64,000 nucleotides of DNA. It comes from Anaerolineae bacterium. GTDB taxonomy: Bacteria > Chloroflexota > Anaerolineae > 4572-78 > J111. A program made the position numbers and the translations under genes. The stretch lies in NCBI GenBank assembly GCA_023382535.1, contig JAHDWA010000028.1, positions 1 through 64,000 of the forward strand. Reading direction: 5' to 3'. The notes beneath the pieces are model-generated. The model was not told where the DNA came from, made no database searches, and was given only the letters and a program-made list of their open reading frames with translations. Positions 1 to 64,000 of this stretch are shown one piece after another. Every line of letters starts with the position of its first letter. Position 1 is the stretch's first letter.

Positions 1-61
1 AGGTAGCAGAGTCGTATCATCCCTCCTGTCTACCGTCTACTATTTTTAGAGGAGTTGAACC

Positions 62-1033
62 ATGCCCCTGATTCATCAACGCTATAATGAACGCTTTATC
101 GAGAACGCCCAAAAAAGCGGCGAGCCGCTCACTCCAGAAGCTAAATATGGGGTCCGGGTGGTTAAAGCCGATGCAGCCGAGGGGGAAACCTATTGGCGGC
201 TGGTTGGGGTGCATCACCTGCTGCCCGATGAAAATGTAAGCAAGCATAACATTTACATTGAGGCTTTGGATGAGCAGGGCAAACGCCTCAGGAATCCGAT
301 TGCCTGGGCCGGCTGGACCTGGGAGGGACGGCGGCCCAACGAGCGCGCCGATCCCGTGCCACTGGACAAACCTGATAATGAAACAGCCGGCGATATTGCC
401 ATTCATTTTGGGCAAAAAGCCAGCGTTTGGATCAAAGGGCCTGGCCGGGATGCCAATGATAAAAGCGACCGGGTCGAGAATCTGCATACTGCCCACCCCG
501 ATGAACCGCTCCCCGATGGCCGGCTATTCAACACCCTGGGCCATCATTCCTTTTATCTGGTTTTCCAGCGCACCCGCAAGCAAGCCCAAGGGGCTTCCAC
601 CGGCGCCACACCTGTCTCAACAACGCCGTCGCCTCCCCCGCCCCCGCCTCCAGCTCCGCCAAAGCCGGCGCCACCACCGCCGCCACCCCCACCATCGCCG
701 CCGCCACAACCCCAAATTCCACCCCAGCCCGGGACGACGATGAAGAGCATTAACCACTATCTTCTCCTGGGCCCCACTGGCAGCCGGGGCCGGCAAACCA
801 ACTTGCTGCTGGCCGCCAACTACATTCTAACTTTCTCCCCAACCGTGGGTTTCAGCGTGGCCGAGGCCAAACAGGCCCGCCAGGTGACAATAATTGGCGA
901 AGGCATCAGCCCCGCCGACCAGCAGGCCATTCAAAGTTCTGGAACCCAAATTGAAGTGCTATCCGGCGACCCCTATACGATTGAAGCCAAACTCAACGAG
1001 CGAATTCGGACGGGACGCGCGTTTGGGGGGTAA
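62..1033 (+). CDS. Hypothetical two-domain protein with polyproline linker
   Basis: I do not recognise a named family. Residues 1-175 look like one globular domain rich in Trp, His and Gly. Residues 188-224 are a nearly pure proline linker. Residues 227-323 form a compact alpha/beta-looking domain starting at NHYLLLGP. There is no signal peptide or membrane segment, so a cytoplasmic location, or export by an unseen route, is open. The ATG at 62 follows GAGGAG at 7 bases. The stop lies 31 bases before the YfhO-like gene, with a short microrepeat between, so the two could be co-transcribed. Existence of the gene is well supported by length and RBS; function is unknown. Confidence 0.8.
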   Translation: MPLIHQRYNERFIENAQKSGEPLTPEAKYGVRVVKADAAEGETYWRLVGVHHLLPDENVSKHNIYIEALDEQGKRLRNPIAWAGWTWEGRRPNERADPVPLDKPDNETAGDIAIHFGQKASVWIKGPGRDANDKSDRVENLHTAHPDEPLPDGRLFNTLGHHSFYLVFQRTRKQAQGASTGATPVSTTPSPPPPPPPAPPKPAPPPPPPPPSPPPQPQIPPQPGTTMKSINHYLLLGPTGSRGRQTNLLLAANYILTFSPTVGFSVAEAKQARQVTIIGEGISPADQQAIQSSGTQIEVLSGDPYTIEAKLNERIRTGRAFGG

Positions 1034-1064
1034 GTGGAGGATTGGAAGGCTGGAAGGTTGGTAG

Positions 1065-3560
1065 ATGTCATTATTCAACGGTTATTCCCAATCCTCCCGC
1101 CAGTATCGTTCGTTGGTGCTCGAATTTATTGTAGCCGCGCTGCTGCTGGCCTTGGCTACTGTTGGCTTTTTCTGGCAAATATTGTTCACCCCGGCTACCT
1201 GGCAGCCGGCTGGCGGCGGCGACTTGGCCCCTTTCCTTTATCCCAACTACACCTTTGCCGCGCAATCGCTGCACCAGGGGATTATTCCCCTCTGGAACCC
1301 GCATCTTTACAGCGGTACTCCCTTCGCCGCCGACATACAGTCTGGCCTGTTTTACCCGGTCAACCTGCTGATTTTTTTACTCGTTCCCCATTTAACTTAC
1401 GAATGGCTGGAGTACCTGGCTATCTTTCATTTTTGGCTGGCCGGGACAACAATGTATGTGTGCCTGCGGCTATTACGACCGCCGACCGCCGACCAAAGAC
1501 CGGGAGCCAGTACAACACGCATCACGCATCACGTCCTCCCCCTCTCCCCTCTCGCCGCCTTTGCCGGGGCTTTGGCCTTTGAGTTCAGCGATCTTTTCAT
1601 CGTTCACTTTGGCAATTTAAATATGATTGCCGTGGCTGCCTGGCTGCCGCTCATTTTTCTCCTCTTTCACCACAGCCTGAGCCAAAAAAGTCTCGGCTTG
1701 GCTGCTGCCAGTGGGGCTGTGCTGGCTATCGCCACCCTGGCTGGACACATTCAAATTACCCTGTTCATCCTGCTCACCCTGGGCCTGTACACCCTCTGGC
1801 ATTTACGATTTACGATTTACGATTTGCGATTTTGGATTGGGCACAGGGGAGGTCACATCACTGAAGACCTACCCTCAACAAAGCCAACAAACATTACGGC
1901 CCATCCCCTATCCTCCATCCTCCATCCTCTATTCTCCCTCCTCCTGACCCTTCTCGTCACCATTGGCCTCCCTGCCCTGCTCCTCTTTCCGGCTTACGAA
2001 TTCAGCCGCTACACCCCCCGCGCGGAACTCCCCTATGCCGAGGCAGCCCAGTACTCGCTCCACCCGGCACAATTGATCGGCCTGCTTGTCCCTAATTACT
2101 TTGGCCGTGACCCGGCCCTGCACTGGGGCCCCTGGGCGCGGGTCGAGACAGGTTACATCGGCATCATGACCCTGTTATTAGCCCTGATTGGCGCGCTCTT
2201 TTATCCCGGCCGTCTGAAACGTTTCTTTATCGGTCTGGGCCTGATTGCCTTATTATTAGCCATGGGCGGCTATACGCTGCTGCACGGCTGGCTTTACGCC
2301 ACACTGCCCGGCTTTGACCAGCTCCGCGCCCCGGCTCGCTTCATCCTCTTGTTGGACTTCAGTCTGGCGGGGTTGGCCGCGTTTGGGTTAAACACCCTCT
2401 TGCAGCCTCTCGGCGAAAATACCCGGACCGGCCTGGGTAAACTGCTCAAAATTCTGGCCTGGAGCCTGGGCGGATTGATCGTTGTCGCTGCCCCGCTCAG
2501 CTACTTTGCCCTGCTTGTTACTCAGGACCGCAATCCGGCCATCTTCAACCGGGCCGCCGGCGCAGCGACAGGCGTAACAACATTCGCTTTTTTTGTTATA
2601 GCGGCCCTGGTTGTCCTTTATTTAATTTATAATCGTTGGTTACGCGAAAAACAAGCAGGGTTCGCGGCTGTTGCCTTGATTGCCCTGGATTTGTTTACCC
2701 TGGGTTACAACGTAGACATCGGCCACACCAGCCCGGTCAAAGGATTTGACCACCCGGCGGCCCTGGCCTTTTTGCAGAGTGACCCCAGTTTATACCGCCT
2801 CGAAGTAACAACCGATGTGTGGCATGCCTGGCAGCCCAATACCGCCCTGCTTCACGGCCTGTACGATGTCTGGGGCCTGTACAATCCCCTCACCTTAGCC
2901 GATACCACGCTTTATTGGGAAGGTGCGCCCCCACGCCATACCGGCCGGTACAACTTTTTAGGGATCAAGTACATCATTGCCGGCAAAGCCGGCGCACCCG
3001 CCGACGGCGCCATCGTCCCGGTCTTCGATGGCGACCCGGACATCAATATTTACCTCAACCAGGACGCCCTGGCCCGCGCCCTGTTTGTCAGCCAGGCCAC
3101 TATCGTTCCCAATCACGACGCCGCCTGGCAGGCCCTCCGCGCCGACGACTTCAACCCCGCCACCACCGTTATTTTAGAAGAAGATTCGGCTGCTCCTCTG
3201 CCCCCCCGCTCCCCTGCCCCCCTGCCTCAACCTAGCGCCACTCTCTCCATCCTTAACTACGGCCTCCACAGCATCACCCTCGCCGTCGAAACCGATCAAC
3301 CCGGCTACCTGGTCCTGGCCGATGCCTACTACCCTGGCTGGCAGGCCACCCTTGACTCTCAGCCCACGCCCATCTGGCGGGCCAATTATGCTTTCCGCGC
3401 AGTTTACGTCGCGGCCGGGCAGCATACGGTTCAGTTTGTTTTTGATCCGGTGATTTGGAAGGTGGGTGTGGCGGTCAGCGGGGTAACCTCGTTGGGTTTG
3501 TTGGGCTGGCTGGGCTGGAGGTGGAGGAAAGCACTATTCGCCTCAAAGTTCTCCGGGTAG
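1065..3560 (+). CDS. YfhO-like multi-pass membrane protein
   Basis: The 831-residue protein has an N-terminal membrane anchor, about a dozen hydrophobic helices to roughly residue 545, and a soluble C-terminal region ending in one last helix near 800-825. This layout, with motifs such as PLWNPHLYSGTPFAADIQSG in the first loop, matches the YfhO family, membrane proteins related to GT-C glycosyltransferases and implicated in decorating cell-envelope polymers in other bacteria. Substrate cannot be read from sequence. Three loops contain low-complexity insertions derived from DNA microrepeats (near residues 138-152, 246-265 and 711-722) that keep the frame. The family call is fairly safe; activity is inferred. 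Confidence 0.85.
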   Translation: MSLFNGYSQSSRQYRSLVLEFIVAALLLALATVGFFWQILFTPATWQPAGGGDLAPFLYPNYTFAAQSLHQGIIPLWNPHLYSGTPFAADIQSGLFYPVNLLIFLLVPHLTYEWLEYLAIFHFWLAGTTMYVCLRLLRPPTADQRPGASTTRITHHVLPLSPLAAFAGALAFEFSDLFIVHFGNLNMIAVAAWLPLIFLLFHHSLSQKSLGLAAASGAVLAIATLAGHIQITLFILLTLGLYTLWHLRFTIYDLRFWIGHRGGHITEDLPSTKPTNITAHPLSSILHPLFSLLLTLLVTIGLPALLLFPAYEFSRYTPRAELPYAEAAQYSLHPAQLIGLLVPNYFGRDPALHWGPWARVETGYIGIMTLLLALIGALFYPGRLKRFFIGLGLIALLLAMGGYTLLHGWLYATLPGFDQLRAPARFILLLDFSLAGLAAFGLNTLLQPLGENTRTGLGKLLKILAWSLGGLIVVAAPLSYFALLVTQDRNPAIFNRAAGAATGVTTFAFFVIAALVVLYLIYNRWLREKQAGFAAVALIALDLFTLGYNVDIGHTSPVKGFDHPAALAFLQSDPSLYRLEVTTDVWHAWQPNTALLHGLYDVWGLYNPLTLADTTLYWEGAPPRHTGRYNFLGIKYIIAGKAGAPADGAIVPVFDGDPDINIYLNQDALARALFVSQATIVPNHDAAWQALRADDFNPATTVILEEDSAAPLPPRSPAPLPQPSATLSILNYGLHSITLAVETDQPGYLVLADAYYPGWQATLDSQPTPIWRANYAFRAVYVAAGQHTVQFVFDPVIWKVGVAVSGVTSLGLLGWLGWRWRKALFASKFSG
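1475..1533. repeat. Microrepeats inside yfhO-like gene
   Basis: Two different short tandem repeats lie side by side in coding sequence: GACCGCC units at 1477-1494 and ACGCATC units at 1517-1533. Both occur elsewhere in the window in intergenic DNA. Here they encode a Pro/Arg/Thr/His-rich loop between membrane helices without breaking the frame. Confidence 0.75.
1800..1942. repeat. Further microrepeats inside yfhO-like gene
   Basis: ATTTACG units (1800-1830) run into a TTTTGGATTGGG stretch, and TCCTCCA units lie at 1911-1930. The same words recur in intergenic hairpins at 21911-21940 and 57719-57775. They code for a loop of about 45 residues that would not be expected in this family. Confidence 0.65.
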
Positions 3561-3584
3561 TTATAAGCTCAGTTTAGACTCTTT

Positions 3585-4376
3585 TCAACTCGAGGCGCTG
3601 CTATAGCGCCGCAGCCCGGAGCGGAATAGGGCCGACGCCCCGCACAGTAACACCCCGGCCAGGGCTAGACTGCCGAGTAACATCTGCCAGGCCAGCGCGC
3701 CGGTTAGAGCTTGCGCCGGAACAGTGGTCATCAGTCCGACCGGGATGATCCAGGTCAGCATGAGTCGCAGCCAACCCGGATACAGGCCGACCGGATAACG
3801 GGCCATTTGGAAGAAGGCATCGAAGACCCAGGTGAACAAGAAACCGGGACTCCAAAAAACCAGGCCGGTAAAAGCCAGCAAGATGGCGTACAGGATAGCC
3901 ACCGCCGCCAGCAGAGCGAGGCTAAAGGTGAGTAGTTGCATCAAGCTCAGGGTTAGCCCTAATTGGTTCAGGGCCAGGCCGAGCACGACCAGACCCAGGG
4001 CCAGGTCCACCAGGGCCAGCGGCCGCCAGTAGCGCAGGCTGGCCAGGAATTGGATATCTACCGGCCGCAGCAGGGTGAAGTCGAGCCGGCCGCTCCACAC
4101 CTCGCCGTCCATGCCGGCCAGCGCCTCCAGGCTCGGCCCCAACACCAGCCCGCGCAGGGCGTTGAGACTCAGGTAAACGCCCAGCAGGGCCAGGGTAGAG
4201 GCAAAATCCCAACCGTGGACTGCCTCTACCTGCCCAAATATTACCACCACCCCCAGCACGCCAGTAGCCAAATTCAGCAGCGAATGTAACAGACTGAGCC
4301 AGAAATTGGCGGAGTAGGCCAGCTCGTTTTGGATAGAAGCCCCGGCAAAGAGACGCACCAGTCTCAGATAAGTCAT
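3585..4376 (-). CDS. ABC-2 type exporter permease (COG3694-like)
   Basis: A 263-residue integral membrane protein with about six hydrophobic helices and no catalytic motif. It is the second permease of a three-gene ABC exporter. The start at 4376 (MTYLRLVRLFAGA) is chosen because longer readings run into the upstream permease in another frame, and 4376 lies only two bases from that gene's stop, which suggests translational coupling. Together with the next two genes it matches the COG4586/COG4587/COG3694 set of uncharacterised exporters. Substrate unknown; lipids, peptides or drugs are possible. Confidence 0.88.
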   Translation of the reverse strand: MTYLRLVRLFAGASIQNELAYSANFWLSLLHSLLNLATGVLGVVVIFGQVEAVHGWDFASTLALLGVYLSLNALRGLVLGPSLEALAGMDGEVWSGRLDFTLLRPVDIQFLASLRYWRPLALVDLALGLVVLGLALNQLGLTLSLMQLLTFSLALLAAVAILYAILLAFTGLVFWSPGFLFTWVFDAFFQMARYPVGLYPGWLRLMLTWIIPVGLMTTVPAQALTGALAWQMLLGSLALAGVLLCGASALFRSGLRRYSSASS

Positions 4377-4378
4377 CT

Positions 4379-5170
4379 TCAGCCTCCAATCGCCGCGTAA
4401 CGTTTGACCCCGGCCCGCCAGATCGTCCGAAACAGAGCCAGGGTCATGACCAGCCAGGCCGCCTGGAGGGCAAAGCCCAGCCACACCTCCATCATGTCTA
4501 ACTGCCCGGTCAGCACCTCGACGGGGAAACCGATCATGTAACGAAAAGGCAGCATCGTGGCCGCCTGCCTCATCAAGCCGGGCAGCAGAATAACCGGGGC
4601 GACCTGTCCCGCCAGGAGAAAAATAAGCGTATCCTGCACGGCCAGCAGTCCATCGGCCCGTGTAGACCAGAAGACCAGCAAAGCCAACCCGTAGCCCCAA
4701 AAGAAGCGGAGCGCCCAGGCCAGGACTAAGGCCGGAATAAAGGCCAGGCTGTTGCCCCAGGTAAGGTGATACTCGGGCTGCAAGAGCAGGGCCAGGATAC
4801 CCACGGCAGGAATCACAAAGATCATGTAGACCACTTTGCCGGCCACTTCCGTAGCCAGGGCATCAAACAACGGCGACAAGGGTCGCAGGAGCAGGCTATT
4901 CATTTTGCCGTCCCGGATCATGTCACCCACCGTCCAGTTAGTTTGGGCGTAGGTCAGTTGGTTGACCAGGATCAAAGCCAGGTAGTAGGCCACAAACTCG
5001 CCCCGGCTCAATCCGCTGATGGTCTGCCCGCCGGCAGCGGTTGACCAGACCAGGAGATAAATCAGCGGCGGGATCATCCACATAAACGCCAACAGGAAGA
5101 AAAAGCTGCGATACTGCAACCATGACAGCCATGTGCTCTGGATGAGCGCCCAACCTCCCCGCCGATTCAT
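4379..5170 (-). CDS. ABC-2 type exporter permease (COG4587-like)
   Basis: A 263-residue membrane protein with six predicted helices, the first permease of the ABC-2 exporter. It overlaps the ATPase gene by four bases (ATGA at 5167-5170), a sign of coupled translation and fixed subunit ratio. An amphipathic N-terminus (MNRRGGWALIQSTWLSWLQY) precedes the first helix, as in this family. It probably forms a heterodimer with the product of 3585-4376. Substrate unknown. Confidence 0.88.
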   Translation of the reverse strand: MNRRGGWALIQSTWLSWLQYRSFFFLLAFMWMIPPLIYLLVWSTAAGGQTISGLSRGEFVAYYLALILVNQLTYAQTNWTVGDMIRDGKMNSLLLRPLSPLFDALATEVAGKVVYMIFVIPAVGILALLLQPEYHLTWGNSLAFIPALVLAWALRFFWGYGLALLVFWSTRADGLLAVQDTLIFLLAGQVAPVILLPGLMRQAATMLPFRYMIGFPVEVLTGQLDMMEVWLGFALQAAWLVMTLALFRTIWRAGVKRYAAIGG

Positions 5171-6165
5171 AGTTCGCCCTCCTGGTAAATTTGGTCAATG
5201 ACCGCTTCCAGGGGCGGGTCTTCAACGGCTAGATCAACGACGGGCAGCGTTTGCAGCAGGTGAGCGGTCAGCGCAGGCGCTTCCGACCGGCCCACCCGCA
5301 GGGTTAGGCGGCTGTTTTCCTCAGCGATGACTTCGGCGCAGGGGGGCAGGGGCAGGCCAGACATCTGCCCGGAGGAGCCGTTGCCCAGGCTGACCTGAAT
5401 CAGCTTAAAGGGGGCCAGCCGCTGCGCCAATTCATTGAGAGGGCCGTCGTAGAGCAGCGCGCCCCGATGGATCAGGATCACGCGCGGGCAGAGCGCAGCC
5501 ACGTCGGCCATGTAGTGGCTGGTCAGGATAATCGTTACACCGCTGCGGCGGTTATACTCGGCCAGAAAGCGCCGTAATTGGCCCTGCATGGTCACATCCA
5601 ACCCCAATGTCGGCTCATCGAGGAACATGACCTGGGGCCGGTGGAGCAGCCCGGCCACCAGCTCGCACTTCATCCGCTCGCCCAGCGAGAGGTTGCGCAC
5701 CGGCCGGGTCAGCAGTTCCTGCATAGCCAGCAGTTCGACCAGCTCCGCCAGCGTCTGCTTAAATTCACCGGGCGGCACATGATACATTTCACCCAGCACC
5801 CGAAACGTATCCAGCGGCGGGATGTCCCACAACATCTGGCTCTTGTTGCCCAGCACCATGCTGATGCGCCGCAGGTAATCGGCCCGGCGCTGCCAGGGGA
5901 TAAAACCCAGCACGGAGACCTCTCCCCTGGTCGGATACAACAGGCCGGAGAGTATCTTCAGGGTCGTCGTTTTACCCGCGCCGTTGGGGCCGATAAAGCC
6001 AACCATTTCTCCTGCTTCGATCATAAAGTTAACCTCTCTGACCGCCGCAACCTCGCGATAAGTGCGCTTCACCACACTTTTAAGCGAGGCGACCAGGCCG
6101 GGATCGCGCTCCGGCACGCGGTAGGTTTTGGAGAGATTGTGCACCGCAATTCGCGCTTCGGTCAT
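5167..6165 (-). CDS. ABC exporter ATP-binding protein (COG4586-like)
   Basis: The ATPase of the exporter, 332 residues from the start used here. Visible motifs are Walker A GPNGAGKT (59-66), signature LSLGERMK (159-166), Walker B VMFLDEP (179-185) and the switch histidine in TSHYMADV (about 217). The RTYREVAAVREV stretch before Walker A and the C-terminal extension after residue 235 fit the COG4586 group. The ATG at 6165 follows GGAGGT at 13 bases; an ATG at 6186 is nearly as good. Reading frames further upstream lack family similarity. It lies 254 bases after the double-MerR gene on the same strand, so that regulator may control it. Confidence 0.9.
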   Translation of the reverse strand: MTEARIAVHNLSKTYRVPERDPGLVASLKSVVKRTYREVAAVREVNFMIEAGEMVGFIGPNGAGKTTTLKILSGLLYPTRGEVSVLGFIPWQRRADYLRRISMVLGNKSQMLWDIPPLDTFRVLGEMYHVPPGEFKQTLAELVELLAMQELLTRPVRNLSLGERMKCELVAGLLHRPQVMFLDEPTLGLDVTMQGQLRRFLAEYNRRSGVTIILTSHYMADVAALCPRVILIHRGALLYDGPLNELAQRLAPFKLIQVSLGNGSSGQMSGLPLPPCAEVIAEENSRLTLRVGRSEAPALTAHLLQTLPVVDLAVEDPPLEAVIDQIYQEGEL

Positions 6166-6419
6166 TTTGCTTATTTGTACCTCCATCTTTAGTCGTTTGC
6201 TCCGAATTCTTATTCTATCACTATTATATGGCCCTGGTGGGCTAATGGAGGGTTTGACAACAGAAAACCCCACGGCTACATTAGTCATCCTCGGGTCTCC
6301 TTGGTACAAGTTCCGGTGGGTCACCTCAATCTTGTTCCAGGGGGACCTGTTTGTTTAGTTTAACCTGTCAATTCAGGTTGGCTCTTTTTAATAGGTAGTT
6401 GAGCAGAGGGTCCGGCAGG

Positions 6420-7184
6420 TCATCTTGACCCCCTTTTGGCGATCATCCCCTCCAATTGGGCGATTATCTCTCTCGCCCGCTGCTCCTGTTCGGCCAGGGT
6501 GGTCAGCCACTGGTCGGCGGCGGTGAGGATGTCTTCGTCGGGGCGCGGGGTGTCAAGGGCCTCGCGCAGTCCCTCCCGCCGGCCCTGGTCAAGCTGCAGC
6601 AGCATCCGCAGGACGGCCATCATGCTGTACCCGGCGCGCAGCAGCAGCCGGATGACTCGCAGGCGACCGATTTCAGCCGGGCCGTAGCGCCGGTAGCCGG
6701 TCGTAGGGTCACGCGGCACGGTCAGCAAGCCGTTGCGCTCCCAATTGCGCAAGATATCAATGGTCACAGCCAGCAGTTGGGCAGTCTGGCCGATGGATAA
6801 AGGCTTAGCCGCCGCCTCGACAATACCGCCACGCGCCCAGCGCTCGAGGAAGGCCGCTGCTTCCTCCGCCTGGGCGCGCTCGGCTTGCACCAGGGTCAGG
6901 TGAAGCTGCGCCTGGGCCAAGGCGCCCTCCAAGTCTCCGGAAGCGGTCTGTCTGACCAGTGCCAGCGCCGACCGGCGGATAGCTTGTCCCGGCCAGCCGC
7001 CGTGCAAGGCCAGCCGGGCCAGGCGCATCTGGTCGAGATGGGTTTCGGTGAACTGGCGATAACCACTGGGGCTGCGCGAAACCGGCGACAGAAAGCCCCA
7101 CTGCTCGTAGAGCCGGACGGTGTTGGGATGGACGCCTACGGCTTTACTTATTTCGGATGTGCGCAGGTAGTGACGACGGGCCAT
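6420..7184 (-). CDS. Transcription regulator with two tandem MerR domains
   Basis: The 254-residue protein has one MerR-type winged helix at 7-75 (TSEISKAVGVHPNTVRLYEQ, then SGYRQF) and a second at about 128-200 (LSIGQTAQLLAVTIDILRNW, then TGYRRY). The usual MerR has one such domain followed by a coiled coil and effector pocket. No metal-binding cysteines are present. ATG at 7184 follows AAAGGAT at 6 bases. It is divergent from the CuA operon starting at 7286 and upstream of the ABC exporter, so it could regulate either. A MerR dimer normally binds between over-spaced -35 and -10 boxes; with two domains one chain might supply both DNA contacts (inference). Confidence 0.9.
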   Translation of the reverse strand: MARRHYLRTSEISKAVGVHPNTVRLYEQWGFLSPVSRSPSGYRQFTETHLDQMRLARLALHGGWPGQAIRRSALALVRQTASGDLEGALAQAQLHLTLVQAERAQAEEAAAFLERWARGGIVEAAAKPLSIGQTAQLLAVTIDILRNWERNGLLTVPRDPTTGYRRYGPAEIGRLRVIRLLLRAGYSMMAVLRMLLQLDQGRREGLREALDTPRPDEDILTAADQWLTTLAEQEQRAREIIAQLEGMIAKRGSR

Positions 7185-7285
7185 AGGTTATCCTTTACAC
7201 AATCTTCATAAAACCTTCGTCAAAACTTTAATTGGCTCCCTTAAAATAGAATATAAAACTTCAATGAGCAAGTGAGACAGCAATT

Positions 7286-7759
7286 ATGGTGAAAGCAAAT
7301 ATCTATCTTCTTTTTGGGCCATTCCTACTGCTGGTCCTGCTGGGAGCGGCCGGCTGTACCAGTGGAGCCGCTACCGGCATGCAGGCGGCATCTCCAATAG
7401 AACTCCCCCTGGCCTCGCTGTCGGCGATGCCGGCGTTTGTGCAAGAGGCCCCTCCATCAGTCCAGGAAGCTTATCGTTTTGCTGTGGCCAACCCCGAGGT
7501 AATGCACCAAATTCCCTGCTACTGCGGCTGTGGGGCGATGGGACATCAGGATAATCTGGGCTGCTATGTCAAAGAGTTCCGGCCCGATGGCTCGATTGAG
7601 TTTGATAACCATGCCACCGGCTGCACCATCTGTGTGGATATTACCCAAGATGTCATGCGCTTAAGCCGAGAGGGACAGGATTTAAAGACCATTCGTACTT
7701 ACATTGACAAACAGTACAGTCAATACGGTCCATCTACTAACACCCCGCCTGTGGAGTAA
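7286..7759 (+). CDS. PCYCGC-motif lipoprotein
   Basis: A 157-residue exported lipoprotein with lipobox LLGAAGC (Cys at about 24). The core IPCYCGCGAMGHQDNL followed by ATGCTICVDI and a C-terminal TIRTYIDKQY matches the family named after its PCYCGC motif (Pfam PF13798, role unknown). The cysteine/histidine set suggests metal or heme-related chemistry outside the membrane. First gene of a tight four-gene operon with two CuA proteins and a polyferredoxin, so a copper-handling or assembly role is a reasonable guess but not shown. ATG at 7286 has only a weak RBS. Confidence 0.88.
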   Translation: MVKANIYLLFGPFLLLVLLGAAGCTSGAATGMQAASPIELPLASLSAMPAFVQEAPPSVQEAYRFAVANPEVMHQIPCYCGCGAMGHQDNLGCYVKEFRPDGSIEFDNHATGCTICVDITQDVMRLSREGQDLKTIRTYIDKQYSQYGPSTNTPPVE

Positions 7760-7793
7760 ACTTATCAACTCGCGACCTTTCCGGCAGCTAATT

Positions 7794-8279
7794 ATGCGCT
7801 CACCTGTTTTTGCTCAAAACCTGCTTTTGCTCATTTTTGTCGCCCTCGGTGCTGCTATCCTGGTGATACCCTGGCCTTTTCGCCCGGCCCCGACAACGCG
7901 CCATTTTACCCTGGATAGCCGCCAGTTTGCCTATGAGCCAGGCACGTTGCAGGTCAACCAGGGTGACACTGTAATCATTTCGCTGACGGCCTCGGACGTG
8001 GTTCACGGGTTGTACCTGGACGGCTACGGCCTGAAAACGCGCGTCGAGCCGGGCCAGTCGCAAACTATTCAGTTTGTGGCCGATAAGCCGGGCAAATTCC
8101 GCTATCGCTGCTCGGTGAGCTGCGGCACGCTGCATCCCTTTATGATCGGCGAACTCATTGTTGGTCCCAACACTACCTTTGACCGGGCGGTCGCCCTGCT
8201 GGCGCTGGTGGTGGGAGGGATGTTAATCTATCTCTGGCGTTTTCCCCTGGCCCAGCCGGGCGAAGCGATGTTACCCTAA
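7794..8279 (+). CDS. Membrane-anchored CuA-type cupredoxin
   Basis: A 161-residue protein with a helix at 9-27, a cupredoxin fold at about 36-125 and a second helix at 131-150. The copper site is explicit: H71 (VVHGLYL) and C106-S-V-S-C110-G-T-L-H114-P-F-M117, the C-x3-C-x3-H-x2-M pattern of the binuclear CuA centre of cytochrome oxidase subunit II and nitrous oxide reductase. There is no oxidase core gene nearby, so this is a stand-alone CuA electron carrier. A TTG at 7704 would add 30 residues overlapping the previous gene; ATG 7794 is preferred. The stop overlaps the next start (TAATG). Confidence 0.9.
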   Translation: MRSPVFAQNLLLLIFVALGAAILVIPWPFRPAPTTRHFTLDSRQFAYEPGTLQVNQGDTVIISLTASDVVHGLYLDGYGLKTRVEPGQSQTIQFVADKPGKFRYRCSVSCGTLHPFMIGELIVGPNTTFDRAVALLALVVGGMLIYLWRFPLAQPGEAMLP

Positions 8280-9658
8280 TGCAGCAAAATCGACTCGATC
8301 TTTTAACCACAATTCCCCTGCTCAAAGCCTTACTCAAATCGCGCCTGTTCCAGCCGATCTTGATGCTGGTGACCTTAGCCTTCTTTGTCTTCGCCATCTT
8401 GACGGGCCTGTTCGGGACGCCGGCGGGGGCTAAAAACTTCAGCATCATCTACATCTGGATCGTTTGGTGGGCGGTGCTGATTATCGTCCTGGTGCCGTTC
8501 TTCGGGCGCTTGTGGTGTACCGTCTGCCCTATTCCCGGCCCCGGTGAGTGGCTGCAGCGGCGCAGTATCATCTACAAGCGTTTTCCGCAGTTAATGAGCC
8601 TGCGCCGGCGCTGGCCCCGCCGCTTCAAAAATATCTGGCTGCAAAACTTTGGCTTTCTGGGGGTGGCCCTGTTCAGCGCCATCATCCTGACCCGGCCTTC
8701 GGTGACCGCCTGGGTGCTGCTGAGCTTTCTTCTGCTAGGGGTTATTCTCAGCATTTTCTACGAGAACCGGGTCTTTTGCCGCTATGTCTGCCCGGTCGGG
8801 GGTTTTATTGGCCTTTATTCCTTGACCTCTACGGTTGAACTACGGGTTAAGGATGCCCAGGTGTGCAAGGACCATACGACGAAAGATTGCGTGGTCGGCA
8901 CGGCCACCAGCTACGGCTGTCCCTGGCTGGTCTTTCCCGGCAACCTGGAGCGTAACACCTACTGCGGCTTGTGTACCGAGTGTCTCAAAAGCTGTCCAAA
9001 GGATAACATTGCGCTTAACCTCAGACCCTTTGGCAGCGATCTGCTGGTCGCCAAGGGTCGCAGCCTGGACGAAGCCTATAAAGCCTTCATTATGCTCACC
9101 TGTGCTCTGCTCTACTCAGCCGTGCTGCTGGGGCCATGGGGCTGGCTGAAGGGCTGGGCCAACATGGACACCTGGGGGCAGTGGGCCATCTACGCCGCTG
9201 GCTTCTTAAGTGTCAATTTACTGGTCGTTCCCGGCCTGTTCTGGCTGGCTGCAATGGCCGCGCGAAAACTGGCCCGGTTGGAAATTTCGCCCCGGCAGGC
9301 TTTTGTGGATTACGCTTACGCGCTGGTACCGATGGGGTTAATGGGCTGGATTGCTTTCAGCCTGGCCTTTGTCTTTGTCAACGGCAGCTATGCTCTGCCG
9401 GTTCTGTCGGACCCCTTTGGCTGGGGCTGGAACCTGTTTGGAACCAAAGATATTCCCTGGACACCGTTCCTGCCCGATTTTGCCGCCGCCCTGCAAGTGC
9501 TCGTCTTACTGCTGGGCCTGGCTTTCTCTATTACCACCGCCTTCCGCCTGGGTCGCCAACATGCTAAAAGTGACGCCCTGGCCTGGCGTGGAACGTTGCC
9601 GGTGGCTGCTTTTTTGTCAGCCGTTACCCTGGTGTTTTTCAGATTGTATCTGGGATGA
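8279..9658 (+). CDS. NosR/NapH-like membrane polyferredoxin
   Basis: 459 residues with about ten membrane helices and iron-sulfur motifs: LWCTVCPIPGPGEW, FCRYVCPVGG and YCGLCTECLKSCPKDN, the last a classic 4Fe-4S site. The CxxCP-containing membrane core fits the Fer4_5 group that includes NapH, NosR and CcoG, which move electrons from quinol or the cytoplasm to periplasmic reductases. No flavin-binding domain is seen, unlike full NosR. It starts one base before the end of the CuA gene and is followed by a CuA-cytochrome c protein, so it probably feeds those copper centres. The terminal acceptor is not encoded here. Confidence 0.9.
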   Translation: MQQNRLDLLTTIPLLKALLKSRLFQPILMLVTLAFFVFAILTGLFGTPAGAKNFSIIYIWIVWWAVLIIVLVPFFGRLWCTVCPIPGPGEWLQRRSIIYKRFPQLMSLRRRWPRRFKNIWLQNFGFLGVALFSAIILTRPSVTAWVLLSFLLLGVILSIFYENRVFCRYVCPVGGFIGLYSLTSTVELRVKDAQVCKDHTTKDCVVGTATSYGCPWLVFPGNLERNTYCGLCTECLKSCPKDNIALNLRPFGSDLLVAKGRSLDEAYKAFIMLTCALLYSAVLLGPWGWLKGWANMDTWGQWAIYAAGFLSVNLLVVPGLFWLAAMAARKLARLEISPRQAFVDYAYALVPMGLMGWIAFSLAFVFVNGSYALPVLSDPFGWGWNLFGTKDIPWTPFLPDFAAALQVLVLLLGLAFSITTAFRLGRQHAKSDALAWRGTLPVAAFLSAVTLVFFRLYLG

Positions 9659-9738
9659 AAGGTGCAAGGGAGTAGGAGAGAGTCAATTATACATCTCCTC
9701 CGCTCCTCCGCACCCCTGCTCCCCTGCTGCTTCTTGTG

Positions 9739-10803
9739 ATGAATGAACGTAACCTTGAACGTCTCGCCCTGACCGTCCTGGCCATCATCCTGGTCGGCCT
9801 ACCCCTCGCTGTTTTCGGCTACCAGTACGGGCTGCGCCCGGCTTGGAGCGGCATGCGAACCATAGACATTATTGCGGCAGCCCCGGAAGCCGGCGGTTTC
9901 CAGCCCGCTAGCATCGAGGTCCAAAAAGGCGAAAAAGTCCGCCTGCGCTTCAGCGTACCGGATGTCACTCACGGCGTCGCCGTGGCCGGGTTGGGGGTAG
10001 ACCTCGGCCAGATTGACCCGGGCCAGGTCAAAGAAGTCGAAGTTATGTTCGATGAAGCGGGCGTCGTTACCTTTTACTGCAACACCTGGTGCAGCCCCAA
10101 CCACTGGCGCATGCGCGGTACGGTTACGGTGATAGATCCCGCCGACCCCCAGGCTCACTTGCAGGCCAGTTCCGGCCCCGACCCGGTCATCCAATCTCTC
10201 ATCGCCCGCCAGGTTGATATTGACGCCCCCCGCCAGGCCCTGATTGTTCCAACTGAGACGCCTTCATCCGCCGCCGGCCAAGCCCTGGTTGAGCAGTACC
10301 GCCCTGCTTTGCCCGCCCAACTTTTTGAGAGCGACTGGCTGCGGCAGCACAGCCCGGCCGAGGCTTATCTTTTGCTTCAGGAGAAATTACCTCAGCTAAC
10401 CGAGGTCCAACGATGGGATCTTATCGCTTATCTCTGGACGGCTCCTCTAACGGAAGATGACCGGGCCTGGGCAGGTCAGCAATACGCCAAAAACTGCGCC
10501 GCCTGCCACGGTGAAACCGGCCGGGGAGATGGTCCGGCTGCCGCCGCGATTAATGCCCAACTCCAGTCCAGCCCAATGGTCAGCATGACCCATCAGGTGG
10601 CCTCCTTTGCTCCCTCGCCCCAAACCATGGCCGCGACAACGGACATTTATTACGCCAAGCTCCGCCGGGGCGGAATGGGCACCTCCATGCCCTCTTTCGG
10701 CCCCATTTTTAATGAAGCCGAAACGTGGAAACTGGTTTACTATTTATGGGAGCTAACCTTTACCCAAACGCAACCAGGGCCAGCCCGCGAGCACGGGCAT
10801 TGA
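9739..10803 (+). CDS. CuA domain fused to cytochrome c
   Basis: A 354-residue membrane-anchored protein. After a helix at 9-28 comes a cupredoxin domain at about 42-133 with H78 and C114-N-T-W-C118-S-P-N-H122-W-R-M125, again the full CuA ligand set. A linker leads to a class I cytochrome c domain with heme motif CAACH (253-257) and probable axial Met317 (TSMPSF). The order CuA then heme c resembles the caa3-type subunit II C-terminus, but the two-helix anchor and oxidase partner are absent. Start taken as ATG 9739; a GTG one codon earlier is equivalent. A pyrimidine-rich microrepeat fills the 80 bases upstream. Confidence 0.9.
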   Translation: MNERNLERLALTVLAIILVGLPLAVFGYQYGLRPAWSGMRTIDIIAAAPEAGGFQPASIEVQKGEKVRLRFSVPDVTHGVAVAGLGVDLGQIDPGQVKEVEVMFDEAGVVTFYCNTWCSPNHWRMRGTVTVIDPADPQAHLQASSGPDPVIQSLIARQVDIDAPRQALIVPTETPSSAAGQALVEQYRPALPAQLFESDWLRQHSPAEAYLLLQEKLPQLTEVQRWDLIAYLWTAPLTEDDRAWAGQQYAKNCAACHGETGRGDGPAAAAINAQLQSSPMVSMTHQVASFAPSPQTMAATTDIYYAKLRRGGMGTSMPSFGPIFNEAETWKLVYYLWELTFTQTQPGPAREHGH

Positions 10804-10811
10804 GCAAAGGC

Positions 10812-11444
10812 TTAAGTTAAGCGGTTGGCCTTGGCGGCCTGGCGGTCCCGCAGGAGCTGCTTGTAAAACGGCTCGCCGTAAAGCTGCTCTTCCAGCTTTT
10901 TCCAGGGTACTCTGACCAATGAGCCGGGAGCGGCCAGACCCAGAAACTCAGCCCGCTTGGCCAGGCCGGCGTAGCTCAATGTGGTCTGCGTTTCGTGCTT
11001 GAGGCGAACCAGCACTTCGGGGCTGCACTGGCGGGGGCCGATGCCCATCTGGCGGAGTTGAGCAAAGAACTCCTGCTCCGGGAAAATCAATTCGGCGGCA
11101 AAGATTTCCGCCCCAATCTCGACCGGTTCGCGCTGGTTGGAGGCATCACAGTAGGAGATAGGCTGGCCGCGATCCACCAGGTGGTGCTTTAGTTCGTGGG
11201 CCATGGTAAAAATCAGCGGCTCCGGCGGCAGGTGACGGGCCAGCATAACCGTCGGTCCCAACTCGTCGTCAAAATAAGCGCCGCGCAGGGCCTTGAGCTT
11301 GTGCGGCCACAGATCAATTTTGATACCGTAAGCCCGGTAGACCCGGCGCAGGTCCGAGCGAAGCACGCGCGGGCCAGCCAGTCCATGCTCCTGGCGGACC
11401 TGCCGGGCCAAAGCCCTCATTTCATCATAATAAAAATGGCTCAC
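10812..11444 (-). CDS. ImmA/IrrE-family metallopeptidase
   Basis: A 210-residue zinc peptidase of the DUF955/ImmA group: active site HELKH at 83-87 with probable third ligand E113 in GAEIFAAELIFP. Known relatives (ImmA, IrrE/PprI, CapP) cleave a partner XRE repressor in response to DNA damage or single-stranded DNA. The partner here is the next gene, overlapped by four bases (11441-11444), so the pair is translated together. The C-terminal region after about 150 is predicted helical and may sense the signal. The gene ends 8 bases from the convergent CuA-cytochrome gene, which is a separate unit. Confidence 0.92.
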   Translation of the reverse strand: MSHFYYDEMRALARQVRQEHGLAGPRVLRSDLRRVYRAYGIKIDLWPHKLKALRGAYFDDELGPTVMLARHLPPEPLIFTMAHELKHHLVDRGQPISYCDASNQREPVEIGAEIFAAELIFPEQEFFAQLRQMGIGPRQCSPEVLVRLKHETQTTLSYAGLAKRAEFLGLAAPGSLVRVPWKKLEEQLYGEPFYKQLLRDRQAAKANRLT

Positions 11445-11827
11445 GCGACGCTTTTCCTCTTCCGCCCGGCGCGGGGACGCTCCTGGCCCCCATACAGGCC
11501 GCGCGCCCGGCGAAACTCGGCGTAACGCCGCAGCTCTTCCAGGTCTTCCGGCTTAAGCTGCCGGGCGGCGCGCAGCAAGGCGGTCATCGGCTCATTGGCC
11601 GGGGTTTCCTCCGGCGGGAAGAACTCCAGAATAGACACTCCGAAGAAACGAGCCAGTTGATCCAGGTCTTCCAGGCTGGGCCGGTAGGTGGCCGTCTCCC
11701 AGCGCGAGATGGTATTGGTGGCCACACCCAGAGCTTTAGCCAGCGCCTCCTGGGACAGCCCTTGCCCATCCCCGTAGTTTAGGCGCAAATCGCGAATACG
11801 CTGCCCTACGTGCTCAAAAAGGTTCAT
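11441..11827 (-). CDS. XRE-family repressor partnered with ImmA-type protease
   Basis: 128 residues with a canonical helix-turn-helix at about 9-66 (LSQEALAKALGVATNTISRW) followed by a helical tail of about 50 residues that could carry the cleavage site. The ImmA-type protease gene follows with a 4-base overlap, as in ImmR-ImmA and CapH-CapP pairs. It is divergent from the HAS-barrel/HerA/nuclease operon, with a palindrome at 11843-11855 between them, so it probably represses that operon and itself. A TATAAT on the minus strand lies only two bases before the ATG. Confidence 0.92.
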   Translation of the reverse strand: MNLFEHVGQRIRDLRLNYGDGQGLSQEALAKALGVATNTISRWETATYRPSLEDLDQLARFFGVSILEFFPPEETPANEPMTALLRAARQLKPEDLEELRRYAEFRRARGLYGGQERPRAGRKRKSVA

Positions 11828-11842
11828 TGATTATAATGACTT

Positions 11843-11855
11843 TCCTGTTTCAGGA
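11843..11855. promoter_or_regulatory. Candidate XRE operator palindrome
   Basis: TCCTG-TTT-CAGGA is a perfect 13-base dyad between the divergent XRE gene and the HerA operon, 20 bases before the operon's -35 box and 16 bases from the XRE start. Size and position suit a small repressor dimer. Inference from symmetry only. Confidence 0.5.
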
Positions 11856-11874
11856 TAAGATTTTACCAATAATG

Positions 11875-11902
11875 TTGACAAGTTACTTTTTTATGCTATA
11901 TT
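11875..11902 (+). promoter_or_regulatory. Sigma70-like promoter of HerA/nuclease operon
   Basis: A consensus TTGACA (11875-11880), 16-base spacer and TATATT (11897-11902) precede the HAS-barrel gene by about 80 bases. Confidence 0.65.
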
Positions 11903-11982
11903 TACCGTAATTATTATACTCATTTAGGAAAATATTTCAACTCAAAGTGGATAATTTGTTTTAACAAAAGGAGTGTTAGTCC

Positions 11983-12300
11983 ATGAAGATCCAGATCAAG
12001 CAAATTAAGGGTGACATTGTCGAGTTGCTGTTTAATCCTAGAGAGGAAGATCTGCGCGTGGGCGAGAATTTAACCCTGCGCGAAAACGGCAGCAGCCGGG
12101 GCTTGATTGTGCAGGTGATCGAGTTTCGTACTGTTACCTACCCTTCGTTGGTGCAAGAAATGCTGCAACTGATCGCCGAAGAGGGGCCAACGCCTAATTC
12201 CGCTCCTGAACCGGACGGCTTATCCGAAAAGAGTAATCTCAAGCTGGCTATTGCCAAAATCAGAAAGGTTGTCCAATGGGCACCAATGGCCGCCGCCTAA
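11983..12300 (+). CDS. Small HAS-barrel-like protein
   Basis: 105 residues. The first 50 form a beta-rich stretch (GDIVELLFN, VGENLTLRE, GLIVQVIEF) resembling the HAS barrel, the N-terminal domain that HerA helicases use to contact their nuclease. Here it is a separate gene directly before a HerA-like ATPase that lacks the barrel, overlapping it by 25 bases. This suggests a domain split into its own subunit. ATG at 11983 has AAAGGAG at 9 bases. The family assignment is by pattern and gene order and would need a profile search. Confidence 0.75.
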   Translation: MKIQIKQIKGDIVELLFNPREEDLRVGENLTLRENGSSRGLIVQVIEFRTVTYPSLVQEMLQLIAEEGPTPNSAPEPDGLSEKSNLKLAIAKIRKVVQWAPMAAA

Positions 12301-13547
12301 GATTCGGGGATGAAGAGGGCTTGAATCGGTGGGAGCAGTGGGATGGCTGGATTCCTACCCGCGATGTAACCATCGAGCGCACCACCGATGAGGAGGTTTT
12401 TGCCAATGCTACCCGCAACCTGGGCCATCCCCTCCAGTTGGGCCATACCCTGGCCGGGCACCCTTTTTTGGTTGAAGGGCAAGACCTGGAAAAAGTCAAC
12501 GTAGTGACCGGGGTCAAGGGCAGCGGCAAAAGCCACCTTTCCAAAGTCCTCTTACTCCAGCTCATTGCCAGCGGCGCGCCGTGCGTCGTCTTTGATATTA
12601 ACAAAGAGTATATCCACCTGCCCAAGGTCGAGCTTGACCCGGAGACGGGCAAAGTGACCCAGCGGGGCATTATCCACCTGGAAGCGGGTGGCAACTTTCG
12701 CCTGGGGGTCCGGCAGTTCGGCCTGGCCCCCATGATGACCCTCTTGCAGCGTTTCGGCCTGCCGGAAGTGTCGGCCCTTTACTTTGAGAACCGGCTGGCC
12801 CGGCTGTGGGCCGAAGCCGAGGCCATCGAACGGGAGCGGGGCCGCGTGCCGTATGTCGGCCTGGAGCAAATCATGCAAATGGCCGAGAACAACGAGTTTG
12901 GCGGCGGCTCGAATGCCATGGTGGTCAATCAAGCCATTCGCTCGCGGCTGGAGGCGCTCAAAAATACCAATATTTTTGCCCGCAATCCGCAGGAGGCGGC
13001 CTCGTTGAGCGAGTCCTACCGCCGCATCCGGCAAGGCGGGGCACTGGTGATTGACATCTCAGCCCTGTCGAACCTGGCCCGCGAAGGCTTTGTCCAGGCC
13101 ATCATCGAACTGATCAAAGACTTGTGCTTGTGGGAGATTGAAAACGGCACCCACCGCTTCCCCTTCATCTTCTTTGAAGAAGCCCATCTGTACGTGTCGC
13201 GCCATAGTATTGATTACATCGTGACCCGGGCACGCCACCTGGGCATCACCAGTTTCTTTGTGACCAATATGATCCACGGGCTGGATGAGACCATCCTGCG
13301 CCAGGCCGACAACCTGTTTTTGCTGCGCGTCCCCTTTGAGGATGACGTGCGTCACGTCTCGCGTGGCGCGGCAACCGACTACGAAACGATGGCCGCCTTT
13401 GTCCGCCGGCTGCGGCAGCACCACGCCCTGGTCATCGGCAATGTGACCGCCCAATATCCTCTCATCTTCAGAGTGGACCGGCTGGCCGGGATCAATACCG
13501 CCGGGGAGACGCGCTTCTTCTTCCAACGGGGTATCCCCACAGAATAG
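12276..13547 (+). CDS. HerA-like hexameric DNA-translocating ATPase
   Basis: 423 residues of the DUF87/HerA type: Walker A GVKGSGKS (79-86), Walker B plus acidic pair FPFIFFEEAH (296-305), and the arginine-finger region VTRARHLGI (316-324), then FFVTN and ADNLFLL typical of HerA C-termini. HerA forms hexameric rings that pump DNA and activate a partner nuclease. The nuclease candidate follows ten bases later. No conjugation genes are present, so a VirB4/TraG role is unlikely. The N-terminal barrel is missing and probably supplied by the preceding gene. Confidence 0.92.
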   Translation: MGTNGRRLRFGDEEGLNRWEQWDGWIPTRDVTIERTTDEEVFANATRNLGHPLQLGHTLAGHPFLVEGQDLEKVNVVTGVKGSGKSHLSKVLLLQLIASGAPCVVFDINKEYIHLPKVELDPETGKVTQRGIIHLEAGGNFRLGVRQFGLAPMMTLLQRFGLPEVSALYFENRLARLWAEAEAIERERGRVPYVGLEQIMQMAENNEFGGGSNAMVVNQAIRSRLEALKNTNIFARNPQEAASLSESYRRIRQGGALVIDISALSNLAREGFVQAIIELIKDLCLWEIENGTHRFPFIFFEEAHLYVSRHSIDYIVTRARHLGITSFFVTNMIHGLDETILRQADNLFLLRVPFEDDVRHVSRGAATDYETMAAFVRRLRQHHALVIGNVTAQYPLIFRVDRLAGINTAGETRFFFQRGIPTE

Positions 13548-13556
13548 GAGTCACCC

Positions 13557-14429
13557 ATGAAAAAGTTGCGTGGAGCCGCCGAGTATACGGTAGAATGGCT
13601 CCAGGAAGAACATAAGAGCCAGAAAGAGTATATCAAGCCCTCGTCGCTGGCCAAGGGCTGTTTGCTGTACGTGGCCTTTGAACTGCAGGGCAAACCCAAG
13701 CCGCCCTTCGATGCCCGGGTGGGCCGGATTCTTTCGGTGGGGACCGACAGCCACCGCCGCTTGCAGCGGGCAATGAGCCGGGCCTGCTTAGCCCAGGAAG
13801 TCTTTTTTGAGATACCGGAGTACCGGATTCACGGCTTTTGTGACGGGATTCTTTACATTCCACCTGGGGTGAATGTGGACGAGGCCGCCACCGGCTTCTG
13901 GGCGCTGGAATACAAAACCAGCGCGGCCAGTGAGTTTGACAAAATCAAAGCTGCCAAAATCCCGAAGGAAGAACACGTGCGTCAGGCTCAAATTTACCTG
14001 TGGGGAATCGAGAAATACTACCAGGGAGCTGTCCCGCTCAACGGCGCTATCATTTACTACGAAAACCGCGATACTCTCGACCACCTCGCCTTCGAAGTCT
14101 ATCCCGACCCGGACATGATGGCCGACCTGCTGGCTCGAATCAAGCGCATGCTGAACTTGTTAGAAATGGACCAGTTACCGGAAGACGATGTGCTGCCGCC
14201 GGATCACTGGGCCCACGGTTACTGCGCCTATTTGGATATCTGCGAGCCGGGAAAGCAGGCCATCGAGTGGCAGAAGTCCCAACCCAAACAACTGCCTGAC
14301 AAGGTCATGGCCGATATGATCGCCAAGCGCATCGTCGCCAAAAAGGGGGCCGAAAAAATGACCTCCAAGAAGAAGCCGGTCGGCCAGCGGTCGCTGCTGG
14401 ACCTGGCTCAAGAGTTGGATTGGGAGTAA
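13557..14429 (+). CDS. RecB/Cas4-type PD-(D/E)XK nuclease
   Basis: A 290-residue nuclease with the RecB-family signature: H66 (GTDSHRRLQ), D96 (GFCDGIL), E118-x-K120 (LEYKT) and Q144 (RQAQIYLWG). C35 near the N-terminus and C223 and C229 in HGYCAYLDICE sit where Cas4 and AddB place 4Fe-4S ligands, but a fourth cysteine is not evident; H217 or H220 might replace it. A Lys-rich C-terminal tail could bind DNA. RBS GGAG lies 7 bases before the ATG. There is no cas1 or cas2 nearby, so it is not a CRISPR adaptation gene; the HerA partner points to DNA end processing or defence. Confidence 0.9.
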   Translation: MKKLRGAAEYTVEWLQEEHKSQKEYIKPSSLAKGCLLYVAFELQGKPKPPFDARVGRILSVGTDSHRRLQRAMSRACLAQEVFFEIPEYRIHGFCDGILYIPPGVNVDEAATGFWALEYKTSAASEFDKIKAAKIPKEEHVRQAQIYLWGIEKYYQGAVPLNGAIIYYENRDTLDHLAFEVYPDPDMMADLLARIKRMLNLLEMDQLPEDDVLPPDHWAHGYCAYLDICEPGKQAIEWQKSQPKQLPDKVMADMIAKRIVAKKGAEKMTSKKKPVGQRSLLDLAQELDWE

Positions 14430-14446
14430 CTGTTTTGCAGCATTGC

Positions 14447-14573
14447 GCCTGAGATTGAAATCTCAGGCTGACAACTCAAGTTGGCTGAAGCCGACTCGGT
14501 CTCTGTGCTTACTTGTTCAGTTTTCAGTATGCTTCAGCATACTTTAGCTGTCAGACCTGAGCTTCAGCTCGGG
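14447..14573. repeat. Cluster of four TGAA/TTCA-loop hairpins
   Basis: Four hairpins lie in a row: 14447-14468 (stem GCCTGAGAT, loop TGAA), 14479-14496 (AGTTGGC, TGAA), 14527-14542 (GTATGC, TTCA) and 14556-14573 (CCTGAGC, TTCA). Stems differ, loops are constant, and the last two are inverted relative to the first two. They separate the nuclease gene from the convergent B3/4 gene and could act as a bidirectional transcription barrier. Confidence 0.75.
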
Positions 14574-14578
14574 TCCAA

Positions 14579-15271
14579 CTAAAACTCTAACCGGGGTTCC
14601 GAGGCGGTGAGAACAGCCCTATACCGGGGCGCTGACCAGAGAGTGGTGATGCCCTGAGCTAACGCATCAATCAACGCAGGAACGTCGTCACCGGCAGTCG
14701 GGTGCAAACCTTCGCTGACGATGAGCGCACTCTGGGTTTCCGGCCCAATCGTCGAACGGCGGCTCTGGCGAAAGGTCCAGCGGCGGGCATGGACCTGGTT
14801 GGCGGCGTCGGCAAAAATAACTTCGCCGGGTTCGGGGGTTTCAATCTCGCCGCTAAAGGCCAGGTACTGCTCGTCGCCGCGGGCATGGCGCACTTCCAAA
14901 TAGCCGGTCACGCCGGCCAGGTCAAAGACAGCCACCGGCAGGGCAAAGGCCAGCGAGACGGCATTGCACAAATCAACCAGGGGATGCAGGCGGGGCAGGT
15001 CACCTTCCTTGCGGAAACGGCGCAGCAGGGCTTCGCCGGCCGAGCGGTACTGCGTCGGCTTTAAGCCCATCTGAGCATAGGCCCGCCGCCAGGCCGAAAT
15101 TTCCGGCAGGTCAGATTCCACGCCCTGGCCTAACCGCTCCCGCGCCCGCTCAAACCAGGGCTGGAGCAAACTCCCGGCCTCAACCTGCGGCTGAATCCCC
15201 TCGACGACCAACAGGCCCGGCACCAGTTGGGGAAATTGCTGCCAGATTGCAGCAGAATGGCAAAAATACAT
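14579..15271 (-). CDS. B3/B4 tRNA-binding-domain protein (COG3382-like)
   Basis: 230 residues resembling the stand-alone B3/4 domain found in phenylalanyl-tRNA synthetase beta chains: AYAQMGLKPTQYRSAGEALL, then DLCNAVSLAFALPV and GEVIFADAANQVHARRW. Free-standing versions are thought to handle mischarged or uncharged tRNA, but the exact role is unsettled. No synthetase gene is nearby. ATG at 15271 is the first good start. It converges on the nuclease gene across the hairpin cluster. Confidence 0.82.
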   Translation of the reverse strand: MYFCHSAAIWQQFPQLVPGLLVVEGIQPQVEAGSLLQPWFERARERLGQGVESDLPEISAWRRAYAQMGLKPTQYRSAGEALLRRFRKEGDLPRLHPLVDLCNAVSLAFALPVAVFDLAGVTGYLEVRHARGDEQYLAFSGEIETPEPGEVIFADAANQVHARRWTFRQSRRSTIGPETQSALIVSEGLHPTAGDDVPALIDALAQGITTLWSAPRYRAVLTASEPRLEF

Positions 15272-15301
15272 AGTTAACCTGAAGTTGAATTCTTATTAAC
15301 T

Positions 15302-15348
15302 GCACCCTTCGATACGCCTTTCACTGCGTTCCAGGCTACTCAGGGTGC
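15302..15348. repeat. Imperfect long stem-loop
   Basis: GCACCCT (15302-15308) pairs with AGGGTGC (15342-15348), enclosing an ACGC/GCGT inner stem. It sits between the sortase and B3/4 genes, both on the minus strand, and has no T-run. Probably an intergenic repeat rather than a terminator. Confidence 0.5.
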
Positions 15349-15401
15349 GATATACGACAGGTATTTAGTGATCGGCGGTCAATGTGGGCTGGCGGCAGTC
15401 T

Positions 15402-16403
15402 TTACTGCACCGGCTTGGCGATGACGATAGCGCGGTGGGTATTATTGGTGTACGGCCAGCATGTCACTAGAGTCAGGCGCTCCTCGTTGAACGGGCCGAT
15501 CCACTTGGCATTCTCGCGGCGGATGGCGTCAGGCTCGCCCTTGTCTTTGACGATAAATTTATCCACGACGGCGTACTGGTAGGGCTGGTCGCCCATATAC
15601 ACGGTAACGATATCGCCGACATTTAAGTCAATGGTGTAGCGAAAAACTTCCCCCTTGATATTATGGTGCCCGGAGAGGACAATATTGCCGCCCTGGCCGG
15701 GCAAAGCAGAGTTTTTGTGCCAGCCGGCGGCGTAATCGGCCACCGTCCAGATATTGGTCGGCACGCCGCTCCGCATTTCGGTGATCCAGCCGACGCCAAT
15801 CACCGGAGCGTCCAGCCCAATACTCTCGGCGACAATCCGGGTAATCGGCGAGGTAGTCTCGGTATCTCCGGGGACAGGGGAAGCCTCCGGCGCTGCAGCG
15901 GCCTCAGCCGGTTCCTCGACCACCAGGGGATTATCTTCCATGGAAAGCATCTCGCTGGCGGCGGCTTCCGGCGTAGGGGTACTTGCCAGGGTAGGGGTAC
16001 TTGTTGGTTCTGGGGTCGGTGTATTTGCCGGGGTAGCTGTTGCTTTACGGGTGTTGGTTGGCTCAACGATTAAAGCATCCCCCAGCTTATGAACAGCCGT
16101 AGGCGATGCGGTGACAAAGATTACCTTGGTGGGGCTGGGCCGAGGTGTTGGTGTTGGAGGTGGTGTTGGTGTGGGCGTCGCCGTCGGGGTCAAATCGGCC
16201 AAAGACACCTCAATGATTCGCGCGGGCGGGGGCTTGTGGACCTCCATCTGGTACTGGACAAACATCCAACTGCCAGTCACCAGCAGCAAAAATCCGGCAG
16301 CAATCAAAACCAGGCTAAAAATTTGCCGGCCCCTGGCCGGAGGGCCAGCCAGAGGCTGCAACTCAGGGGGGGTGGGGAATTGGGTGGATAGATTGTCACT
16401 CAC
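15402..16403 (-). CDS. Sortase with Thr/Pro stalk
   Basis: 333 residues. A membrane helix at about 28-49 is followed by a long Thr/Pro/Ala-rich stalk (70-185) and a sortase domain (187-333). Catalytic residues are visible: H246 in LSGHHN, C315 in TLVTCWPY and R324 in NTHR. This places it among class D/E-like sortases that cleave and transfer surface proteins. No LPxTG substrate is obvious in the window; see the finding on the YLPLILK-type motif. The start is a GTG preceded by AGGAG. It is divergent from the DUF2723 gene, with promoters facing both ways between them. Confidence 0.93.
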   Translation of the reverse strand: MSDNLSTQFPTPPELQPLAGPPARGRQIFSLVLIAAGFLLLVTGSWMFVQYQMEVHKPPPARIIEVSLADLTPTATPTPTPPPTPTPRPSPTKVIFVTASPTAVHKLGDALIVEPTNTRKATATPANTPTPEPTSTPTLASTPTPEAAASEMLSMEDNPLVVEEPAEAAAAPEASPVPGDTETTSPITRIVAESIGLDAPVIGVGWITEMRSGVPTNIWTVADYAAGWHKNSALPGQGGNIVLSGHHNIKGEVFRYTIDLNVGDIVTVYMGDQPYQYAVVDKFIVKDKGEPDAIRRENAKWIGPFNEERLTLVTCWPYTNNTHRAIVIAKPVQ

Positions 16404-16459
16404 CGTATCATCTGGCTCCTAAAGACCGGTTCTGGATTCACCAGGTTAGATAGACAGAC

Positions 16460-16488
16460 ATGGTAACTTTGTCAGGTTAATCTGTCAA
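16460..16488 (-). promoter_or_regulatory. Sortase promoter
   Basis: On the minus strand TTGACA (16488-16483), 17-base spacer and TACCAT (16465-16460), about 57 bases before the sortase start. Confidence 0.5.
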
Positions 16489-16510
16489 GAGAACCTGGGC
16501 CAAAACTCTT

Positions 16511-16539
16511 TTGACAAAGCCTCTGCCCTTTGATATAGT
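16511..16539 (+). promoter_or_regulatory. Promoter of DUF2723 gene
   Basis: TTGACA (16511-16516), exact 17-base spacer and TATAGT (16534-16539), 37 bases before the ATG at 16577. A near-consensus sigma70 promoter. Confidence 0.7.
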
Positions 16540-16576
16540 ACTGCCGCTTCATTAATCATCCCTGAGATTATTGTCC

Positions 16577-18553
16577 ATGATTGCCAAAAATAGAGGGGCG
16601 GCAGGTTACGGAGCGGGCGTGCTGCTGATAGCCGCCGCCCTGTTGTACCTCTTGACGCTGGATAACGGCCTCCGCCCCGACGAGTTGACCGGCGGCGACC
16701 TGATTACCCACCAGTATGCTCAGGCGGAAGGCCGGCCCGGTAATGCTCCGGGCTACCCGCTCTATACGATCGGCGGCTGGCTGTGGTTTCGACTGGGACG
16801 CGCTCTGTTGAGTTGGGCGCTCAATCCCATCCAGATCCTCTCGCTGTATTCGACGCTGTGGGGACTGGTTTCCTTGCTGGTACTGTACCTCATTTTGCTC
16901 CAGGTGACGCGCCGACAGCGGCTCACTGCCTGCCTCTTGACCGCCTTTTATGCCGTCACCTTTTTTTTCTGGTATTACAGCGTCACCACCGAGCAGTACA
17001 CCAGCGCGGTGCTGCAAACCCTGCTGGTCATCTGGCTGGCTTTTCGCTGGGATGACCGGCCCCGCGACTCAACCCTGCTCTGGCTGGCGTTCCTCATTGG
17101 GACGATGCTGGCAAATATGGTCACAACCCTCTTCATCTTGCCGCCCCTGCTGGGGTTTATCTTCACCAAACAAAATCCGTCAAATTTTTTCCAGAGACCC
17201 AAACTCATTTTGCAGGCGCTTGGCCTGGTCTGTTTGCCCCTGCTCAGTTATGCCTACGTGTTTATCAGCGGCGCGCTCCACCCCGAGTGGCGCGGCGTGG
17301 GCGAGTGGCCCACAGCCTGGGCCTGGTTTGTGGACTTCCTGACCATCCCCCAGGGCCGCGATGAACTCGCTCCCGGCCTGGCCCTGCACAGCTTCTTTAC
17401 CGCCGAATTTCCGGCGCTGATGTGGCAAGAGCTAACCTGGCCTATTTTTGTGGGCGGACTCGTCGGGCTGGCCTTTTTGGGCAAACGGCGCGCTATCTTT
17501 TTGTACAGCACCCTGCTGATTTATTTTGTCTTCTGCTGGCTCTATCGCTTCGGCAATTGGTTCCAGGTGATTATTCCGGCCTACCCTATTTTTATCATCG
17601 GTGTTGCGGCGGGAATGAAGCGAATCGGTGAATGGCGAATCGCGAAGGGCGAAGGGCAGATAGCTGATGGCGAAGAGGCGAAGAGGCGAAGAGGCGAAGC
17701 TGCACATCACGCCTCACGCACCACGTTTTACGCTCTCCTAACCCTCCTCGCGATCCTGCTCTTCTACCGCTTCTCCACCAACCTCCCGCGCGCCGACCAG
17801 AGCCATCTACCCGACGATACCGGCCTCGATCCCGGCTGGGCGATCCTGGCCGACCTACCCGCGACACCGGCCGTCATTTCCAGTGTCTTTCCTGAGCAAG
17901 TGGCGCTGCAATATTTAACCCATGTTTGGGGCGCAACTTCGGCTGTTTACCCGGCCCATCCTGGCGACTTTAGCCCACCAAAAGGACAAATTAGCAATTT
18001 GTCCTACTACATTACCCGCCAGGCGGTAGCGGCCGCCCCGGAAGCGGTTCGATTAGAAGAAGCATATCCTCAAGCAGCCGGGGAACAGCTCGTTGCCCTC
18101 TGGCCCGCACCGCGTACTGAACTCCCTGCCAATGCCGTGCCTCTTGACCTGGCCTTTGGCGACACCCTTAAATTGGTTGGCTGGGAGCAAGTGGAGACGG
18201 CTTACCCCCTGCCCCTAGAGGTCACCGGACGGTTGCCACGAGCCAACTGGCAAATTGCCCTTTACTGGCAAACCTCACAGCCGTTACGCGAAGATTATAC
18301 CGTTTCCGTGCGGCCCTTAAGGGGGGGTCAGTTAATTAACGTAAGTGAGACAGCCGTGATTCAGGATCACCAGCCGGTGTGGGGTGTCTATCCAACCAGC
18401 CGCTGGCATCCCGGCGAAGTGGTCCGAGATGTTTACGCGCTTTCGCTGCCGGAGGATCTCACCCCGGAGGCTATCCAGATTGTCGTCTATAAAACCACTG
18501 AGACGGGATTTGAAAATTTGGCCGAGGGAACAATTGCTAGACACAGCAGATAG
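16577..18553 (+). CDS. DUF2723 membrane protein (GT-C glycosyltransferase-like)
   Basis: 658 residues with about ten membrane helices in the first 410 residues and a soluble C-terminal domain. The N-terminal segment with LDNGLRPDELTGGDLITHQY and the NAPGYPLYTIGGWLW loop fit DUF2723, related to lipid-linked-sugar-using protein O-mannosyltransferases. The acidic residues in the first loop are likely catalytic by analogy. Residues about 351-384, before a later helix, are a Lys/Arg/Glu-rich insertion made of GGCGAAGAG and ACGCACC microrepeats. Role in surface glycosylation is inferred. Confidence 0.87.
   Translation: MIAKNRGAAGYGAGVLLIAAALLYLLTLDNGLRPDELTGGDLITHQYAQAEGRPGNAPGYPLYTIGGWLWFRLGRALLSWALNPIQILSLYSTLWGLVSLLVLYLILLQVTRRQRLTACLLTAFYAVTFFFWYYSVTTEQYTSAVLQTLLVIWLAFRWDDRPRDSTLLWLAFLIGTMLANMVTTLFILPPLLGFIFTKQNPSNFFQRPKLILQALGLVCLPLLSYAYVFISGALHPEWRGVGEWPTAWAWFVDFLTIPQGRDELAPGLALHSFFTAEFPALMWQELTWPIFVGGLVGLAFLGKRRAIFLYSTLLIYFVFCWLYRFGNWFQVIIPAYPIFIIGVAAGMKRIGEWRIAKGEGQIADGEEAKRRRGEAAHHASRTTFYALLTLLAILLFYRFSTNLPRADQSHLPDDTGLDPGWAILADLPATPAVISSVFPEQVALQYLTHVWGATSAVYPAHPGDFSPPKGQISNLSYYITRQAVAAAPEAVRLEEAYPQAAGEQLVALWPAPRTELPANAVPLDLAFGDTLKLVGWEQVETAYPLPLEVTGRLPRANWQIALYWQTSQPLREDYTVSVRPLRGGQLINVSETAVIQDHQPVWGVYPTSRWHPGEVVRDVYALSLPEDLTPEAIQIVVYKTTETGFENLAEGTIARHSR
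17627..17728. repeat. Microrepeat insertion inside DUF2723 gene
   Basis: GGCGAATCG and GGCGAAGAG units (17635-17698) followed by ACGCCTCACGCACCACG (17709-17725). Both words recur in intergenic DNA at 19948-19970, 20018-20046 and 47285-47362. The insertion keeps the frame and adds about 34 residues. Confidence 0.75.
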
Positions 18554-18582
18554 CAGATGGATAATTTATCATTCGCCATTCG

Positions 18583-19908
18583 CTATCTTTCCACATTCAT
18601 CTGCATCAGCTCTGCCGCCTCCTCCGGGGTCAACTTGCCCTCAAGAGCCTGGCGCAGTGGCTCACGCATAGCGTTCAGCAGAGCATCTGCATTGACGCCT
18701 AAAGGGACGGTGCGACCGGACAGCAGTTGCTCGGAGCTAAGGCGCAGGGCCGAGTCATTGACAATGAGGGGGTCATCCAGGGCCTCGCGGCGTGTCGGCA
18801 GCAGGCCAAAATTGACCGCTCGATCCAATTGGCGCTTCGGGCGAGTGACGAACTCCAGAAAGGTAGCGGCGGCCAAAGCTCGGTCGCCGCTGGCTTTGCG
18901 GCTGACCGCCCAGTAGCGCACCAATACTAATGGGGCCGCCGGGAGATTCTCCCCCTCCTCAACTACACTGGGCAAGGGTGCGACGCCCCAATTAATGTTA
19001 GCAGCGCGGGCCAGTTCCCCAATGGCCCACTCGCCATCAATAAGCAGAGCCAGTTTACCGGCCAAAAACTGGGCGCGCACCTCATCATAGGTCGCCAGCG
19101 GGGCCAGACTGTTGTCACCTTGCTGCCAGCCCAAATAGAGAGCCAGGGCCTGCTGCATCGCCGGGGTGTCCAGCGTCGGCCGGCCGGCCGGGTTGGTGAG
19201 CCGGCCGCCATAAGCCGACAGCCAGGGCAGCAGCCAAAGCGGGTCGTAGCTGTTGACACCCAGGACGGGTCTCCCTGCTTGCTTGGCCAGCTTGGCCAGT
19301 TCCTCGGTATTCACCGGTGGGACATCCACCAGATCCCGGTTGTAAAACAGCAGCAGATGAAAGCCAGCCGTATCGGAGAGACCCCACACCTCATCTTCTT
19401 GAGTGGCTCCGGTCAAAGTGATCGAGGCAAAACTGTCTAAAAAAGTTGACGAGAAAAAATCAGACATAGGCGCTATTTGCCCGGCCTTCCACAAGCTGCC
19501 CAGCAGCACCGGCGAAACCAAAACCACGTCGAACTGCGTTTCGCCGGCCATGAGTGGGGTCATAAAATTCTCCGGACTGTCGTAATGACGCAGTGTGACC
19601 GTATAGTAGGGGAACTCTTTTTCAAAAGCCTCGACATCCATGACCAGGGCTTGAGTCTGAGCTTCCGGCAAACTCTCCCAAATCAGGAGATTTATCACGG
19701 GCGGAGTTGGGCTGGGAGCCGGGGTACGGGTAGGCGTTGCCGTAGGCCGAGGGGTGGCGGCTGCTCCGGCAGGGGTGGAAGTTCGAGTAGCGGTCGCCGT
19801 CGGCCAGGGCGTGGGCGACGGCGGCGGGGTGGGCGGAACGCAGGCCGCCAGGAGGAACAGCAGCACGATAGGAACCAGCAGAGATTGGTTCAACTTGAGG
19901 GCAAGCAT
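18583..19908 (-). CDS. Extracellular solute-binding lipoprotein
   Basis: A 441-residue lipoprotein with lipobox LLAAC (C23), a Thr/Pro stalk (26-70) and a family 1 solute-binding fold resembling sugar-binding proteins: conserved stretches include VLVSPVLLGSLWKAGQIAPM, WGLSDTAGFHLLLFYNRDL and KLALLIDGEWAIGEL. It should deliver a carbohydrate to an ABC importer, but no permease or ATPase gene is adjacent, so it is an orphan or works with a distant importer. It converges on the DUF2723 gene. Confidence 0.88.
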   Translation of the reverse strand: MLALKLNQSLLVPIVLLFLLAACVPPTPPPSPTPWPTATATRTSTPAGAAATPRPTATPTRTPAPSPTPPVINLLIWESLPEAQTQALVMDVEAFEKEFPYYTVTLRHYDSPENFMTPLMAGETQFDVVLVSPVLLGSLWKAGQIAPMSDFFSSTFLDSFASITLTGATQEDEVWGLSDTAGFHLLLFYNRDLVDVPPVNTEELAKLAKQAGRPVLGVNSYDPLWLLPWLSAYGGRLTNPAGRPTLDTPAMQQALALYLGWQQGDNSLAPLATYDEVRAQFLAGKLALLIDGEWAIGELARAANINWGVAPLPSVVEEGENLPAAPLVLVRYWAVSRKASGDRALAAATFLEFVTRPKRQLDRAVNFGLLPTRREALDDPLIVNDSALRLSSEQLLSGRTVPLGVNADALLNAMREPLRQALEGKLTPEEAAELMQMNVER

Positions 19909-19977
19909 GCCGCCAGTGTAACGCAGCTAAAGGGAGGTGTCAAAAGAGCGAATGGCGAATAGCGAACGACGAATGAA

Positions 19978-20892
19978 TTAATTGAGCCGGGTGGTTTTGG
20001 TTTCTAAAACTGCCAATCGCCTCTTTGCCTCTTCGTCTCTTCGCCCCGCCGCAGGCAGGCCGACCTGCTCTACCAGGAAGCTGGCAGCGACAGCACCGTA
20101 CAGCCCGGCCAGGCGCAGATCGCCGGTCTGAACCCAGCCGGCCAGAAAACCGCCGCAAAACGCATTGCCTGCGCCGGTTGGGTCAACCACCGCAGTGGCA
20201 AAGGCCGGAATGTGCCAGGTTTCACCGCCATCTGCCCGGTGGACGGCAGCTCCCTTTTCCCCCTGCCGCAGGGCCACGATTTCAGCCCCGGCTGCCACCA
20301 GCCGCCGGATTAACTCCAACGGCTCGCCAGGACCGACCAGGGACGCCGCTTCCGCTTCGTTGGGGGAGAAAATCTGCCCGGCAGTGACAAGCGCCCGCAG
20401 TTCAATCTCACTGAGGGGACGAGTGGAGGGCCGGAACGGTTCAATACTGACCACCCCACCGGCGCTTCGCAAAGCTTTAATAAAATCCAGGCCCGGCTCC
20501 TCGGCGTGAAGGCCCAGGTGAAAGCCGCGCGCCCGGCGATAGGTGGGCGGTAGGTCCTCCATCCCGCGTCCCAACTGCGCGCCGATGGCCGGGCCAGGAA
20601 TACGCCAGACCTGCGTCCGGCGGCCATCGGCCTCCAAAATTTGCCAGGCGCGAGGGGTCGGCCATTGGGCAGAATGGCGCAGGCCCTGGGTATCAACACC
20701 GCTGGCCTCCAGCCAGGCCAGGACGGCCGGGGGCAGATCGCTGCCGACACCCCCGATCAAACCTACCCGCTCGGCCCACAGTTTAAGACCAAACGCAGTT
20801 TGGGGGCCGCCGCCGCCCAGGATACCCATGGCCGTTTGGCCGTCGGGAAAAACAATATCGTCAATGATGAGGGAGAAGGCGACAAAATCCAT
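19978..20892 (-). CDS. PfkB-family kinase, Mak32-like
   Basis: 304 residues of the ribokinase/PfkB fold with N-terminal [14 protein letters not shown] and C-terminal [13 protein letters not shown]. The catalytic base of PfkB kinases is the Asp of GAGD; here it is Asn243. The fungal Mak32 group also carries Asn at this site, so activity may be altered or absent. Neighbouring nucleoside hydrolase and PsuG suggest a nucleoside or ribose substrate. The last 20 residues are encoded by a GCCTCTTTGC-type microrepeat and are probably a non-functional extension. Confidence 0.85.
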
Positions 20893-20961
20893 GGTTTTCC
20901 TGGGAGACTGGAGGATGGGAAGGCTGGGAGGTTGGCAACTATCCGGTCTTCCAGCCTTAAA

Positions 20962-21909
20962 CTACGCCGTGATACGCTCCCGGTACAGCGCCAACAGCCG
21001 CTCCGAGTCAACGCCCAGGCAGACGTTGACGGCAGATTGGTCGGTCCAGGCGTTAGGCTGGCGCCAGTTTTGGCGGCGGTCCAGGAGGGTCTGCCCGACA
21101 GCAATCCCCTCTGTGATTACACGGAGGGGGCCACGGACAGTCGTGAACAAGGTGGGGTCGAGCAGATAAGCAATGGCTGAAGGATCGTGGGTATGCATGC
21201 CAGCCAAGCCGTGGGTGTCATAGTGAAAATCACGATAAAAGCGGCTGATTGTGTAAATGAATTCAGCGGTAGGTGAACCGGAGGCTTTGAGGTCGGCCAT
21301 GTAATGATCGGTCATGATAGCCTGCATGGTGACATCCAGGCCGACCATCGTTACCGGCCAGGCGGCAGTAAAAACCTTATCGGCGGCATGCGGATCGTTG
21401 ATGATGTTGGCCTCAGCGGCAGGAGTAACATTACCATTAACGGCCGCCGCGCCGCCCATGACCACCACTTCGGCCACATTCTCGACTAAACGGGGCTCCA
21501 GAGCCAAAGCCAGGGCCAGGTTAGTCAGCGGGCCAATCGGCGCCAGGATAATTTCACCCGGATGGGCCATGACCGTTTCTACAATAAACCGGGCCGCAGG
21601 CCGGTCAACGGCGTGCCCTTGCGGCAACGGCAGATTAATGTTACCCAACCCATCCCGGCCGTGGACAAAATCGGCGGGCGGTCCCAGCGGTGCGAGCAGA
21701 GGCGCTTCGGCCCCATACGCTACCGGGATATCAGGACGACCGGCAAACTCCACCAGACGGAGGGCGTTTTGAGTCGCCAAATCGGTGTAAACATTGCCGT
21801 AGATGGTTGTCAATCCTACCAGTTCAATTTCCGGCGATTTTAAAGCCAGGAGGATGGCCATGGCATCGTCCACACCGGGGTCGGTATCAATGATAACTTT
21901 TTTAGACAT
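20962..21909 (-). CDS. Inosine-uridine preferring nucleoside hydrolase
   Basis: 315 residues from ATG 21909 (MSKKVIIDTDPGVDDAMAIL). The DTDPGVDDA motif supplies the calcium-binding aspartates that activate water for N-glycosidic cleavage; the C-terminal THDPSAIAYLLDP adds the last ligand. The reaction is nucleoside plus water to base plus ribose. A longer reading to 21948 runs into an intergenic TTTTGGA repeat and is rejected. It lies between PsuG and the PfkB kinase in a salvage cluster, all on the minus strand. Confidence 0.93.
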   Translation of the reverse strand: MSKKVIIDTDPGVDDAMAILLALKSPEIELVGLTTIYGNVYTDLATQNALRLVEFAGRPDIPVAYGAEAPLLAPLGPPADFVHGRDGLGNINLPLPQGHAVDRPAARFIVETVMAHPGEIILAPIGPLTNLALALALEPRLVENVAEVVVMGGAAAVNGNVTPAAEANIINDPHAADKVFTAAWPVTMVGLDVTMQAIMTDHYMADLKASGSPTAEFIYTISRFYRDFHYDTHGLAGMHTHDPSAIAYLLDPTLFTTVRGPLRVITEGIAVGQTLLDRRQNWRQPNAWTDQSAVNVCLGVDSERLLALYRERITA

Positions 21910-21970
21910 CAGGGATTTTAGATTTTGGACTTTGGATTGAAATTTCACTCTTAAGTGCGGCGGTCAGCCA

Positions 21971-22879
21971 TCAATGGTCGGCGGTCAGAGCTAAGGCGAT
22001 TTGGGCGGCCAGCCGGGCATTATTCAACAACAGGGCGATGTTAGCTTTTTTGCTACGCTCGCCGGAAAGGTCACTGACGCGTTGAAGCAGATAGGGGGTA
22101 ACGGCTTTACCGCTGATGCGGTCGGTTTCGGCATCACGCAGCGCCTGCTCAATGACATTTTGAGCCTCGACGGCGGGCCACTCATCGGCGCTAGGGACTG
22201 GATTGGTAATAAGCGTACCCATCGTTAAACCCATCTGATCATGCGCTTTGAGGATCGCAGCAATTTCCGACACGGTTTCGACCCGTAACTCAAGTGGCAA
22301 ACCGCTGCTGCGAGAGTAAAAGGCTGGAAATTCGTTGGTTTGATAGCCTATCACCAGTACACCTTGCGTCTCAAGCACTTCCAGCGTGAGGGGCAAATCC
22401 AAAATTGCCTTTGCTCCAGCGCAGACCACCGCTACGGGCGTACGACCCAATTCTAATAAATCAGCCGACTCGTCAAAGGGGTGACCGCGATGGACGCCGC
22501 CGATACCACCGGTAGCAAACACCCGAATCCCGGCCCAGTGAGCCACCATCATCGTTCCGGCTACGGTAGTGGCCCCATCTTCACGGCGAGCCACCACGAT
22601 GGGAAAATCTCGGCGCGAGCATTTATGTACATTCCTGGCCGATCCCAAATAGGCCAACTGTTCCGGGGTCAAGCCTACAGTGATTTCACCCCCCAGAATT
22701 GCAATAGTGGCCGGCACTGCGCCCTGCTCGCGCACCGCCGCTTCGATGGCGCGGGCAACTTCGATATTTTCCGGGGCGGGCAGACCGTGTGTAATGACTG
22801 TTGACTCCAACGCCACGACCGCTTTGCCCTGGTCCAGCGCGATTTTTACTTCTGGGTGAAAACGTAACTGTGGAGGCAT
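21971..22879 (-). CDS. psuG: Pseudouridine-5'-phosphate glycosidase
   Basis: 302 residues from ATG 22879, with AAGGA 8 bases upstream. Family stretches ALESTVITHGLPAPENIEVA, AILGGEITVGLT and ATGGIGGVHRG are clear; the Lys in KCSRRDFP is the expected Schiff-base residue. The enzyme splits pseudouridine 5'-phosphate into uracil and ribose 5-phosphate. The usual partner kinase PsuK is not obvious, though two PfkB-family kinases lie in the same cluster and could phosphorylate pseudouridine. Confidence 0.95.
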   Translation of the reverse strand: MPPQLRFHPEVKIALDQGKAVVALESTVITHGLPAPENIEVARAIEAAVREQGAVPATIAILGGEITVGLTPEQLAYLGSARNVHKCSRRDFPIVVARREDGATTVAGTMMVAHWAGIRVFATGGIGGVHRGHPFDESADLLELGRTPVAVVCAGAKAILDLPLTLEVLETQGVLVIGYQTNEFPAFYSRSSGLPLELRVETVSEIAAILKAHDQMGLTMGTLITNPVPSADEWPAVEAQNVIEQALRDAETDRISGKAVTPYLLQRVSDLSGERSKKANIALLLNNARLAAQIALALTADH

Positions 22880-22936
22880 GCTGTTGTTCCTTGCTGCCTG
22901 AGGGGACAAACTAAAGCTTGTCCGACTCTCTTGTTC

Positions 22937-24262
22937 TTACGGATTATAAACCTGAATCCGCTTATCCGGCACGCGTTGGGCCAACCGTTCCATACTGCGG
23001 TTAACCCGGCGAATGATTTCAGCTTTATCCAGGGTTAAGATACGACGGTCGCGCATAATAATTTCACCATTGACGATAACCGTCTGAACATCACTGGCCC
23101 GGGTGTTGTAAACCAGGCTGGCGGTCAGGCTGTGTAACGGTTGGTGATGCGCTGCGCTCAAGTCCACCAAAATCACATCGGCCAGGTAACCGGGAGTGAT
23201 TTGTCCAATCTTATCGGCCAGACCCACCACAGCGGCGCTACTGCGGGTGGCAATCTCCAGGGCCTGGGGAATCGTCATAATTTCCGGATTGCGGGCTTCG
23301 TGCTTTTGGAGCATAGCCATTAAACGCAGGCTCTCAAAAATATCGAGCGTGTTGTTACTAACTGCACCATCGGTGGCCAGGCCGACCGGGATGCCGGCCT
23401 CGCGCAGCGGCAGGATGGGGGTCAGGCCCATCCCCAGCTTGAGATAAGTTTTGGGGGCGTGAGCAATTCCGACCGGAGCGGCGGCTTGTCTGAGCAGGTC
23501 AATGTCTTGGGGAAGGAGACCGCAGCCGTGGGCAATGATGAGCGGCACATCCAACACGCCGGTTTGGGCCAAAACTTGAATGGGCGTGAGGCCACGCTTC
23601 TGCAAGCTGGCCTGCGTCTGGCCCATCTCTTCGGCGGCGTGAAGGTGAATCCCGACACCCAGGCGCTCGGCGTGAGCCACAGTTGCCCGAAGAAAATCAT
23701 CATCACAAGTATATGGCGCATGGGGGGCCATCCAGGTCGTAATCCGGCCACCGGCCTGACCTTGCCAGCGTTCGACAAATGCAGCCGTTTGATCCAGAGC
23801 TCCATAGCCCTGGCTGCCAAACACAGCCCAGCCCAGCACTGCCCGCGCCCCGGCCTGTTCGACCGCTTTGGCAGCCTGATCCATGTAAAAGTAGTGGTCG
23901 GCAACCGTAGTTATACCGGCTTCGATCATCTCCACCAGGCCAAGCAGCATCCCCCAGTAAACATCTTCTTCGACCAGGTTGCTTTCCAGCGGCCACATAA
24001 ACTCATTGAACCAGCGCTCAATCGAGACATCTTCAGCCAGGCCCCGAAAAATAACCATCGGCACATGGGCATGAGTATTGATCAGGCCGGGCATGGCCAG
24101 CATCGCCCGGCCTTCAAGCAGCTCGTGAGCCTGGCCAAGATCAACTTGGCCCGTCGGTTGGAGATCAACGATCTTGCCGGCGTCAATCACCAGGTCATAG
24201 TTGCGCTGGATGTTGTTAGTTGGGGTCAAGATATGGCAATCGTGGATAATCAGGTCATACAT
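22937..24262 (-). CDS. Amidohydrolase, MTA/SAH deaminase-like
   Basis: 441 residues of the metal-dependent amidohydrolase superfamily. Metal ligands are visible in INTHAHVPM, GVGIHLHAAEE, IIAHGCGL and GLATDGAVSNN. The overall pattern fits the SsnA/TrzN/MtaD branch, including 5-methylthioadenosine/S-adenosylhomocysteine deaminases. Guanine or other aminohydrolase activity cannot be excluded. The context of nucleoside-degrading enzymes supports a nucleobase or nucleoside deaminase. Confidence 0.88.
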   Translation of the reverse strand: MYDLIIHDCHILTPTNNIQRNYDLVIDAGKIVDLQPTGQVDLGQAHELLEGRAMLAMPGLINTHAHVPMVIFRGLAEDVSIERWFNEFMWPLESNLVEEDVYWGMLLGLVEMIEAGITTVADHYFYMDQAAKAVEQAGARAVLGWAVFGSQGYGALDQTAAFVERWQGQAGGRITTWMAPHAPYTCDDDFLRATVAHAERLGVGIHLHAAEEMGQTQASLQKRGLTPIQVLAQTGVLDVPLIIAHGCGLLPQDIDLLRQAAAPVGIAHAPKTYLKLGMGLTPILPLREAGIPVGLATDGAVSNNTLDIFESLRLMAMLQKHEARNPEIMTIPQALEIATRSSAAVVGLADKIGQITPGYLADVILVDLSAAHHQPLHSLTASLVYNTRASDVQTVIVNGEIIMRDRRILTLDKAEIIRRVNRSMERLAQRVPDKRIQVYNP

Positions 24263-24378
24263 TGAGCGGCTTATCCCTTATTATAGTTGACTGTGAGGTC
24301 GCAGGCTACCGACGTCTGACCGGCAACCGTCATCGCCGGTCTAACAACTACCCTTGCAGCGATCAGAATCACTGGTGA

Positions 24379-25308
24379 TTAAGCTGATTTCGTCCGGACG
24401 GTTAAAAAGGCATCAAATTCGGCTCGGGTGGGCATGGAAGGCTGAGCCCCCATTCTGGTGGCGGAAAGGGCGCCAGCGGCTGCCCCCCAACGAACAGCCT
24501 CCGGCAGCGGCTTGCCTTCAACCCAAGCAGCGGCCAGACCACCGTTGAAAGCATCGCCGGCAGCGACTGTGTCTACCGCTTGTACGTCAAAAGCGGGCAC
24601 CAGGATGGGTTCACTTTCGGCTTGAGCGTACAAAACACCCAATGCGCCCATTTTCACGATAACTGTTTTGACCCCCAGGCTAAGCAGCATCCTGGCTGCA
24701 CCGGCAGCATCATTGTGATTTTTGATAGCCACCCCGACCAATTGCCCTGCTTCAACTTCGTTGGGGGTGATAATATCAACCAGGGTATACAGCTCGGCGG
24801 GCAACTCCTGGGCCGGAGCGGGATCAAGCACGATGGTAAGGCCACGCTTGTGGGCCAGGCGCGCGGCGGCGACAACTGCTTCCAGCGGAACTTCAAGCTG
24901 AAGCAGGAGGACTTTAGCTCCTGCCAGGCTGGCTTCGAGCCGATCCAGATCATCCTGCCCCACCCGTCCATTTGCACCGGGCACGATGATGATATTATTC
25001 TGGGCGTTGTCGTCTACGGCAATCACGGCCACGCCGGAACTGACCGCAGGATCGGTGAAAACGGCTGAGACATCGGCCCCGGCGCTGGTCAAGTTCTGAC
25101 GCAGTTCCTGGCCAAAAGCATCTCCCCCCACCCGGCCGACCATTTGCGTCGGCACACCCAGCCGGGCAGCGGCAACGGCCTGGTTAGCCCCCTTGCCGCC
25201 GGGCGCGGTAAAAAACTCGTGACCGGTGAGGGTTTCTGCGGGGGCAGGCAGGCGCGGGGTACGCACGACTAAATCCATGTTGATACTGCCAAAAACAACG
25301 ACGGTCAT
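24379..25308 (-). CDS. rbsK: Ribokinase
   Basis: 309 residues from ATG 25308 with AGGA 7 bases upstream. N-terminal VFGSINMDLVVRTPRLP and GGKGANQAVAAARLG, and C-terminal DTVAAGDAFNGGLA with the catalytic Asp, are typical of ribokinase. It phosphorylates ribose released by the nucleoside hydrolase in the same cluster, linking salvage to the pentose phosphate pathway. Confidence 0.93.
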   Translation of the reverse strand: MTVVVFGSINMDLVVRTPRLPAPAETLTGHEFFTAPGGKGANQAVAAARLGVPTQMVGRVGGDAFGQELRQNLTSAGADVSAVFTDPAVSSGVAVIAVDDNAQNNIIIVPGANGRVGQDDLDRLEASLAGAKVLLLQLEVPLEAVVAAARLAHKRGLTIVLDPAPAQELPAELYTLVDIITPNEVEAGQLVGVAIKNHNDAAGAARMLLSLGVKTVIVKMGALGVLYAQAESEPILVPAFDVQAVDTVAAGDAFNGGLAAAWVEGKPLPEAVRWGAAAGALSATRMGAQPSMPTRAEFDAFLTVRTKSA

Positions 25309-25663
25309 AAAGGTATCCTGATGATCAAAGTTTGGCGATGCGCTCATTATAGTGGAATCAGGGGGGGTGTCAAAGAACCTTCAAACCAAATTCAAATCTA
25401 ACTTTAGTATAATTGTAAGTGGTTTAGTGATAAATGTCACTAAGAAATATGAGTCTTGACACTGCCTTAGGTCGCTGATCTATATTAGACTCAAGGTAGT
25501 CTAATTTATTAGGAGTTAAATGTTGCTCTTGCAGTTTCCGCACGCTCTTAAAGTGCCAAAGCGAGATTAACCTAATTGCCCCTCAGTTCTCTCATTTGGT
25601 CAATTGTGACATGCTTATCGGCTAATCCACTACCCATTCATGTCTTTAAAGGAAAACCACCCC
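25309..25663. promoter_or_regulatory. AT-rich intergenic region with dyad and promoter-like boxes
   Basis: 355 bases without a gene between the divergent ribokinase and the secreted DUF11 protein. On the plus strand TTGACA (25456-25461) and TATATT (25481-25486) are spaced 19 bases, a length typical of MerR-controlled promoters. The perfect dyad ATTAGACT-CAAGGT-AGTCTAAT (25484-25505) overlaps the -10 box. I see nothing else clear. Confidence 0.45.
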
Positions 25664-27646
25664 ATGAAACTTAACCTGTTTATCAGGCTACACTTTGTTA
25701 TTACTTTACCTCTAGTTATTCTAAGTGGGGTTTTACTTACTATAACCCACTCACCTACCCCAGCCCAAGGCAGCGAAATGCGATATCCTCCCACGGAAAG
25801 AGGTGATGTGACAATTGATTTTGCAGCTCCAGACATGCAACTTCATGTTATTACGAACACGGCGAATCCTCGATGTGACGATCCTACGCTTGCTCCCCCT
25901 GTCATTCCAGCCGGTCAATATTATGGCAGGGCAATCCCTTTATTAGAAGAGGTGGGAGGTTCTGCGATTGAGTTATTGCCTGCCTATGCCGCTATCCCTA
26001 GTACTTTCCAAAACAAATTCGGTCCCTTCAAAATTTTGAAAGAAGGAGATATCTACTATTTGTGGATTGGCAGCAATGTCCATAAAGATAGCAACTACTC
26101 TGCTAATCCTTCCTCTATCGAACAGCGTTTTGAAAGTCTCAATGGCTTGGTCTGGTGTAATCGGACTAATACCAATCTCTCCATAAGTGGTGCGTATAAA
26201 TATATGTGGGGCTTACGCAGTATTATTAAAAATGGTAATACCTACGAAGGCTGGGAGGAATATCTATATGAGGTAAGCGCTGGCTGGGGGCAAGCTATAC
26301 GCTATGTTACCAGTACCAATGGGATTAGTTGGACAGTAGTCAACCAACCGGCTTTAGTTGGCAGCGCCTTGGTAAGTGTAGTTAACGATAAGAGTATGTA
26401 CGAAATGTGGATAAGACCTGATGCTGACTCCAGCTTCTATAATGGTAGTAGGGCATTACGCTATCGTACCAGCAGTACTCCTGGCAGCGGTTGGGGAAAT
26501 TGGCAAACGGGTGGCATTATTGTAAAAGTAATAGATGGAACTAATATTAAAGAAGTAGATCAGCGAAATCGCGTCCGGCGATTCTCAGACGGTACTTATG
26601 AGCTTTTTTACAGAGAGGGTAGCTATATCAAATTGGCTACTGGTACCAACGGTATTACGTTTACAACTCAAATTTCTAATCTGCTTGACATCTCTCAAAC
26701 ACTACCTATAACTAGTCTTTCTTTAGACGATTTTGATGTGGTTGATGTAGGGGGTGAGGATTGGTTCTATCTTACTTATTGTACTCAAGTGGCTAATCCT
26801 TACTGCATCAGCAGTCACATTGCTGTAACCCGCCCTATCCATAGATCGGAACTGACTCTGACCAAATCCGTTACCCCTACTACCGTCCATCCCGGCGATG
26901 TCCTGACCTACACCCTTACCTTTAGCAATACCGGTCCTGATACGGCCTCTGGCGTAGTCCTGACCGACATCCTGCCCTCAGCCTTGACTAACCCAGTAGT
27001 CAACAGCAATGTTGCTATTACTGATACTGGTTCTCTGCTCCGTTACGTCTGGAGGGTTCAAAACTTGCCTCCTGGGATCAATGGTGTAATCACCATTACT
27101 GCCAAAGTTACTCCTACCTGGAACAGTGGGATTAACTTCACTAATATTGCCACAATTACGACCACCGCAATTGAAACCGATACCTCTAACAATGCCGCCT
27201 CAGCCACAAGCTCAGTCACTCGTACAGCTACCTTACGAGCTTACGCCTATTTACCAGCAATCATCTCCAAATGGCCTCCAGTTACTTTCCCCATTCATAT
27301 CGGCGATGCTATTCCCAGACGTCCGGTTCATCAGAAGGGGGAAATCTTTTATAGCCAGACAATCCAGCTACCTGATCAATTGCCTTCTGGAGGCCATTTC
27401 TACTTTTCCACTCGACCAGATCTTGTGACCAAGGTATTAGTTGATGATCAAGTAATTGTTTTATTAAATAAGTTCCAGGTTTTTGCCTATGACTTCTCCA
27501 CAAGCGGCTCCGCTAAAGCCGCTCTTGTCGAAATGCCTCGAACTCTTATACAGCAGCTTGCTGGAAAGACTGTAACAATTCAATATCGGGACCTTTACGA
27601 CATAGAGGTCAAGGCAACGGATATGTGGCTCATCTGGGTCCCGTAG
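25664..27646 (+). CDS. Secreted protein with propeller-like domain and DUF11 repeat
   Basis: 660 residues from ATG 25664 (AAAGGA 9 bases upstream). A signal peptide (residues 1-35) is followed by about 360 residues with repeated DIYYLWIGSN/YELFYREGSY-type strands, resembling GH43/GH32-like beta-propellers, though catalytic residues are not identified. A DUF11 domain (about 405-515, LTLTKSVTPTTVHPGDVLTY) follows, then YAYLPAIISKW and a C-terminal domain of about 115 residues that I do not recognise. Base composition is clearly more AT-rich than neighbours, suggesting recent acquisition. A strong terminator follows. Confidence 0.85.
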   Translation: MKLNLFIRLHFVITLPLVILSGVLLTITHSPTPAQGSEMRYPPTERGDVTIDFAAPDMQLHVITNTANPRCDDPTLAPPVIPAGQYYGRAIPLLEEVGGSAIELLPAYAAIPSTFQNKFGPFKILKEGDIYYLWIGSNVHKDSNYSANPSSIEQRFESLNGLVWCNRTNTNLSISGAYKYMWGLRSIIKNGNTYEGWEEYLYEVSAGWGQAIRYVTSTNGISWTVVNQPALVGSALVSVVNDKSMYEMWIRPDADSSFYNGSRALRYRTSSTPGSGWGNWQTGGIIVKVIDGTNIKEVDQRNRVRRFSDGTYELFYREGSYIKLATGTNGITFTTQISNLLDISQTLPITSLSLDDFDVVDVGGEDWFYLTYCTQVANPYCISSHIAVTRPIHRSELTLTKSVTPTTVHPGDVLTYTLTFSNTGPDTASGVVLTDILPSALTNPVVNSNVAITDTGSLLRYVWRVQNLPPGINGVITITAKVTPTWNSGINFTNIATITTTAIETDTSNNAASATSSVTRTATLRAYAYLPAIISKWPPVTFPIHIGDAIPRRPVHQKGEIFYSQTIQLPDQLPSGGHFYFSTRPDLVTKVLVDDQVIVLLNKFQVFAYDFSTSGSAKAALVEMPRTLIQQLAGKTVTIQYRDLYDIEVKATDMWLIWVP

Positions 27647-27671
27647 TGCAGTTTTTCAATCTATAATAGAA

Positions 27672-27704
27672 AGAGGGCACGACCTTGGCTGTGCCCTCTT
27701 TTTT
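27672..27704 (+). terminator. Rho-independent terminator
   Basis: AGAGGGCAC pairs with GTGCCCTCT across a 10-base loop and is followed by TTTTT, 25 bases after the DUF11 protein gene. The convergent radical SAM gene ends about 60 bases further on. Confidence 0.9.
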
Positions 27705-27762
27705 CCTGCCTACTTATCTACTTGGAGCAATAATGGATCATTGACAACCCGATCTTGAACGA

Positions 27763-29205
27763 TCACGCCTCCATCTGCATAAAGTGCCGGGCATTATTCC
27801 AAATGACCTTGGGCGTGATTTTGATCGGGTGAACTCGATGCGTAATCGCCCACCCTTTCCATAACTTATGAATCCACCAATAGAGCGTATCCGTGAACTG
27901 ATTGCGGGGCGCTTTGACAAGCAGGCGGATAACCGGCTCTAGCCAGGGAAACTCGACGCCCAGGGCAAACCAGCGCTGCAAGTTTTCCATCCGGTTTTTC
28001 TCTTTCTCGTCGCGGGTCAGAATCGAGCTGTCCCAGGCGATGGCCCCGATGTCATCAAAACTGCCGGCCATATGACCGTTCTTCTTGGTAAATTCGCCCA
28101 GTTCGGTGGCAGGATAGGGCTGAAACAGGAAGGCGTGAGCATACTTGACTTTCGCCTGGGCGTTGAGCCGCATGGTCTCAAAATCGTCGTCCAGGGTGCC
28201 GGTCGGCAGAGCCAGGATGTTGGTGGCAGTCAGGTTAATCCCGGCTTCATGCAGCATGCGGCCTGACTCAATAATTGTCTCACGGGACATCTTGCGCTTC
28301 AGCAAATCATTGCGCAGGCGATCGTTGCCGGCTTCGATGCCCATGCTGACCGTGTTGGCCCCGGCCTTCTTGAGCAAGGCTACTTTCTCCGGGGTGATCA
28401 GGTTGGAACGGACATTGCAGAAGAAAGGCAGCCCGACTGCTTTGGGGAACTTTTCGGCAAACTCTTCCAGCCAATCCACGTAGATAATGAATAGGTCATC
28501 GAGGAAGACAACCTGTTCCAACGGGTAGCGGTCGCGCACCCACAACACCTCTTCGATAACTGAGTCAACACTACGCTGGTAGCCGCGCTTTTCGCGGGTA
28601 TAAATTTCGTACCAGGCGTGGTTAAAGCAGTAGGTGCAATTGTAAGGACAACCCCGGCTGGCCATAAAGTGCTTGATCGGGCTGTTACGGGTGGGGGCAT
28701 GCTTGCTGTAGATGAGGTCACGGTCCGGCATGGGCAAATCGCCCAATTTGCGAATCAGGGGGCGAACCGGATTCTTCACAATTTCGCCGTCTACCTTGAA
28801 CCACCAATTGGGAATATCGGGGTGAAAGCCGCCGTTTCCGAGGGCGTTGGCCAAATCCACCAGCGGCCCTTCGCCTTCACCCACACAGACTCCATCCACG
28901 CCCTCTTCGTGAATCATATCCGGGAAAAAGGTGGGGTGCGGCCCACCGAAAACAGACATCACCGGCTTATTACCCAGCCCTTCCCGGATGTGTCGATTAA
29001 CTTTAAAGTAATAATGCTGGGAGCCGGTCATCATACTGTAGCCGACGATGTCGGGCTGGAAATCCTTGGCCACCTGAACCGGATCTTCCTGGGCACAAAT
29101 TGCTAGGCCCACCTCGTGACCAGCTTGCTTGAGCACCGCCGCCATGGACATAATCCCCTGCGGCTCGTAGTCAATTTGTTTTTCTACCCACAAAACGCGC
29201 GTCAC
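27763..29205 (-). CDS. B12-binding-type radical SAM protein
   Basis: 480 residues. An N-terminal Rossmann-like region (1-125) resembling the cobalamin-binding domain is followed by a radical SAM domain with C186-PYN-C190-TY-C193 binding the 4Fe-4S cluster. The classical DxHxxG cobalamin motif is not visible, so B12 use is uncertain. GTG 29205 is chosen over TTG 29211 because AGGAGG lies 6 bases before it. First of five radical SAM genes in this block. Product unknown; relatives include BchE-like cyclases and methyltransferases. Confidence 0.88.
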
Positions 29206-29403
29206 GGACAACCTCCTCTATAAAGGGGATATTTCCGACTCCTGCTGCAAGTCGTAGGAGTTGAAATAAGTGGCTTGATTATAGGGGAGGGAATTTTTTT
29301 TGTCAATTTTATAATTTTTTTACTAAATATTATAATTATTATGACCACCGACAAAGATGACCTCTCTTGCGGCGGTCTGTGGTCTGCCGTCAGCGGTCAT
29401 ATT

Positions 29404-31464
29404 TCATTTTGTCCAACTTATCCGCTCTTCCGCCCAACCTCGACTGGCAAAGGTATCTGTGCCAACCTGACCATCAGGTGAACCTTCCATGGTGAAAAGC
29501 TGGCGCTGGCCGCTGCCATCGGGAGTCATTGCCCAGACGGCCCAGGGGCCGCCCCGACTGCTGACAAAAGCAATAGCATTACCATCGGGCGACCAGGTGG
29601 GCAGGCCGTCATCGGCGGGGTCATTGGTGAGACGTTGCAGACCGGACCCATCGGTGTTGATGATGTAAACTTCCCAGTTACCCTCGCGCCGGGACATAAA
29701 GGCGACTTGCTGACCATTCGGCGAGAGGGCCGGGGCCGTGTCCTCGTCCACATTGGTGATGGTTTGGAGGTCCTCCATGTTACTGGTAGCCGTGCGCAGG
29801 CCGTAGGCCGTGGTCCCCCAACCCTTGAAAACAAGTTTGCCCTGCGCGTTGATGCTGGGGTACTCCCCTTCACCGACGAGAACAGCTTCTCCCAGCTCTG
29901 TCGAGCCATTGGTTTTGTACAACTGTGACTGACGTCCTCCAGTACGGCGGCTCAGAAAAATGATATTTTCGCCATCGGCCATCCAGGTTGGCAACTGATC
30001 TTCGATAAAGTTGGAAATCAAATTACCGTTCGCCCCCGAAACATCCATCGCCACCAAACCCCGCGAGTCGCCCTTCCACGAGTGAAAGGCAATGCGCGAA
30101 CCATCGGGGCTGAAGGCGGGCTGGCTGGCCCCGGCGCGGAAAAACTTTGTACCCGAACCATCAGCCTGACCTAGGTAGAGATCGTAATCATTGCCATTAA
30201 AGACCGCATAAGCGATCGTACCAACCAGGGCCGATTTGGGCACCACTTGAGGGGCAGGAATGACGGGTGGGCGGGTCGCAGTCGGCGTAGGCTCAGGGGT
30301 GGGGGTGGAAGTGTCAACAGCAGCAATCGCCGCTTCAGTTTCCTCGACCACCGGAGTCCCTAAGGCCAGAGCTAACTCGTCGTCCGCGCGAATAGTACCC
30401 AAACCCAATACGATCGGGTTCAGATCGGTTGGTTCAAAAACCAACTCAACATCATAAGTTTGAGGTTTGACCTCGAAAATCAAGCTTTCGGGGACACTAC
30501 CACCGGGGGTTAAATTCAGATCGTTAAAGCGGTCAATCGCGCCCAGCCGCAGCAAGCCCTCGGGGCTGGTGGTGCCGCCAGCTTCACGCAGAATCGTCTT
30601 ACCATCGCGCGTGCGGACTGAAAAATCATCGGTGGAAATCTTGAAGGGGGCGTTACCGACGTTCTGTACCCGCACCTTAACCAGGAGCAAAGCTTTGTCG
30701 GTGCTGGGCAGCGCTCCCAGTAGAATCGGCTGCACCTGGGCCGAGACGATTTCGACGACGGGGATGGCCAACTGCGGGCCGCTGGGGGTGGGCGTGTTGG
30801 CCGGACCACCGCTCGGCGTCTGCTGCGCCAGGCTGCCGGCAGTGGTGGGGGAGGTCACAGGCTGGCCTTCGATGACCGCCGGGCCGCCTGTCTCCTGCTG
30901 CCTGCCCCAGCCAGAAAAGGCCAGAAAGGCACCGATGCCAATCAGGAGCAATAAAGCTACCGCCACACCAATCATCCACGGCGCAATGGTCGGGCGCTGC
31001 GATGCCGCCGCAGCAGCCGCAACCGGGGGCGGAACAGCCACCGCAGCCGGAGCAGCACTGGCAGCGGCAGCAGCCTGTTTCTGAGCCGGACTCATCGCTA
31101 CGGTTGATTGCGCCGATGCCGCTTTTTCCCAAAACAGGCGGGTTTCCGCCAGTTGAACCATCTGACCCGACGCTAGCTCCGTCCAGGTTTCCGGCTCAAT
31201 CCGGGTTGTGCCGATGAGCGTTCCGTTGGCGCTGTGCAAATCCTTAATTTCAACCCCGCTTGCACTGCGCCGCATCTCGGCGTGATAGCGCGAGGCACGC
31301 GGGTCAACCAGCACGACCTCGTTATCGAGTTCGCGGCCTATCCGCAGCACCGCTCCTTCATCGGCGGGGATAGTCACCTTATCGGATTGGCCGTTGGGAT
31401 GACGCACCACGATGTGATCTAAAAAGTGATCATCCTCGTACTGCTTTTCAAAGTTTTCGGACAT
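29404..31464 (-). CDS. FHA domain membrane protein with TolB-like propeller
   Basis: 686 residues. The FHA domain at about 20-112 keeps the phosphothreonine-binding set G43-R44, S58-R-Y-H61 and S78-A-N80-G81. An Ala/Pro linker and a single membrane helix (about 170-192) follow, then a Ser/Thr/Pro stalk, a beta-sandwich region with VRVQNVGNAPF, and a C-terminal TolB/PD40 propeller (about 415-686) with repeated AFSPDGSRIAF-type blades. It probably links cytoplasmic Ser/Thr phosphorylation to an external sensor or scaffold. No kinase gene is in the window. Confidence 0.88.
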   Translation of the reverse strand: MSENFEKQYEDDHFLDHIVVRHPNGQSDKVTIPADEGAVLRIGRELDNEVVLVDPRASRYHAEMRRSASGVEIKDLHSANGTLIGTTRIEPETWTELASGQMVQLAETRLFWEKAASAQSTVAMSPAQKQAAAAASAAPAAVAVPPPVAAAAAASQRPTIAPWMIGVAVALLLLIGIGAFLAFSGWGRQQETGGPAVIEGQPVTSPTTAGSLAQQTPSGGPANTPTPSGPQLAIPVVEIVSAQVQPILLGALPSTDKALLLVKVRVQNVGNAPFKISTDDFSVRTRDGKTILREAGGTTSPEGLLRLGAIDRFNDLNLTPGGSVPESLIFEVKPQTYDVELVFEPTDLNPIVLGLGTIRADDELALALGTPVVEETEAAIAAVDTSTPTPEPTPTATRPPVIPAPQVVPKSALVGTIAYAVFNGNDYDLYLGQADGSGTKFFRAGASQPAFSPDGSRIAFHSWKGDSRGLVAMDVSGANGNLISNFIEDQLPTWMADGENIIFLSRRTGGRQSQLYKTNGSTELGEAVLVGEGEYPSINAQGKLVFKGWGTTAYGLRTATSNMEDLQTITNVDEDTAPALSPNGQQVAFMSRREGNWEVYIINTDGSGLQRLTNDPADDGLPTWSPDGNAIAFVSSRGGPWAVWAMTPDGSGQRQLFTMEGSPDGQVGTDTFASRGWAEERISWTK

Positions 31465-31488
31465 TCTGTTCCCCTCACATTAAGGTGT

Positions 31489-31547
31489 TGGAAGATTGGC
31501 AGGCCGGAAGATTAATGATGGTCATTTTCAATCTTCCAGCCTTCCAT
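31489..31547. repeat. GGAAGATTGG microrepeat hairpin
   Basis: TTGGAAGATTGG (31489-31500) and GGAAGATT (31507-31514) face AATCTTCC (31530-31537) and GCCTTCC, forming an imperfect stem upstream of the FHA gene. The same words recur at 1036-1062, 20898-20955, 42974-43050 and 51814-51873. Confidence 0.65.
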
Positions 31548-31686
31548 TAATAAAGATATATACTCACCAAGATAAAAAACCTTGGCAGTTTGCCCGGTCA
31601 AGGTTAAATTGACCCCAGGAAATGCAAAGGTTAATAAGAGGTTTGAATGGTACGGGATTTTTCAAAATGAGGCAAGTTTGGCTAAC

Positions 31687-32766
31687 TTAAGATGTAATGA
31701 CGGTCGAAAGCACCTTGGCCAGGGTAGGTGGGTGCAGCACCATGTTGGCATACGACGCGTTAGCCATCGGGCACTGGCATTCACCCTGGTAGATGCTGCG
31801 CCGCATGCTGGCCATAGCCTCGCTCCGCCAGATGGGGCGCAAATCATAATTGTGTTCGCGCAGGTTGCCGACATTTTCGGCCCGGATGCAGCAGCTCCAA
31901 ACGTCGCCATTGGGGGCAAGCTGGCAACTGGCCCAGCCGGCATAACAGGGGATGACCTGGCGATGCTCGTACAGAATACGTTTCGCCAGTTGGTAATATT
32001 CGGCGCGGAAGGCTTGCGTAATTTTGGCAAAGCCTTTGACATGGCGCTGGCGAGCTTTCTCGCTGAGAAAATCGGCAATAGGACCGTATTTTTCGGCCAC
32101 AGGGGTAATTTCCCAATCAATCGTATCTAATTCCACCCGCTCTTCGGCGATTTCGGTGATATAGCTGTCCGGCTCTAAAAATTCCAGCCCAGCGTAGATC
32201 TCAAAAAAGCGGTCTATGTTGTAATTGGAGATGACGGTATGGTTGGTCAGCACCAGGTTCTTGTGCTGCTTTTGCAGCGCCTTGAGTTCCTCCCACGTCT
32301 TCATCGCTTTGGCCCAGTTGCCAGGAACCATGCGGATTTCGTCGTGGCGCTCGCCTACCTCGTCCAGCGACAGGTTGATCCCAATATTGGTCTTGGGCGC
32401 GCCAGCGCACAGGCGGTCCACCTGGCTGATGATCTGTTTGGTCAAAATGCCGTTGGTCGGAATGGTAATAACCGAGGGCCGACAGTGCCGGTAGGCCGAG
32501 AGCGCCATCTCGGCGGTATCCTTGCGCATAAACGGCTCGCCACCGGTAAACGTGAAGTAGAGCGGGCCGCGGCCGATGCTGGCAAAGGTCTTATCCCACT
32601 CTGCCAAGGTCATATCGTCGTTGGGCTTGCGCCAGACATCGCAGGTTTTGCACTTGCTGTTGCAGCGATAACTGATGCTGACGACGATTGAGAAAGGCAG
32701 CATCGTTGGCCAGCCAAAACGGCGATAGGCCCAATACAGCGGGAGCTTGGGTAATAAATTTAACAT
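31687..32766 (-). CDS. Radical SAM protein with SPASM-like C-terminus
   Basis: 359 residues from ATG 32766. Motif C35-NSK-C39-KT-C42 binds the SAM cluster; GGEPFM follows in the usual place. The C-terminal cysteines in [29 protein letters not shown] and GECQC look like a SPASM or twitch domain holding auxiliary clusters. Such enzymes modify peptides, proteins or small molecules. It has no cobalamin domain, unlike its four neighbours. The NUDIX gene ends 11 bases upstream, so the two are likely co-transcribed. Confidence 0.87.
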
Positions 32767-32777
32767 TATCGTCCCAT

Positions 32778-33410
32778 TCAATCAAAATCTGTTGGCCAAT
32801 CAGGATGGCGGTAGTGCTCAAACAGGCGGGTGATTTGGCCGGGCGTTACCCGCGAGATAGAGAGTTCGGGGATTTCGTGCTCGCGGAAAAAGCCGATGTC
32901 CACCGTTTCCATACTCCGGGTTGCCGTCCCGCCCGTAATTTCGCACCGAAAAAACAGCTTATAGATATGGTAAGGAAACGGCGGCGTGTGCGGGTGCTTG
33001 CTGCGATCGTACACCGCCAGCAGTTTGACCGCCCGCGTGTGAAAACCGGACTCTTCGAAAATCTCCCGAACCACCGCCTCGCTCGGCGAGTCATTTACAT
33101 CGGCCCAGCCGCCGGGTAAGGTCCAGCCGCCATCCGCAGCCTCCTTGACCAACAGCAAGGCCCCATCCCGGAAGACCACCCCCCGAGTATCAATTTTGGG
33201 GGTGGCGTAGCCAAATTCTCCGGCAAACAAATCGAGCACACGGCTTAAAGCGGTGGCTGAAGCAGCCGCCATCATCTCGGCAGCAATGTGGCGGATAGCC
33301 TCGTACCGCTCGACATCATAGGGGTTTTGGGCGTAGGTCAAGCCTATTTGGGCTGTGGCCTGCAACTGCTTGGCCCACTGGAGCCATTGGGGATCGTAAT
33401 TTGTCGGCAT
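32778..33410 (-). CDS. NUDIX hydrolase (YjhB-like)
   Basis: 210 residues from ATG 33410; ATG 33425 would add five. An N-terminal helical part (1-60) resembles the Nudix_N domain. The Nudix box reads [20 protein letters not shown] plus SGF; the first conserved Glu of the box is Asp here, while the REIFEES metal-binding helix is intact. It should hydrolyse a nucleoside diphosphate derivative such as ADP-ribose. Its link to the flanking radical SAM genes is unclear. Confidence 0.9.
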
Positions 33411-33427
33411 CTGTTTTCCAATCATAA

Positions 33428-33454
33428 ATTAGGCCGAACTTTTTTCGGCCTAAT
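33428..33454. repeat. Perfect inverted repeat, possible terminator
   Basis: ATTAGGCCGAA pairs perfectly with TTCGGCCTAAT around a 5-base loop, between the radical SAM gene at 33489 and the NUDIX gene. No T-run follows on the minus strand, so it may be an attenuator or processing site rather than a full terminator. Confidence 0.55.
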
Positions 33455-33488
33455 GTTATCCATGCTATCAATCTTGAGAAAAAAGGAG

Positions 33489-34988
33489 CTACGCTGCCGC
33501 TGTTTCTCGTTCACCCATGCCCAGCAGCATGTTGGCGGCGGTTTTGAGGTAATAGGGGAAGCGCTGCCAGGTGTCTTTGCGCGCGGCAATACGGGCGATA
33601 CGCTTGGGCCGCAAATAAAAGCGGCGATGGGCCTCATGCCACTTGCGCTCGACGACTTCTTTAGTCAGGCCATCAAAGGCAAAGTGGGCCTTATCATCCT
33701 GAATAGCAATCTGGGACCAATCCATTTGGTCAGAAAAGACATCGCCGTGCTTTTTTAGAGTTTCCCACATCTCCGTGCCGGGGAAGGGCGCAGCCATCAT
33801 AAAGTGAGCCAGGTCAGGATCAAGTTCCAGGGCCAGCCGGATGGTTTTTTCCATCGACTCCTCGGTTTCGCCGGGCATACCAAAGATGAAAAAGCCCATT
33901 GTTTGCAGTTTGGCTTCTTTTGACCACTTGAATGCCTGGCGGACCATATCCACGGTTTGGCCCTTTTTGATCACGTGGCGCAGCATCCAGTCGTCGCCGT
34001 TCTCCACGCCAAAGCCGACCCGCTTGCAGCCGGCCTGCTTCATCAACTTAAAAAGCTCGGCGTCGGTATTATTGACCTTCATGCCGTGAATCGTCACCCA
34101 GGGGACGTGATTCAGCTTGGCTTTGATGAGCGCCTGGCATAACTCCTTGGCCCGGTTTTTGTCCAGGTTCCAGATGTCGTCGGTGATACCGATCTCCGTC
34201 GCCCCCAAATCTTTGACCAGCCACTCCCACTCGGCAATGACATTCGCCACGCTGCGGCCGCGCCAGGTATCGCCGGTGATCGGCTTGGAGCAGTAGGTAC
34301 ATTTATACGGACAGCCGCGCGAGGTAACGATGGTATAGGCGCGGGCGTTCATATCCAAACCATCCGTCAATGGGTTGAGATTGGTGTAGCGATCAATCTT
34401 GAACAGATGGAAGGCCGGGAAAGGAATGGCGTCAATGTCATCGGGCAGCGGACGGTCAAGGTTATGCTGGATTTTACCCTCTTTGTTCCGCCACGACAGG
34501 CCGAGAATACGTCCCCACCCGGCTTCTGGATCGAAAAGACGGGGGGCCAGGGGGCGGGGATCTGGGGTGAGCGGTTGATTATTGACTATTGATAGCTCTT
34601 TTTCCAGCGCCCGCATGATCTCAATGATCGTATACTCGCCTTCGCCGCGCACCACCAGGTCCACTTCGGGTTTCTCCATCGACTCGTGGGGCATGAGGGT
34701 CAGGTGCGGCCCGCCGAGAATAGTCAGCGCGCCATGCTTTTTGGCCGTCCGCGCCGACTCCCAGGCCTGCACAATCAGCGGCGTCGGAGCGGACAGGCAG
34801 ACGACGTCAAACGGGTCGCGGGCCAGCTTCTCGTCCAGCGACTCAAGATCCGACTCGACCGAGGCATCCCAGATTTCACACTCGTACCCGTGCGCCAGCA
34901 GCGAGCCGGCCAGGTAGCCCAGGCCCATATGGATATGTTTGCGGCTGTTCCAGACATCTGACTCTGGACTGGCTAATAGAACTCTCAT
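33489..34988 (-). CDS. B12-binding-type radical SAM protein, paralogue A
   Basis: 499 residues. N-terminal cobalamin-binding-like domain (1-130) with LGGPHLTLMP and VVRGEGEYT; radical SAM cluster ligands C226-PYK-C230-TY-C233. The C-terminus ends in RRFYLRPKRIARIAARKD. It is closely similar to the protein at 39258-40748 (shared YTNL.P.TD and RRFYLRP segments), indicating duplication. Residues about 128-150 are encoded by a microrepeat insertion (34562-34603) absent from the paralogue. Product unknown. ATG 34988 has GGAG 5 bases upstream. Confidence 0.9.
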   Translation of the reverse strand: MRVLLASPESDVWNSRKHIHMGLGYLAGSLLAHGYECEIWDASVESDLESLDEKLARDPFDVVCLSAPTPLIVQAWESARTAKKHGALTILGGPHLTLMPHESMEKPEVDLVVRGEGEYTIIEIMRALEKELSIVNNQPLTPDPRPLAPRLFDPEAGWGRILGLSWRNKEGKIQHNLDRPLPDDIDAIPFPAFHLFKIDRYTNLNPLTDGLDMNARAYTIVTSRGCPYKCTYCSKPITGDTWRGRSVANVIAEWEWLVKDLGATEIGITDDIWNLDKNRAKELCQALIKAKLNHVPWVTIHGMKVNNTDAELFKLMKQAGCKRVGFGVENGDDWMLRHVIKKGQTVDMVRQAFKWSKEAKLQTMGFFIFGMPGETEESMEKTIRLALELDPDLAHFMMAAPFPGTEMWETLKKHGDVFSDQMDWSQIAIQDDKAHFAFDGLTKEVVERKWHEAHRRFYLRPKRIARIAARKDTWQRFPYYLKTAANMLLGMGERETAAA

Positions 34989-35031
34989 ATATTCTCCATT
35001 TCAGTCATCTCAAAAGTAGCAACAACCGGGT

Positions 35032-36729
35032 TTACTCAGAAATCAGGACAAAAAATGTCCCTTTGCTCATCCCCTGGTCAACCCCGCCCGTGCTGGCGGA
35101 TGCGCCGAGGGCATGCATCGGCTCCAGGAAGGGCCGAACCTTCTTCTGGTAATCTTCCTTTTCAAAATCGCTCAACTGAGCCTCGATGACCTGCTGCACC
35201 TGATCCAGATCGGCGTAGACATACCCATAATTGCTGCCCGGCAGCCGGCTCTGCACGGCCTTGAAATTGGCGCTATTGGAGAGCGAATTCTCACCCGAGG
35301 CAGCAAGCGACTTCAGCGCATCCTCGTGATAAGCCACCAGAAAATAATCTTTGTGAAAGCCGTAACCGCCCATAAAAGCGCCATCGAAATCGGTCATCAC
35401 TTTCATTTCAATACCTTGCACCGTTTGAGACTCAAGCGGCGGGCTGCCGCCACTCTCCTCCAGCGCACCGAGGATTTTTTCTACATGTGTTTTGGCCTGG
35501 TTCACATCGTTTGCGCCAATTAGCACATAGCCACCCATCGGCGGCGAAAATTCATCGGCCGGAGTGGCTTCGACCAACACTAGCGCATACTCGCCGGTCA
35601 TCCAGCCGAAGATATCCTCTTCCACACTGAAGCCCAACTCCTTTTCCAGGTCGGCCATTTGTTGGCTAAAATCCGGGTTCGACTCCAGGCTCTGCTTGAT
35701 GGATTGCCAGATCAAGTTAAGATTGAACCCATTCACCGCCAAGAGCGCCTCCGCCGGAATATCGGCCAGAATGGCATTGGGCGAAGCCGGGCGCTGGAGC
35801 GAGGCTTTCATGGTCTCGCTCATCTTGGTCAAATCATAGCTGACCACCATATCCATTTGGATCCCATCCGGTTGGAGCGTGCCGGCCATACCAAAACCGT
35901 TAAAAGCCTGTAAATCTTTCACCTGACTTTCCGGCAGTTCCACTGCGCTTTCGGCCAGCGCCGCCTCAAACAGGCCGGCAAATTCCATATAAAGGGTGCC
36001 AATTGCATTGGCCGGCAGTTCCCCCGTAATCTTTTTGAAACGCTCGCTGTCGGCCAGCACCGGTGCATCTTTGCCCTGCGCCTGGTCAATCATGCTTTTA
36101 ATCAAAGCGTCGCTATTGGAAGCGACAACAAAGTTACTAAAGGTGGCCAGCGTTGCGGTATCATTCCCATTCTTTTGATGGTGCAGCGTTACATCTTGAT
36201 AGACTTCGTCAGTGTAAGGATTGTCTTTTTTAACTGCCTCAGCCAGAACTTTGCTGATAAAGTTATCTGAGGCTTCCTTATTACTTGTTTCGGCGGCAAG
36301 CACAAAATCCGGGGTCGGGGCGCTGGCAAATGGGTCTTGACTTTGGGCTTTGATCCCCTTGGTAAAATCAGGCGCGGCGATAACCACTTCCGTACCCAGC
36401 CAGGGCTTAATATCGTTTTCGTAAGTAATCCCGGCCTCATCGCTCATCTCTGTTTCAACTTCGTCAAACAACGCCTGGACATCTGGATTGTCAAAGTACA
36501 ACTTCTTCAAATTCTGGTAGCCGGCTATATTCTGAATATTGGGCGTAAACGACATATAAAATTGAGTTTCAGCCGGCAGCATCGTTGCGACTTTCTGGGC
36601 GGGGGCCAGACCCAGCAAGGCCAGGACCTTCTCCTGATAAACGTAGCCCCCGATTCCGGCCACAACAACACACACGAGGCACAAGAACAGCGCAGCAATA
36701 CCGATGATGAGGGTCGTTTTCTTGTTCAT
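35032..36729 (-). CDS. DUF3352-type exported membrane protein
   Basis: 565 residues with one N-terminal membrane helix (7-31) and a large extracytoplasmic part. The MLPAETQFYMSF start of the outer domain, repeated YADLDQV/YMEFAGL-type segments and overall length fit DUF3352 proteins, whose function is unknown. No enzyme motif is seen. ATG 36729 is preceded by GGAG at 7 bases. It lies between radical SAM genes and the MFS/lipoprotein pair on the same strand. Confidence 0.85.
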   Translation of the reverse strand: MNKKTTLIIGIAALFLCLVCVVVAGIGGYVYQEKVLALLGLAPAQKVATMLPAETQFYMSFTPNIQNIAGYQNLKKLYFDNPDVQALFDEVETEMSDEAGITYENDIKPWLGTEVVIAAPDFTKGIKAQSQDPFASAPTPDFVLAAETSNKEASDNFISKVLAEAVKKDNPYTDEVYQDVTLHHQKNGNDTATLATFSNFVVASNSDALIKSMIDQAQGKDAPVLADSERFKKITGELPANAIGTLYMEFAGLFEAALAESAVELPESQVKDLQAFNGFGMAGTLQPDGIQMDMVVSYDLTKMSETMKASLQRPASPNAILADIPAEALLAVNGFNLNLIWQSIKQSLESNPDFSQQMADLEKELGFSVEEDIFGWMTGEYALVLVEATPADEFSPPMGGYVLIGANDVNQAKTHVEKILGALEESGGSPPLESQTVQGIEMKVMTDFDGAFMGGYGFHKDYFLVAYHEDALKSLAASGENSLSNSANFKAVQSRLPGSNYGYVYADLDQVQQVIEAQLSDFEKEDYQKKVRPFLEPMHALGASASTGGVDQGMSKGTFFVLISE

Positions 36730-36861
36730 TTGGCATCTCCAGTAACAGGATATTGAATTTATTTTAGGCCGACTACGCCCTTCAAGCCAACGACAGGAAG
36801 AGCTATGAACTTGTCCTCATTATAACTCGACTTGCCGCCAGGCGTCAATGAGCTTTTTAGC

Positions 36862-38397
36862 TCACCGCGTTTCTAATTGGCGCACCTCCGGACGCAAACG
36901 AAAGGCCAGGATCACCGTCAGCAGCGCGAAAATGGCCGAGGCCAGAAATGTCTCATTCAAGATTTGAGCAGTGATGGCCCCAATATGCTGGCCGATTTCG
37001 GTAATGGTGTAGGGCAGGCTCAACACATCAAAACGATACAATCCCCAGGCAGTCAGGCAGGACAGCCCTACGCTCATCCCCATTAACCGAAAAATCAGGA
37101 CAACACCGGAAGCGACCCCACGCAGATGCGGCTGCACCGCGTTGATCACTGCCGTGCCGACCGGCGCAATCACCAGCCCAAATCCCAAACCGGCGATCAT
37201 CAAATGGAAGGCCATCTGCCCATAAGTCACCGCCGCCGACCAGGTGTTCATCAGGTAAAAACCAAGGCTCATTAAAAGGAGGCCGGCCACTGTCGGCAGG
37301 CGGTAGGTAAAACGGGCGCACAACCACCCCCCCACCACCGACATAACCGCCATAGCCACCGTCAGGGCCGACAGAACCTGCCCGCTCTCCAGCGCCGCCG
37401 ATTTGATAAATTCATCCAATGTCGCTCCTCGGGCCAGCACGGCATTGACAAACAACGGCACGGCGACCATAGCGATGATCAAAACAAAACCGACCACAAA
37501 ATTGATCGTGCAGGCAACAGTGAAATTGGCCGTGCCAAACATGTGCAGGTCCAGTAGTGGATGAATGGTACGGCGCTCCAGCCAGATAAAAACGAGCAGC
37601 GCCAGCCCGCCTCCCGCAAAATAAGGGAGATTCTTTTGCCAGGTTGGGACTACCGCAGCACCCGTCGAAAAATCAAACACCGGGCCAGCCGCGGCCTGTC
37701 CCCCGCTGTTGGCCAGACCAACATTTATCAAGACCAGCGCCGCGCTCAAGAAAAGCGCCCCCAGCCAATCCAGCGACATCTTTGGCCCGTGTTCTCTCAT
37801 CGAGAGACGGCGCAGCAAAAACCAGGCAGCCAGCGCCGTCAGCAGGCTGATCGGAATGTTGATGTAAAACTGCCAGTGCCAGGTAAAGTAACGCACCCAG
37901 AACGCCCCGTACAACGGTCCGATAATCCAGCCGAAAGTATCCACCGCTCCCAGCAAGCCCAGGGCAAAAGCACGCCGCTCTGCCGGAAAAACATCACCCA
38001 CTACGGCCATCGCCACCGGCACTACCCCGCCACCGCCAATCGCCTGGACGACCCGGGCGATAATCAACCAGCGCAAGTTCCCGGCCAGGGGCGCCATCAG
38101 CGAGCCGATGGCAAAGAGGAGCATGCAACTGATAAAGATGAACCGCCGCCCGTAAATGTCAGACACTCGCCCCAGCAGCGGCATCGCCACCACATGGGTG
38201 ATCAAATAACTGGACACAATCCACGCCGCATCGTCCAGGCCCGACGGCAGTGGAATTTCAAAATCAAAAATCATCTGGGGCAGCATCGTCGAGATGACAG
38301 TCAGATCATCGGCGGCAATGAAGACCCCAAAAGCAACCAGGGCTAAAACCAGGTAGGCGTAAGTCGTGTCTTCTCTCGTCGGGGTGTGGGTGTTCAT
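36862..38397 (-). CDS. MFS transporter, DHA2 family (P55-like)
   Basis: 511 residues with about 14 membrane helices, the DHA2 arrangement. Motif A in the loop after helix 2 reads GRVSDIYGRR, and FGWIIGPLYGAFW is the DHA2 motif C region. It directly abuts the gene for an LppX/LprG-like lipoprotein: the upstream stop and this ATG touch. In mycobacteria the LprG lipoprotein and the P55 MFS protein form such an operon and export triacylated lipids, so a lipid exporter is a better guess than a drug pump, though drug efflux remains possible. Confidence 0.9.
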   Translation of the reverse strand: MNTHTPTREDTTYAYLVLALVAFGVFIAADDLTVISTMLPQMIFDFEIPLPSGLDDAAWIVSSYLITHVVAMPLLGRVSDIYGRRFIFISCMLLFAIGSLMAPLAGNLRWLIIARVVQAIGGGGVVPVAMAVVGDVFPAERRAFALGLLGAVDTFGWIIGPLYGAFWVRYFTWHWQFYINIPISLLTALAAWFLLRRLSMREHGPKMSLDWLGALFLSAALVLINVGLANSGGQAAAGPVFDFSTGAAVVPTWQKNLPYFAGGGLALLVFIWLERRTIHPLLDLHMFGTANFTVACTINFVVGFVLIIAMVAVPLFVNAVLARGATLDEFIKSAALESGQVLSALTVAMAVMSVVGGWLCARFTYRLPTVAGLLLMSLGFYLMNTWSAAVTYGQMAFHLMIAGLGFGLVIAPVGTAVINAVQPHLRGVASGVVLIFRLMGMSVGLSCLTAWGLYRFDVLSLPYTITEIGQHIGAITAQILNETFLASAIFALLTVILAFRLRPEVRQLETR

Positions 38398-39198
38398 TTA
38401 ATTGGCCAGCGGCGGCGCTTCTATCTCCAAGGGTTGGTCAAAATTAGAAAACTGAATATCCCATTCGGTAGGCCGTTCGGGATCGCTGGCCAGTTCGATC
38501 AGATGGACGCGGTGGATCAGAAACGTCTCGGTGTCAATCCAGACCCCAATCGGCACGTCGCCAGAAGCAATCAGGCCGGCAGTCCACCAGGTAATCTGCT
38601 CGCCCTGCGCCACCCCTTCGAGGTGGTACTGATACCTATCCTCCACCTGCTCAACGCCGACTTTTCGCATGGGGATCGTTGGCGCCACCGCCGGGATGCC
38701 ATACTGCTCGTCAAAAGGCAGGCGCGGATCGAAATACCAGCCCCACTCCGCAGGCAAGACCTGCCAGCGCTGGTTGAGCGGATTGGTCACATACGATTGG
38801 CCTTCAATACTAATCAAGCCAATCTCACTGACCAGTCCCAAACTGCTCACCTTGACCAGCCCCCGCACTTTGTCGGGCCGGAGCAAATCGCCTTCGACAT
38901 GTTTGAGGGCGGTGGTGGGAGGCCGGTCAATGTAATCAAGGGCGCCGGTTAAATCTATAGTGAAATGCAGCGTCTTGGCAGCCAGCATGGCCCGGCTGGA
39001 GCGATTAATGATCTCTGTGGCGCTCAAGTCAGGGGTTGGAGTGGAGGTCGGGCCAAAACTTAAGCTGCTACAGCCGGAGACACTCCAGGCCAGCAACAAG
39101 CTCAAATATAAATATAGCCAGTGGCGCGATGAGAGGTGGATGATGCGCGTGGTGTCTTGCTTAGCTTTACGCAACACGCAATACGCAGCACGCCACAT
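38398..39198 (-). CDS. LppX/LprG-like lipoprotein
   Basis: 266 residues from ATG 39198. A hydrophobic segment ends in a lipobox-like SVSGC, followed by a short Thr/Pro stretch and a domain with LHFTIDLTGALDYID, VEGDLLRPDKVRGLVKV and IEGQSYVTNPLNQRW, typical of LppX/LprAFG lipid-carrying lipoproteins. The first 25 residues before the hydrophobic segment are encoded by a CGTATTGCGTGTTGCGT microrepeat, so the true start may be a later codon. Coupled to the following MFS gene with no gap. Confidence 0.82.
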   Translation of the reverse strand: MWRAAYCVLRKAKQDTTRIIHLSSRHWLYLYLSLLLAWSVSGCSSLSFGPTSTPTPDLSATEIINRSSRAMLAAKTLHFTIDLTGALDYIDRPPTTALKHVEGDLLRPDKVRGLVKVSSLGLVSEIGLISIEGQSYVTNPLNQRWQVLPAEWGWYFDPRLPFDEQYGIPAVAPTIPMRKVGVEQVEDRYQYHLEGVAQGEQITWWTAGLIASGDVPIGVWIDTETFLIHRVHLIELASDPERPTEWDIQFSNFDQPLEIEAPPLAN

Positions 39199-39257
39199 AG
39201 TTTGGCCCAATAAAAACTGAAATCATCTAAACCAAGTTTCGAGTTGAAGGATTTAAC

Positions 39258-40748
39258 TTAAATAACCTGGGCGCTCTCCACCGCCTGCCGCAGTTCGGTT
39301 TTCTCCTTCTTGGGGAAGATGGTGTTATAGGCCACCTTAAAAGTGCGCCGCCAATTGATCCAGAAATCCTTGCGGCGCAAGGTCATGGCAATGCGATGCG
39401 GGCGCAGATAAAAGCGGCGATAAGCTTCTTTCCACTTGCGCTGGACCAGTTCGGCGGTCATATCCCCCAGCTCGTAACGGGCGCGGCCATCGAAGAAAAC
39501 ATAATCTTCCCAATCTTCGAGCAGGAGCCGCCCCTGCCGCTTGGCGATCTCATAAACCTTGGTGCCAGGGTAGGGCGTCATCATGGAGAAGTTGGCAATG
39601 AGCGGGTCCACTTCACAGGCAAATTTAATGGTGCGGTCCATGGACTCGGCGGTATCGCCTGGCAGACCGATGATGAAGAAGCCGATGGTTTCCAGGTTGA
39701 CCGCTTTGGCGTTTTTGAAGGCCTGGCGGATGGTATCGTGGTCAATCTTCTTGTCAATGGACAGCAGCACATCGGGATCGCCGCTTTCCACGCCAAAAGC
39801 GACCCGTTTCAACCCGGCTTTTTTCAACTTACCCAGCAGTTCTTTGGTCGCCAGATTGGCCCGGATGCCGTTGACAAAAATCCAGGGCACGTGATTGACT
39901 TTATTTTCGATGAACAGGTCGGCCATGCGCTCCAGGCGGTCCACCTGGATATTGGCCGAGTCGTCCAGCACGCCGATTTCTTGCGCCCCCAGATTGTGGA
40001 CCAGGTGCTGCCACTCCTTCAGCACGCTTTCAGGGCTGCGAGCGCGCCATTTAATCGGCATAATGCTTTGAGAGCAGAAGGTACAGCGATAGGGACAGCC
40101 GCGCGAGGTCATCACCGAGAAGGATTTGGAGCCGTCAATCGCGTCGGTGGCCGGCTGGAGATTGGTGTAACGGTCCATTTTAAAGAAGTGATAGGCCGGG
40201 AAGGGCAGCGTATCCAGGTCGGCGATGGCCGGGTGATCGGGGTTGTGGCGTTCCTGACCGTCGCTGGTGGTGTAGCTGATCCCCAGCAGTGAGTCCAGCA
40301 GGTTATGCTGCGGGTCGAGCAAATCACGAGCGACAAAATTCGGGTTGCCTTTCTCGGCCCGTTCGATAATCTCGCACAGCTTCACCCAAACCGCTTCGCC
40401 TTCACCTCGCACCACGACATCCACCTCGGGCCGCCTGGCGCTTTCGGCCGGCAGCACCGAAACGTGCGGTCCCCCTAACACAACGGGAATATCGGCAACG
40501 GACTTGATGGCCTGGGCCGTCCGCCAGGCCGATTTGACCTGCGGCGTGTTGGCGGTAATGCCGACAATTTCCGGCTGGAAGCGGCGGACAGCCTCGGTAA
40601 TTGGCTCATCCTCAACGTCAGAATCAAAGACCATGACCTCGTCACCCCGCTGTTCGGAAACAGCGGCCAGGTAAGCTAACCCCAAATGGGGGGTGGTGCG
40701 GGTATCAATGGGCAGGTGAAACCGAGGATTGACAATCATGACACGCAT
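39258..40748 (-). CDS. B12-binding-type radical SAM protein, paralogue B
   Basis: 496 residues. N-terminal Rossmann-like domain with LGGPHVSVLP and VVRGEGEAV; cluster ligands C218-PYR-C222-TF-C225. It aligns along its length with paralogue A (33489-34988) but lacks that protein's inserted loop. GAGGAGGT precedes the ATG by 9 bases, and an 11-base inverted repeat lies in the leader (40771-40809). Substrate unknown. Confidence 0.9.
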   Translation of the reverse strand: MRVMIVNPRFHLPIDTRTTPHLGLAYLAAVSEQRGDEVMVFDSDVEDEPITEAVRRFQPEIVGITANTPQVKSAWRTAQAIKSVADIPVVLGGPHVSVLPAESARRPEVDVVVRGEGEAVWVKLCEIIERAEKGNPNFVARDLLDPQHNLLDSLLGISYTTSDGQERHNPDHPAIADLDTLPFPAYHFFKMDRYTNLQPATDAIDGSKSFSVMTSRGCPYRCTFCSQSIMPIKWRARSPESVLKEWQHLVHNLGAQEIGVLDDSANIQVDRLERMADLFIENKVNHVPWIFVNGIRANLATKELLGKLKKAGLKRVAFGVESGDPDVLLSIDKKIDHDTIRQAFKNAKAVNLETIGFFIIGLPGDTAESMDRTIKFACEVDPLIANFSMMTPYPGTKVYEIAKRQGRLLLEDWEDYVFFDGRARYELGDMTAELVQRKWKEAYRRFYLRPHRIAMTLRRKDFWINWRRTFKVAYNTIFPKKEKTELRQAVESAQVI

Positions 40749-40770
40749 AGCTAAGTTACCTCCTCAAGTC

Positions 40771-40809
40771 AATTATGCTTCGAGGTGCCCCCAGGTAAGA
40801 AGCATAATT
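40771..40809 (-). promoter_or_regulatory. Leader hairpin of radical SAM gene
   Basis: AATTATGCTTC (40771-40781) pairs perfectly with GAAGCATAATT (40799-40809), 23 bases upstream of the radical SAM start. On the minus strand no T-run follows, so mRNA stabilisation or a protein-binding site is more likely than termination. Confidence 0.5.
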
Positions 40810-40904
40810 TTTATAATTACTACTATAACAATTTTCCTATTCTAGTCTGCAATCAACTTCGGCGCAAGAATCAACTTAAGAGTTGAACATTTAGAAAAGC
40901 AACT

Positions 40905-41177
40905 CTACTGTGAGTGGGAATTTTTTTCTAAAACCGCTGTCCAGATGCGGCCCTGTTCGGTAAGAGAGTAAGTGGCTACCGGAAACTTTTGATTGCTAAT
41001 AATGAAACCCCGCCTTTGTAAAGCCTCGACATGCCGCTGCTGAATGGGTTTCGTCCGGCCTTCTAGAGAATGGAGCTGGTAAACTTTGGTACCATCAAGG
41101 TAACGATGAGATTTCAGGGTGGACCCACTCGCTAGGGTGCAAAGAATTTCGATTTCAGCTTTTGACGGTTTGACCAT
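40905..41177 (-). CDS. Small winged-helix-like protein
   Basis: 90 residues, unrecognised by name. The pattern KAEIEILCTLASGSTLKSHR, then QQRHVEALQRRGFIIS and ATYSLTEQGR resembles a winged helix with its wing near 60-75, so DNA binding is plausible. No clear RBS is seen before ATG 41177. It lies between two radical SAM genes and could regulate them. Confidence 0.6.
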   Translation of the reverse strand: MVKPSKAEIEILCTLASGSTLKSHRYLDGTKVYQLHSLEGRTKPIQQRHVEALQRRGFIISNQKFPVATYSLTEQGRIWTAVLEKNSHSQ

Positions 41178-41235
41178 ACTTGAAAATAAGAAAAGAATTT
41201 ACCATAGAGATTTTTCTCACTTCTTATTTCTTTTT

Positions 41236-41442
41236 CTACCCCAAATTGTGGACATACTGCTGCAATTTGCGCTGGGAGATTTTGATGTAGTTGTCCTGGA
41301 TAATCTCTTGCATCTCCTCCTCGCTGAGACGGATCCGTAAGATATCCAGAGCGTCTTCCGGCGACTGGCCGTAGGCCAGCTTTTGCTTGCCGTTCTTCAT
41401 TTCAAACAAATACATATAGTGCGGGTTGCTAAAGCTGCTCAT
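41236..41442 (-). CDS. Small protein coupled to radical SAM gene
   Basis: 68 residues, acidic in the middle (LSEEEMQEIIQ) and helical, without cysteine. Its ATG overlaps the stop of the upstream radical SAM gene by four bases, a strong sign that it is real and translated with it. It is not an obvious precursor peptide; a partner subunit is an alternative. No family recognised. Confidence 0.7.
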   Translation of the reverse strand: MSSFSNPHYMYLFEMKNGKQKLAYGQSPEDALDILRIRLSEEEMQEIIQDNYIKISQRKLQQYVHNLG

Positions 41443-42836
41443 GCTTTGATCAACGCTTCCTCAAACACCCCGGAGCGATGGCGGGCAGCGGCGTCAAGTC
41501 CCTGGTTGATTTCCGTATCAAACTTGCCGGCTAGCAGCTCGCGGTAGAATTGGTAGTTGACGCCCCTGACCTTTTCGTCGCCGGGGTAGCGATGATAATT
41601 GTCCTTTGACATCATACTTTTGCCCTCGGCAATGAGCTGGTAACCCAGGGCCGACCCCGGATAGGGTGCGTAGTAAGAAATCGAGGGGTAGACATAGCGC
41701 ATCGCTTTGAGCATACGGATGGTTTTGAAAGCGTCTTCCTCACTCTCGCCGGGGATACCCAGCATAATGTTCGCCCAGAACATGGGCGGCTGTTTGCCCT
41801 GGCGCTTGAACTCGTCACCGAGTCTGTTGAGCAGTTCAATGGCAAAGTAATTGTCTTCCTCGGTACATTCCTTGTTGAGCAGCCGTAAAATCCGGTCGCT
41901 GCCCGATTCGAAGCCAATGGAGATGGTGTTCCAGTTGGTTTCGCGCACCAGCGCCTCAAACAGGTCAGGCCACTGCCGCACCGTGTCGGAGCGGCCGGCC
42001 GCCCAATAGGGCCAGACCTTGTTGGCTTTACGGGGGTATTTCTCGATCCACTCTTGCAGCCAGCCTGGATTCTGGAAAAACATGGAGTCATGAATCACGA
42101 TTGAGCCAACGCCGTGCTTGCGGTCCAGATAGTTAAGTTCGTCAATTACCGCCTCAACCGGCTTGCGGCCCATATTGGGGATGTAGGAATTTTCATTGCA
42201 AAAAACGCACTGCCAGGGACAGACACGGTTGGTCAAAAGGGTTGCCACCGGGGCCGGTCCCCAGCCGCACTCCGGCTCCAGCGGCCAGTTGAACTTTTTG
42301 GCAATGCGCCGGTGCGGTTTGGGCCAAAGGGTGCGGTCAATCATCGGCCAGTCGGCCATCGTTTTGGCTCCAATTCCGACAATGACACGGGGGAAAGCGT
42401 GCGGGTCTCTGACCAACTCTACAATGGTATTTTCACCCGGCCCCTGGCAGACCCGGTCAAACTCAGCCACCTCGGTCATCTCGTCCACGGCGACAGTAGC
42501 GTGCATTCCGCCGGTTAAGACCATGCCGTTCGGGTTCACTTCCTTAAAAAGCTGGGCCGACTTGCGCGCTACGGGGAAGGTATAACTGCGCACATTCATG
42601 ATCATCGTCTCGTACCCTTTGAGCTGTTTTTGCAGCTCCGGCCACGAGGTGACCGCACGGGTTGAGAGGAGATCGGTCATAATTCCATTCTGATGCAAAA
42701 TAGTTCTCAGCAAGCCCAGGCCGTGATCCTGCCACTGCTCGTGCGGGCCATGCGGACGGACCAGATCGCCCAAATCACCTAAATCCAACCACAGGATTTT
42801 TGATGGCTGGCGCTTCTGGGGCCAAAACTTGAACAT
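41439..42836 (-). CDS. B12-binding-type radical SAM protein
   Basis: 465 residues. The N-terminal domain (20-140) has GMVLTGGMHATVAV and RVCQGPGENTIVE; cluster ligands are C206-PWQ-C210-VF-C213. More distant from the paralogue pair than they are from each other. A small gene overlaps its 3' end. An imperfect hairpin (GATCCTAAAG 42863-42872 with CTTTAGGGTC 42884-42893) lies in its leader. Function unknown. Confidence 0.9.
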   Translation of the reverse strand: MFKFWPQKRQPSKILWLDLGDLGDLVRPHGPHEQWQDHGLGLLRTILHQNGIMTDLLSTRAVTSWPELQKQLKGYETMIMNVRSYTFPVARKSAQLFKEVNPNGMVLTGGMHATVAVDEMTEVAEFDRVCQGPGENTIVELVRDPHAFPRVIVGIGAKTMADWPMIDRTLWPKPHRRIAKKFNWPLEPECGWGPAPVATLLTNRVCPWQCVFCNENSYIPNMGRKPVEAVIDELNYLDRKHGVGSIVIHDSMFFQNPGWLQEWIEKYPRKANKVWPYWAAGRSDTVRQWPDLFEALVRETNWNTISIGFESGSDRILRLLNKECTEEDNYFAIELLNRLGDEFKRQGKQPPMFWANIMLGIPGESEEDAFKTIRMLKAMRYVYPSISYYAPYPGSALGYQLIAEGKSMMSKDNYHRYPGDEKVRGVNYQFYRELLAGKFDTEINQGLDAAARHRSGVFEEALIKA

Positions 42837-43338
42837 TGCCTGTCTCCACTTGTACCTTTTTAGATCCTAAAGCTGTTGAAAACCTTTAGGGTCTGAGGTC
42901 GTACCGAATTTTTACAAAACTGACTATAATAATTTTGAGAATTTTACAACATTACCGAATGCAAGGCAAAAACTGGAAGGATACAGGATTAGAGGGTTGG
43001 AAGGCCGGTTCAACTAAATCTACCCATATTCTAACCTTCCACCCTTTCAGCCTACCCTCCCATCCAAAAACCACTCCACTATAATCTATATCCAGCTTTG
43101 TAACAACCGAGGATAAGCTTAATGGGGGTACGCTATTCAGCCTAATAAGATGCACAAAAATCCGCCGAAAAATTTAGCGGGTTTGGCACCCTTGTATTCT
43201 CGCCTCTTCCTACTTTTACCCTACTTTCACTCTACCTTTACGGCCAATTGATGGAATTTCAAGAAGTTTAGTGGTAAACTATGCAAAGATCACCAGAAAT
43301 CTGGACATCACATCTCATACCTCTACTGGAGTCACGAC

Positions 43339-43446
43339 ATGGGAGATTCAACCGCCAGCATTATCTTTAACCTTTTGTATTTGTTTTTTTGGGTCACTAT
43401 CATTAAGAAGACGGAACGAAGATTGGGTCAAACCCACAAAACTTAG
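43339..43446 (+). CDS. Possible 35-residue membrane peptide
   Basis: ATG at 43339 follows TGGAG at 7 bases. It codes for a short polar start, one hydrophobic helix (IIFNLLYLFFWVTII) and a basic tail KKTERR, the layout of small inner-membrane proteins. There is no homology evidence, and the region is otherwise gene-poor. Confidence 0.3.
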   Translation: MGDSTASIIFNLLYLFFWVTIIKKTERRLGQTHKT

Positions 43447-43561
43447 CCCCCCAATATCACTTTTCGCAACGCATCGGCCGGTGGCGCGGGCAGGGTCCAC
43501 GACCGTTTGGGCAACCGAAAAAGTGGGCTGAGTGAGCCTGCCTGATTTTGATTATCCCCAT

Positions 43562-43595
43562 AAAACAAAAAAGCCAGCTCAAAACTGAACTGGCT
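43562..43595 (-). terminator. Terminator of DUF2203 gene
   Basis: On the minus strand AGCCAG pairs with CTGGCT, extended by a TCA/TGA pair, followed by TTTTTTGTTTT. Confidence 0.85.
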
Positions 43596-43621
43596 CTCCT
43601 GGTATGGAAAAAACAAGACGA

Positions 43622-43655
43622 GGAGACGACGATTTTGAGCCTTATCGTCGTCTCC
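43622..43655 (-). other. Strong 12-base-pair hairpin
   Basis: GGAGACGACGAT pairs perfectly with ATCGTCGTCTCC around a 10-base loop, six bases after the DUF2203 stop and before the terminator. Probably protects the 3' end of the mRNA. Confidence 0.65.
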
Positions 43656-43660
43656 TTACC

Positions 43661-44050
43661 TCATGCCTCATCGCCGCTCAACGGCTGCCGGCCGGCAAAA
43701 CCGGCGTCTATATCGTGCCAGAATTTGATTTCCGGCTCGTTATATTGCCAGCACAAATAGACGGTCCGGCCGTGCATGAGCGCGGGAAAGTCAACCAAAC
43801 CTTGCTCCAGCCCTTTCAACTCGCAGCCATAGCCTCGTAACTCAGTCAGCAGTTTTTCAAACTGTTTGAACAATGCCAACAGTTCCCCTGCCTTGCGGCT
43901 GCCGCCATTGCCCACAGCTTTTTCCAGGACCGGCCACACGTCCGGACGCAGGGCCATCGCTTCCTGCCGAATGGCCTGCATCCCCTCCATAATAACTCTG
44001 ATTCGAGGCAGCAAAGCATTGGCCTCGGCAACGGTGAAGAGTTTGGTCAT
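43661..44050 (-). CDS. DUF2203 family protein
   Basis: 129 residues. The start TKLFTVAEANALLPRIRVIM, the middle GYGCELKGLEQGLVDFPAL and the end VYLCWQYNEPEIKFWHDID match DUF2203, small conserved proteins of unknown role. Mostly helical with a C-terminal strand pair. It follows the IscA-type gene on the same strand, but a strong terminator separates them. Confidence 0.9.
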   Translation of the reverse strand: MTKLFTVAEANALLPRIRVIMEGMQAIRQEAMALRPDVWPVLEKAVGNGGSRKAGELLALFKQFEKLLTELRGYGCELKGLEQGLVDFPALMHGRTVYLCWQYNEPEIKFWHDIDAGFAGRQPLSGDEA

Positions 44051-44061
44051 GGCTTCTACTC

Positions 44062-44100
44062 AAAAAAAATCGCCCCCACAAAGTTTTTCGTGAGGGCGAT
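44062..44100 (-). terminator. Terminator after IscA/ErpA-type gene
   Basis: On the minus strand ATCGCCC pairs with GGGCGAT, extended by CAC/GTG, then a run of eight T. Lies between the Fe-S carrier gene and DUF2203. Confidence 0.9.
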
Positions 44101-44115
44101 AGATTAGTTAAAAAA

Positions 44116-44472
44116 TTAGTGACCGCAAGGCGTGCCTTGTTCACCCGCGGCAGTGCGGAAGGAACTGCCACAAGCGCAAGACTGGACCGCATTGGGGTTC
44201 TCAATGCGGAAGCCGCCGCCCATTAAGCTATCAATGTAGTCAATCTCGGCGCCATCCAGGTATTGAATACTGCCCATATCCACCACTACCTTAACTCCAT
44301 TTATGTCAAACTCCTGATCACCGAATTCGGCGCCTTCGGCAAAAGTCATGCCATACGACAAGCCCGAGCAGCCGCCGCCGGAAACAAACACGCGCAGGGC
44401 GTGATGAGTCAAGCCTTTTTCATTCATGATGCCTTGCAGCTTTTCCGCCGCCGACGTCGTTAGTGTAATCAT
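44116..44472 (-). CDS. A-type iron-sulfur carrier (IscA/ErpA/HesB)
   Basis: 118 residues with the three invariant cysteines: one in GGGCSGLSYG and two in SCACGSSF near the C-terminus. These bind or hand on Fe-S clusters to target enzymes, fitting a genome segment full of radical SAM and ferredoxin proteins. AGGAGG lies 8 bases before ATG 44472. IscA, ErpA and SufA cannot be told apart from sequence alone. Confidence 0.95.
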   Translation of the reverse strand: MITLTTSAAEKLQGIMNEKGLTHHALRVFVSGGGCSGLSYGMTFAEGAEFGDQEFDINGVKVVVDMGSIQYLDGAEIDYIDSLMGGGFRIENPNAVQSCACGSSFRTAAGEQGTPCGH

Positions 44473-44591
44473 TCATGCCTCCTAAGGTTTTAAGCCAGAT
44501 TGATAGATTATCTTGCTGTAGATTAAGGCTATTTTACTTAGGGCGTGGCTTTTTGTCAATATTTATAGTGAAATTCATAAAAATTAAGCTA

Positions 44592-44620
44592 TTGACATGC
44601 GGACATGGCCCGATTATAAT
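44592..44620 (+). promoter_or_regulatory. Consensus sigma70 promoter
   Basis: TTGACA (44592-44597), exact 17-base spacer and TATAAT (44615-44620), 78 bases before the CxxC protein gene. Confidence 0.85.
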
Positions 44621-44697
44621 AGTTATGTTTATTTTTTTTGCAATTATTTAAACTAAATAGCTCGGTTTTACCGGGGCCAAGGCAGGATTGGGAAACT

Positions 44698-45051
44698 ATG
44701 AATGATCTTCCGCAGGTTTATGGCAAGTATGATTTACTCTTTACGCCTCGTCTAATTCCCCGCTTGCGTAATTTGCGCGGTGAAGAATGGGCCAAGTTTA
44801 TAGACTCGCTATCAACTTTGCCCGAAACCCATTCTGATGCTCTGGCTTTTTGTCTCATGATGATCCAACTGGGCAGTTGCTTGAGCTGCGAAATGGACAG
44901 CTATCGCGCCCAACGCGGCTGTGCCATCTGCGCCCAGCAGACAGTTATCAGCTTTAAGGGCAGCGACAAGCAGCTCATCAAACGCTACGAACATGCCCGC
45001 AATTCGTTTATTGAACAATCCGGCGGTGACGAGTTGAAAAAAGCTGCCTAA
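44698..45051 (+). CDS. Small protein with paired CxxC motifs
   Basis: 117 residues from ATG 44698. Paired motifs C61-LS-C64 and C75-AI-C78, plus C52, suggest a zinc ribbon or an Fe-S site. No named family recognised. It has a full consensus promoter of its own and is followed by a palindrome and a terminator, so it is a single-gene unit, probably well expressed. Placement beside an Fe-S carrier is suggestive only. Confidence 0.78.
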   Translation: MNDLPQVYGKYDLLFTPRLIPRLRNLRGEEWAKFIDSLSTLPETHSDALAFCLMMIQLGSCLSCEMDSYRAQRGCAICAQQTVISFKGSDKQLIKRYEHARNSFIEQSGGDELKKAA

Positions 45052-45094
45052 TCAGCCCTTGTTCTAAGATTTGTAAAGGTAAAAGTCTCCGCAG

Positions 45095-45120
45095 GAGTGC
45101 AAAAATGCATTTTTGCACTC
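45095..45120. repeat. Perfect 26-base palindrome
   Basis: GAGTGCAAAAATG is followed directly by its complement CATTTTTGCACTC. Closely related to the palindrome at 48149-48182 and to the arms at 55255-55303. Confidence 0.8.
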
Positions 45121-45145
45121 TAATTGTTTTTGATTTCGTTTCAAA

Positions 45146-45184
45146 CCCGCAACCATCGCCTTTAACTGGTTGTGGGCTTTTTGT
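45146..45184 (+). terminator. Rho-independent terminator
   Basis: CCCGCAACCA pairs with TGGTTGTGGG (one G-T pair) and is followed by CTTTTTG, about 95 bases after the CxxC protein gene. Confidence 0.85.
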
Positions 45185-45277
45185 TTGGTCCACAGGCCAA
45201 AGTGCTGGTATAATGCGACTGCTGTCCCTCTCCCAGCTTCAGTCCATGAACATTAAATCGTGTTATTCGAGGAGTCA

Positions 45278-47290
45278 ATGCTGACCTTAATTGAAAAAAT
45301 CCTATTCGCTCTCGCCGTTTTAGTCTCCCTTTATATGACCTACGTCACCTTTGGCCGCATGGCCCGGGTGGTGCTGCGCGGCCAGGGCCGTCTCAATTTC
45401 GACCACCTGCCGCAGCGTTTATGGACCGGCTTTGCCGCCCTGATCAACCAGGGCCGCATCATCCGCCACCGCCCTTTGACCTCACTGTTTCACTTTGCCA
45501 TCGCCTGGGGCTTTCTCTTCTACTTTTTGGTCAACGCCGTAGATATCATCGAAGGCTACATTCCCGGCTTTCGCTTTCTGGGCGATACTCAGGCAGGGGA
45601 CCTGTACCGCCTCCTGGCCGATGTTTTCAGCGTCGGCGTGCTGAGCGGCATGATCTACTTTTTGGTGCGCCGCTTTGTGGTCAAGCCACCCGTGCTGCGC
45701 TATCACGACAATGTTAAACTGTATCCCAAAATATTGAGCGGCATCCCCACCGACTCGCTCATCGTCGGCGGCTTCATCCTGAGCCATGTCGGCTTCCGCT
45801 TTCTGGGGGCATCTTTTCTGGCGGCTCTGGAAGGCGGCGACGCCTGGCAACCGTTTGCCAGCGCGGTCGCCCGGCTGTGGGCCGGCATGTCGCCGGGAGC
45901 GCAAACCGTTGGCTGGCACGTCAGTTGGTGGATTGCCCTGGGCCTGATCCTAGCCTTTCTGCCTTACTTCCCCTACACCAAGCACGCGCACCTGTTTGTC
46001 GGCCCCTTCAATTTTATGACCCGTCCCCAGCGCCGCGCTCTGGGCGCGCTCGATCCGATTGACTTCAACAACGAGAGCATCGAGCAGTTCGGCGTAGCCC
46101 GCCTGACCGACCTGCCCCAAACCCACCTCGTAGATGCTTTTGCCTGTATCATGTGCAACCGCTGCCAGGACGCCTGCCCGGCCTACGTGACCGGCAAGGA
46201 GCTATCCCCTTCCACCCTGGAAATTAACAAACGCTACTACATCTGGGATCACATGAACGACCTGGCCGCCGGCAAGGAGGACCCGCTGGCCCTGCTGGAG
46301 TACGCCATCAGCGAGAGCGCCGTCTGGGCCTGTACGGCTTGCGGCGCGTGTGTCGAGGTTTGCCCGGTCGGTAACGAGCCGATGTTTGACATTATGGGTA
46401 TTCGCCGCGACCAGGTTTTGATGAACAGCACCTTTCCCCACGAACTCAAAGGGGCCTTTACCGGTATGGAGCGCAACGCCAACCCCTGGCAAATGGCCTC
46501 CGACCGGCTGGAATGGGCCAGGCCCCTGCCCTTCAAAGTGCCGACGGTGGACGAAAATCCCGATTTTGAGCTGCTGTACTGGGTTGGCTGCGCCGGGGCG
46601 TTCGACCCCAACGCCCAAGCCATTGCCCGGGCTATCGCCACCGTGCTCAACGCCGCCGGAGTCAACTTTGCCGTGCTGGGCAACAACGAAGCCTGCACCG
46701 GCGACGTCGCCCGCCGGGCCGGGAACGAGTACCTCTTTTTTGAAATGGCCCAGGCCAATATTGAACTGCTCAACTCGGTCGGCGCGGACCAGAAGCGCAT
46801 CCTGGCCAGTTGTCCCCACTGCCTGCATACTATCGGCAAAGAGTATGCCGACTACGGCGGCAATTATCGCGTGCTCCATCACACCCAACTCCTAACCGAA
46901 CTCATCGGCAGCGGCAAGCTGAAACTCAACGGCCACCGGCTGGAAAAAGTAACCTTCCACGATCCCTGCTACCTGGGCCGCCATAACAGCATCTACGACG
47001 CTCCCCGTGAGGCGCTGGCGCAGGCCGGGCTGACCCTCCTGGAGATGGGCCGCCAGAAAAATAACTCCTTCTGCTGCGGCGCGGGTGGGGCGCAAATGTG
47101 GAAAGAAGAGGAAAAAGGTACTCAGGCGGTCAATGCCAACCGCTACGCCGAGGCCAAAGCCACCGGCGCCGACACCCTGGCCGTGGGCTGTCCTTTCTGC
47201 GCCCGCATGCTCAACGACGCCAACACCGAAGCCGGCGCGCCGATGAAGGTCAAGGATGTGGCGGAAATCGTGGCGGAGGCAATAACGTAA
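45278..47290 (+). CDS. HdrD/DsrK-like membrane iron-sulfur oxidoreductase
   Basis: 670 residues from ATG 45278 with GAGGAG just upstream. A membrane part with about five helices (1-235), resembling the NarI/DsrM heme b subunit, is fused to two 4Fe-4S sites (C290, C293, C296, C300 and C352, C355, C358, C362). Two CCG domains follow, with SCPHCLHTIG and FCCGAGG, as in HdrD and DsrK. Such fusions exchange electrons between the quinone pool and a soluble donor. No flavoprotein or EtfAB gene is adjacent, so the partner is unknown; a link to beta-oxidation is one family precedent. Confidence 0.9.
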   Translation: MLTLIEKILFALAVLVSLYMTYVTFGRMARVVLRGQGRLNFDHLPQRLWTGFAALINQGRIIRHRPLTSLFHFAIAWGFLFYFLVNAVDIIEGYIPGFRFLGDTQAGDLYRLLADVFSVGVLSGMIYFLVRRFVVKPPVLRYHDNVKLYPKILSGIPTDSLIVGGFILSHVGFRFLGASFLAALEGGDAWQPFASAVARLWAGMSPGAQTVGWHVSWWIALGLILAFLPYFPYTKHAHLFVGPFNFMTRPQRRALGALDPIDFNNESIEQFGVARLTDLPQTHLVDAFACIMCNRCQDACPAYVTGKELSPSTLEINKRYYIWDHMNDLAAGKEDPLALLEYAISESAVWACTACGACVEVCPVGNEPMFDIMGIRRDQVLMNSTFPHELKGAFTGMERNANPWQMASDRLEWARPLPFKVPTVDENPDFELLYWVGCAGAFDPNAQAIARAIATVLNAAGVNFAVLGNNEACTGDVARRAGNEYLFFEMAQANIELLNSVGADQKRILASCPHCLHTIGKEYADYGGNYRVLHHTQLLTELIGSGKLKLNGHRLEKVTFHDPCYLGRHNSIYDAPREALAQAGLTLLEMGRQKNNSFCCGAGGAQMWKEEEKGTQAVNANRYAEAKATGADTLAVGCPFCARMLNDANTEAGAPMKVKDVAEIVAEAIT

Positions 47291-47377
47291 TGCGTGAAAT
47301 GTGATGCGTGATGCGTGGTGCCTAAGTTGATTTACGCACTACGCAACACGCACCACGCCCTAGACAGTAGGTTTAAC

Positions 47378-48145
47378 ATGGAGATGAATTCAAACCCTGC
47401 CCTCCACAATCCCCATCTGCCCGGCGCCGCCTTCTTCTGGCCGGGCGGGCCGGTGGGGGTGCTGCTTTCGCACGGTTACACGGCGACCACCGCCGAGGTG
47501 CGCCTGCTGGCCGGCCATCTCCACCGGCAGGGCTATACCGTCTCCGGGCCGTTATTGCCCGGCCATGGGCTTGATCCCCAAGCGTTGAATCGCTGCCGCT
47601 GGCAGGATTGGGCCAAGGCGCTCAGTGACGCCTATCACCATCTCACCGCCCGTTGTGAGCGCGTCTTTGTCGGCGGGGAATCAATGGGCGCGCTGCTGGC
47701 GCTGTATCTGGCCGGCGAGCAGCCGGAGGTTGCCGGCATTCTCGCCTATGCCCCGGCCCTGGCCGTCCCCCGCATAACCACGCTCAAAGCCCGGCTGGCC
47801 GCGCCGTTCATCCGGACTTCGCCTAAACGCACCCTCCATTACGACGCCGACGGCAAGTGGCAGGGCTACAAGGTCAATTCCATCCCGGCCTTTCTCCAAT
47901 TGACCCACCTGCAGCGCCAGGTGCGCCGCCGCCTGGCCCACCTTCGCCAGCCGCTGCTGATTGTGCAGGGCCGCCTGGATACGGTCATTGACCTGCGCGG
48001 CGTCGGCATGCTTTACCGCGAGATTGGCTCCCCGCTCAAAGAGCTGCACTGGCTGGAGCACACCGGCCATTTGGTGATGCTCGACCACGAGATCGAGCAG
48101 GTAACCAGCCTGACGCTGAGCTTTATGGCACGCTGCCTGGCCTGA
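47378..48145 (+). CDS. Alpha/beta hydrolase, carboxylesterase/lipase-like
   Basis: 255 residues from ATG 47378. The oxyanion HGYTATTAEV, nucleophile elbow GGESMG, acid in QGRLDTVID and histidine in TGHLVMLD form the full triad of Est30/monoacylglycerol-lipase-type esterases. Likely substrates are short acyl esters or monoglycerides. Readings starting at 47315 translate an ACGCAACACGC microrepeat and are rejected. A long palindrome follows four bases after the stop. Confidence 0.9.
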   Translation: MEMNSNPALHNPHLPGAAFFWPGGPVGVLLSHGYTATTAEVRLLAGHLHRQGYTVSGPLLPGHGLDPQALNRCRWQDWAKALSDAYHHLTARCERVFVGGESMGALLALYLAGEQPEVAGILAYAPALAVPRITTLKARLAAPFIRTSPKRTLHYDADGKWQGYKVNSIPAFLQLTHLQRQVRRRLAHLRQPLLIVQGRLDTVIDLRGVGMLYREIGSPLKELHWLEHTGHLVMLDHEIEQVTSLTLSFMARCLA

Positions 48146-48148
48146 CGC

Positions 48149-48182
48149 TGCGGAGTGAAAAAGTGCACTTTTTCACTCCGCA
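48149..48182. repeat. Perfect 34-base palindrome
   Basis: TGCGGAGTGAAAAAGTG is followed directly by its exact complement. It shares the GAGTG-AAAAA-TGCA core with the palindrome at 45095-45120. No T-run follows, so it may be a mobile palindromic element as well as a 3' end stabiliser. Confidence 0.85.
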
Positions 48183-48248
48183 ATTAACTCTTTCCACAAG
48201 AGTTTGAACACTTTTGAGAGTATTCTATAATTTATCGCTGCCCGCCGA

Positions 48249-48354
48249 GGGCTAGAAGCCCCCGGCTACAATAGGTGAAAACCGCTTAAAAACGGTTCAG
48301 CAGCCTGCTTCAGCGGGCTTCCATCCATAGTAGCCGGGCGTTTCAACGCTCGGC
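48249..48354. repeat. Intergenic hairpin cluster with TTCA loops
   Basis: Within the 383-base gap 48146-48528 are: GGGCT-AGA-AGCCC (48249-48261), AACCG/CGGTT (48280-48297), GCCTGC-TTCA-GCGGGC (48303-48318) and GCCGGGCGT-TTCA-ACGCTCGGC (48333-48354). The last two share the TTCA loop with the cluster at 14447-14573. The remaining gap contains only AT-rich promoter-like DNA for the next gene. Confidence 0.7.
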
Positions 48355-48528
48355 GACCGGCGTGGCTGAGGTGATTTTGTAATACCAAATGCTCTCCTTT
48401 TCATTAATTTTCTAACCGTTTTCCTATGAAGCGCCCCTTGTTTCCCCGTTCAAGTTCGGTTATACTGCCATTTGAGAGATAATTCACTAACAAAAAGGGT
48501 ATTTGCGGTCAACTCAAGGAGGAATCCT

Positions 48529-50247
48529 ATGGCCTATCCTCAGTGCTCACGTCTGTTGGTTCGGCTGGCGCCCGTACTCCTCTGCGCCGCCGCTTTTCTC
48601 AGCCTGACTCTACCAATCCTGGCCGCCAACCCCGGCGATCTGGACTCCACTTTTGGCAACGGCGGAATAGTTACTACGACTATTGGGAGCGGATTTTCTA
48701 TTGGTCATGCTATTGCCCTCCAACCTGATGATAAAATCGTCGTCGCTGGTTATAGTTCTAATAATGGTCGAAATAGTTTTGCCTTAGCTCGTTACCACGA
48801 TAATGGCAGCCTTGACAGCAGTTTCGGTAATGGAGGGAGCATTACCACCTCGATTGGAAATGATTCTCAAGGCGAAGCTATTGTCATTCAGCCAGACAAA
48901 AAAATTGTTGTTGTCGGCCAAATTTCTACCATCGGCCCCGCTGTCTTTAAATTGGCTCGTTACAATAGCAATGGCAGTCTAGATAGCGGATTTGGTAATA
49001 ACGGTATTGTTACTACTGCCATTGGCAATACAGCACATAGTGAAGCTATCCTCATTCAGCCCGACGGCAAGCTTGTTGTAGGTGGGAGCAGTACCGATGG
49101 TAATGGTTTTACCCTGGCTCGTTATAACAGTAATGGCAGCTTAGATGCCAGTTTCGGCAGTAGCGGCGTCGTCACAACTCCATTCACGAGCGGCGCGGCG
49201 GGTATAAAAGACATCGCCATCCAACCTGATAACAAGATTGTTGTTGTTGGTCCTTATGTCCCTGAAGAAGGCTGGAATGTTCTTGCTTTAGCCCGCTACA
49301 ATAGTAATGGCAGCCTGGATACTGGATTCGGTAGCAGTGGCATCGTCACGACTTCCATCGATATTGCCACTCTGGGCGGGGAGATCGCTTTGCAAAGCGA
49401 TGGAAAGATTGTGGTTACCGGTGGCAGCGGTGATTGGATTCAATTTGCATGTGCTCTATTGAGGTACAATGATGATGGTACTTTAGATAACAATTTTGGC
49501 AGTAACGGGATTATCACTACTTCTATCGGCAGCAATGTGGCGGGTGCAGACGTTGCTATTCAGCCCAATGGTAAAATTATCATTGTCTGCAATGGCACCG
49601 GTGAATTTGCCCTGGCTCGCTACACCATCACCGGCAGTCTAGATAGTGCGTTTGGAAATGGGGGAGTTATTACTACCCCCATTGGTAGCAGTGCCGGAAA
49701 TTTTGTTGTTACCCTTCAGCCCGATGGCAAAATCCTGACTGCTGGCGGCAGTTCTGGTGGCTTTGCCTTAGCCCGCTACCTGGGCGAGCCAAGCAACCTA
49801 ATCCTAATACCTCCCTCCGGTGGAACGGTTAGCCCTGCTCAAGGCGTTACTATCACTGCAAACAGTGGCGTCTTTAGCCAAACTGTGGCAATTACCTGCA
49901 CAGCCCAGCCAATTACTTCAACAGGGTCTCTAAGCAACGTCGGCCTTTTCTTCAAATTAGACGCCACTTACCTGTCGAACGGCCTGCCGGCACAGCCGCA
50001 GCTGGGACAGCATTACACCATTAAGGTGACATACCGGCAAGAAGATGTGCTAGTTGGGATAAATGAAGCGGATTTGGCCCTTTACTACTGGAACGGCTCC
50101 ACCTGGGTCAAAGAGCCAAGCAGTGTGGTAGACACATCAGCGAATACTATCACGGCCAGTCCTGACCACTTCAGCTTGTGGGCTGCTTTAGCGGCTCCTT
50201 CCAGTTCGCCTCCCCGCGCCTACCTGCCGCTGATACTTAAGCCATAA
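48529..50247 (+). CDS. Secreted delta-60 repeat protein
   Basis: 572 residues from ATG 48529 (AAGGAGG at 6 bases). A signal peptide ends near residue 32. Seven repeats of about 54 residues follow, each built like SLDSSFGNGGSITT, then IAIQPDDKIVVVG and FALARYNSNG, the uncharacterised delta-60 repeat that builds a propeller. A beta-sandwich region follows, and the protein ends PPRAYLPLILKP. No enzyme motif; a surface or matrix protein is likely. The repeats are similar enough to have arisen by recent tandem duplication. Confidence 0.9.
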   Translation: MAYPQCSRLLVRLAPVLLCAAAFLSLTLPILAANPGDLDSTFGNGGIVTTTIGSGFSIGHAIALQPDDKIVVAGYSSNNGRNSFALARYHDNGSLDSSFGNGGSITTSIGNDSQGEAIVIQPDKKIVVVGQISTIGPAVFKLARYNSNGSLDSGFGNNGIVTTAIGNTAHSEAILIQPDGKLVVGGSSTDGNGFTLARYNSNGSLDASFGSSGVVTTPFTSGAAGIKDIAIQPDNKIVVVGPYVPEEGWNVLALARYNSNGSLDTGFGSSGIVTTSIDIATLGGEIALQSDGKIVVTGGSGDWIQFACALLRYNDDGTLDNNFGSNGIITTSIGSNVAGADVAIQPNGKIIIVCNGTGEFALARYTITGSLDSAFGNGGVITTPIGSSAGNFVVTLQPDGKILTAGGSSGGFALARYLGEPSNLILIPPSGGTVSPAQGVTITANSGVFSQTVAITCTAQPITSTGSLSNVGLFFKLDATYLSNGLPAQPQLGQHYTIKVTYRQEDVLVGINEADLALYYWNGSTWVKEPSSVVDTSANTITASPDHFSLWAALAAPSSSPPRAYLPLILKP

Positions 50248-50452
50248 TGCTAATTGACACCCCGTTTATCGAGCCTATAATCACATTCGTGACGATACTC
50301 ACAGCTATGGTGACTCAAACAGTGGAAGACGGACCTGCGGCGCGTAGGTGGGGACAACTGTCCCGCTCTACGCCTGCCAAAGAAATAAATTAGCCCCCGC
50401 CGGCAGGTTCTCTCCCGCCTCCGGGAGCGTATGCTATACTCGGAGGCGCCCG

Positions 50453-51802
50453 ATGGAAACCCCTATTTTAAACCATGTTTTAATTCAGTTACAGGCCGCC
50501 CTGGAGCGTGACGACCTTGTCGGCGCGGCCAACATCATCGAGAGCCTGCACCCACCCGACCAGGCCGAGCTTTTTGCTGAACTGGACGAAGAGGACCAGG
50601 TCGCCCTGCTGCCCCAGCTCGACCCGGCCGACTCGGCCGACATTCTGGAAGAGTTGGACGACGAGGACGCTGCCGAACTGGTCGCCGCTTTGCCGACCGC
50701 GACCGCTATCCGCATTGTGGACGAGATGGAGCCGGATGAAGCTGCCGACTTGCTCGGCGACCTGGAACCGGAACACGCTCGGGCCGTGCTGGCCGGCCTG
50801 GACGATCCCGACGAAATCCACCCTCTGCTCCTTCACCCCGACGACAGCGCCGGCGGCCTGATGACCTCCGAATTTCTGGCCCTGCGCCGCCGCATGACCG
50901 CCGCCGAAGCCCTGGAAGCTATCCACGATTGGCAGCCCGACAAGGAAACCAGTTACTACCTGTATGTGGTGGATCGGGACCTGCGCCTGGCCGGAGTGGT
51001 CAACATGCGCCAATTGATTGTGGCAGCTCCTCATGCCATCATCATGGACATTATGAATGTCGAGGTTATTTCCGTGCTAGTTGGGACCGACCAGGAGGAA
51101 TGCGCCCGGCTGATGGCCCGCTACGACCTGGAAACGCTGCCTGTGGTGGATGAACACAACACGCTGCTGGGGGTAATTACCATAGACGATGTGATTGATG
51201 TCCTGGAAGAGGAGGCCACGGAGGACATTCAACGCCTGGGCGGCGCGGAACCGTTGGAGGGGTCTTATTTGAGCACCGGTGTTTTGACCATTACCCGCAA
51301 GCGGATCAGTTGGCTGCTCCTCCTCTTTATCACCGAAAGCCTGACCGGCACGGTGCTGCGCCATTTTGAGAACGAACTGCAATCCGCCGTGGCCCTGGCC
51401 TTTTTTGTGCCGCTGCTCATCGGCACCGGCGGTAATGCCGGCTCACAAACCACCAGCACCGTCATTCGCGCCCTGGCCGTCGGCGATATTGACCTGCGCG
51501 ATGCCTGGCGGGCCTTCTGGCACGAACTGCGCACCGGCGCGCTGCTGGGCCTGTGTATGGGCGTGGTCGCCTATCTGCGCGCGCTCTCCTGGGGAACCGG
51601 CCAGCCGCTGGCCCTGACCGTCTCGATTGCCATTTTTGCCATTGTCCTCTGGGCCAACACGCTCGGCTCGCTGCTGCCGCTGCTGGCCGCCAAATTCAAT
51701 ATTGATCCAACCGTCGTTTCCGGGCCGGCCATGAGCACCCTGGTAGATGCGACCGGCCTGTTTATTTATTTCACCATCGCCGGGATAATTCTGGGACTGT
51801 AG
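50453..51802 (+). CDS. mgtE: Magnesium transporter MgtE
   Basis: 449 residues from ATG 50453 with GGAGG 7 bases before. The acidic MgtE N domain (1-130), two CBS domains (about 135-255) and five membrane helices (about 285-449) are in the normal order. The pore signature PLLIGTGGNAGSQTTSTVIR is intact. It imports Mg2+ and is gated by Mg2+ binding to the N and CBS domains. I see no M-box riboswitch in the 205-base leader, only a CTCCCG/CGGGAG hairpin at 50412-50427. Confidence 0.96.
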   Translation: METPILNHVLIQLQAALERDDLVGAANIIESLHPPDQAELFAELDEEDQVALLPQLDPADSADILEELDDEDAAELVAALPTATAIRIVDEMEPDEAADLLGDLEPEHARAVLAGLDDPDEIHPLLLHPDDSAGGLMTSEFLALRRRMTAAEALEAIHDWQPDKETSYYLYVVDRDLRLAGVVNMRQLIVAAPHAIIMDIMNVEVISVLVGTDQEECARLMARYDLETLPVVDEHNTLLGVITIDDVIDVLEEEATEDIQRLGGAEPLEGSYLSTGVLTITRKRISWLLLLFITESLTGTVLRHFENELQSAVALAFFVPLLIGTGGNAGSQTTSTVIRALAVGDIDLRDAWRAFWHELRTGALLGLCMGVVAYLRALSWGTGQPLALTVSIAIFAIVLWANTLGSLLPLLAAKFNIDPTVVSGPAMSTLVDATGLFIYFTIAGIILGL

Positions 51803-51813
51803 GAGTGGCAAAT

Positions 51814-51873
51814 TTGGAAGACTGGAAGGCTGGATTTTTCCATCTTTCCAATCTTCCAACCCTCCAGCCTTCC
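51814..51873. repeat. GGAAG microrepeat hairpin between convergent genes
   Basis: TTGGAAGACTGGAAGGCTGG on the left and a complementary TCTTCCAACCCTCCAGCC on the right form an imperfect long stem between mgtE and the Rieske-ThDP gene. Same family as 1036-1062, 20898-20955 and 31489-31547. It may end transcription from both sides. Confidence 0.7.
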
Positions 51874-51877
51874 TCTC

Positions 51878-53818
51878 TTACGTCTGCGCCGGATCAGTCA
51901 GAATTTCCACAATCGCCGGGCCGCTGCCGGTGAGACCGGCCTCAATTGCCGGGGCAACTTCATCAGGGGTAGCCGCCCGGAAACCGCGACCACCACACAA
52001 TTTGGCGTATTCGGCAAAATTTGGGTTATGCAGGCTGGTCTGCCAGACATGCAACTGGGCGGCTCGCTGCTCTTTGGAGATTTTACCCAGTTCCTCGTTG
52101 TTCAAGAGGATATGGCAGATGGGCATGTTGTACTTCACCGCCGTCGTAAATTCGGCCAGGTATTGGCCAAAGCCGCCGTCGCCCGAAACAGAGACGATTT
52201 TTCGCCGGTCGCCGACCGCGGCCCAGGCCCCCATCGCCGCCGGAAAGCTAAAGCCAATGCTGCCGAGATAGCCGGACATCAGCACATCTTGATTTTTACA
52301 CTCAAAATAGCGGCCAAAGCTGTAGGTGTTGTTCCCCACATCCACGCATAGTACGGCATCGTCCGGCACAAGCCGGGCGAGGTGATGAAACACCAGGGCT
52401 GGATGCAGCCGTCCACGGCTGTCAAGCTGGACCAGGTGCTTCTCCTTTTCGCCGCGCCAATAGGCCCAACGCCGGGCAATATCGGCCCGCACTTGGGGAC
52501 GCTCGATTGGGTCCAGCCGCTCGTTGAACAGCTTCAAGGTTGTGCCAATCTCGCCCCACAGCGGCACCGTTACCGGGTGGAATTTGCCCAGGGTCATGCG
52601 GTCAATATCCACCTGAATGGTTTTCTTTTTCAGCGAAATGCCGGTGTGGTTAGAGAACGACGCACCCAGCACTATCAGCAGATCACTCTGGCCCATTACG
52701 CTGCTGCCTACCGGCGTGCCGCTGCGACCCAAGACGCCGCAGCCCAGAGGATGCTGGTCGGAGATAAGGCCCTTACCCTTGAAGGTGGTAATGACCGCCG
52801 CATCAATCTTTTCAGCAAATTCAACTATTGCCTCCCGGTGAAAGCGCGCTCCGTGGCCGACGATGATGGCCGGGCGTTTCGCTTCTTTGATCAGGTCAAC
52901 CGCCTCGTTCAATTCCGCTTCCGGCGGGCTAATTTTGACGGTGGAGACGCGTCCCTGCCGGGGCGTAGCCGGGAGGGGAGCCAGCGCCGGAGCGACCTGC
53001 ACCTCGTTGGGCAAAATCAGATGGGCCACACCCTGCTCGACGACGGCGTGTTTCAAGGCCAGGGCCATCAAATTGCTGGCATTTTTAGCCGTTAAAACCG
53101 TCTGGCCCCAGGTGCGGACCGCATCGAAAGCCGCATACAAATCAACTTCCTGAAAGGCGCCGGGACCCAGGACCTGGGTGTCCACCTGGCCGCTCAAAGC
53201 CAGCACCGGGGCGCGGTCCATTTTAGCATCCCACAGGCCGGTCAGCATGTTGGTACTGCCGGGTCCGGCAATGGCAAAGCAGGCAGCCGGCCGCCCGGTC
53301 AGCTTGCCGTAGGCGGCAGCGGCAAAAGAGGCCGCGCCCTCGTGGCGTACGCCAAAGAAACGCAACTGCCCGTCCACCTCGGCCCGGCGCAGGGCGTCGG
53401 CAAAGCCCAGGTTGCTGTGGCCGACCATGCCAAAAACCGCGTCTACCCCCCAGTCGGTCATCACCTGAACCATCTGATCCGACACCGTCGGCCGGTGTTC
53501 CGGCTCCTCCACCGCCACGTAGATGCCATCCTCGCGCACCTCCAGCGGGAGAGCGGTGGCGTGATCCCCATAACCGGAGGGGGGATCACCGGTCCTGGGG
53601 TCATACTCGTACCCGTGCCAGGGGCAGATCAGCCAGGCCCCATCGAGCTGCCCCTCTCCCAACGGCCCGCCTTGATGCGGGCAGCGGTTGTCCAACGCCG
53701 TGAACGTATGGTCGGCAGTGTGAATAAGGCAGACGGCGGTCACTCCCGCGGTCACAGTCGTAACCCGCCCCGCCGGTAGGTCCCCGATTTCGGCTACTTT
53801 ATACCAGGCTTGCGTCAT
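51878..53818 (-). CDS. Rieske domain fused to ThDP-dependent enzyme
   Basis: 646 residues. Residues 1-105 are a Rieske 2Fe-2S domain with C46-P-H48 and C65-PW-H68. Residues 110-646 are a complete thiamine-diphosphate enzyme of the pyruvate oxidase/acetolactate synthase group: activating Glu160 (RHEGAAS), GPGSTNMLTG, and the ThDP/Mg motif GDGGF (546-550) ending at N573-N574. The usual enzyme oxidises or decarboxylates pyruvate; the Rieske unit may accept its electrons directly. No FAD-binding residue assignment is possible by eye. The frame is continuous, so the fusion is not an assembly artefact of two genes. Confidence 0.93.
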   Translation of the reverse strand: MTQAWYKVAEIGDLPAGRVTTVTAGVTAVCLIHTADHTFTALDNRCPHQGGPLGEGQLDGAWLICPWHGYEYDPRTGDPPSGYGDHATALPLEVREDGIYVAVEEPEHRPTVSDQMVQVMTDWGVDAVFGMVGHSNLGFADALRRAEVDGQLRFFGVRHEGAASFAAAAYGKLTGRPAACFAIAGPGSTNMLTGLWDAKMDRAPVLALSGQVDTQVLGPGAFQEVDLYAAFDAVRTWGQTVLTAKNASNLMALALKHAVVEQGVAHLILPNEVQVAPALAPLPATPRQGRVSTVKISPPEAELNEAVDLIKEAKRPAIIVGHGARFHREAIVEFAEKIDAAVITTFKGKGLISDQHPLGCGVLGRSGTPVGSSVMGQSDLLIVLGASFSNHTGISLKKKTIQVDIDRMTLGKFHPVTVPLWGEIGTTLKLFNERLDPIERPQVRADIARRWAYWRGEKEKHLVQLDSRGRLHPALVFHHLARLVPDDAVLCVDVGNNTYSFGRYFECKNQDVLMSGYLGSIGFSFPAAMGAWAAVGDRRKIVSVSGDGGFGQYLAEFTTAVKYNMPICHILLNNEELGKISKEQRAAQLHVWQTSLHNPNFAEYAKLCGGRGFRAATPDEVAPAIEAGLTGSGPAIVEILTDPAQT

Positions 53819-54170
53819 TGATAAGGCCCCCTTCTCAATTTTGGATTATAGATTTTGTTTGCAGCGAATGAGGTGGTGAATGTGGCAAGTAGCTCCAGCA
53901 TACCTGATGATAGAGGCGCTGTCAAGCATCCGTTTGGTCCAAGTTTGTTCATGCCTACCATTTTGATCTGCCAAATTAGCGGAGTAGAAAGTCCCCAAAA
54001 CCCTCCTCAGGGGGGAAAAGTCCAGGGAAAATCCCCACTTTGGGGGACGAAAAGGGTTAAATTCTCACCAATCTGCCTTAATTTTCATTTTTAGGGGTTT
54101 AAATTTGCCTGTCTCAATAAATCCTTCATAATAGGAGTGGAGAGAGAGGTTGTTTAACTAAAAGATCAGT
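53819..54170. other. Intergenic region between divergent genes
   Basis: 352 bases. Contains a short TTTTGGATTATAGATTTTG microrepeat (53838-53856) and two C/G hairpins, CCTCC-TCA-GGGGG (54003-54016) and CCCC-ACTTT-GGGG (54034-54047). No coding sequence or clear promoter pair is seen. Confidence 0.45.
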
Positions 54171-55232
54171 ATGGCTACTGATGTACATGCTCGCGAACAG
54201 CGGCTGCGCAAACAAGCCGAATTACAATCGCTTCTTCTCAACCTGGCCAATTTGAGAAAGCAAGAAGCCACGTATATCGAGGCCTCGGCTGGTCTGCCGG
54301 AGTTCCTGGTCCGCCAGATTACTGAACTGCGCCAGGAGATCAGGGCGGTTGAAGATGAACTCCTGACCCTTAATGACGAGACGATTAAAACTCCGGCTCG
54401 CCAGTTTTATCGTGAAGCTTTTGAAGCTGAGCTCAGCGGGGATTACGATAAGGCCATCAAGCTTTACAAGAGCGCCTCTCATTATAATCATCCTGATGCC
54501 GGGGTGGCTATCCGCAGCGTCCGCTATGCTCGAAAAGTGGCCCAAAACAAAGCAGCCGGGGCAGGTCGAACGTGGAGTCCGCCGGGATCTACCCGTCAAA
54601 CCAGGAACCGGCTCTTGATCGGGCTGGCTATGCTGCTGCTGCTGATCCTTGTGGGGGTTATTCTCAGCGCGGGCGGCCTCTTTGCCCCACCGCCAGAAAC
54701 AGCTTCGTTAGGGCCTACCGCTACTTTCACCGCCCCGGCGGTTATCCTGATTATTCCCGATACGGCTACCCCCATTCCCTCGGCCACCCCCACCTCTACC
54801 CCAACGCCTACCCCCACCCATACCCCACGTCCGACGACAACGACTGAAACAGCGCCCACAGACACGCCTACCGCAGCCCCAACCCTTAGACCGGCGCCCA
54901 GGATTGTAGGACCGACCAATAATATGGTCTGGCTGGATGGAGCCGTAGTTTTTGAATTTGGCACTGTGGATTTAGCCTACGATGAGTTATACTGCGTGAA
55001 CACCCTGAGAGGGTTTGACCAAACCAATACCGAGAATTGGAGTTTCCCTCCCACCGGGAGTAAGGAACCGGCTATTGCCATCGAGGCCAACGTGTTTCGG
55101 GTGGCCAAAGCTCAAGATATGCGCTGTATTGTCTGGTCAGGCAGCATCGGTAAAGGCTCCTGCGAGAATATTATCAGCTACAGCACTGAAGAACGAGTGA
55201 TTGGCCTCCCGCAACCATGCCGGTTTAAATAA
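54171..55232 (+). CDS. Stalked single-helix membrane protein
   Basis: 353 residues. An N-terminal helical region (5-70, including LLLNLANLRKQEATYIEASA and VRQITELRQEI) resembles the small effector-associated helical domains common in Chloroflexota and cyanobacterial signalling proteins. A TPR-like pair of helices (80-115), a membrane helix (about 148-168) and a Thr/Pro stalk (180-240) follow, then an Ig-like outer domain with two paired cysteines. No enzyme motif. It may sense an external ligand. The RBS is weak. Confidence 0.82.
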   Translation: MATDVHAREQRLRKQAELQSLLLNLANLRKQEATYIEASAGLPEFLVRQITELRQEIRAVEDELLTLNDETIKTPARQFYREAFEAELSGDYDKAIKLYKSASHYNHPDAGVAIRSVRYARKVAQNKAAGAGRTWSPPGSTRQTRNRLLIGLAMLLLLILVGVILSAGGLFAPPPETASLGPTATFTAPAVILIIPDTATPIPSATPTSTPTPTPTHTPRPTTTTETAPTDTPTAAPTLRPAPRIVGPTNNMVWLDGAVVFEFGTVDLAYDELYCVNTLRGFDQTNTENWSFPPTGSKEPAIAIEANVFRVAKAQDMRCIVWSGSIGKGSCENIISYSTEERVIGLPQPCRFK

Positions 55233-55563
55233 TCACTCCTTAGAAAATAAACCTGGAGTGCAAACCTTGGTTTGCCAATAAATCAAAGCAAACTTTGGAC
55301 TCCATGTTCATCCTTGGTGGCGTACCACAGGTTCGTGAACACTCCTCTGTAAATTTCCCCAAAGCCTGGAGCTTCTGTCCAGGTTTTTTATTGGTCGTGA
55401 AGAATAAGAATCTCAAAAATTCATTCTGGCTTCTACTAGATATTGTGTTATAATGTTATTTGACCACAATATATTGAAGTATCTCTCCCAAAATAGTTGT
55501 CATAATATTTGAATCTGCTGGACCTCTGTGGTAAAATTAAATTGTCATAATGTCGGGAGGTTT
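55233..55563 (+). ncRNA. Structured transcribed region, candidate RNA
   Basis: 331 bases. Arms around GCAAACC-TT-GGTTTGC (55260-55275), with a longer GGAGTGCAAA/TTTGGACTCC frame (55255-55303), precede a GTTCA/TGAAC stem (55306-55340) enclosing GTGG-CGTA-CCAC. A clear terminator follows at 55365-55389. It could be a 3' UTR or a small RNA. Downstream, TATAAT (55449-55454) may serve xpt, and TTGTCATAAT occurs twice (55497-55506, 55542-55551). Confidence 0.4.
55365..55389 (+). terminator. Rho-independent terminator
   Basis: CCTGGA-GCTTCTG-TCCAGG followed by six T. Confidence 0.9.
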
Positions 55564-56148
55564 ATGGAAGCTTTAAAAGAACGTATCCGGCGCGAGGGCA
55601 AAAATCTGGGACGGGGCATTCTCAAGGTGGATAGTTTTATTAATCACCAGGTTGACCCGGCCTTGATGCTGGCCGCAGGGGGCGCTCTGGCGGCTCATTT
55701 TGGGGCGCTGGGTATCACCAAAGTCCTCACCGCCGAAATTTCTGGCATTGCGCCGGCCCTGACGACCGCCCTGGCCCTGGGCGTGCCGGTGGTTTATGGC
55801 CGGAAAACCAAGCCGATTACCATGCCGGAGGAGGTCTACGTAGCCAGCGCTCCTTCTCACACCAAAGGCCAGGAAGTCCAACTGATGGTCTCCCCTGAAT
55901 TTTTGACCAGCCGCGATAAAGTTCTGATCATTGACGATTTTCTGGCCACCGGCGACACGATTCTGGCCCTGGTGCGGCTGGCCCAACGGGCTGGCGCCGA
56001 GGTTATCGGCGTGGGCGCGGTCATCGAAAAATCTTTCGAAGGCGGTCGCGCCAAGCTGGAAGCGCTGGGCCTGCGGGTCCGCTCTCTGGCCGTCATCGCC
56101 AAAATGACCGACGATGAAATTATCTTTGCCGAAGGGACATCCCCGTGA
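55564..56148 (+). CDS. xpt: Xanthine phosphoribosyltransferase
   Basis: 194 residues from ATG 55564 (GGGAGG three bases before), the normal length. [12 protein letters not shown] near the start and the PRPP loop [14 protein letters not shown] identify xpt rather than apt or hpt. It converts xanthine and PRPP to XMP, which the overlapping downstream guaA turns into GMP. No purine riboswitch core could be found in the leader. Confidence 0.94.
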
Positions 56149-57710
56149 CCACAGCGCCGCGTGAGGCCGTAGTGATCCTTGATTTTGGCTCGCAGTACAG
56201 CCAGCTCATTGCCCGCCGGGTGCGCGAACTGGAGGTGTACTGTGAGTTGATCCCGTATAACGCTCCCGCCGCCGAAATCAGCCGGCTCAATCCTCTCGGT
56301 TTTATCTTATCGGGCGGGCCGGCCAGTGTCTACGCTAAAGACGCGCCGCACCTGCCGGATTTTGTTTTAACAACCCAAAAACCAATCCTGGGCATCTGCT
56401 ACGGGATGCAATTATTGGCCTATCACCTGGGCGGCCAGGTTGACCCGGGTCAGGAACGGGAATACGGCCCGGCTGAAATCAAGCTGGTCGGCCTGGACAA
56501 TCCCCTTTTTGCCCCGCTCTACAGGTCACGCTCGACGCTCTCCGTCTGGATGAGCCACGGCGACCGGGTGACTCGCCTGCCGGCGGGGTTTCACAGTCTG
56601 GCCGAATCCGAAAATTCGCCTCACACGGCTATTGGCAACCCGGCGCGCGGGCTGTATGGCCTCCAGTTTCATCCCGAAGTCACCCACACGCCGCAAGGCA
56701 AAGAGCTGCTGCGAGCCTTTTTGTACGGGGTCTGCGGCTGCCAGGGCGGCTGGACGCCCGGCAACTTTATTGAGGAAAGCATCAGCCAGATCCAGGCCCA
56801 AGTTGGGCCGGGAAAAGTAGTCTGCGGGTTATCGGGCGGGGTGGACTCGTCGGTGACAGCCGCTTTACTGCATCGGGCTATTGGCAGCCAATTGACCTGC
56901 ATCTTTGTCAACAATGGCCTGCTGCGTAAAAACGAGCCGGAGCAGGTCGTCCAGACCTTTGAAAAAGAGATGCATGCCCGCCTGGTCGCCGTGGACGCTA
57001 CCGAAGATTTTCTCAGCGCCCTGGCCGGTATAACCGACCCGGAAGCCAAGCGCAAAATCATCGGCGAGAAATTCATCCGCATTTTTGAGGCCGAAGCTTG
57101 CCGGCTCGGCCATGTGGATTTTTTGGCTCAGGGAACGCTTTACCCGGATGTGATTGAAAGCGCCAGCCGCAGCCAGCAGGCCGTGGCAGCCAAAATTAAG
57201 ACCCATCACAATGTCGGCGGACTGCCGGAGGATATGCAGTTTGAGCTGGTCGAGCCGCTGCGCTATCTCTTCAAGGATGAGGTCCGGGCCGTGGGCGAGG
57301 CGCTGGGCGTGCCCCGGCAGATGGTCTGGCGCCATCCCTTCCCCGGACCGGGCCTGGCGGTACGGGTGCTGGGCGAAGTCACCTGGGAACGGCTGGAAAC
57401 ACTGCGCGCCGCCGACGCCATTTTGATTGAGGAACTGCACGCGAGCGGTTGGTATGAGCAAACGGCCCAGGCTTTCGCCGTGCTGCTGCCGGTGCAGAGC
57501 GTGGGCGTGATGGGCGACTACCGGACCTATGCCGATGTTATCGCCCTGCGAGCGGTGACTACCGACGATTTTATGACTGCCGACTGGGCCCGCCTGCCCG
57601 CCGATTTACTGGCGCGCCTCAGCAATCGGATTGTTAACGAAGTGCCGGGGGTCAACCGGGTGGTGTACGACATCAGCAGCAAACCACCGGCGACGATTGA
57701 GTGGGAGTAA
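56145..57710 (+). CDS. guaA: GMP synthase (glutamine-hydrolysing)
   Basis: 521 residues starting with GTG that overlaps the xpt stop by four bases (GTGA). The class I glutamine amidotransferase domain has nucleophile C85 (GICYGMQ) and the [11 protein letters not shown] histidine. The ATP-pyrophosphatase domain has SGGVDSSV (near 225), and the C-terminal dimerisation domain ends [19 protein letters not shown]. It aminates XMP to GMP. The xpt-guaA pair forms a compact guanine-nucleotide salvage operon. Confidence 0.98.
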
Positions 57711-57718
57711 CGATTAAC

Positions 57719-57775
57719 GATTTTAGATTTTGGATTAAAGTCCGGATGTCAGTTTCCAATCCAAAATCTAAAATC
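57719..57775. repeat. 18-base-pair TTTTAGATTTTGG hairpin
   Basis: GATTTTAGATTTTGGATT (57719-57736) pairs perfectly with 57758-57775 around a 21-base loop, between guaA and the next gene and 7 bases before its AGGAGG. Related to words at 21911-21940 and 1800-1838. No T-run. Confidence 0.8.
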
Positions 57776-57791
57776 CAAAATAGGAGGTTCT

Positions 57792-60302
57792 ATGACCGCC
57801 GAAATTACAACCGTCATTGGCCAGCTTAACATTGTGGGAGGCAATTGGCGCGGCGATGCGCCCAACCAGGTGGCCGTGCGCGAGCCAAAATCGGCGGGAA
57901 CGCCCGGCGCGGGCAAGGGTGATTTGTTTATCCTGGTCGAGGTGCGCGGAGCCAAATCAGATTACAGGACGCTGGAGCAAAAACTGGCCGGCCTGATCCG
58001 TGACACCTATTATTTGGATCAGGGTTCGGTAACTGCCAGCCTGCGCCGCGCGCTCCAGGCAGCGGGCGACCAACTTTATGAGCGCAATCTCCAGGTCGGG
58101 GTAGATGAGCGCGTGATTGCCGGAGCGGTCGCCGTGGTGATGAGCGGCGAGGATGCCTTTGCAGCCCAAATCGGGCCGGCAGCCCTGTTTGGGGTATTAG
58201 GCGACCGTGTCCAGCGCTACCCGGCCCAATCCGTCTGGCTGGATGAAGCTCTGCCGCCGCGCCCGGCAAAAGGACAGCGCAGCGCCGACGACGTCAACGA
58301 GTCGGCTTTAGGCATCCAGGCGATTGTCGAGCCGAATCTTTACCACTTGCGGGTCAGTCCGCAGGATGTCCTGGTTCTGGCCGACAGCGGCCTGGCCGGC
58401 CAACTGCCCCTCAGCGATGTGGCCAGGGCGGTAGCGGGACAAAACATCAAAGCAGCCATCAAAAACCTGGGGCAGGTAGCCCAGGCCAGCAACTGCTCAG
58501 CCCTGGCCTTGATGGTTGTCGAAGAAACGCCTTCAACTCTTGGCTCTTTTTTGAAAAAGAATGCACCGCCAGCTTCGCGCAGGGGAACGGCTGCCGAAGC
58601 CGAAGCGGCAGTCGAAGCGATGGCCGAGACGCAGCCGGCTTTTGGAGGCAGGCCGACAGGCAAGACCCGGTCCAGCTCATCCCCCCAAGTCCAATGGCTG
58701 GGAGTCTTCTCTAAAAAACCTGCGCCAGCCGGTGAAACAGAAGAAGACGAAGGCGTTGAGGATAATTTTTCCCAGGAGGAAGACAGCTCGCCACCTCCAA
58801 AAGTTCGGGCATCTGGGCGGAGTGCTGCACCCAGAGAAAGTTACTACGCCGAGGAGAAAACGGCGCGTGAAGCCAAAGTTATGGCCTCGGTGGCGCACGG
58901 TTCAAACTTTGAGCCGGAACTACGGCGGATGCATCCTGCTGAACGACCGGCGGTCTCGCCCGGCGGGATTTTTCGCTGGTTAAGTATGATTGTTTTGCTG
59001 CCCCTGGCCCTGCTGGGGCGGGGGGTGAGCGCCATGTTCAAGCTGGGTTCAGGAGAGGCAGAGGGTCATGGTCAGCGCCTGGCCGGGGCGCAGGCTTATC
59101 GGCAGCAGCCGGCGGCAGCGCCGCTCCTCTCGTGGAAGTTGTTGCTTGTTATATCTCTGGCCATTCCCCTCCTGGTTGGGCTGATTGTCGGCATTATTTA
59201 CTGGCAAAAGGGCCGGCAGCGTGAGGCGGAGTACACTGAATTTGTGACCGGCGCTCAAAACAAATTTCAACAAGCGCAAACCGCTGACCCCAGCGCCGCC
59301 CTGGGCTTTATGGCCGAGGCTGAAACCTTGCTGCTTGAAGCCGAAAAAATTAAAGCCGGTCAGCCAGAAATTACCGAGCTGCGCCAAAAAATGGCCGAGC
59401 AAACCGATCATGTCGGCAATGTGCAGCGGCTGTATTACTTGCCGCAACTGCGCCAGTACACCGACGAGGGCACCCAGCTCAAAGGCCTTTTGGTCCAGGG
59501 AGTTGAATTGTATGTACTCGACGCCGGGACTGACCGCATTTTCCATCACCGCCTGGACGATCTGGGCGAGGCGCTGCTGCCGGATGACCAATCGCTCCTG
59601 GTGGTCTCACGCGGGCAGGCCGTGGATAGTGTAACGGTAGGCGATTTACTGGGGATGACCTGGATGCCGGCAGGCGGCAACCGCCAAACCAGCGATTTGA
59701 TTGTGCTGAACAGCACCGGCTTGTTGGAGTACAACTCCAGTTGGGGCATTACCACCTCTACCCTGGCCACGCCTGCCACTCCGTTTGGGCTGCCGGCGGC
59801 GGTAGACAGCTTTTTTGGCAACTTTTACATCCTGGACCCTCCGGCCAACAAGCTGTGGCGCTATATCCCCACCGCCGATGGCTACAGCGCCGCCCCGGAA
59901 AGTTATTTTCCCGCCAACCAGCCTATTGATTTGACGGGCAGCGTTGATCTGGCTATTGATGGAGCGGTTTATATCCTTTACAAGGATGGCCGAATCAGCA
60001 AGTTCGAAGGGGGTCAGCAGGCCGGATTTAACCTGACCGGGCTGGATAAGCCCTTGAGCAATCCGGTGGCAATCTTCACCGCCCCTAATGAGTTGGTCCA
60101 GCATATCTATGTCGCCGATGCCGGCAACCGGCGGGTGGTCCAGCTTAATAAAGATGGCGCTTTTGTCCGCCAATTCAAACCGCGCGAAGGGGAAGGGGTA
60201 TCTTTTGCCGACCTCCAAGATATTTTTGTGGACGAAATTGGCGGCCGGCTCTATGTTCTGGACAGCAACAACCTCTATGTCGGCAATATTCCCAACGAGT
60301 AA
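57792..60302 (+). CDS. PP2C-like protein with membrane helix and NHL propeller
   Basis: 836 residues. Residues 1-240 resemble a PP2C phosphatase fold (DLFILVEVRG, VIAGAVAVVMSG, DVLVLADSGL), but the paired metal-binding aspartates of active PP2C enzymes (DGMGG) are not evident, so it may be inactive. A low-complexity linker (250-390), one membrane helix (about 443-465), a short coiled coil and a C-terminal NHL-like propeller (about 560-836, with FYILDPPANKLWR and IYVADAGNRRVVQLN) follow. The layout parallels the FHA-TolB protein at 29404. AGGAGG lies before the ATG. Confidence 0.85.
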   Translation: MTAEITTVIGQLNIVGGNWRGDAPNQVAVREPKSAGTPGAGKGDLFILVEVRGAKSDYRTLEQKLAGLIRDTYYLDQGSVTASLRRALQAAGDQLYERNLQVGVDERVIAGAVAVVMSGEDAFAAQIGPAALFGVLGDRVQRYPAQSVWLDEALPPRPAKGQRSADDVNESALGIQAIVEPNLYHLRVSPQDVLVLADSGLAGQLPLSDVARAVAGQNIKAAIKNLGQVAQASNCSALALMVVEETPSTLGSFLKKNAPPASRRGTAAEAEAAVEAMAETQPAFGGRPTGKTRSSSSPQVQWLGVFSKKPAPAGETEEDEGVEDNFSQEEDSSPPPKVRASGRSAAPRESYYAEEKTAREAKVMASVAHGSNFEPELRRMHPAERPAVSPGGIFRWLSMIVLLPLALLGRGVSAMFKLGSGEAEGHGQRLAGAQAYRQQPAAAPLLSWKLLLVISLAIPLLVGLIVGIIYWQKGRQREAEYTEFVTGAQNKFQQAQTADPSAALGFMAEAETLLLEAEKIKAGQPEITELRQKMAEQTDHVGNVQRLYYLPQLRQYTDEGTQLKGLLVQGVELYVLDAGTDRIFHHRLDDLGEALLPDDQSLLVVSRGQAVDSVTVGDLLGMTWMPAGGNRQTSDLIVLNSTGLLEYNSSWGITTSTLATPATPFGLPAAVDSFFGNFYILDPPANKLWRYIPTADGYSAAPESYFPANQPIDLTGSVDLAIDGAVYILYKDGRISKFEGGQQAGFNLTGLDKPLSNPVAIFTAPNELVQHIYVADAGNRRVVQLNKDGAFVRQFKPREGEGVSFADLQDIFVDEIGGRLYVLDSNNLYVGNIPNE

Positions 60303-60365
60303 ATTAAGCGCCTGATAGAAACTTACGTCATCAAAATAGTTGCCCTCGAGGCAAAAGTGTCCAAA

Positions 60366-60392
60366 AACCTCGAATGAGTTCGAGGTTTTTTT
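60366..60392 (+). terminator. Rho-independent terminator
   Basis: AACCTCGAA-TGAG-TTCGAGGTT followed by T residues, separating the NHL protein gene from the sorbitol operon. Confidence 0.92.
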
Positions 60393-60409
60393 GTTGAAAC
60401 AGAAGGCTA

Positions 60410-60509
60410 TTCACACTTGCCAAAAACTCTTCACATTATTGAATTTTCCTCTTGACAAAGTTACAAAAGAGATTTATAATAAATTCACACCTGCTAATAA
60501 AAATTCACA
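60410..60509 (+). promoter_or_regulatory. Four TTCACA half-sites around the srl promoter
   Basis: TTCACA occurs at 60410, 60430, 60484 and 60504. Members of each pair are exactly 20 bases apart and the pairs flank the -35/-10 region. This suits looping or tetrameric binding by the SorC-family regulator encoded next. Confidence 0.6.
60452..60480 (+). promoter_or_regulatory. Consensus sigma70 promoter of sorbitol operon
   Basis: TTGACA (60452-60457), exact 17-base spacer, TATAAT (60475-60480), 50 bases before the regulator gene. Confidence 0.9.
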
Positions 60510-60529
60510 TTTTCTACTAAGGTATCATC

Positions 60530-61483
60530 ATGGAAGATGACCGATTGGAACTACTAGGGCAAGTAGCATCTTGGTACTATGAGGACAATATGGACCAATC
60601 TGTTATTGCCGAGCGGATTGGAAAATCGCGTTCCATGGTTTCCAGGATCTTACAGGAGGCCCGTGAAGCGGGCCTGGTAGAAATTAAAGTAATCTTTCCC
60701 CTCAAAAGAGACAGCGACTTAGAAGCCCGCCTCTGCCAAACATTTAACCTTGCTCACGCCTATATCCTCGCTAATCCCCCTGATGATGAGCAGCTTCTCC
60801 GGCAGCGCTTAGGGAGTTTGGGAGCACGCTGCCTTCAAGATCACCTTCGTGATGGTATTAAAATTGGCCTTGGTTCGGGAACAACCGTTCACCAGGTCGT
60901 TCGAGCCATGCCGGTTATGGAGTTGAAAAATGTCCAAGTCATTCAAATTTCCGGCGCTATTGGCAGCGGCAGCCCGGCGTTCGATGGTTCCGAGCTTACG
61001 CGTTGGCTGTCCGAGAAGTTATCGGCTACTTATCATGTGCTTTATGCCCCTCTGGTTGTTAAAGACGAAGCCCTGGCCGAGTCTTTGCTGCAAGATCCGA
61101 CCATTGCTGATACCTTAACCCAGGCCAGCCAGGTGGACCTGGCCTTGATTGGGATTGGCACGCTTGACCCCGCCCTTTCCAGCTTACAACGAGTCGGATA
61201 TCTTAACGAGACAGATTTGGCTGCCTTACATCAAATTGGGGCCGTCGGCGATATTTTGTCTCGCCACTTTGATCGGCAAGGGAAACCGGTTGACCTTCCG
61301 GCCAATCGCCGTGCGATCAGTTTAGATTTAGCCACCATCCGCTCTATTCCCACTGTTATCGCCGTAGCCGGCAATGCCATCAAAGCTCCGGCAATTTTGG
61401 CAGCTTTACGGGGCGGTTTTATTAAAGTATTAGTTACCGACAGCCTCACAACCGCCCAGATTTTGGCCTTACACGGAGGATAA
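60530..61483 (+). CDS. SorC-family sugar-responsive regulator
   Basis: 317 residues. An N-terminal helix-turn-helix (about 15-52, NMDQSVIAERIGKSRSMVSR) is followed by a sugar-phosphate-binding domain with IGLGSGTTVHQVVRAMP and LALIGIGTLDPA, the SorC/DeoR-C fold. It heads the sorbitol PTS operon and probably regulates it and itself. It may be activator or repressor; the placement of half-sites on both sides of the promoter does not settle this. The RBS is poor. Confidence 0.93.
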   Translation: MEDDRLELLGQVASWYYEDNMDQSVIAERIGKSRSMVSRILQEAREAGLVEIKVIFPLKRDSDLEARLCQTFNLAHAYILANPPDDEQLLRQRLGSLGARCLQDHLRDGIKIGLGSGTTVHQVVRAMPVMELKNVQVIQISGAIGSGSPAFDGSELTRWLSEKLSATYHVLYAPLVVKDEALAESLLQDPTIADTLTQASQVDLALIGIGTLDPALSSLQRVGYLNETDLAALHQIGAVGDILSRHFDRQGKPVDLPANRRAISLDLATIRSIPTVIAVAGNAIKAPAILAALRGGFIKVLVTDSLTTAQILALHGG

Positions 61484-61488
61484 AAGCA

Positions 61489-61923
61489 ATGGATATAATT
61501 ACCAACAATCTTGGCTTCATCTTCTTGGTTTTGGTGGCACTCTGGCTCATTCAATTTGGCCTAGCTTACCGGCAAATGCGCCATTTTTACCAACGGATGA
61601 TTACCCTGCGCCGGAGCGGCTTGACCGCTGTTGGGCTGAGTGGGAATCGTTACAAGGGAAGAGCCTACGCGGTGCTCACGATTGACGAAGATGACCGGAT
61701 CATCCACGCTGAGCAGTTTTCTGGTTGGACGGTATTTGCCCAGTTAAAACCCATACCTCAATTGATCGGTATGTCTTTGCAGGAATTGTTAAACAACGAG
61801 GCAGGCCTCCCCGTATCTAAAAAGCTGCGACCTGCCTTTGCGAATGCCGCCCGCGATCTGCAAGCCGCAAGAGATAAAGGGAAAGTTAATACCTTTTCTC
61901 AAGCCAACCTGGGGATTGCTTGA
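61489..61923 (+). CDS. gutM: GutM, glucitol operon activator-like protein
   Basis: 144 residues with one N-terminal membrane helix (8-26) and a cytoplasmic domain with FYQRMITLRRSG and GRAYAVLTIDEDDRI, as in GutM. In enterobacteria GutM acts with GutR/SrlR on the sorbitol operon. Lies five bases after the SorC gene and 197 bases before srlA; I find no clear second promoter in that gap. Confidence 0.88.
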   Translation: MDIITNNLGFIFLVLVALWLIQFGLAYRQMRHFYQRMITLRRSGLTAVGLSGNRYKGRAYAVLTIDEDDRIIHAEQFSGWTVFAQLKPIPQLIGMSLQELLNNEAGLPVSKKLRPAFANAARDLQAARDKGKVNTFSQANLGIA

Positions 61924-62120
61924 TTATCGGATAAGTTTGTAACGTTAACTTCAAATCTGAACTCCTCACAGTATTGCCACAGATTTACTCACCGTAGAAG
62001 CAAGTTACAACGATGTAATTGGGTAGGAGGTGCTAATAAGACAATGCCATAGCTGAGAAGGTTTGGGAAACATTTTGTGGTAAAAATCTTTAAAAATGTA
62101 AAAATGAGGAGACTTACACT

Positions 62121-62681
62121 ATGGATTCGTTGGTTTGGTTAGCCGAACATTTCATCGGCATGTTTAAGCAAGGTGGCGACGTATTCGTCGGTCTGGTGAC
62201 AGGCATTGTTCCGCTGTTAATTATCTTGTTGACAGCGGTCAATGCCCTGATTGCCTTAATCGGCGTTGAGCGAATTAACAAGGTAGGAGAATGGGCCGCG
62301 CGCCCGGGGCTGGTTTTCTACCCGATCCGTTACCTGGTCTTACCCGTCGTATCGGTCTTCTTCCTAACCAACCCGATGGCTTATACCATGGGTCGTTTCT
62401 TGCCGGAGCGGTATAAGCCGGCCTTCTATGATGCGGCTGTCTCTTATGTGCATCCACCGGTAGGTATTTTTCCCCACATCAACCCAGGCGAACTGTTTGT
62501 CTGGCTGGGCATTGCGGCCGGTATTGAGGCTTTGGGGCTTTCGCCGGTGCCGCTGGCCATCCGCTATTTACTGATCGGCATGGTCGTCATTTTCATTCGC
62601 GGTATTGTCACCGAACGGATTACGGCGATCATGTGGGCGCGTAAGGGCGAAAAAGAGATGGCCGCCGCGGCTGCTAAATAA
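62121..62681 (+). CDS. srlA: PTS glucitol/sorbitol transporter IIC subunit
   Basis: 186 residues with four to five membrane helices; LVTGIVPLLIILLTAVNALI and AMGRFLPERYKPA-like segments (here MGRFLPERYKPAF) match the EIIC-Gut family. It forms part of the sugar channel that phosphorylates sorbitol on uptake. GAGGAG lies 9 bases before the ATG. The next gene begins 29 bases later. Confidence 0.94.
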   Translation: MDSLVWLAEHFIGMFKQGGDVFVGLVTGIVPLLIILLTAVNALIALIGVERINKVGEWAARPGLVFYPIRYLVLPVVSVFFLTNPMAYTMGRFLPERYKPAFYDAAVSYVHPPVGIFPHINPGELFVWLGIAAGIEALGLSPVPLAIRYLLIGMVVIFIRGIVTERITAIMWARKGEKEMAAAAAK

Positions 62682-62710
62682 ATAAATAAATCTAAGAGAG
62701 GTAAATAATC

Positions 62711-63244
62711 ATGGAAAAGTTCTTGGCTAGTTTCGGACGTGGTGTTGGTAAAATTGTCGGCACTTTGTATCAAGCGGGACGCGAGTCGATTGATCAGGTG
62801 CTGAAGAATATTCTCCCGTTCATGGCTTTCATTTCGCTGGTGATCGGCATCGTCGTCTATACCGGCCTCAACAATGCCGTGGCCAGTGTGCTGTCGCCGT
62901 TGGCAGGCAGCCTGATTGGGCTAATCATCATTTCCGTTATCTGCTCCATTCCGTTCTGGTCGCCGCTGTTAGGTCCAGGCGCCGTGATTGCCCAGGTGAC
63001 GGCCACCCTGTTAGGCAGCACTTTGATTGCCAACGGGTCTGTTCATCCCAGTATGGCTCTGCCGGCCCTGTTTGCCATCAATCCACAAGTCGGCGCTGAC
63101 TTTATCCCCGTTGGCCTGGCCCTGGGCGAAGCCGAACCGGAAACCGTTGAGGTAGGCGTGCCGGCCATCCTGTTTTCGCGCATGATTACGGGGCCAATTG
63201 CGGTGGTTCTGGCCTGGTTGGCCAGCTTTGGCTTATATAGTTAG
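62711..63244 (+). CDS. PTS glucitol/sorbitol membrane domain (SrlE C-terminal part)
   Basis: 177 residues corresponding to the membrane half of SrlE: KNILPFMAFISLVIGIVVYTG, LLGPGAVIAQVTATLLG and ALPALFAINPQVGADFIPVG. In enterobacteria this follows the EIIB domain in one chain. Here it is a separate gene placed before the EIIB gene. AGAGAGG precedes the ATG. It pairs with SrlA to form the transporter. Confidence 0.92.
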   Translation: MEKFLASFGRGVGKIVGTLYQAGRESIDQVLKNILPFMAFISLVIGIVVYTGLNNAVASVLSPLAGSLIGLIIISVICSIPFWSPLLGPGAVIAQVTATLLGSTLIANGSVHPSMALPALFAINPQVGADFIPVGLALGEAEPETVEVGVPAILFSRMITGPIAVVLAWLASFGLYS

Positions 63245-63273
63245 ACTTGTTAAGTAAAGCTTTCTCAAAGTTT

Positions 63274-63309
63274 GATGCTGCGGTTAGCCAGAACCCTAGC
63301 CGCAGCATC
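63274..63309 (+). other. Intercistronic 14-base-pair hairpin
   Basis: GATGCTGCGGTTAG pairs with CTAGCCGCAGCATC (one G-T) around an 8-base loop between the two SrlE-part genes. No T-run follows, so it is more likely an RNA-stability element that sets subunit ratios. Confidence 0.75.
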
Positions 63310-63337
63310 ACAGTAATCAAAATAATGGAGGAAAAAT

Positions 63338-63841
63338 ATGGGATTCTGGGATAGTTTCAAGAAAATTATGATCGGCGAAGCGCCCAAACCAGAAGAAAAA
63401 GCGGCTCCAGCAGTAGCGGTTGAAACCCAACCCGAAGCGCCGGCTACATCTGCACCAGCAGGTGACAGCCCCTATCGGCGCGTTAAAATTGAGCACGGCG
63501 CGCGTGGCTGGGGTGGCCCCCTGGTTATAGAGCCAAAACCCGACAAAAATTTGATTTACTGCGTTACCGGGGGCGGGATTCACCCGGTGGCTCAACGGAT
63601 CGCTGAGCTAACCGGCGGCCAGACATTTGACGGATTTCGCTCCAAGGCCGATTTTGAGCAGATTGCCGTAGCCGTTATTGACTGCGGCGGCACAGCCCGC
63701 GTAGGGGTATACCCTATGAAAGGAGTGCTCACGGTGGATATTCATGCCACGTCGCCTTCCGGCCCGCTGATGAAGTACATCAAAGAAACCAACTTTGTGT
63801 CCGGGGTTACGGTTGACAACATCGTTTTGTTGGATGAATAA
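63338..63841 (+). CDS. PTS glucitol/sorbitol IIB domain (SrlE N-terminal part)
   Basis: 167 residues. After an amphipathic start (GFWDSFKKIM) and an Ala/Pro/Glu linker (15-45), the EIIB-Gut domain follows with ARGWGGPLVIEPKPD, VTGGGIHPVAQRI and AVIDCGGTARVGVYP. The Cys in IDCGGT is the likely phosphorylation site by alignment with SrlE; a second Cys precedes VTGGG. The added N-terminal helix may tether it to the membrane in place of the lost fusion. GGAGG lies 6 bases before the ATG. Confidence 0.92.
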   Translation: MGFWDSFKKIMIGEAPKPEEKAAPAVAVETQPEAPATSAPAGDSPYRRVKIEHGARGWGGPLVIEPKPDKNLIYCVTGGGIHPVAQRIAELTGGQTFDGFRSKADFEQIAVAVIDCGGTARVGVYPMKGVLTVDIHATSPSGPLMKYIKETNFVSGVTVDNIVLLDE

Positions 63842-63853
63842 GACTGCCTGGAT

Positions 63854-63965
63854 AGATTCTTGACCCTCAACAAAACCAAAATTAGAGGATTTAGCTTGAG
63901 TCCTCTGTGCAGAATTCTTGACGCTCGACAAAACGAAACGTGGAGGATTTATCCCTAATTCCTCC
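63854..63965. repeat. Two tandem repeat units with covarying hairpins
   Basis: Imperfect copies at 63854-63893 and 63911-63951 share TTCTTGAC, CTC.ACAAAAC and GAGGATTTA. Each ends in a hairpin: AGAGGA/TCCTCT (63884-63906) and GGAGGA/TCCTCC (63942-63965). The outer pair changes A-T to G-C while pairing is kept. Confidence 0.7.
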
Positions 63966-64000
63966 GGTTAGGACCTTATTGTTTATTGAATCCGAAGGAC

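Follow-up and report, generated by a model that had tools for sequence, protein, structure and literature searches.

A HAS-barrel, HerA and Cas4-like nuclease operon beside exchangeable damage-type regulators in Chloroflexota

Introduction

HerA/FtsK ATPases are DNA movers, and TdpAB, a HerA-family ATPase complex with its own partner, has a phosphorothioate link. The iron-sulphur cysteines of Cas4 nucleases follow a one-plus-three pattern. In the available parts of the published accounts, the HAS barrel of HerA complexes touches NurA (PMC9960219) or DUF4297 (PMC11291478), the latter also a PD-(D/E)XK protein (PMC11291478), and the Cas4 iron-sulphur module comprises four cysteines (PMC5704561). 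HerA/FtsK capture systems, among them DndFGH and related operons, have been proposed to act against invaders, with a translocase coupled to nucleases (PMC10853773, PMC12839542). Regulators that respond to damage have been described in similarly partial sources: single-stranded DNA (ssDNA) causes CapH-CapP and the WYL-type CapW/BrxR to derepress adjacent immune operons (PMC13373217), and the GAF-like sensor of PprI is required for activation by ssDNA (PMC10904395).

This study analyzed a locus in an Anaerolineae bacterium contig of which the first 64,000 nucleotides (hereafter, the window) were examined. The locus combines an XRE-ImmA pair with a triad of HAS-barrel, HerA and nuclease genes, and it bears on the repair or defence role of bacterial HerA-nuclease operons. 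A HAS-HerA-Cas4-like operon was not found in the published literature, preprints and most subscription papers being outside the scope of the search; the operon appears to be a variant of the HerA-plus-nuclease systems already known.

Results

The first-pass annotation had described an XRE regulator and a HELKH metallopeptidase divergent from a HAS, HerA and nuclease operon, and all five open reading frames (ORFs) were located at that place (Table 1).

Table 1. Features of the locus, in window coordinates
Feature	Position	Strand	Remarks
ImmA/IrrE-type M78 metallopeptidase	11444-10812	-	210 aa; HELKH at residues 83-87; GTG start
XRE-family repressor	11827-11441	-	128 aa; HTH_3 57.6 bits (Pfam); PADLOC capH 37 bits
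Dyad TCCTG-TTT-CAGGA	11843-11855		Named in the first-pass annotation
Sigma-70-type promoter of the HAS-HerA-nuclease operon	11875-11902	+	TTGACA-16-TATATT, read by eye
Candidate operator ATATTTAC-C-GTAATTAT	11898-11914		Covers the -10 box
HAS-barrel protein	11983-12300	+	105 aa; detached N-terminal domain of HerA
HerA/DUF87 ATPase	12276-13547	+	423 aa; DUF87 45 bits, cut-off 23.2 (Pfam)
Cas4-like RecB-family PD-(D/E)XK nuclease	13557-14429	+	290 aa; PF12705 22.8 bits, cut-off 22

The end of the XRE gene and the start of the ImmA gene overlap by four bases. ImmA matched Peptidase_M78 (PF06114) at 48.8 bits in Pfam and the PADLOC capP model at 40.9 bits over residues 9-155, and a sequence search of the PDB to E 10 returned CapP alone (7t5t, E 0.15). 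By adjacency and family, the XRE protein and the M78 HExxH peptidase adjoin a putatively controlled operon as in a switch of the CapH-CapP type. Because the protein has 210 residues and the CapP profile stops at residue 155, leaving 55 residues at the C-terminus, a full GAF-like ssDNA sensor of the PprI kind is doubtful in this ImmA.

The strong promoter reported for the intergenic region was confirmed in the sequence and is conserved in the relatives L001 and L002, with a spacer of 17 in L002. The dyad named alongside it is likewise present in the window, whereas it is broken in both relatives; since it is not conserved there, we rejected it as the operator, which it probably is not. A better candidate is the block that covers the -10 box, mostly conserved in L001 and L002, with less symmetric arms in L001; its TTTACC recurs at 11862-11867.

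The HAS barrel is encoded separately in the window, so that HerA is split between two genes, which overlap by 25 bases. The HAS-type protein had no Pfam match. Of the 120 HerA relatives listed, 35 are HAS-HerA fusions, and by blastp the HAS-type protein aligned with the N-terminus of every one of these. In HerA, the P-loop residues G79, G82, G84, K85 and S86 and the FFEEAH motif (299-304) did not vary among the 18 proteins aligned. HAS and HerA are fused in L003-L005, which group with fused forms in the HerA tree, although the whole fused set is not a clade. The structure model of a fused relative (pLDDT 83.7), with a beta-rich N-terminus, had Sulfolobus HerA as its top PDB fold match, closely followed by chains of HerA-NurA, DUF4297-HerA, TdpAB and SIR2-HerA.

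Family scores placed the window HerA ambiguously. Among NCBIfam models the repair HerA scored best (39 bits), followed by the anti-phage families NF042944 (24.4 bits, cut-off 850) and NF042943 (23.8 bits, cut-off 800), all far under their cut-offs. By PDB sequence search the SIR2-associated HerA 8wiv led with 37.4 bits, Sulfolobus HerA scoring 33.3 bits, and the PADLOC HerA model, for which no curated cut-off is given, reached 51.7 bits. Because NCBIfam favours the repair HerA and the 8wiv and PADLOC matches point the other way, these scores do not clearly assign the protein to either the repair or the anti-phage HerAs.

The partner nuclease had no NurA match in Pfam and was recognized as PF12705/Cas4-like. 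Its PD-(D/E)XK catalytic residues, with QxxxY, were present in all 120 relatives listed (H66, D96, E118, K120, Q143 and Y147), as were cysteines C35, C95, C223 and C229, with C77 in 118 of them. The Cas4 model TIGR00372 scored 39 bits and did not reach its curated cut-off of 65. Because the C-terminal cysteine cluster comprises only two residues (C223 and C229), in addition to C35, the one-plus-three iron-sulphur pattern does not appear to be matched. The structure model was poor (pLDDT 49.5) and was drawn on for the kind of nuclease only; its top fold matches were the Cas4 protein SSO0001 and an Argonaute-associated Cas4.

The triad was read in eight Chloroflexota loci (the window, L001-L005, L007 and L040), and a damage-type regulator lay directly beside it in all eight. 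In the flanks of six of the eight loci, phmmer (E 0.001) detected these regulators in none of 87 further ORFs; one of these ORFs, L002:3108-6365, has an XRE-type HTH by PADLOC models that phmmer missed. The divergent XRE-ImmA pair was found in three loci of one lineage (the window and, by tblastn, L001 and L002). An unrelated XRE-ImmA pair, co-directional with the triad, occupied L040, its XRE protein having no blastp match to that of the window up to E 10. LexA adjoined the triad in L007 (TIGR00498, 215.5 bits; cut-off 110.95), and an HTH-WYL-WCX regulator did so in three loci. Because the window, L001 and L002 form one lineage and the three WYL loci another, the sample represents about four independent arrangements. 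Outside the Cas4-like group, such a regulator was adjacent in only one of nine HAS-HerA loci read (L046). A NurA-type gene stood beside HAS-HerA in five more distant relatives (L041, L042, L043, L010 and L011), the L011 assignment being under the Pfam cut-off.

These results revealed that the conserved unit is the HAS-HerA-nuclease triad and that XRE-ImmA is not constant, the pair being missing beside the triad in four of seven relatives (L003, L004, L005 and L007). The regulator is exchangeable, and the first-pass idea of five genes forming one fixed system was not supported. Its core, a HerA and nuclease operon beside an apparent protease-controlled damage switch, gained support from LexA and WYL elsewhere and from L040, where the 17-bp palindrome TTGACTTGACAAGTCAA occurs exactly before XRE (5897-5913) and before HAS (7261-7277), with a two-mismatch copy at 7342-7358; seven matches were counted over both strands, against 0.02 expected. 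An SOS box common to the LexA-HAS gap of L007 and the upstream regions of that genome's two recA fragments was not found: no motif was common to them, and the 9-mers in common numbered none and three, the latter without pattern.

In three orders, none of the other genomes (45, 4 and 55, respectively) had a strong triad match, and in a fourth order two of 24 genomes had the triad. HerA was 75-83% identical across lineages; its identity exceeded that of RecA in 16 of 18 cross-lineage pairs and was lower in the three same-order pairs, a pattern that horizontal spread would give. The triad is apparently mobile. The first-pass annotation had allowed for a case in which the pair is unlinked in relatives and the other genes persist as a housekeeping repair operon; the first half applies to the four loci above, whereas patchiness rules out a housekeeping operon across Chloroflexota.

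The predicted enrichment near defence islands or mobile elements was not seen in a small sample; the scans for defence genes covered the window and the flanks of five relatives. PADLOC matched eight families over the 46 other window ORFs and ten over 39 flank ORFs, and no defence system was recognized among them. Matches that were traced, partly by eye, were generic, which spoke against a defence island: mad3, mad8, AriA and ATPase-Toprim hit ABC-type ATPases, mad1 a MerR-like protein and viperin a radical-SAM-like protein in L005. RmrA/HTH_VI corresponded to the XRE-type HTH of L002:3108-6365. The tracing left out three window matches (PDC-M51A, pVip and PDC-S07); among the relatives it left out mad2, VakA and further mad3 and mad8 matches. 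Pattern-based scans found no relatives in viral contigs, and no HerA relatives were found in phages; the nuclease had one distant Cas4-family relative there. Plasmid matches were weak and partial (two records for HerA, three for the nuclease), and phage or plasmid cargo was set aside on these grounds. In both the window and L001 the surrounding genes look metabolic, for example a cytochrome c/cupredoxin gene. In L048, a CRISPR-type pattern gave no matches; tandem repeats and a script located the array.

Discussion

Because the adjacent switch belongs to a class that typically detects DNA damage, and relatives replace it with unrelated switches of that class, the operon is probably inducible, and it is probably a DNA-degrading or DNA-repair machine. 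More specifically, the comparisons make it fairly likely that the triad is an accessory, DNA-damage-derepressed HerA translocase that feeds a Cas4-like nuclease. XRE would keep the divergent promoter off until ssDNA or another damage signal, from phage attack or from a broken or stalled chromosome, led the M78 protease to cut it and the operon to be expressed. HerA would assemble into a hexameric ring, with six HAS barrels provided in trans as its cap, and the nuclease would dock onto this ring. ATP-driven translocation would then pass double-stranded DNA to the nuclease, with resection or degradation as the expected outcome, its polarity and the activity itself being predictions.

Anti-invader degradation and double-strand-break resection appear about equally likely as the purpose of such a machine. 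Defence, in which a toxic nuclease stays silent until infection yields ssDNA and then stops the phage, perhaps together with the cell, by degrading DNA, is a strong possibility short of a probable one. The regulator classes are those found beside CBASS, BREX, DISARM and Bub operons in the available part of one source (PMC13373217), and the triad is patchy and apparently mobile. The authors of the DUF4297-HerA study, in the portion available, report that system to be toxic and suggest that it is expressed perhaps only on infection (PMC11291478). However, the absence of recognized defence systems from the window and the flanks of five relatives, slow sequence evolution and the LexA of one relative argue against it.

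Repair, in which a damage-inducible end-resection module descended from HerA-NurA, with a Cas4-like nuclease replacing NurA, acts on double-strand breaks in the cell's own DNA, is a possibility that we take seriously. It accords with the leading NCBIfam model, the NurA-type genes of distant relatives, LexA in L007, the high conservation of HerA, and the lack of a defence island or viral-contig relative in our searches. Against it stand the 8wiv and PADLOC matches, a patchiness inside orders unlike that of a core repair gene, and cross-lineage identities that mostly exceed those of RecA.

It is very unlikely that XRE-ImmA controls its own expression or another target and only happens to lie next to the triad: the pair is absent from four loci, but the common divergent promoter region is kept in L001 and L002, the different XRE-ImmA of L040 has one palindrome before both gene sets, and LexA and WYL occupy the same place elsewhere. 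Least likely is a triad that serves an integrated element by processing or transferring DNA, with induction of that element under ImmR-ImmA-type control. An ImmR-like module controls a conjugative element in the available part of PMC10233336, and a DNA-moving ATPase would fit such a role; against it stand the lack of viral-contig relatives in our scans, the weak plasmid matches and the metabolic-looking neighbours.

A damage-derepressed HerA-nuclease machine also admits a more tentative, composite reading, in which the mobile triad, with interchangeable switches (two unrelated types of XRE-ImmA, LexA and WYL), is a damage-triggered anti-phage DNA degrader that arose from HerA-NurA by nuclease exchange. 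If the main reading holds, the Cas4-like nuclease would join the list of HerA partners, and one effector operon would recruit several non-homologous damage sensors; all of them driving the same effector would mean that selection has favoured a response to DNA damage as such. The switch exchange offers a clean natural experiment.

Among known systems, CapH-CapP, ImmR-ImmA and DdrO-PprI similarly place an XRE protein and an M78 peptidase back to back with an apparently controlled operon; here, similarity to them is low (37-41 bits), the C-terminal sensor domain appears to be short or absent, and the effector is a HerA-nuclease. TdpAB resembles the locus in its HerA-type ring with a partner and in fold, and no phosphorothioate modification genes were noticed beside the window locus. 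HerA/FtsK capture operons have other partners (DndFG, Orc/CDC6, PglZ and DUF4007) in the parts of the reports available, and the main text of PMC12839542 does not name Cas4 or ImmA. DUF4297-HerA and SIR2-HerA (Nezha) likewise join a HerA ring to an effector enzyme, with comparable fold matches, but their effector families differ, the window HerA scores below 25 bits on NCBIfam anti-phage HerA models, and DUF4297-HerA is described, in the available text, as two-component without a regulator pair (PMC11291478). Cas4, solo-Cas4 and PF12705 nucleases share all RecB-type motifs with the nuclease and match the fold of its poor model, whereas the nuclease here falls under the Cas4 cut-off and does not appear to have the family's cysteine pattern. 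HerA-NurA of archaea and Deinococcus also combines a HAS barrel, a HerA ATPase and a nuclease, is among the best fold matches, and is linked to the locus by distant relatives of the window HerA that adjoin NurA-type genes; in contrast, the nuclease here is Cas4-like/RecB-type, the HAS barrel is its own gene, distribution is patchy, and a damage-type regulator is adjacent.

Damage-type regulators accompany the Cas4-like version of HAS-HerA loci

After removal of duplicates, eight Chloroflexota loci were found to carry the triad of HAS-barrel, HerA-type ATPase, and Cas4-like PD-(D/E)XK nuclease genes: the window and, in other genomes, loci L001, L002, L003, L004, L005, L007, and L040 (L012, L013, L014, L031, L032, L044, L050, and L051 repeat the same places and were left out). 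Next to the triad, the window, L001, and L002 have a divergent XRE-ImmA pair; L040 has co-directional XRE and M78 genes of another kind; L007 has a divergent LexA gene; and L003, L004, and L005 each have a co-directional HTH-WYL-WCX gene (58-63% mutual identity), overlapping or just upstream of the fused HAS-HerA gene. The L040 XRE yielded no blastp match to the window XRE up to an E value of 10, and the L040 M78 protein matched that of the window over only approximately 105 residues (E = 0.005). A fixed association of the five genes was not supported: an XRE-ImmA pair accompanied the triad in four of the eight loci, including the different pair of L040, and LexA or WYL took its place in the other four. 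In the control, covering six of the eight loci (flanks of L001 and L003 left out), none of 87 other flank ORFs matched any of these regulators (phmmer, E 0.001); one of the 87, in L002, carries an N-terminal XRE-type HTH according to PADLOC models.

LexA is a regulator class responding to DNA damage or ssDNA. The same response is described for CapW/WYL and CapH-CapP beside immune operons (PMC13373217) and for the M78 protease PprI (PMC10904395). Nine distant HAS-HerA loci without the Cas4-like gene (L041, L042, L043, L010, L011, L045, L046, L008, and L074; L049 and L079 were left out) were examined, for the most part by visual inspection of ORF lists and some with short flanks, and only L046 carried such a regulator class, a fused XRE-M78. 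Because the regulator was present in 8/8 triad loci versus 1/9 other HAS-HerA loci, it goes with the Cas4-like version.

A NurA-type gene lies beside HAS-HerA in five of the nine (L041, L042, L043, L010, and L011, the last below cut-off), and RusA follows HAS-HerA in L046 and L074/L048; the RusA-type resolvase is one more nuclease partner in this clade of HerA. An N6/N4 DNA methyltransferase is located 3' of HAS-HerA in L008, and L042 (by Pfam) and L043 (by eye) also carry one. The gene rows of these two Chloroflexota loci may constitute a restriction-like system, and the L043 row is followed on the opposite strand by the transposition genes TniQ and TniB. Two small winged-helix-like genes were seen by eye in L011. 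The CRISPR-like array of L074, in which the core GACCTTGAGGGGAT recurs 56 times at a period of approximately 66 bases, reaches the contig end; it starts approximately 350 bases upstream of the fused HAS-HerA, which RusA follows, in a genome (G537) that shares its class with the Armatimonadetes genome G004.

Features of the window and of related loci
Locus	Feature	Position	Strand
Window	ImmA	10812..11444	-
Window	XRE	11441..11827	-
Window	Dyad of the first-pass annotation	11843..11855	
Window	Promoter	11875..11902	+
Window	Palindrome covering the -10 box	11898-11914	
Window	HAS	11983..12300	+
Window	HerA	12276..13547	+
Window	Nuclease	13557..14429	+
L002	Control ORF with XRE-type HTH	3108-6365	
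L007	Repeats in LexA-HAS gap	7554-7596	
L008	Second HerA-like ATPase fragment (by eye), upstream of HAS-HerA, one gene between	2-901	
L042	NurA - HAS-HerA - DNA methyltransferase	6351-10666	
L043	NurA - HAS-HerA - DNA methyltransferase (by eye)	5862-10393	
L046	141-aa protein, no Pfam match, between fused XRE-M78 and HAS-HerA	1757-2182	
L046	RusA-type resolvase, 3' of fused HAS-HerA	4450-5046	
L048	RusA-type resolvase, 3' of fused HAS-HerA	734-1285	
L074	CRISPR-like array	11341-15008	

Gene layout and regulatory region

All five ORFs of the window were found where the first-pass annotation had placed them. The gene overlaps (4 bases for XRE/ImmA, 25 for HAS/HerA) and the 9 bases between the HerA end and the nuclease start indicate two transcription units diverging from a 155-base gap. 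Pfam matches comprised XRE, M78 peptidase, DUF87, and, just over its cut-off, PF12705; the family-model search returned no match for the 105-aa HAS protein. HerA matches numbered 813, and among the 120 listed, 85 had at most 450 aa and 35 at least 500 aa. Since the 105-aa protein aligned to the N-terminus of 35/35 fused relatives among those listed, the HerA of the window is indeed split, as claimed. The predicted structure of one fused relative, P0117 (pLDDT 83.7), had Sulfolobus HerA as its top PDB fold match, with Thermococcus HerA-NurA, DUF4297-HerA, TdpAB, and SIR2-HerA chains only slightly behind.

The annotated promoter, TTGACA-16-TATATT, is kept in L001 and L002; the annotated dyad is conserved in neither. 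The palindrome over the -10 box is a better candidate operator than that dyad in this comparison of three sequences, all of one lineage (window, L001, and L002), and is less pronounced in L001. In L040, an exact copy of the palindrome TTGACTTGACAAGTCAA lies ahead of the XRE gene and another ahead of HAS, where a third copy has two mismatches; seven matches over both strands were counted in 17,001 bases versus 0.02 expected. This palindrome is the strongest single piece of evidence for regulator-triad wiring. In L007, AGGTGA-N8-TCACCT directly follows a TTGACA-17-TATAAT promoter (by eye) and is overlapped by a 10-bp perfect inverted repeat, GGTGAACAGA/TCTGTTCACC; these repeats are a candidate LexA operator.

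Distribution and spread

Strong HerA matches (E < 1e-100, centre genome not counted) were found in 2/24 genomes in the order of G001, in 0/45, 0/4, and 0/55 in the orders of G003, G344, and G571, and in 2/248 in the class of G003. Two overlapping phylum draws gave 1/300 and 1/399, with G269 in both; in the large draws, scoring was limited to the 4-7 best candidates of each genome, and genomes may be incomplete. No Cas4-like gene adjoins HerA in G269. The class of G004 (strong in 2/4 others, weak in a third) and the small phylum of G005 (1/3 others) count against patchiness; their matches lacked the Cas4-like gene where read.

HerA and RecA identities were compared in 21 pairs of seven triad genomes by using the best RecA pair (RecA is fragmentary in G003, and paralogues of it occur in several of the genomes). 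HerA identity was 75-83% versus 69-79% for RecA in the 18 cross-lineage pairs (above RecA in 16, the same in one, and below in one), whereas the three same-order pairs (G001, G002, and G317) had 80-90% for HerA and 89-97% for RecA. This pattern suggests, but does not establish, horizontal spread.

Proposed function and comparison with known systems

For the window locus, we infer every step of the following mechanism: XRE would repress the HAS-HerA-nuclease operon; damage would activate the M78 protease, which would remove XRE; HAS, HerA, and nuclease would then be produced, and the HerA ring would pump dsDNA into the nuclease.

The locus may be an anti-phage system with a nuclease silent until infection, a reading we hold at a little under even confidence; patchy distribution, apparent mobility, and Cap-type regulators beside the triad are consistent with it. 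With almost equal likelihood, it may be a damage-inducible end-resection module acting on the cell's own DNA. The NurA-type genes beside distant relatives and LexA beside one triad point to such repair, as does the finding that PADLOC scans of window ORFs and of the flanks of five relatives revealed no defense island and that pattern-based scans found no relatives in viral contigs. The nearest-HerA evidence is mixed: repair HerA was the best NCBIfam model (39 bits versus approximately 24), but the PDB sequence search placed SIR2-associated HerA 8wiv (37.4 bits; assigned to the SIR2/HerA set through the sequence it shares with 8wld and 8wod) above Sulfolobus HerA (33.3 bits), and PADLOC HerA scored 51.7 bits, with 51.8 bits for PADLOC mad8, which matches ABC-type ATPases too.

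In the published literature covered, which was incomplete, no HerA paired with a Cas4-like nuclease and controlled by switches of this kind was found. PMC5704561, a survey of the Cas4 family, describes solo-Cas4 from many Chloroflexi as well as Cas4-like proteins partnered with UvrD and COG1205 helicases; its main text does not mention HerA. HerA/FtsK capture systems are the subject of PMC10853773 and PMC12839542. PMC9960219 and PMC11291478 report that HAS barrels touch the nuclease in Deinococcus NurA-HerA and DUF4297-HerA, respectively, which gives a reason for the HAS barrel beside the new nuclease. DUF4297-HerA is also described there as toxic, its authors suggesting that the complex may be made on infection only (PMC11291478); this would explain the nearby switch.

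Because residues H66, D96, E118, K120, Q143, and Y147 are conserved in 120/120 relatives listed, the window nuclease should be active. It resembles Cas4 in its scores (39 bits against both PADLOC Cas4 and NCBIfam cas4, the latter with a cut-off of 65) and in the top fold match of its poor structure model, SSO0001, but has no more than two cysteines in the C-terminal cluster, for which reason we call it Cas4-like rather than Cas4.
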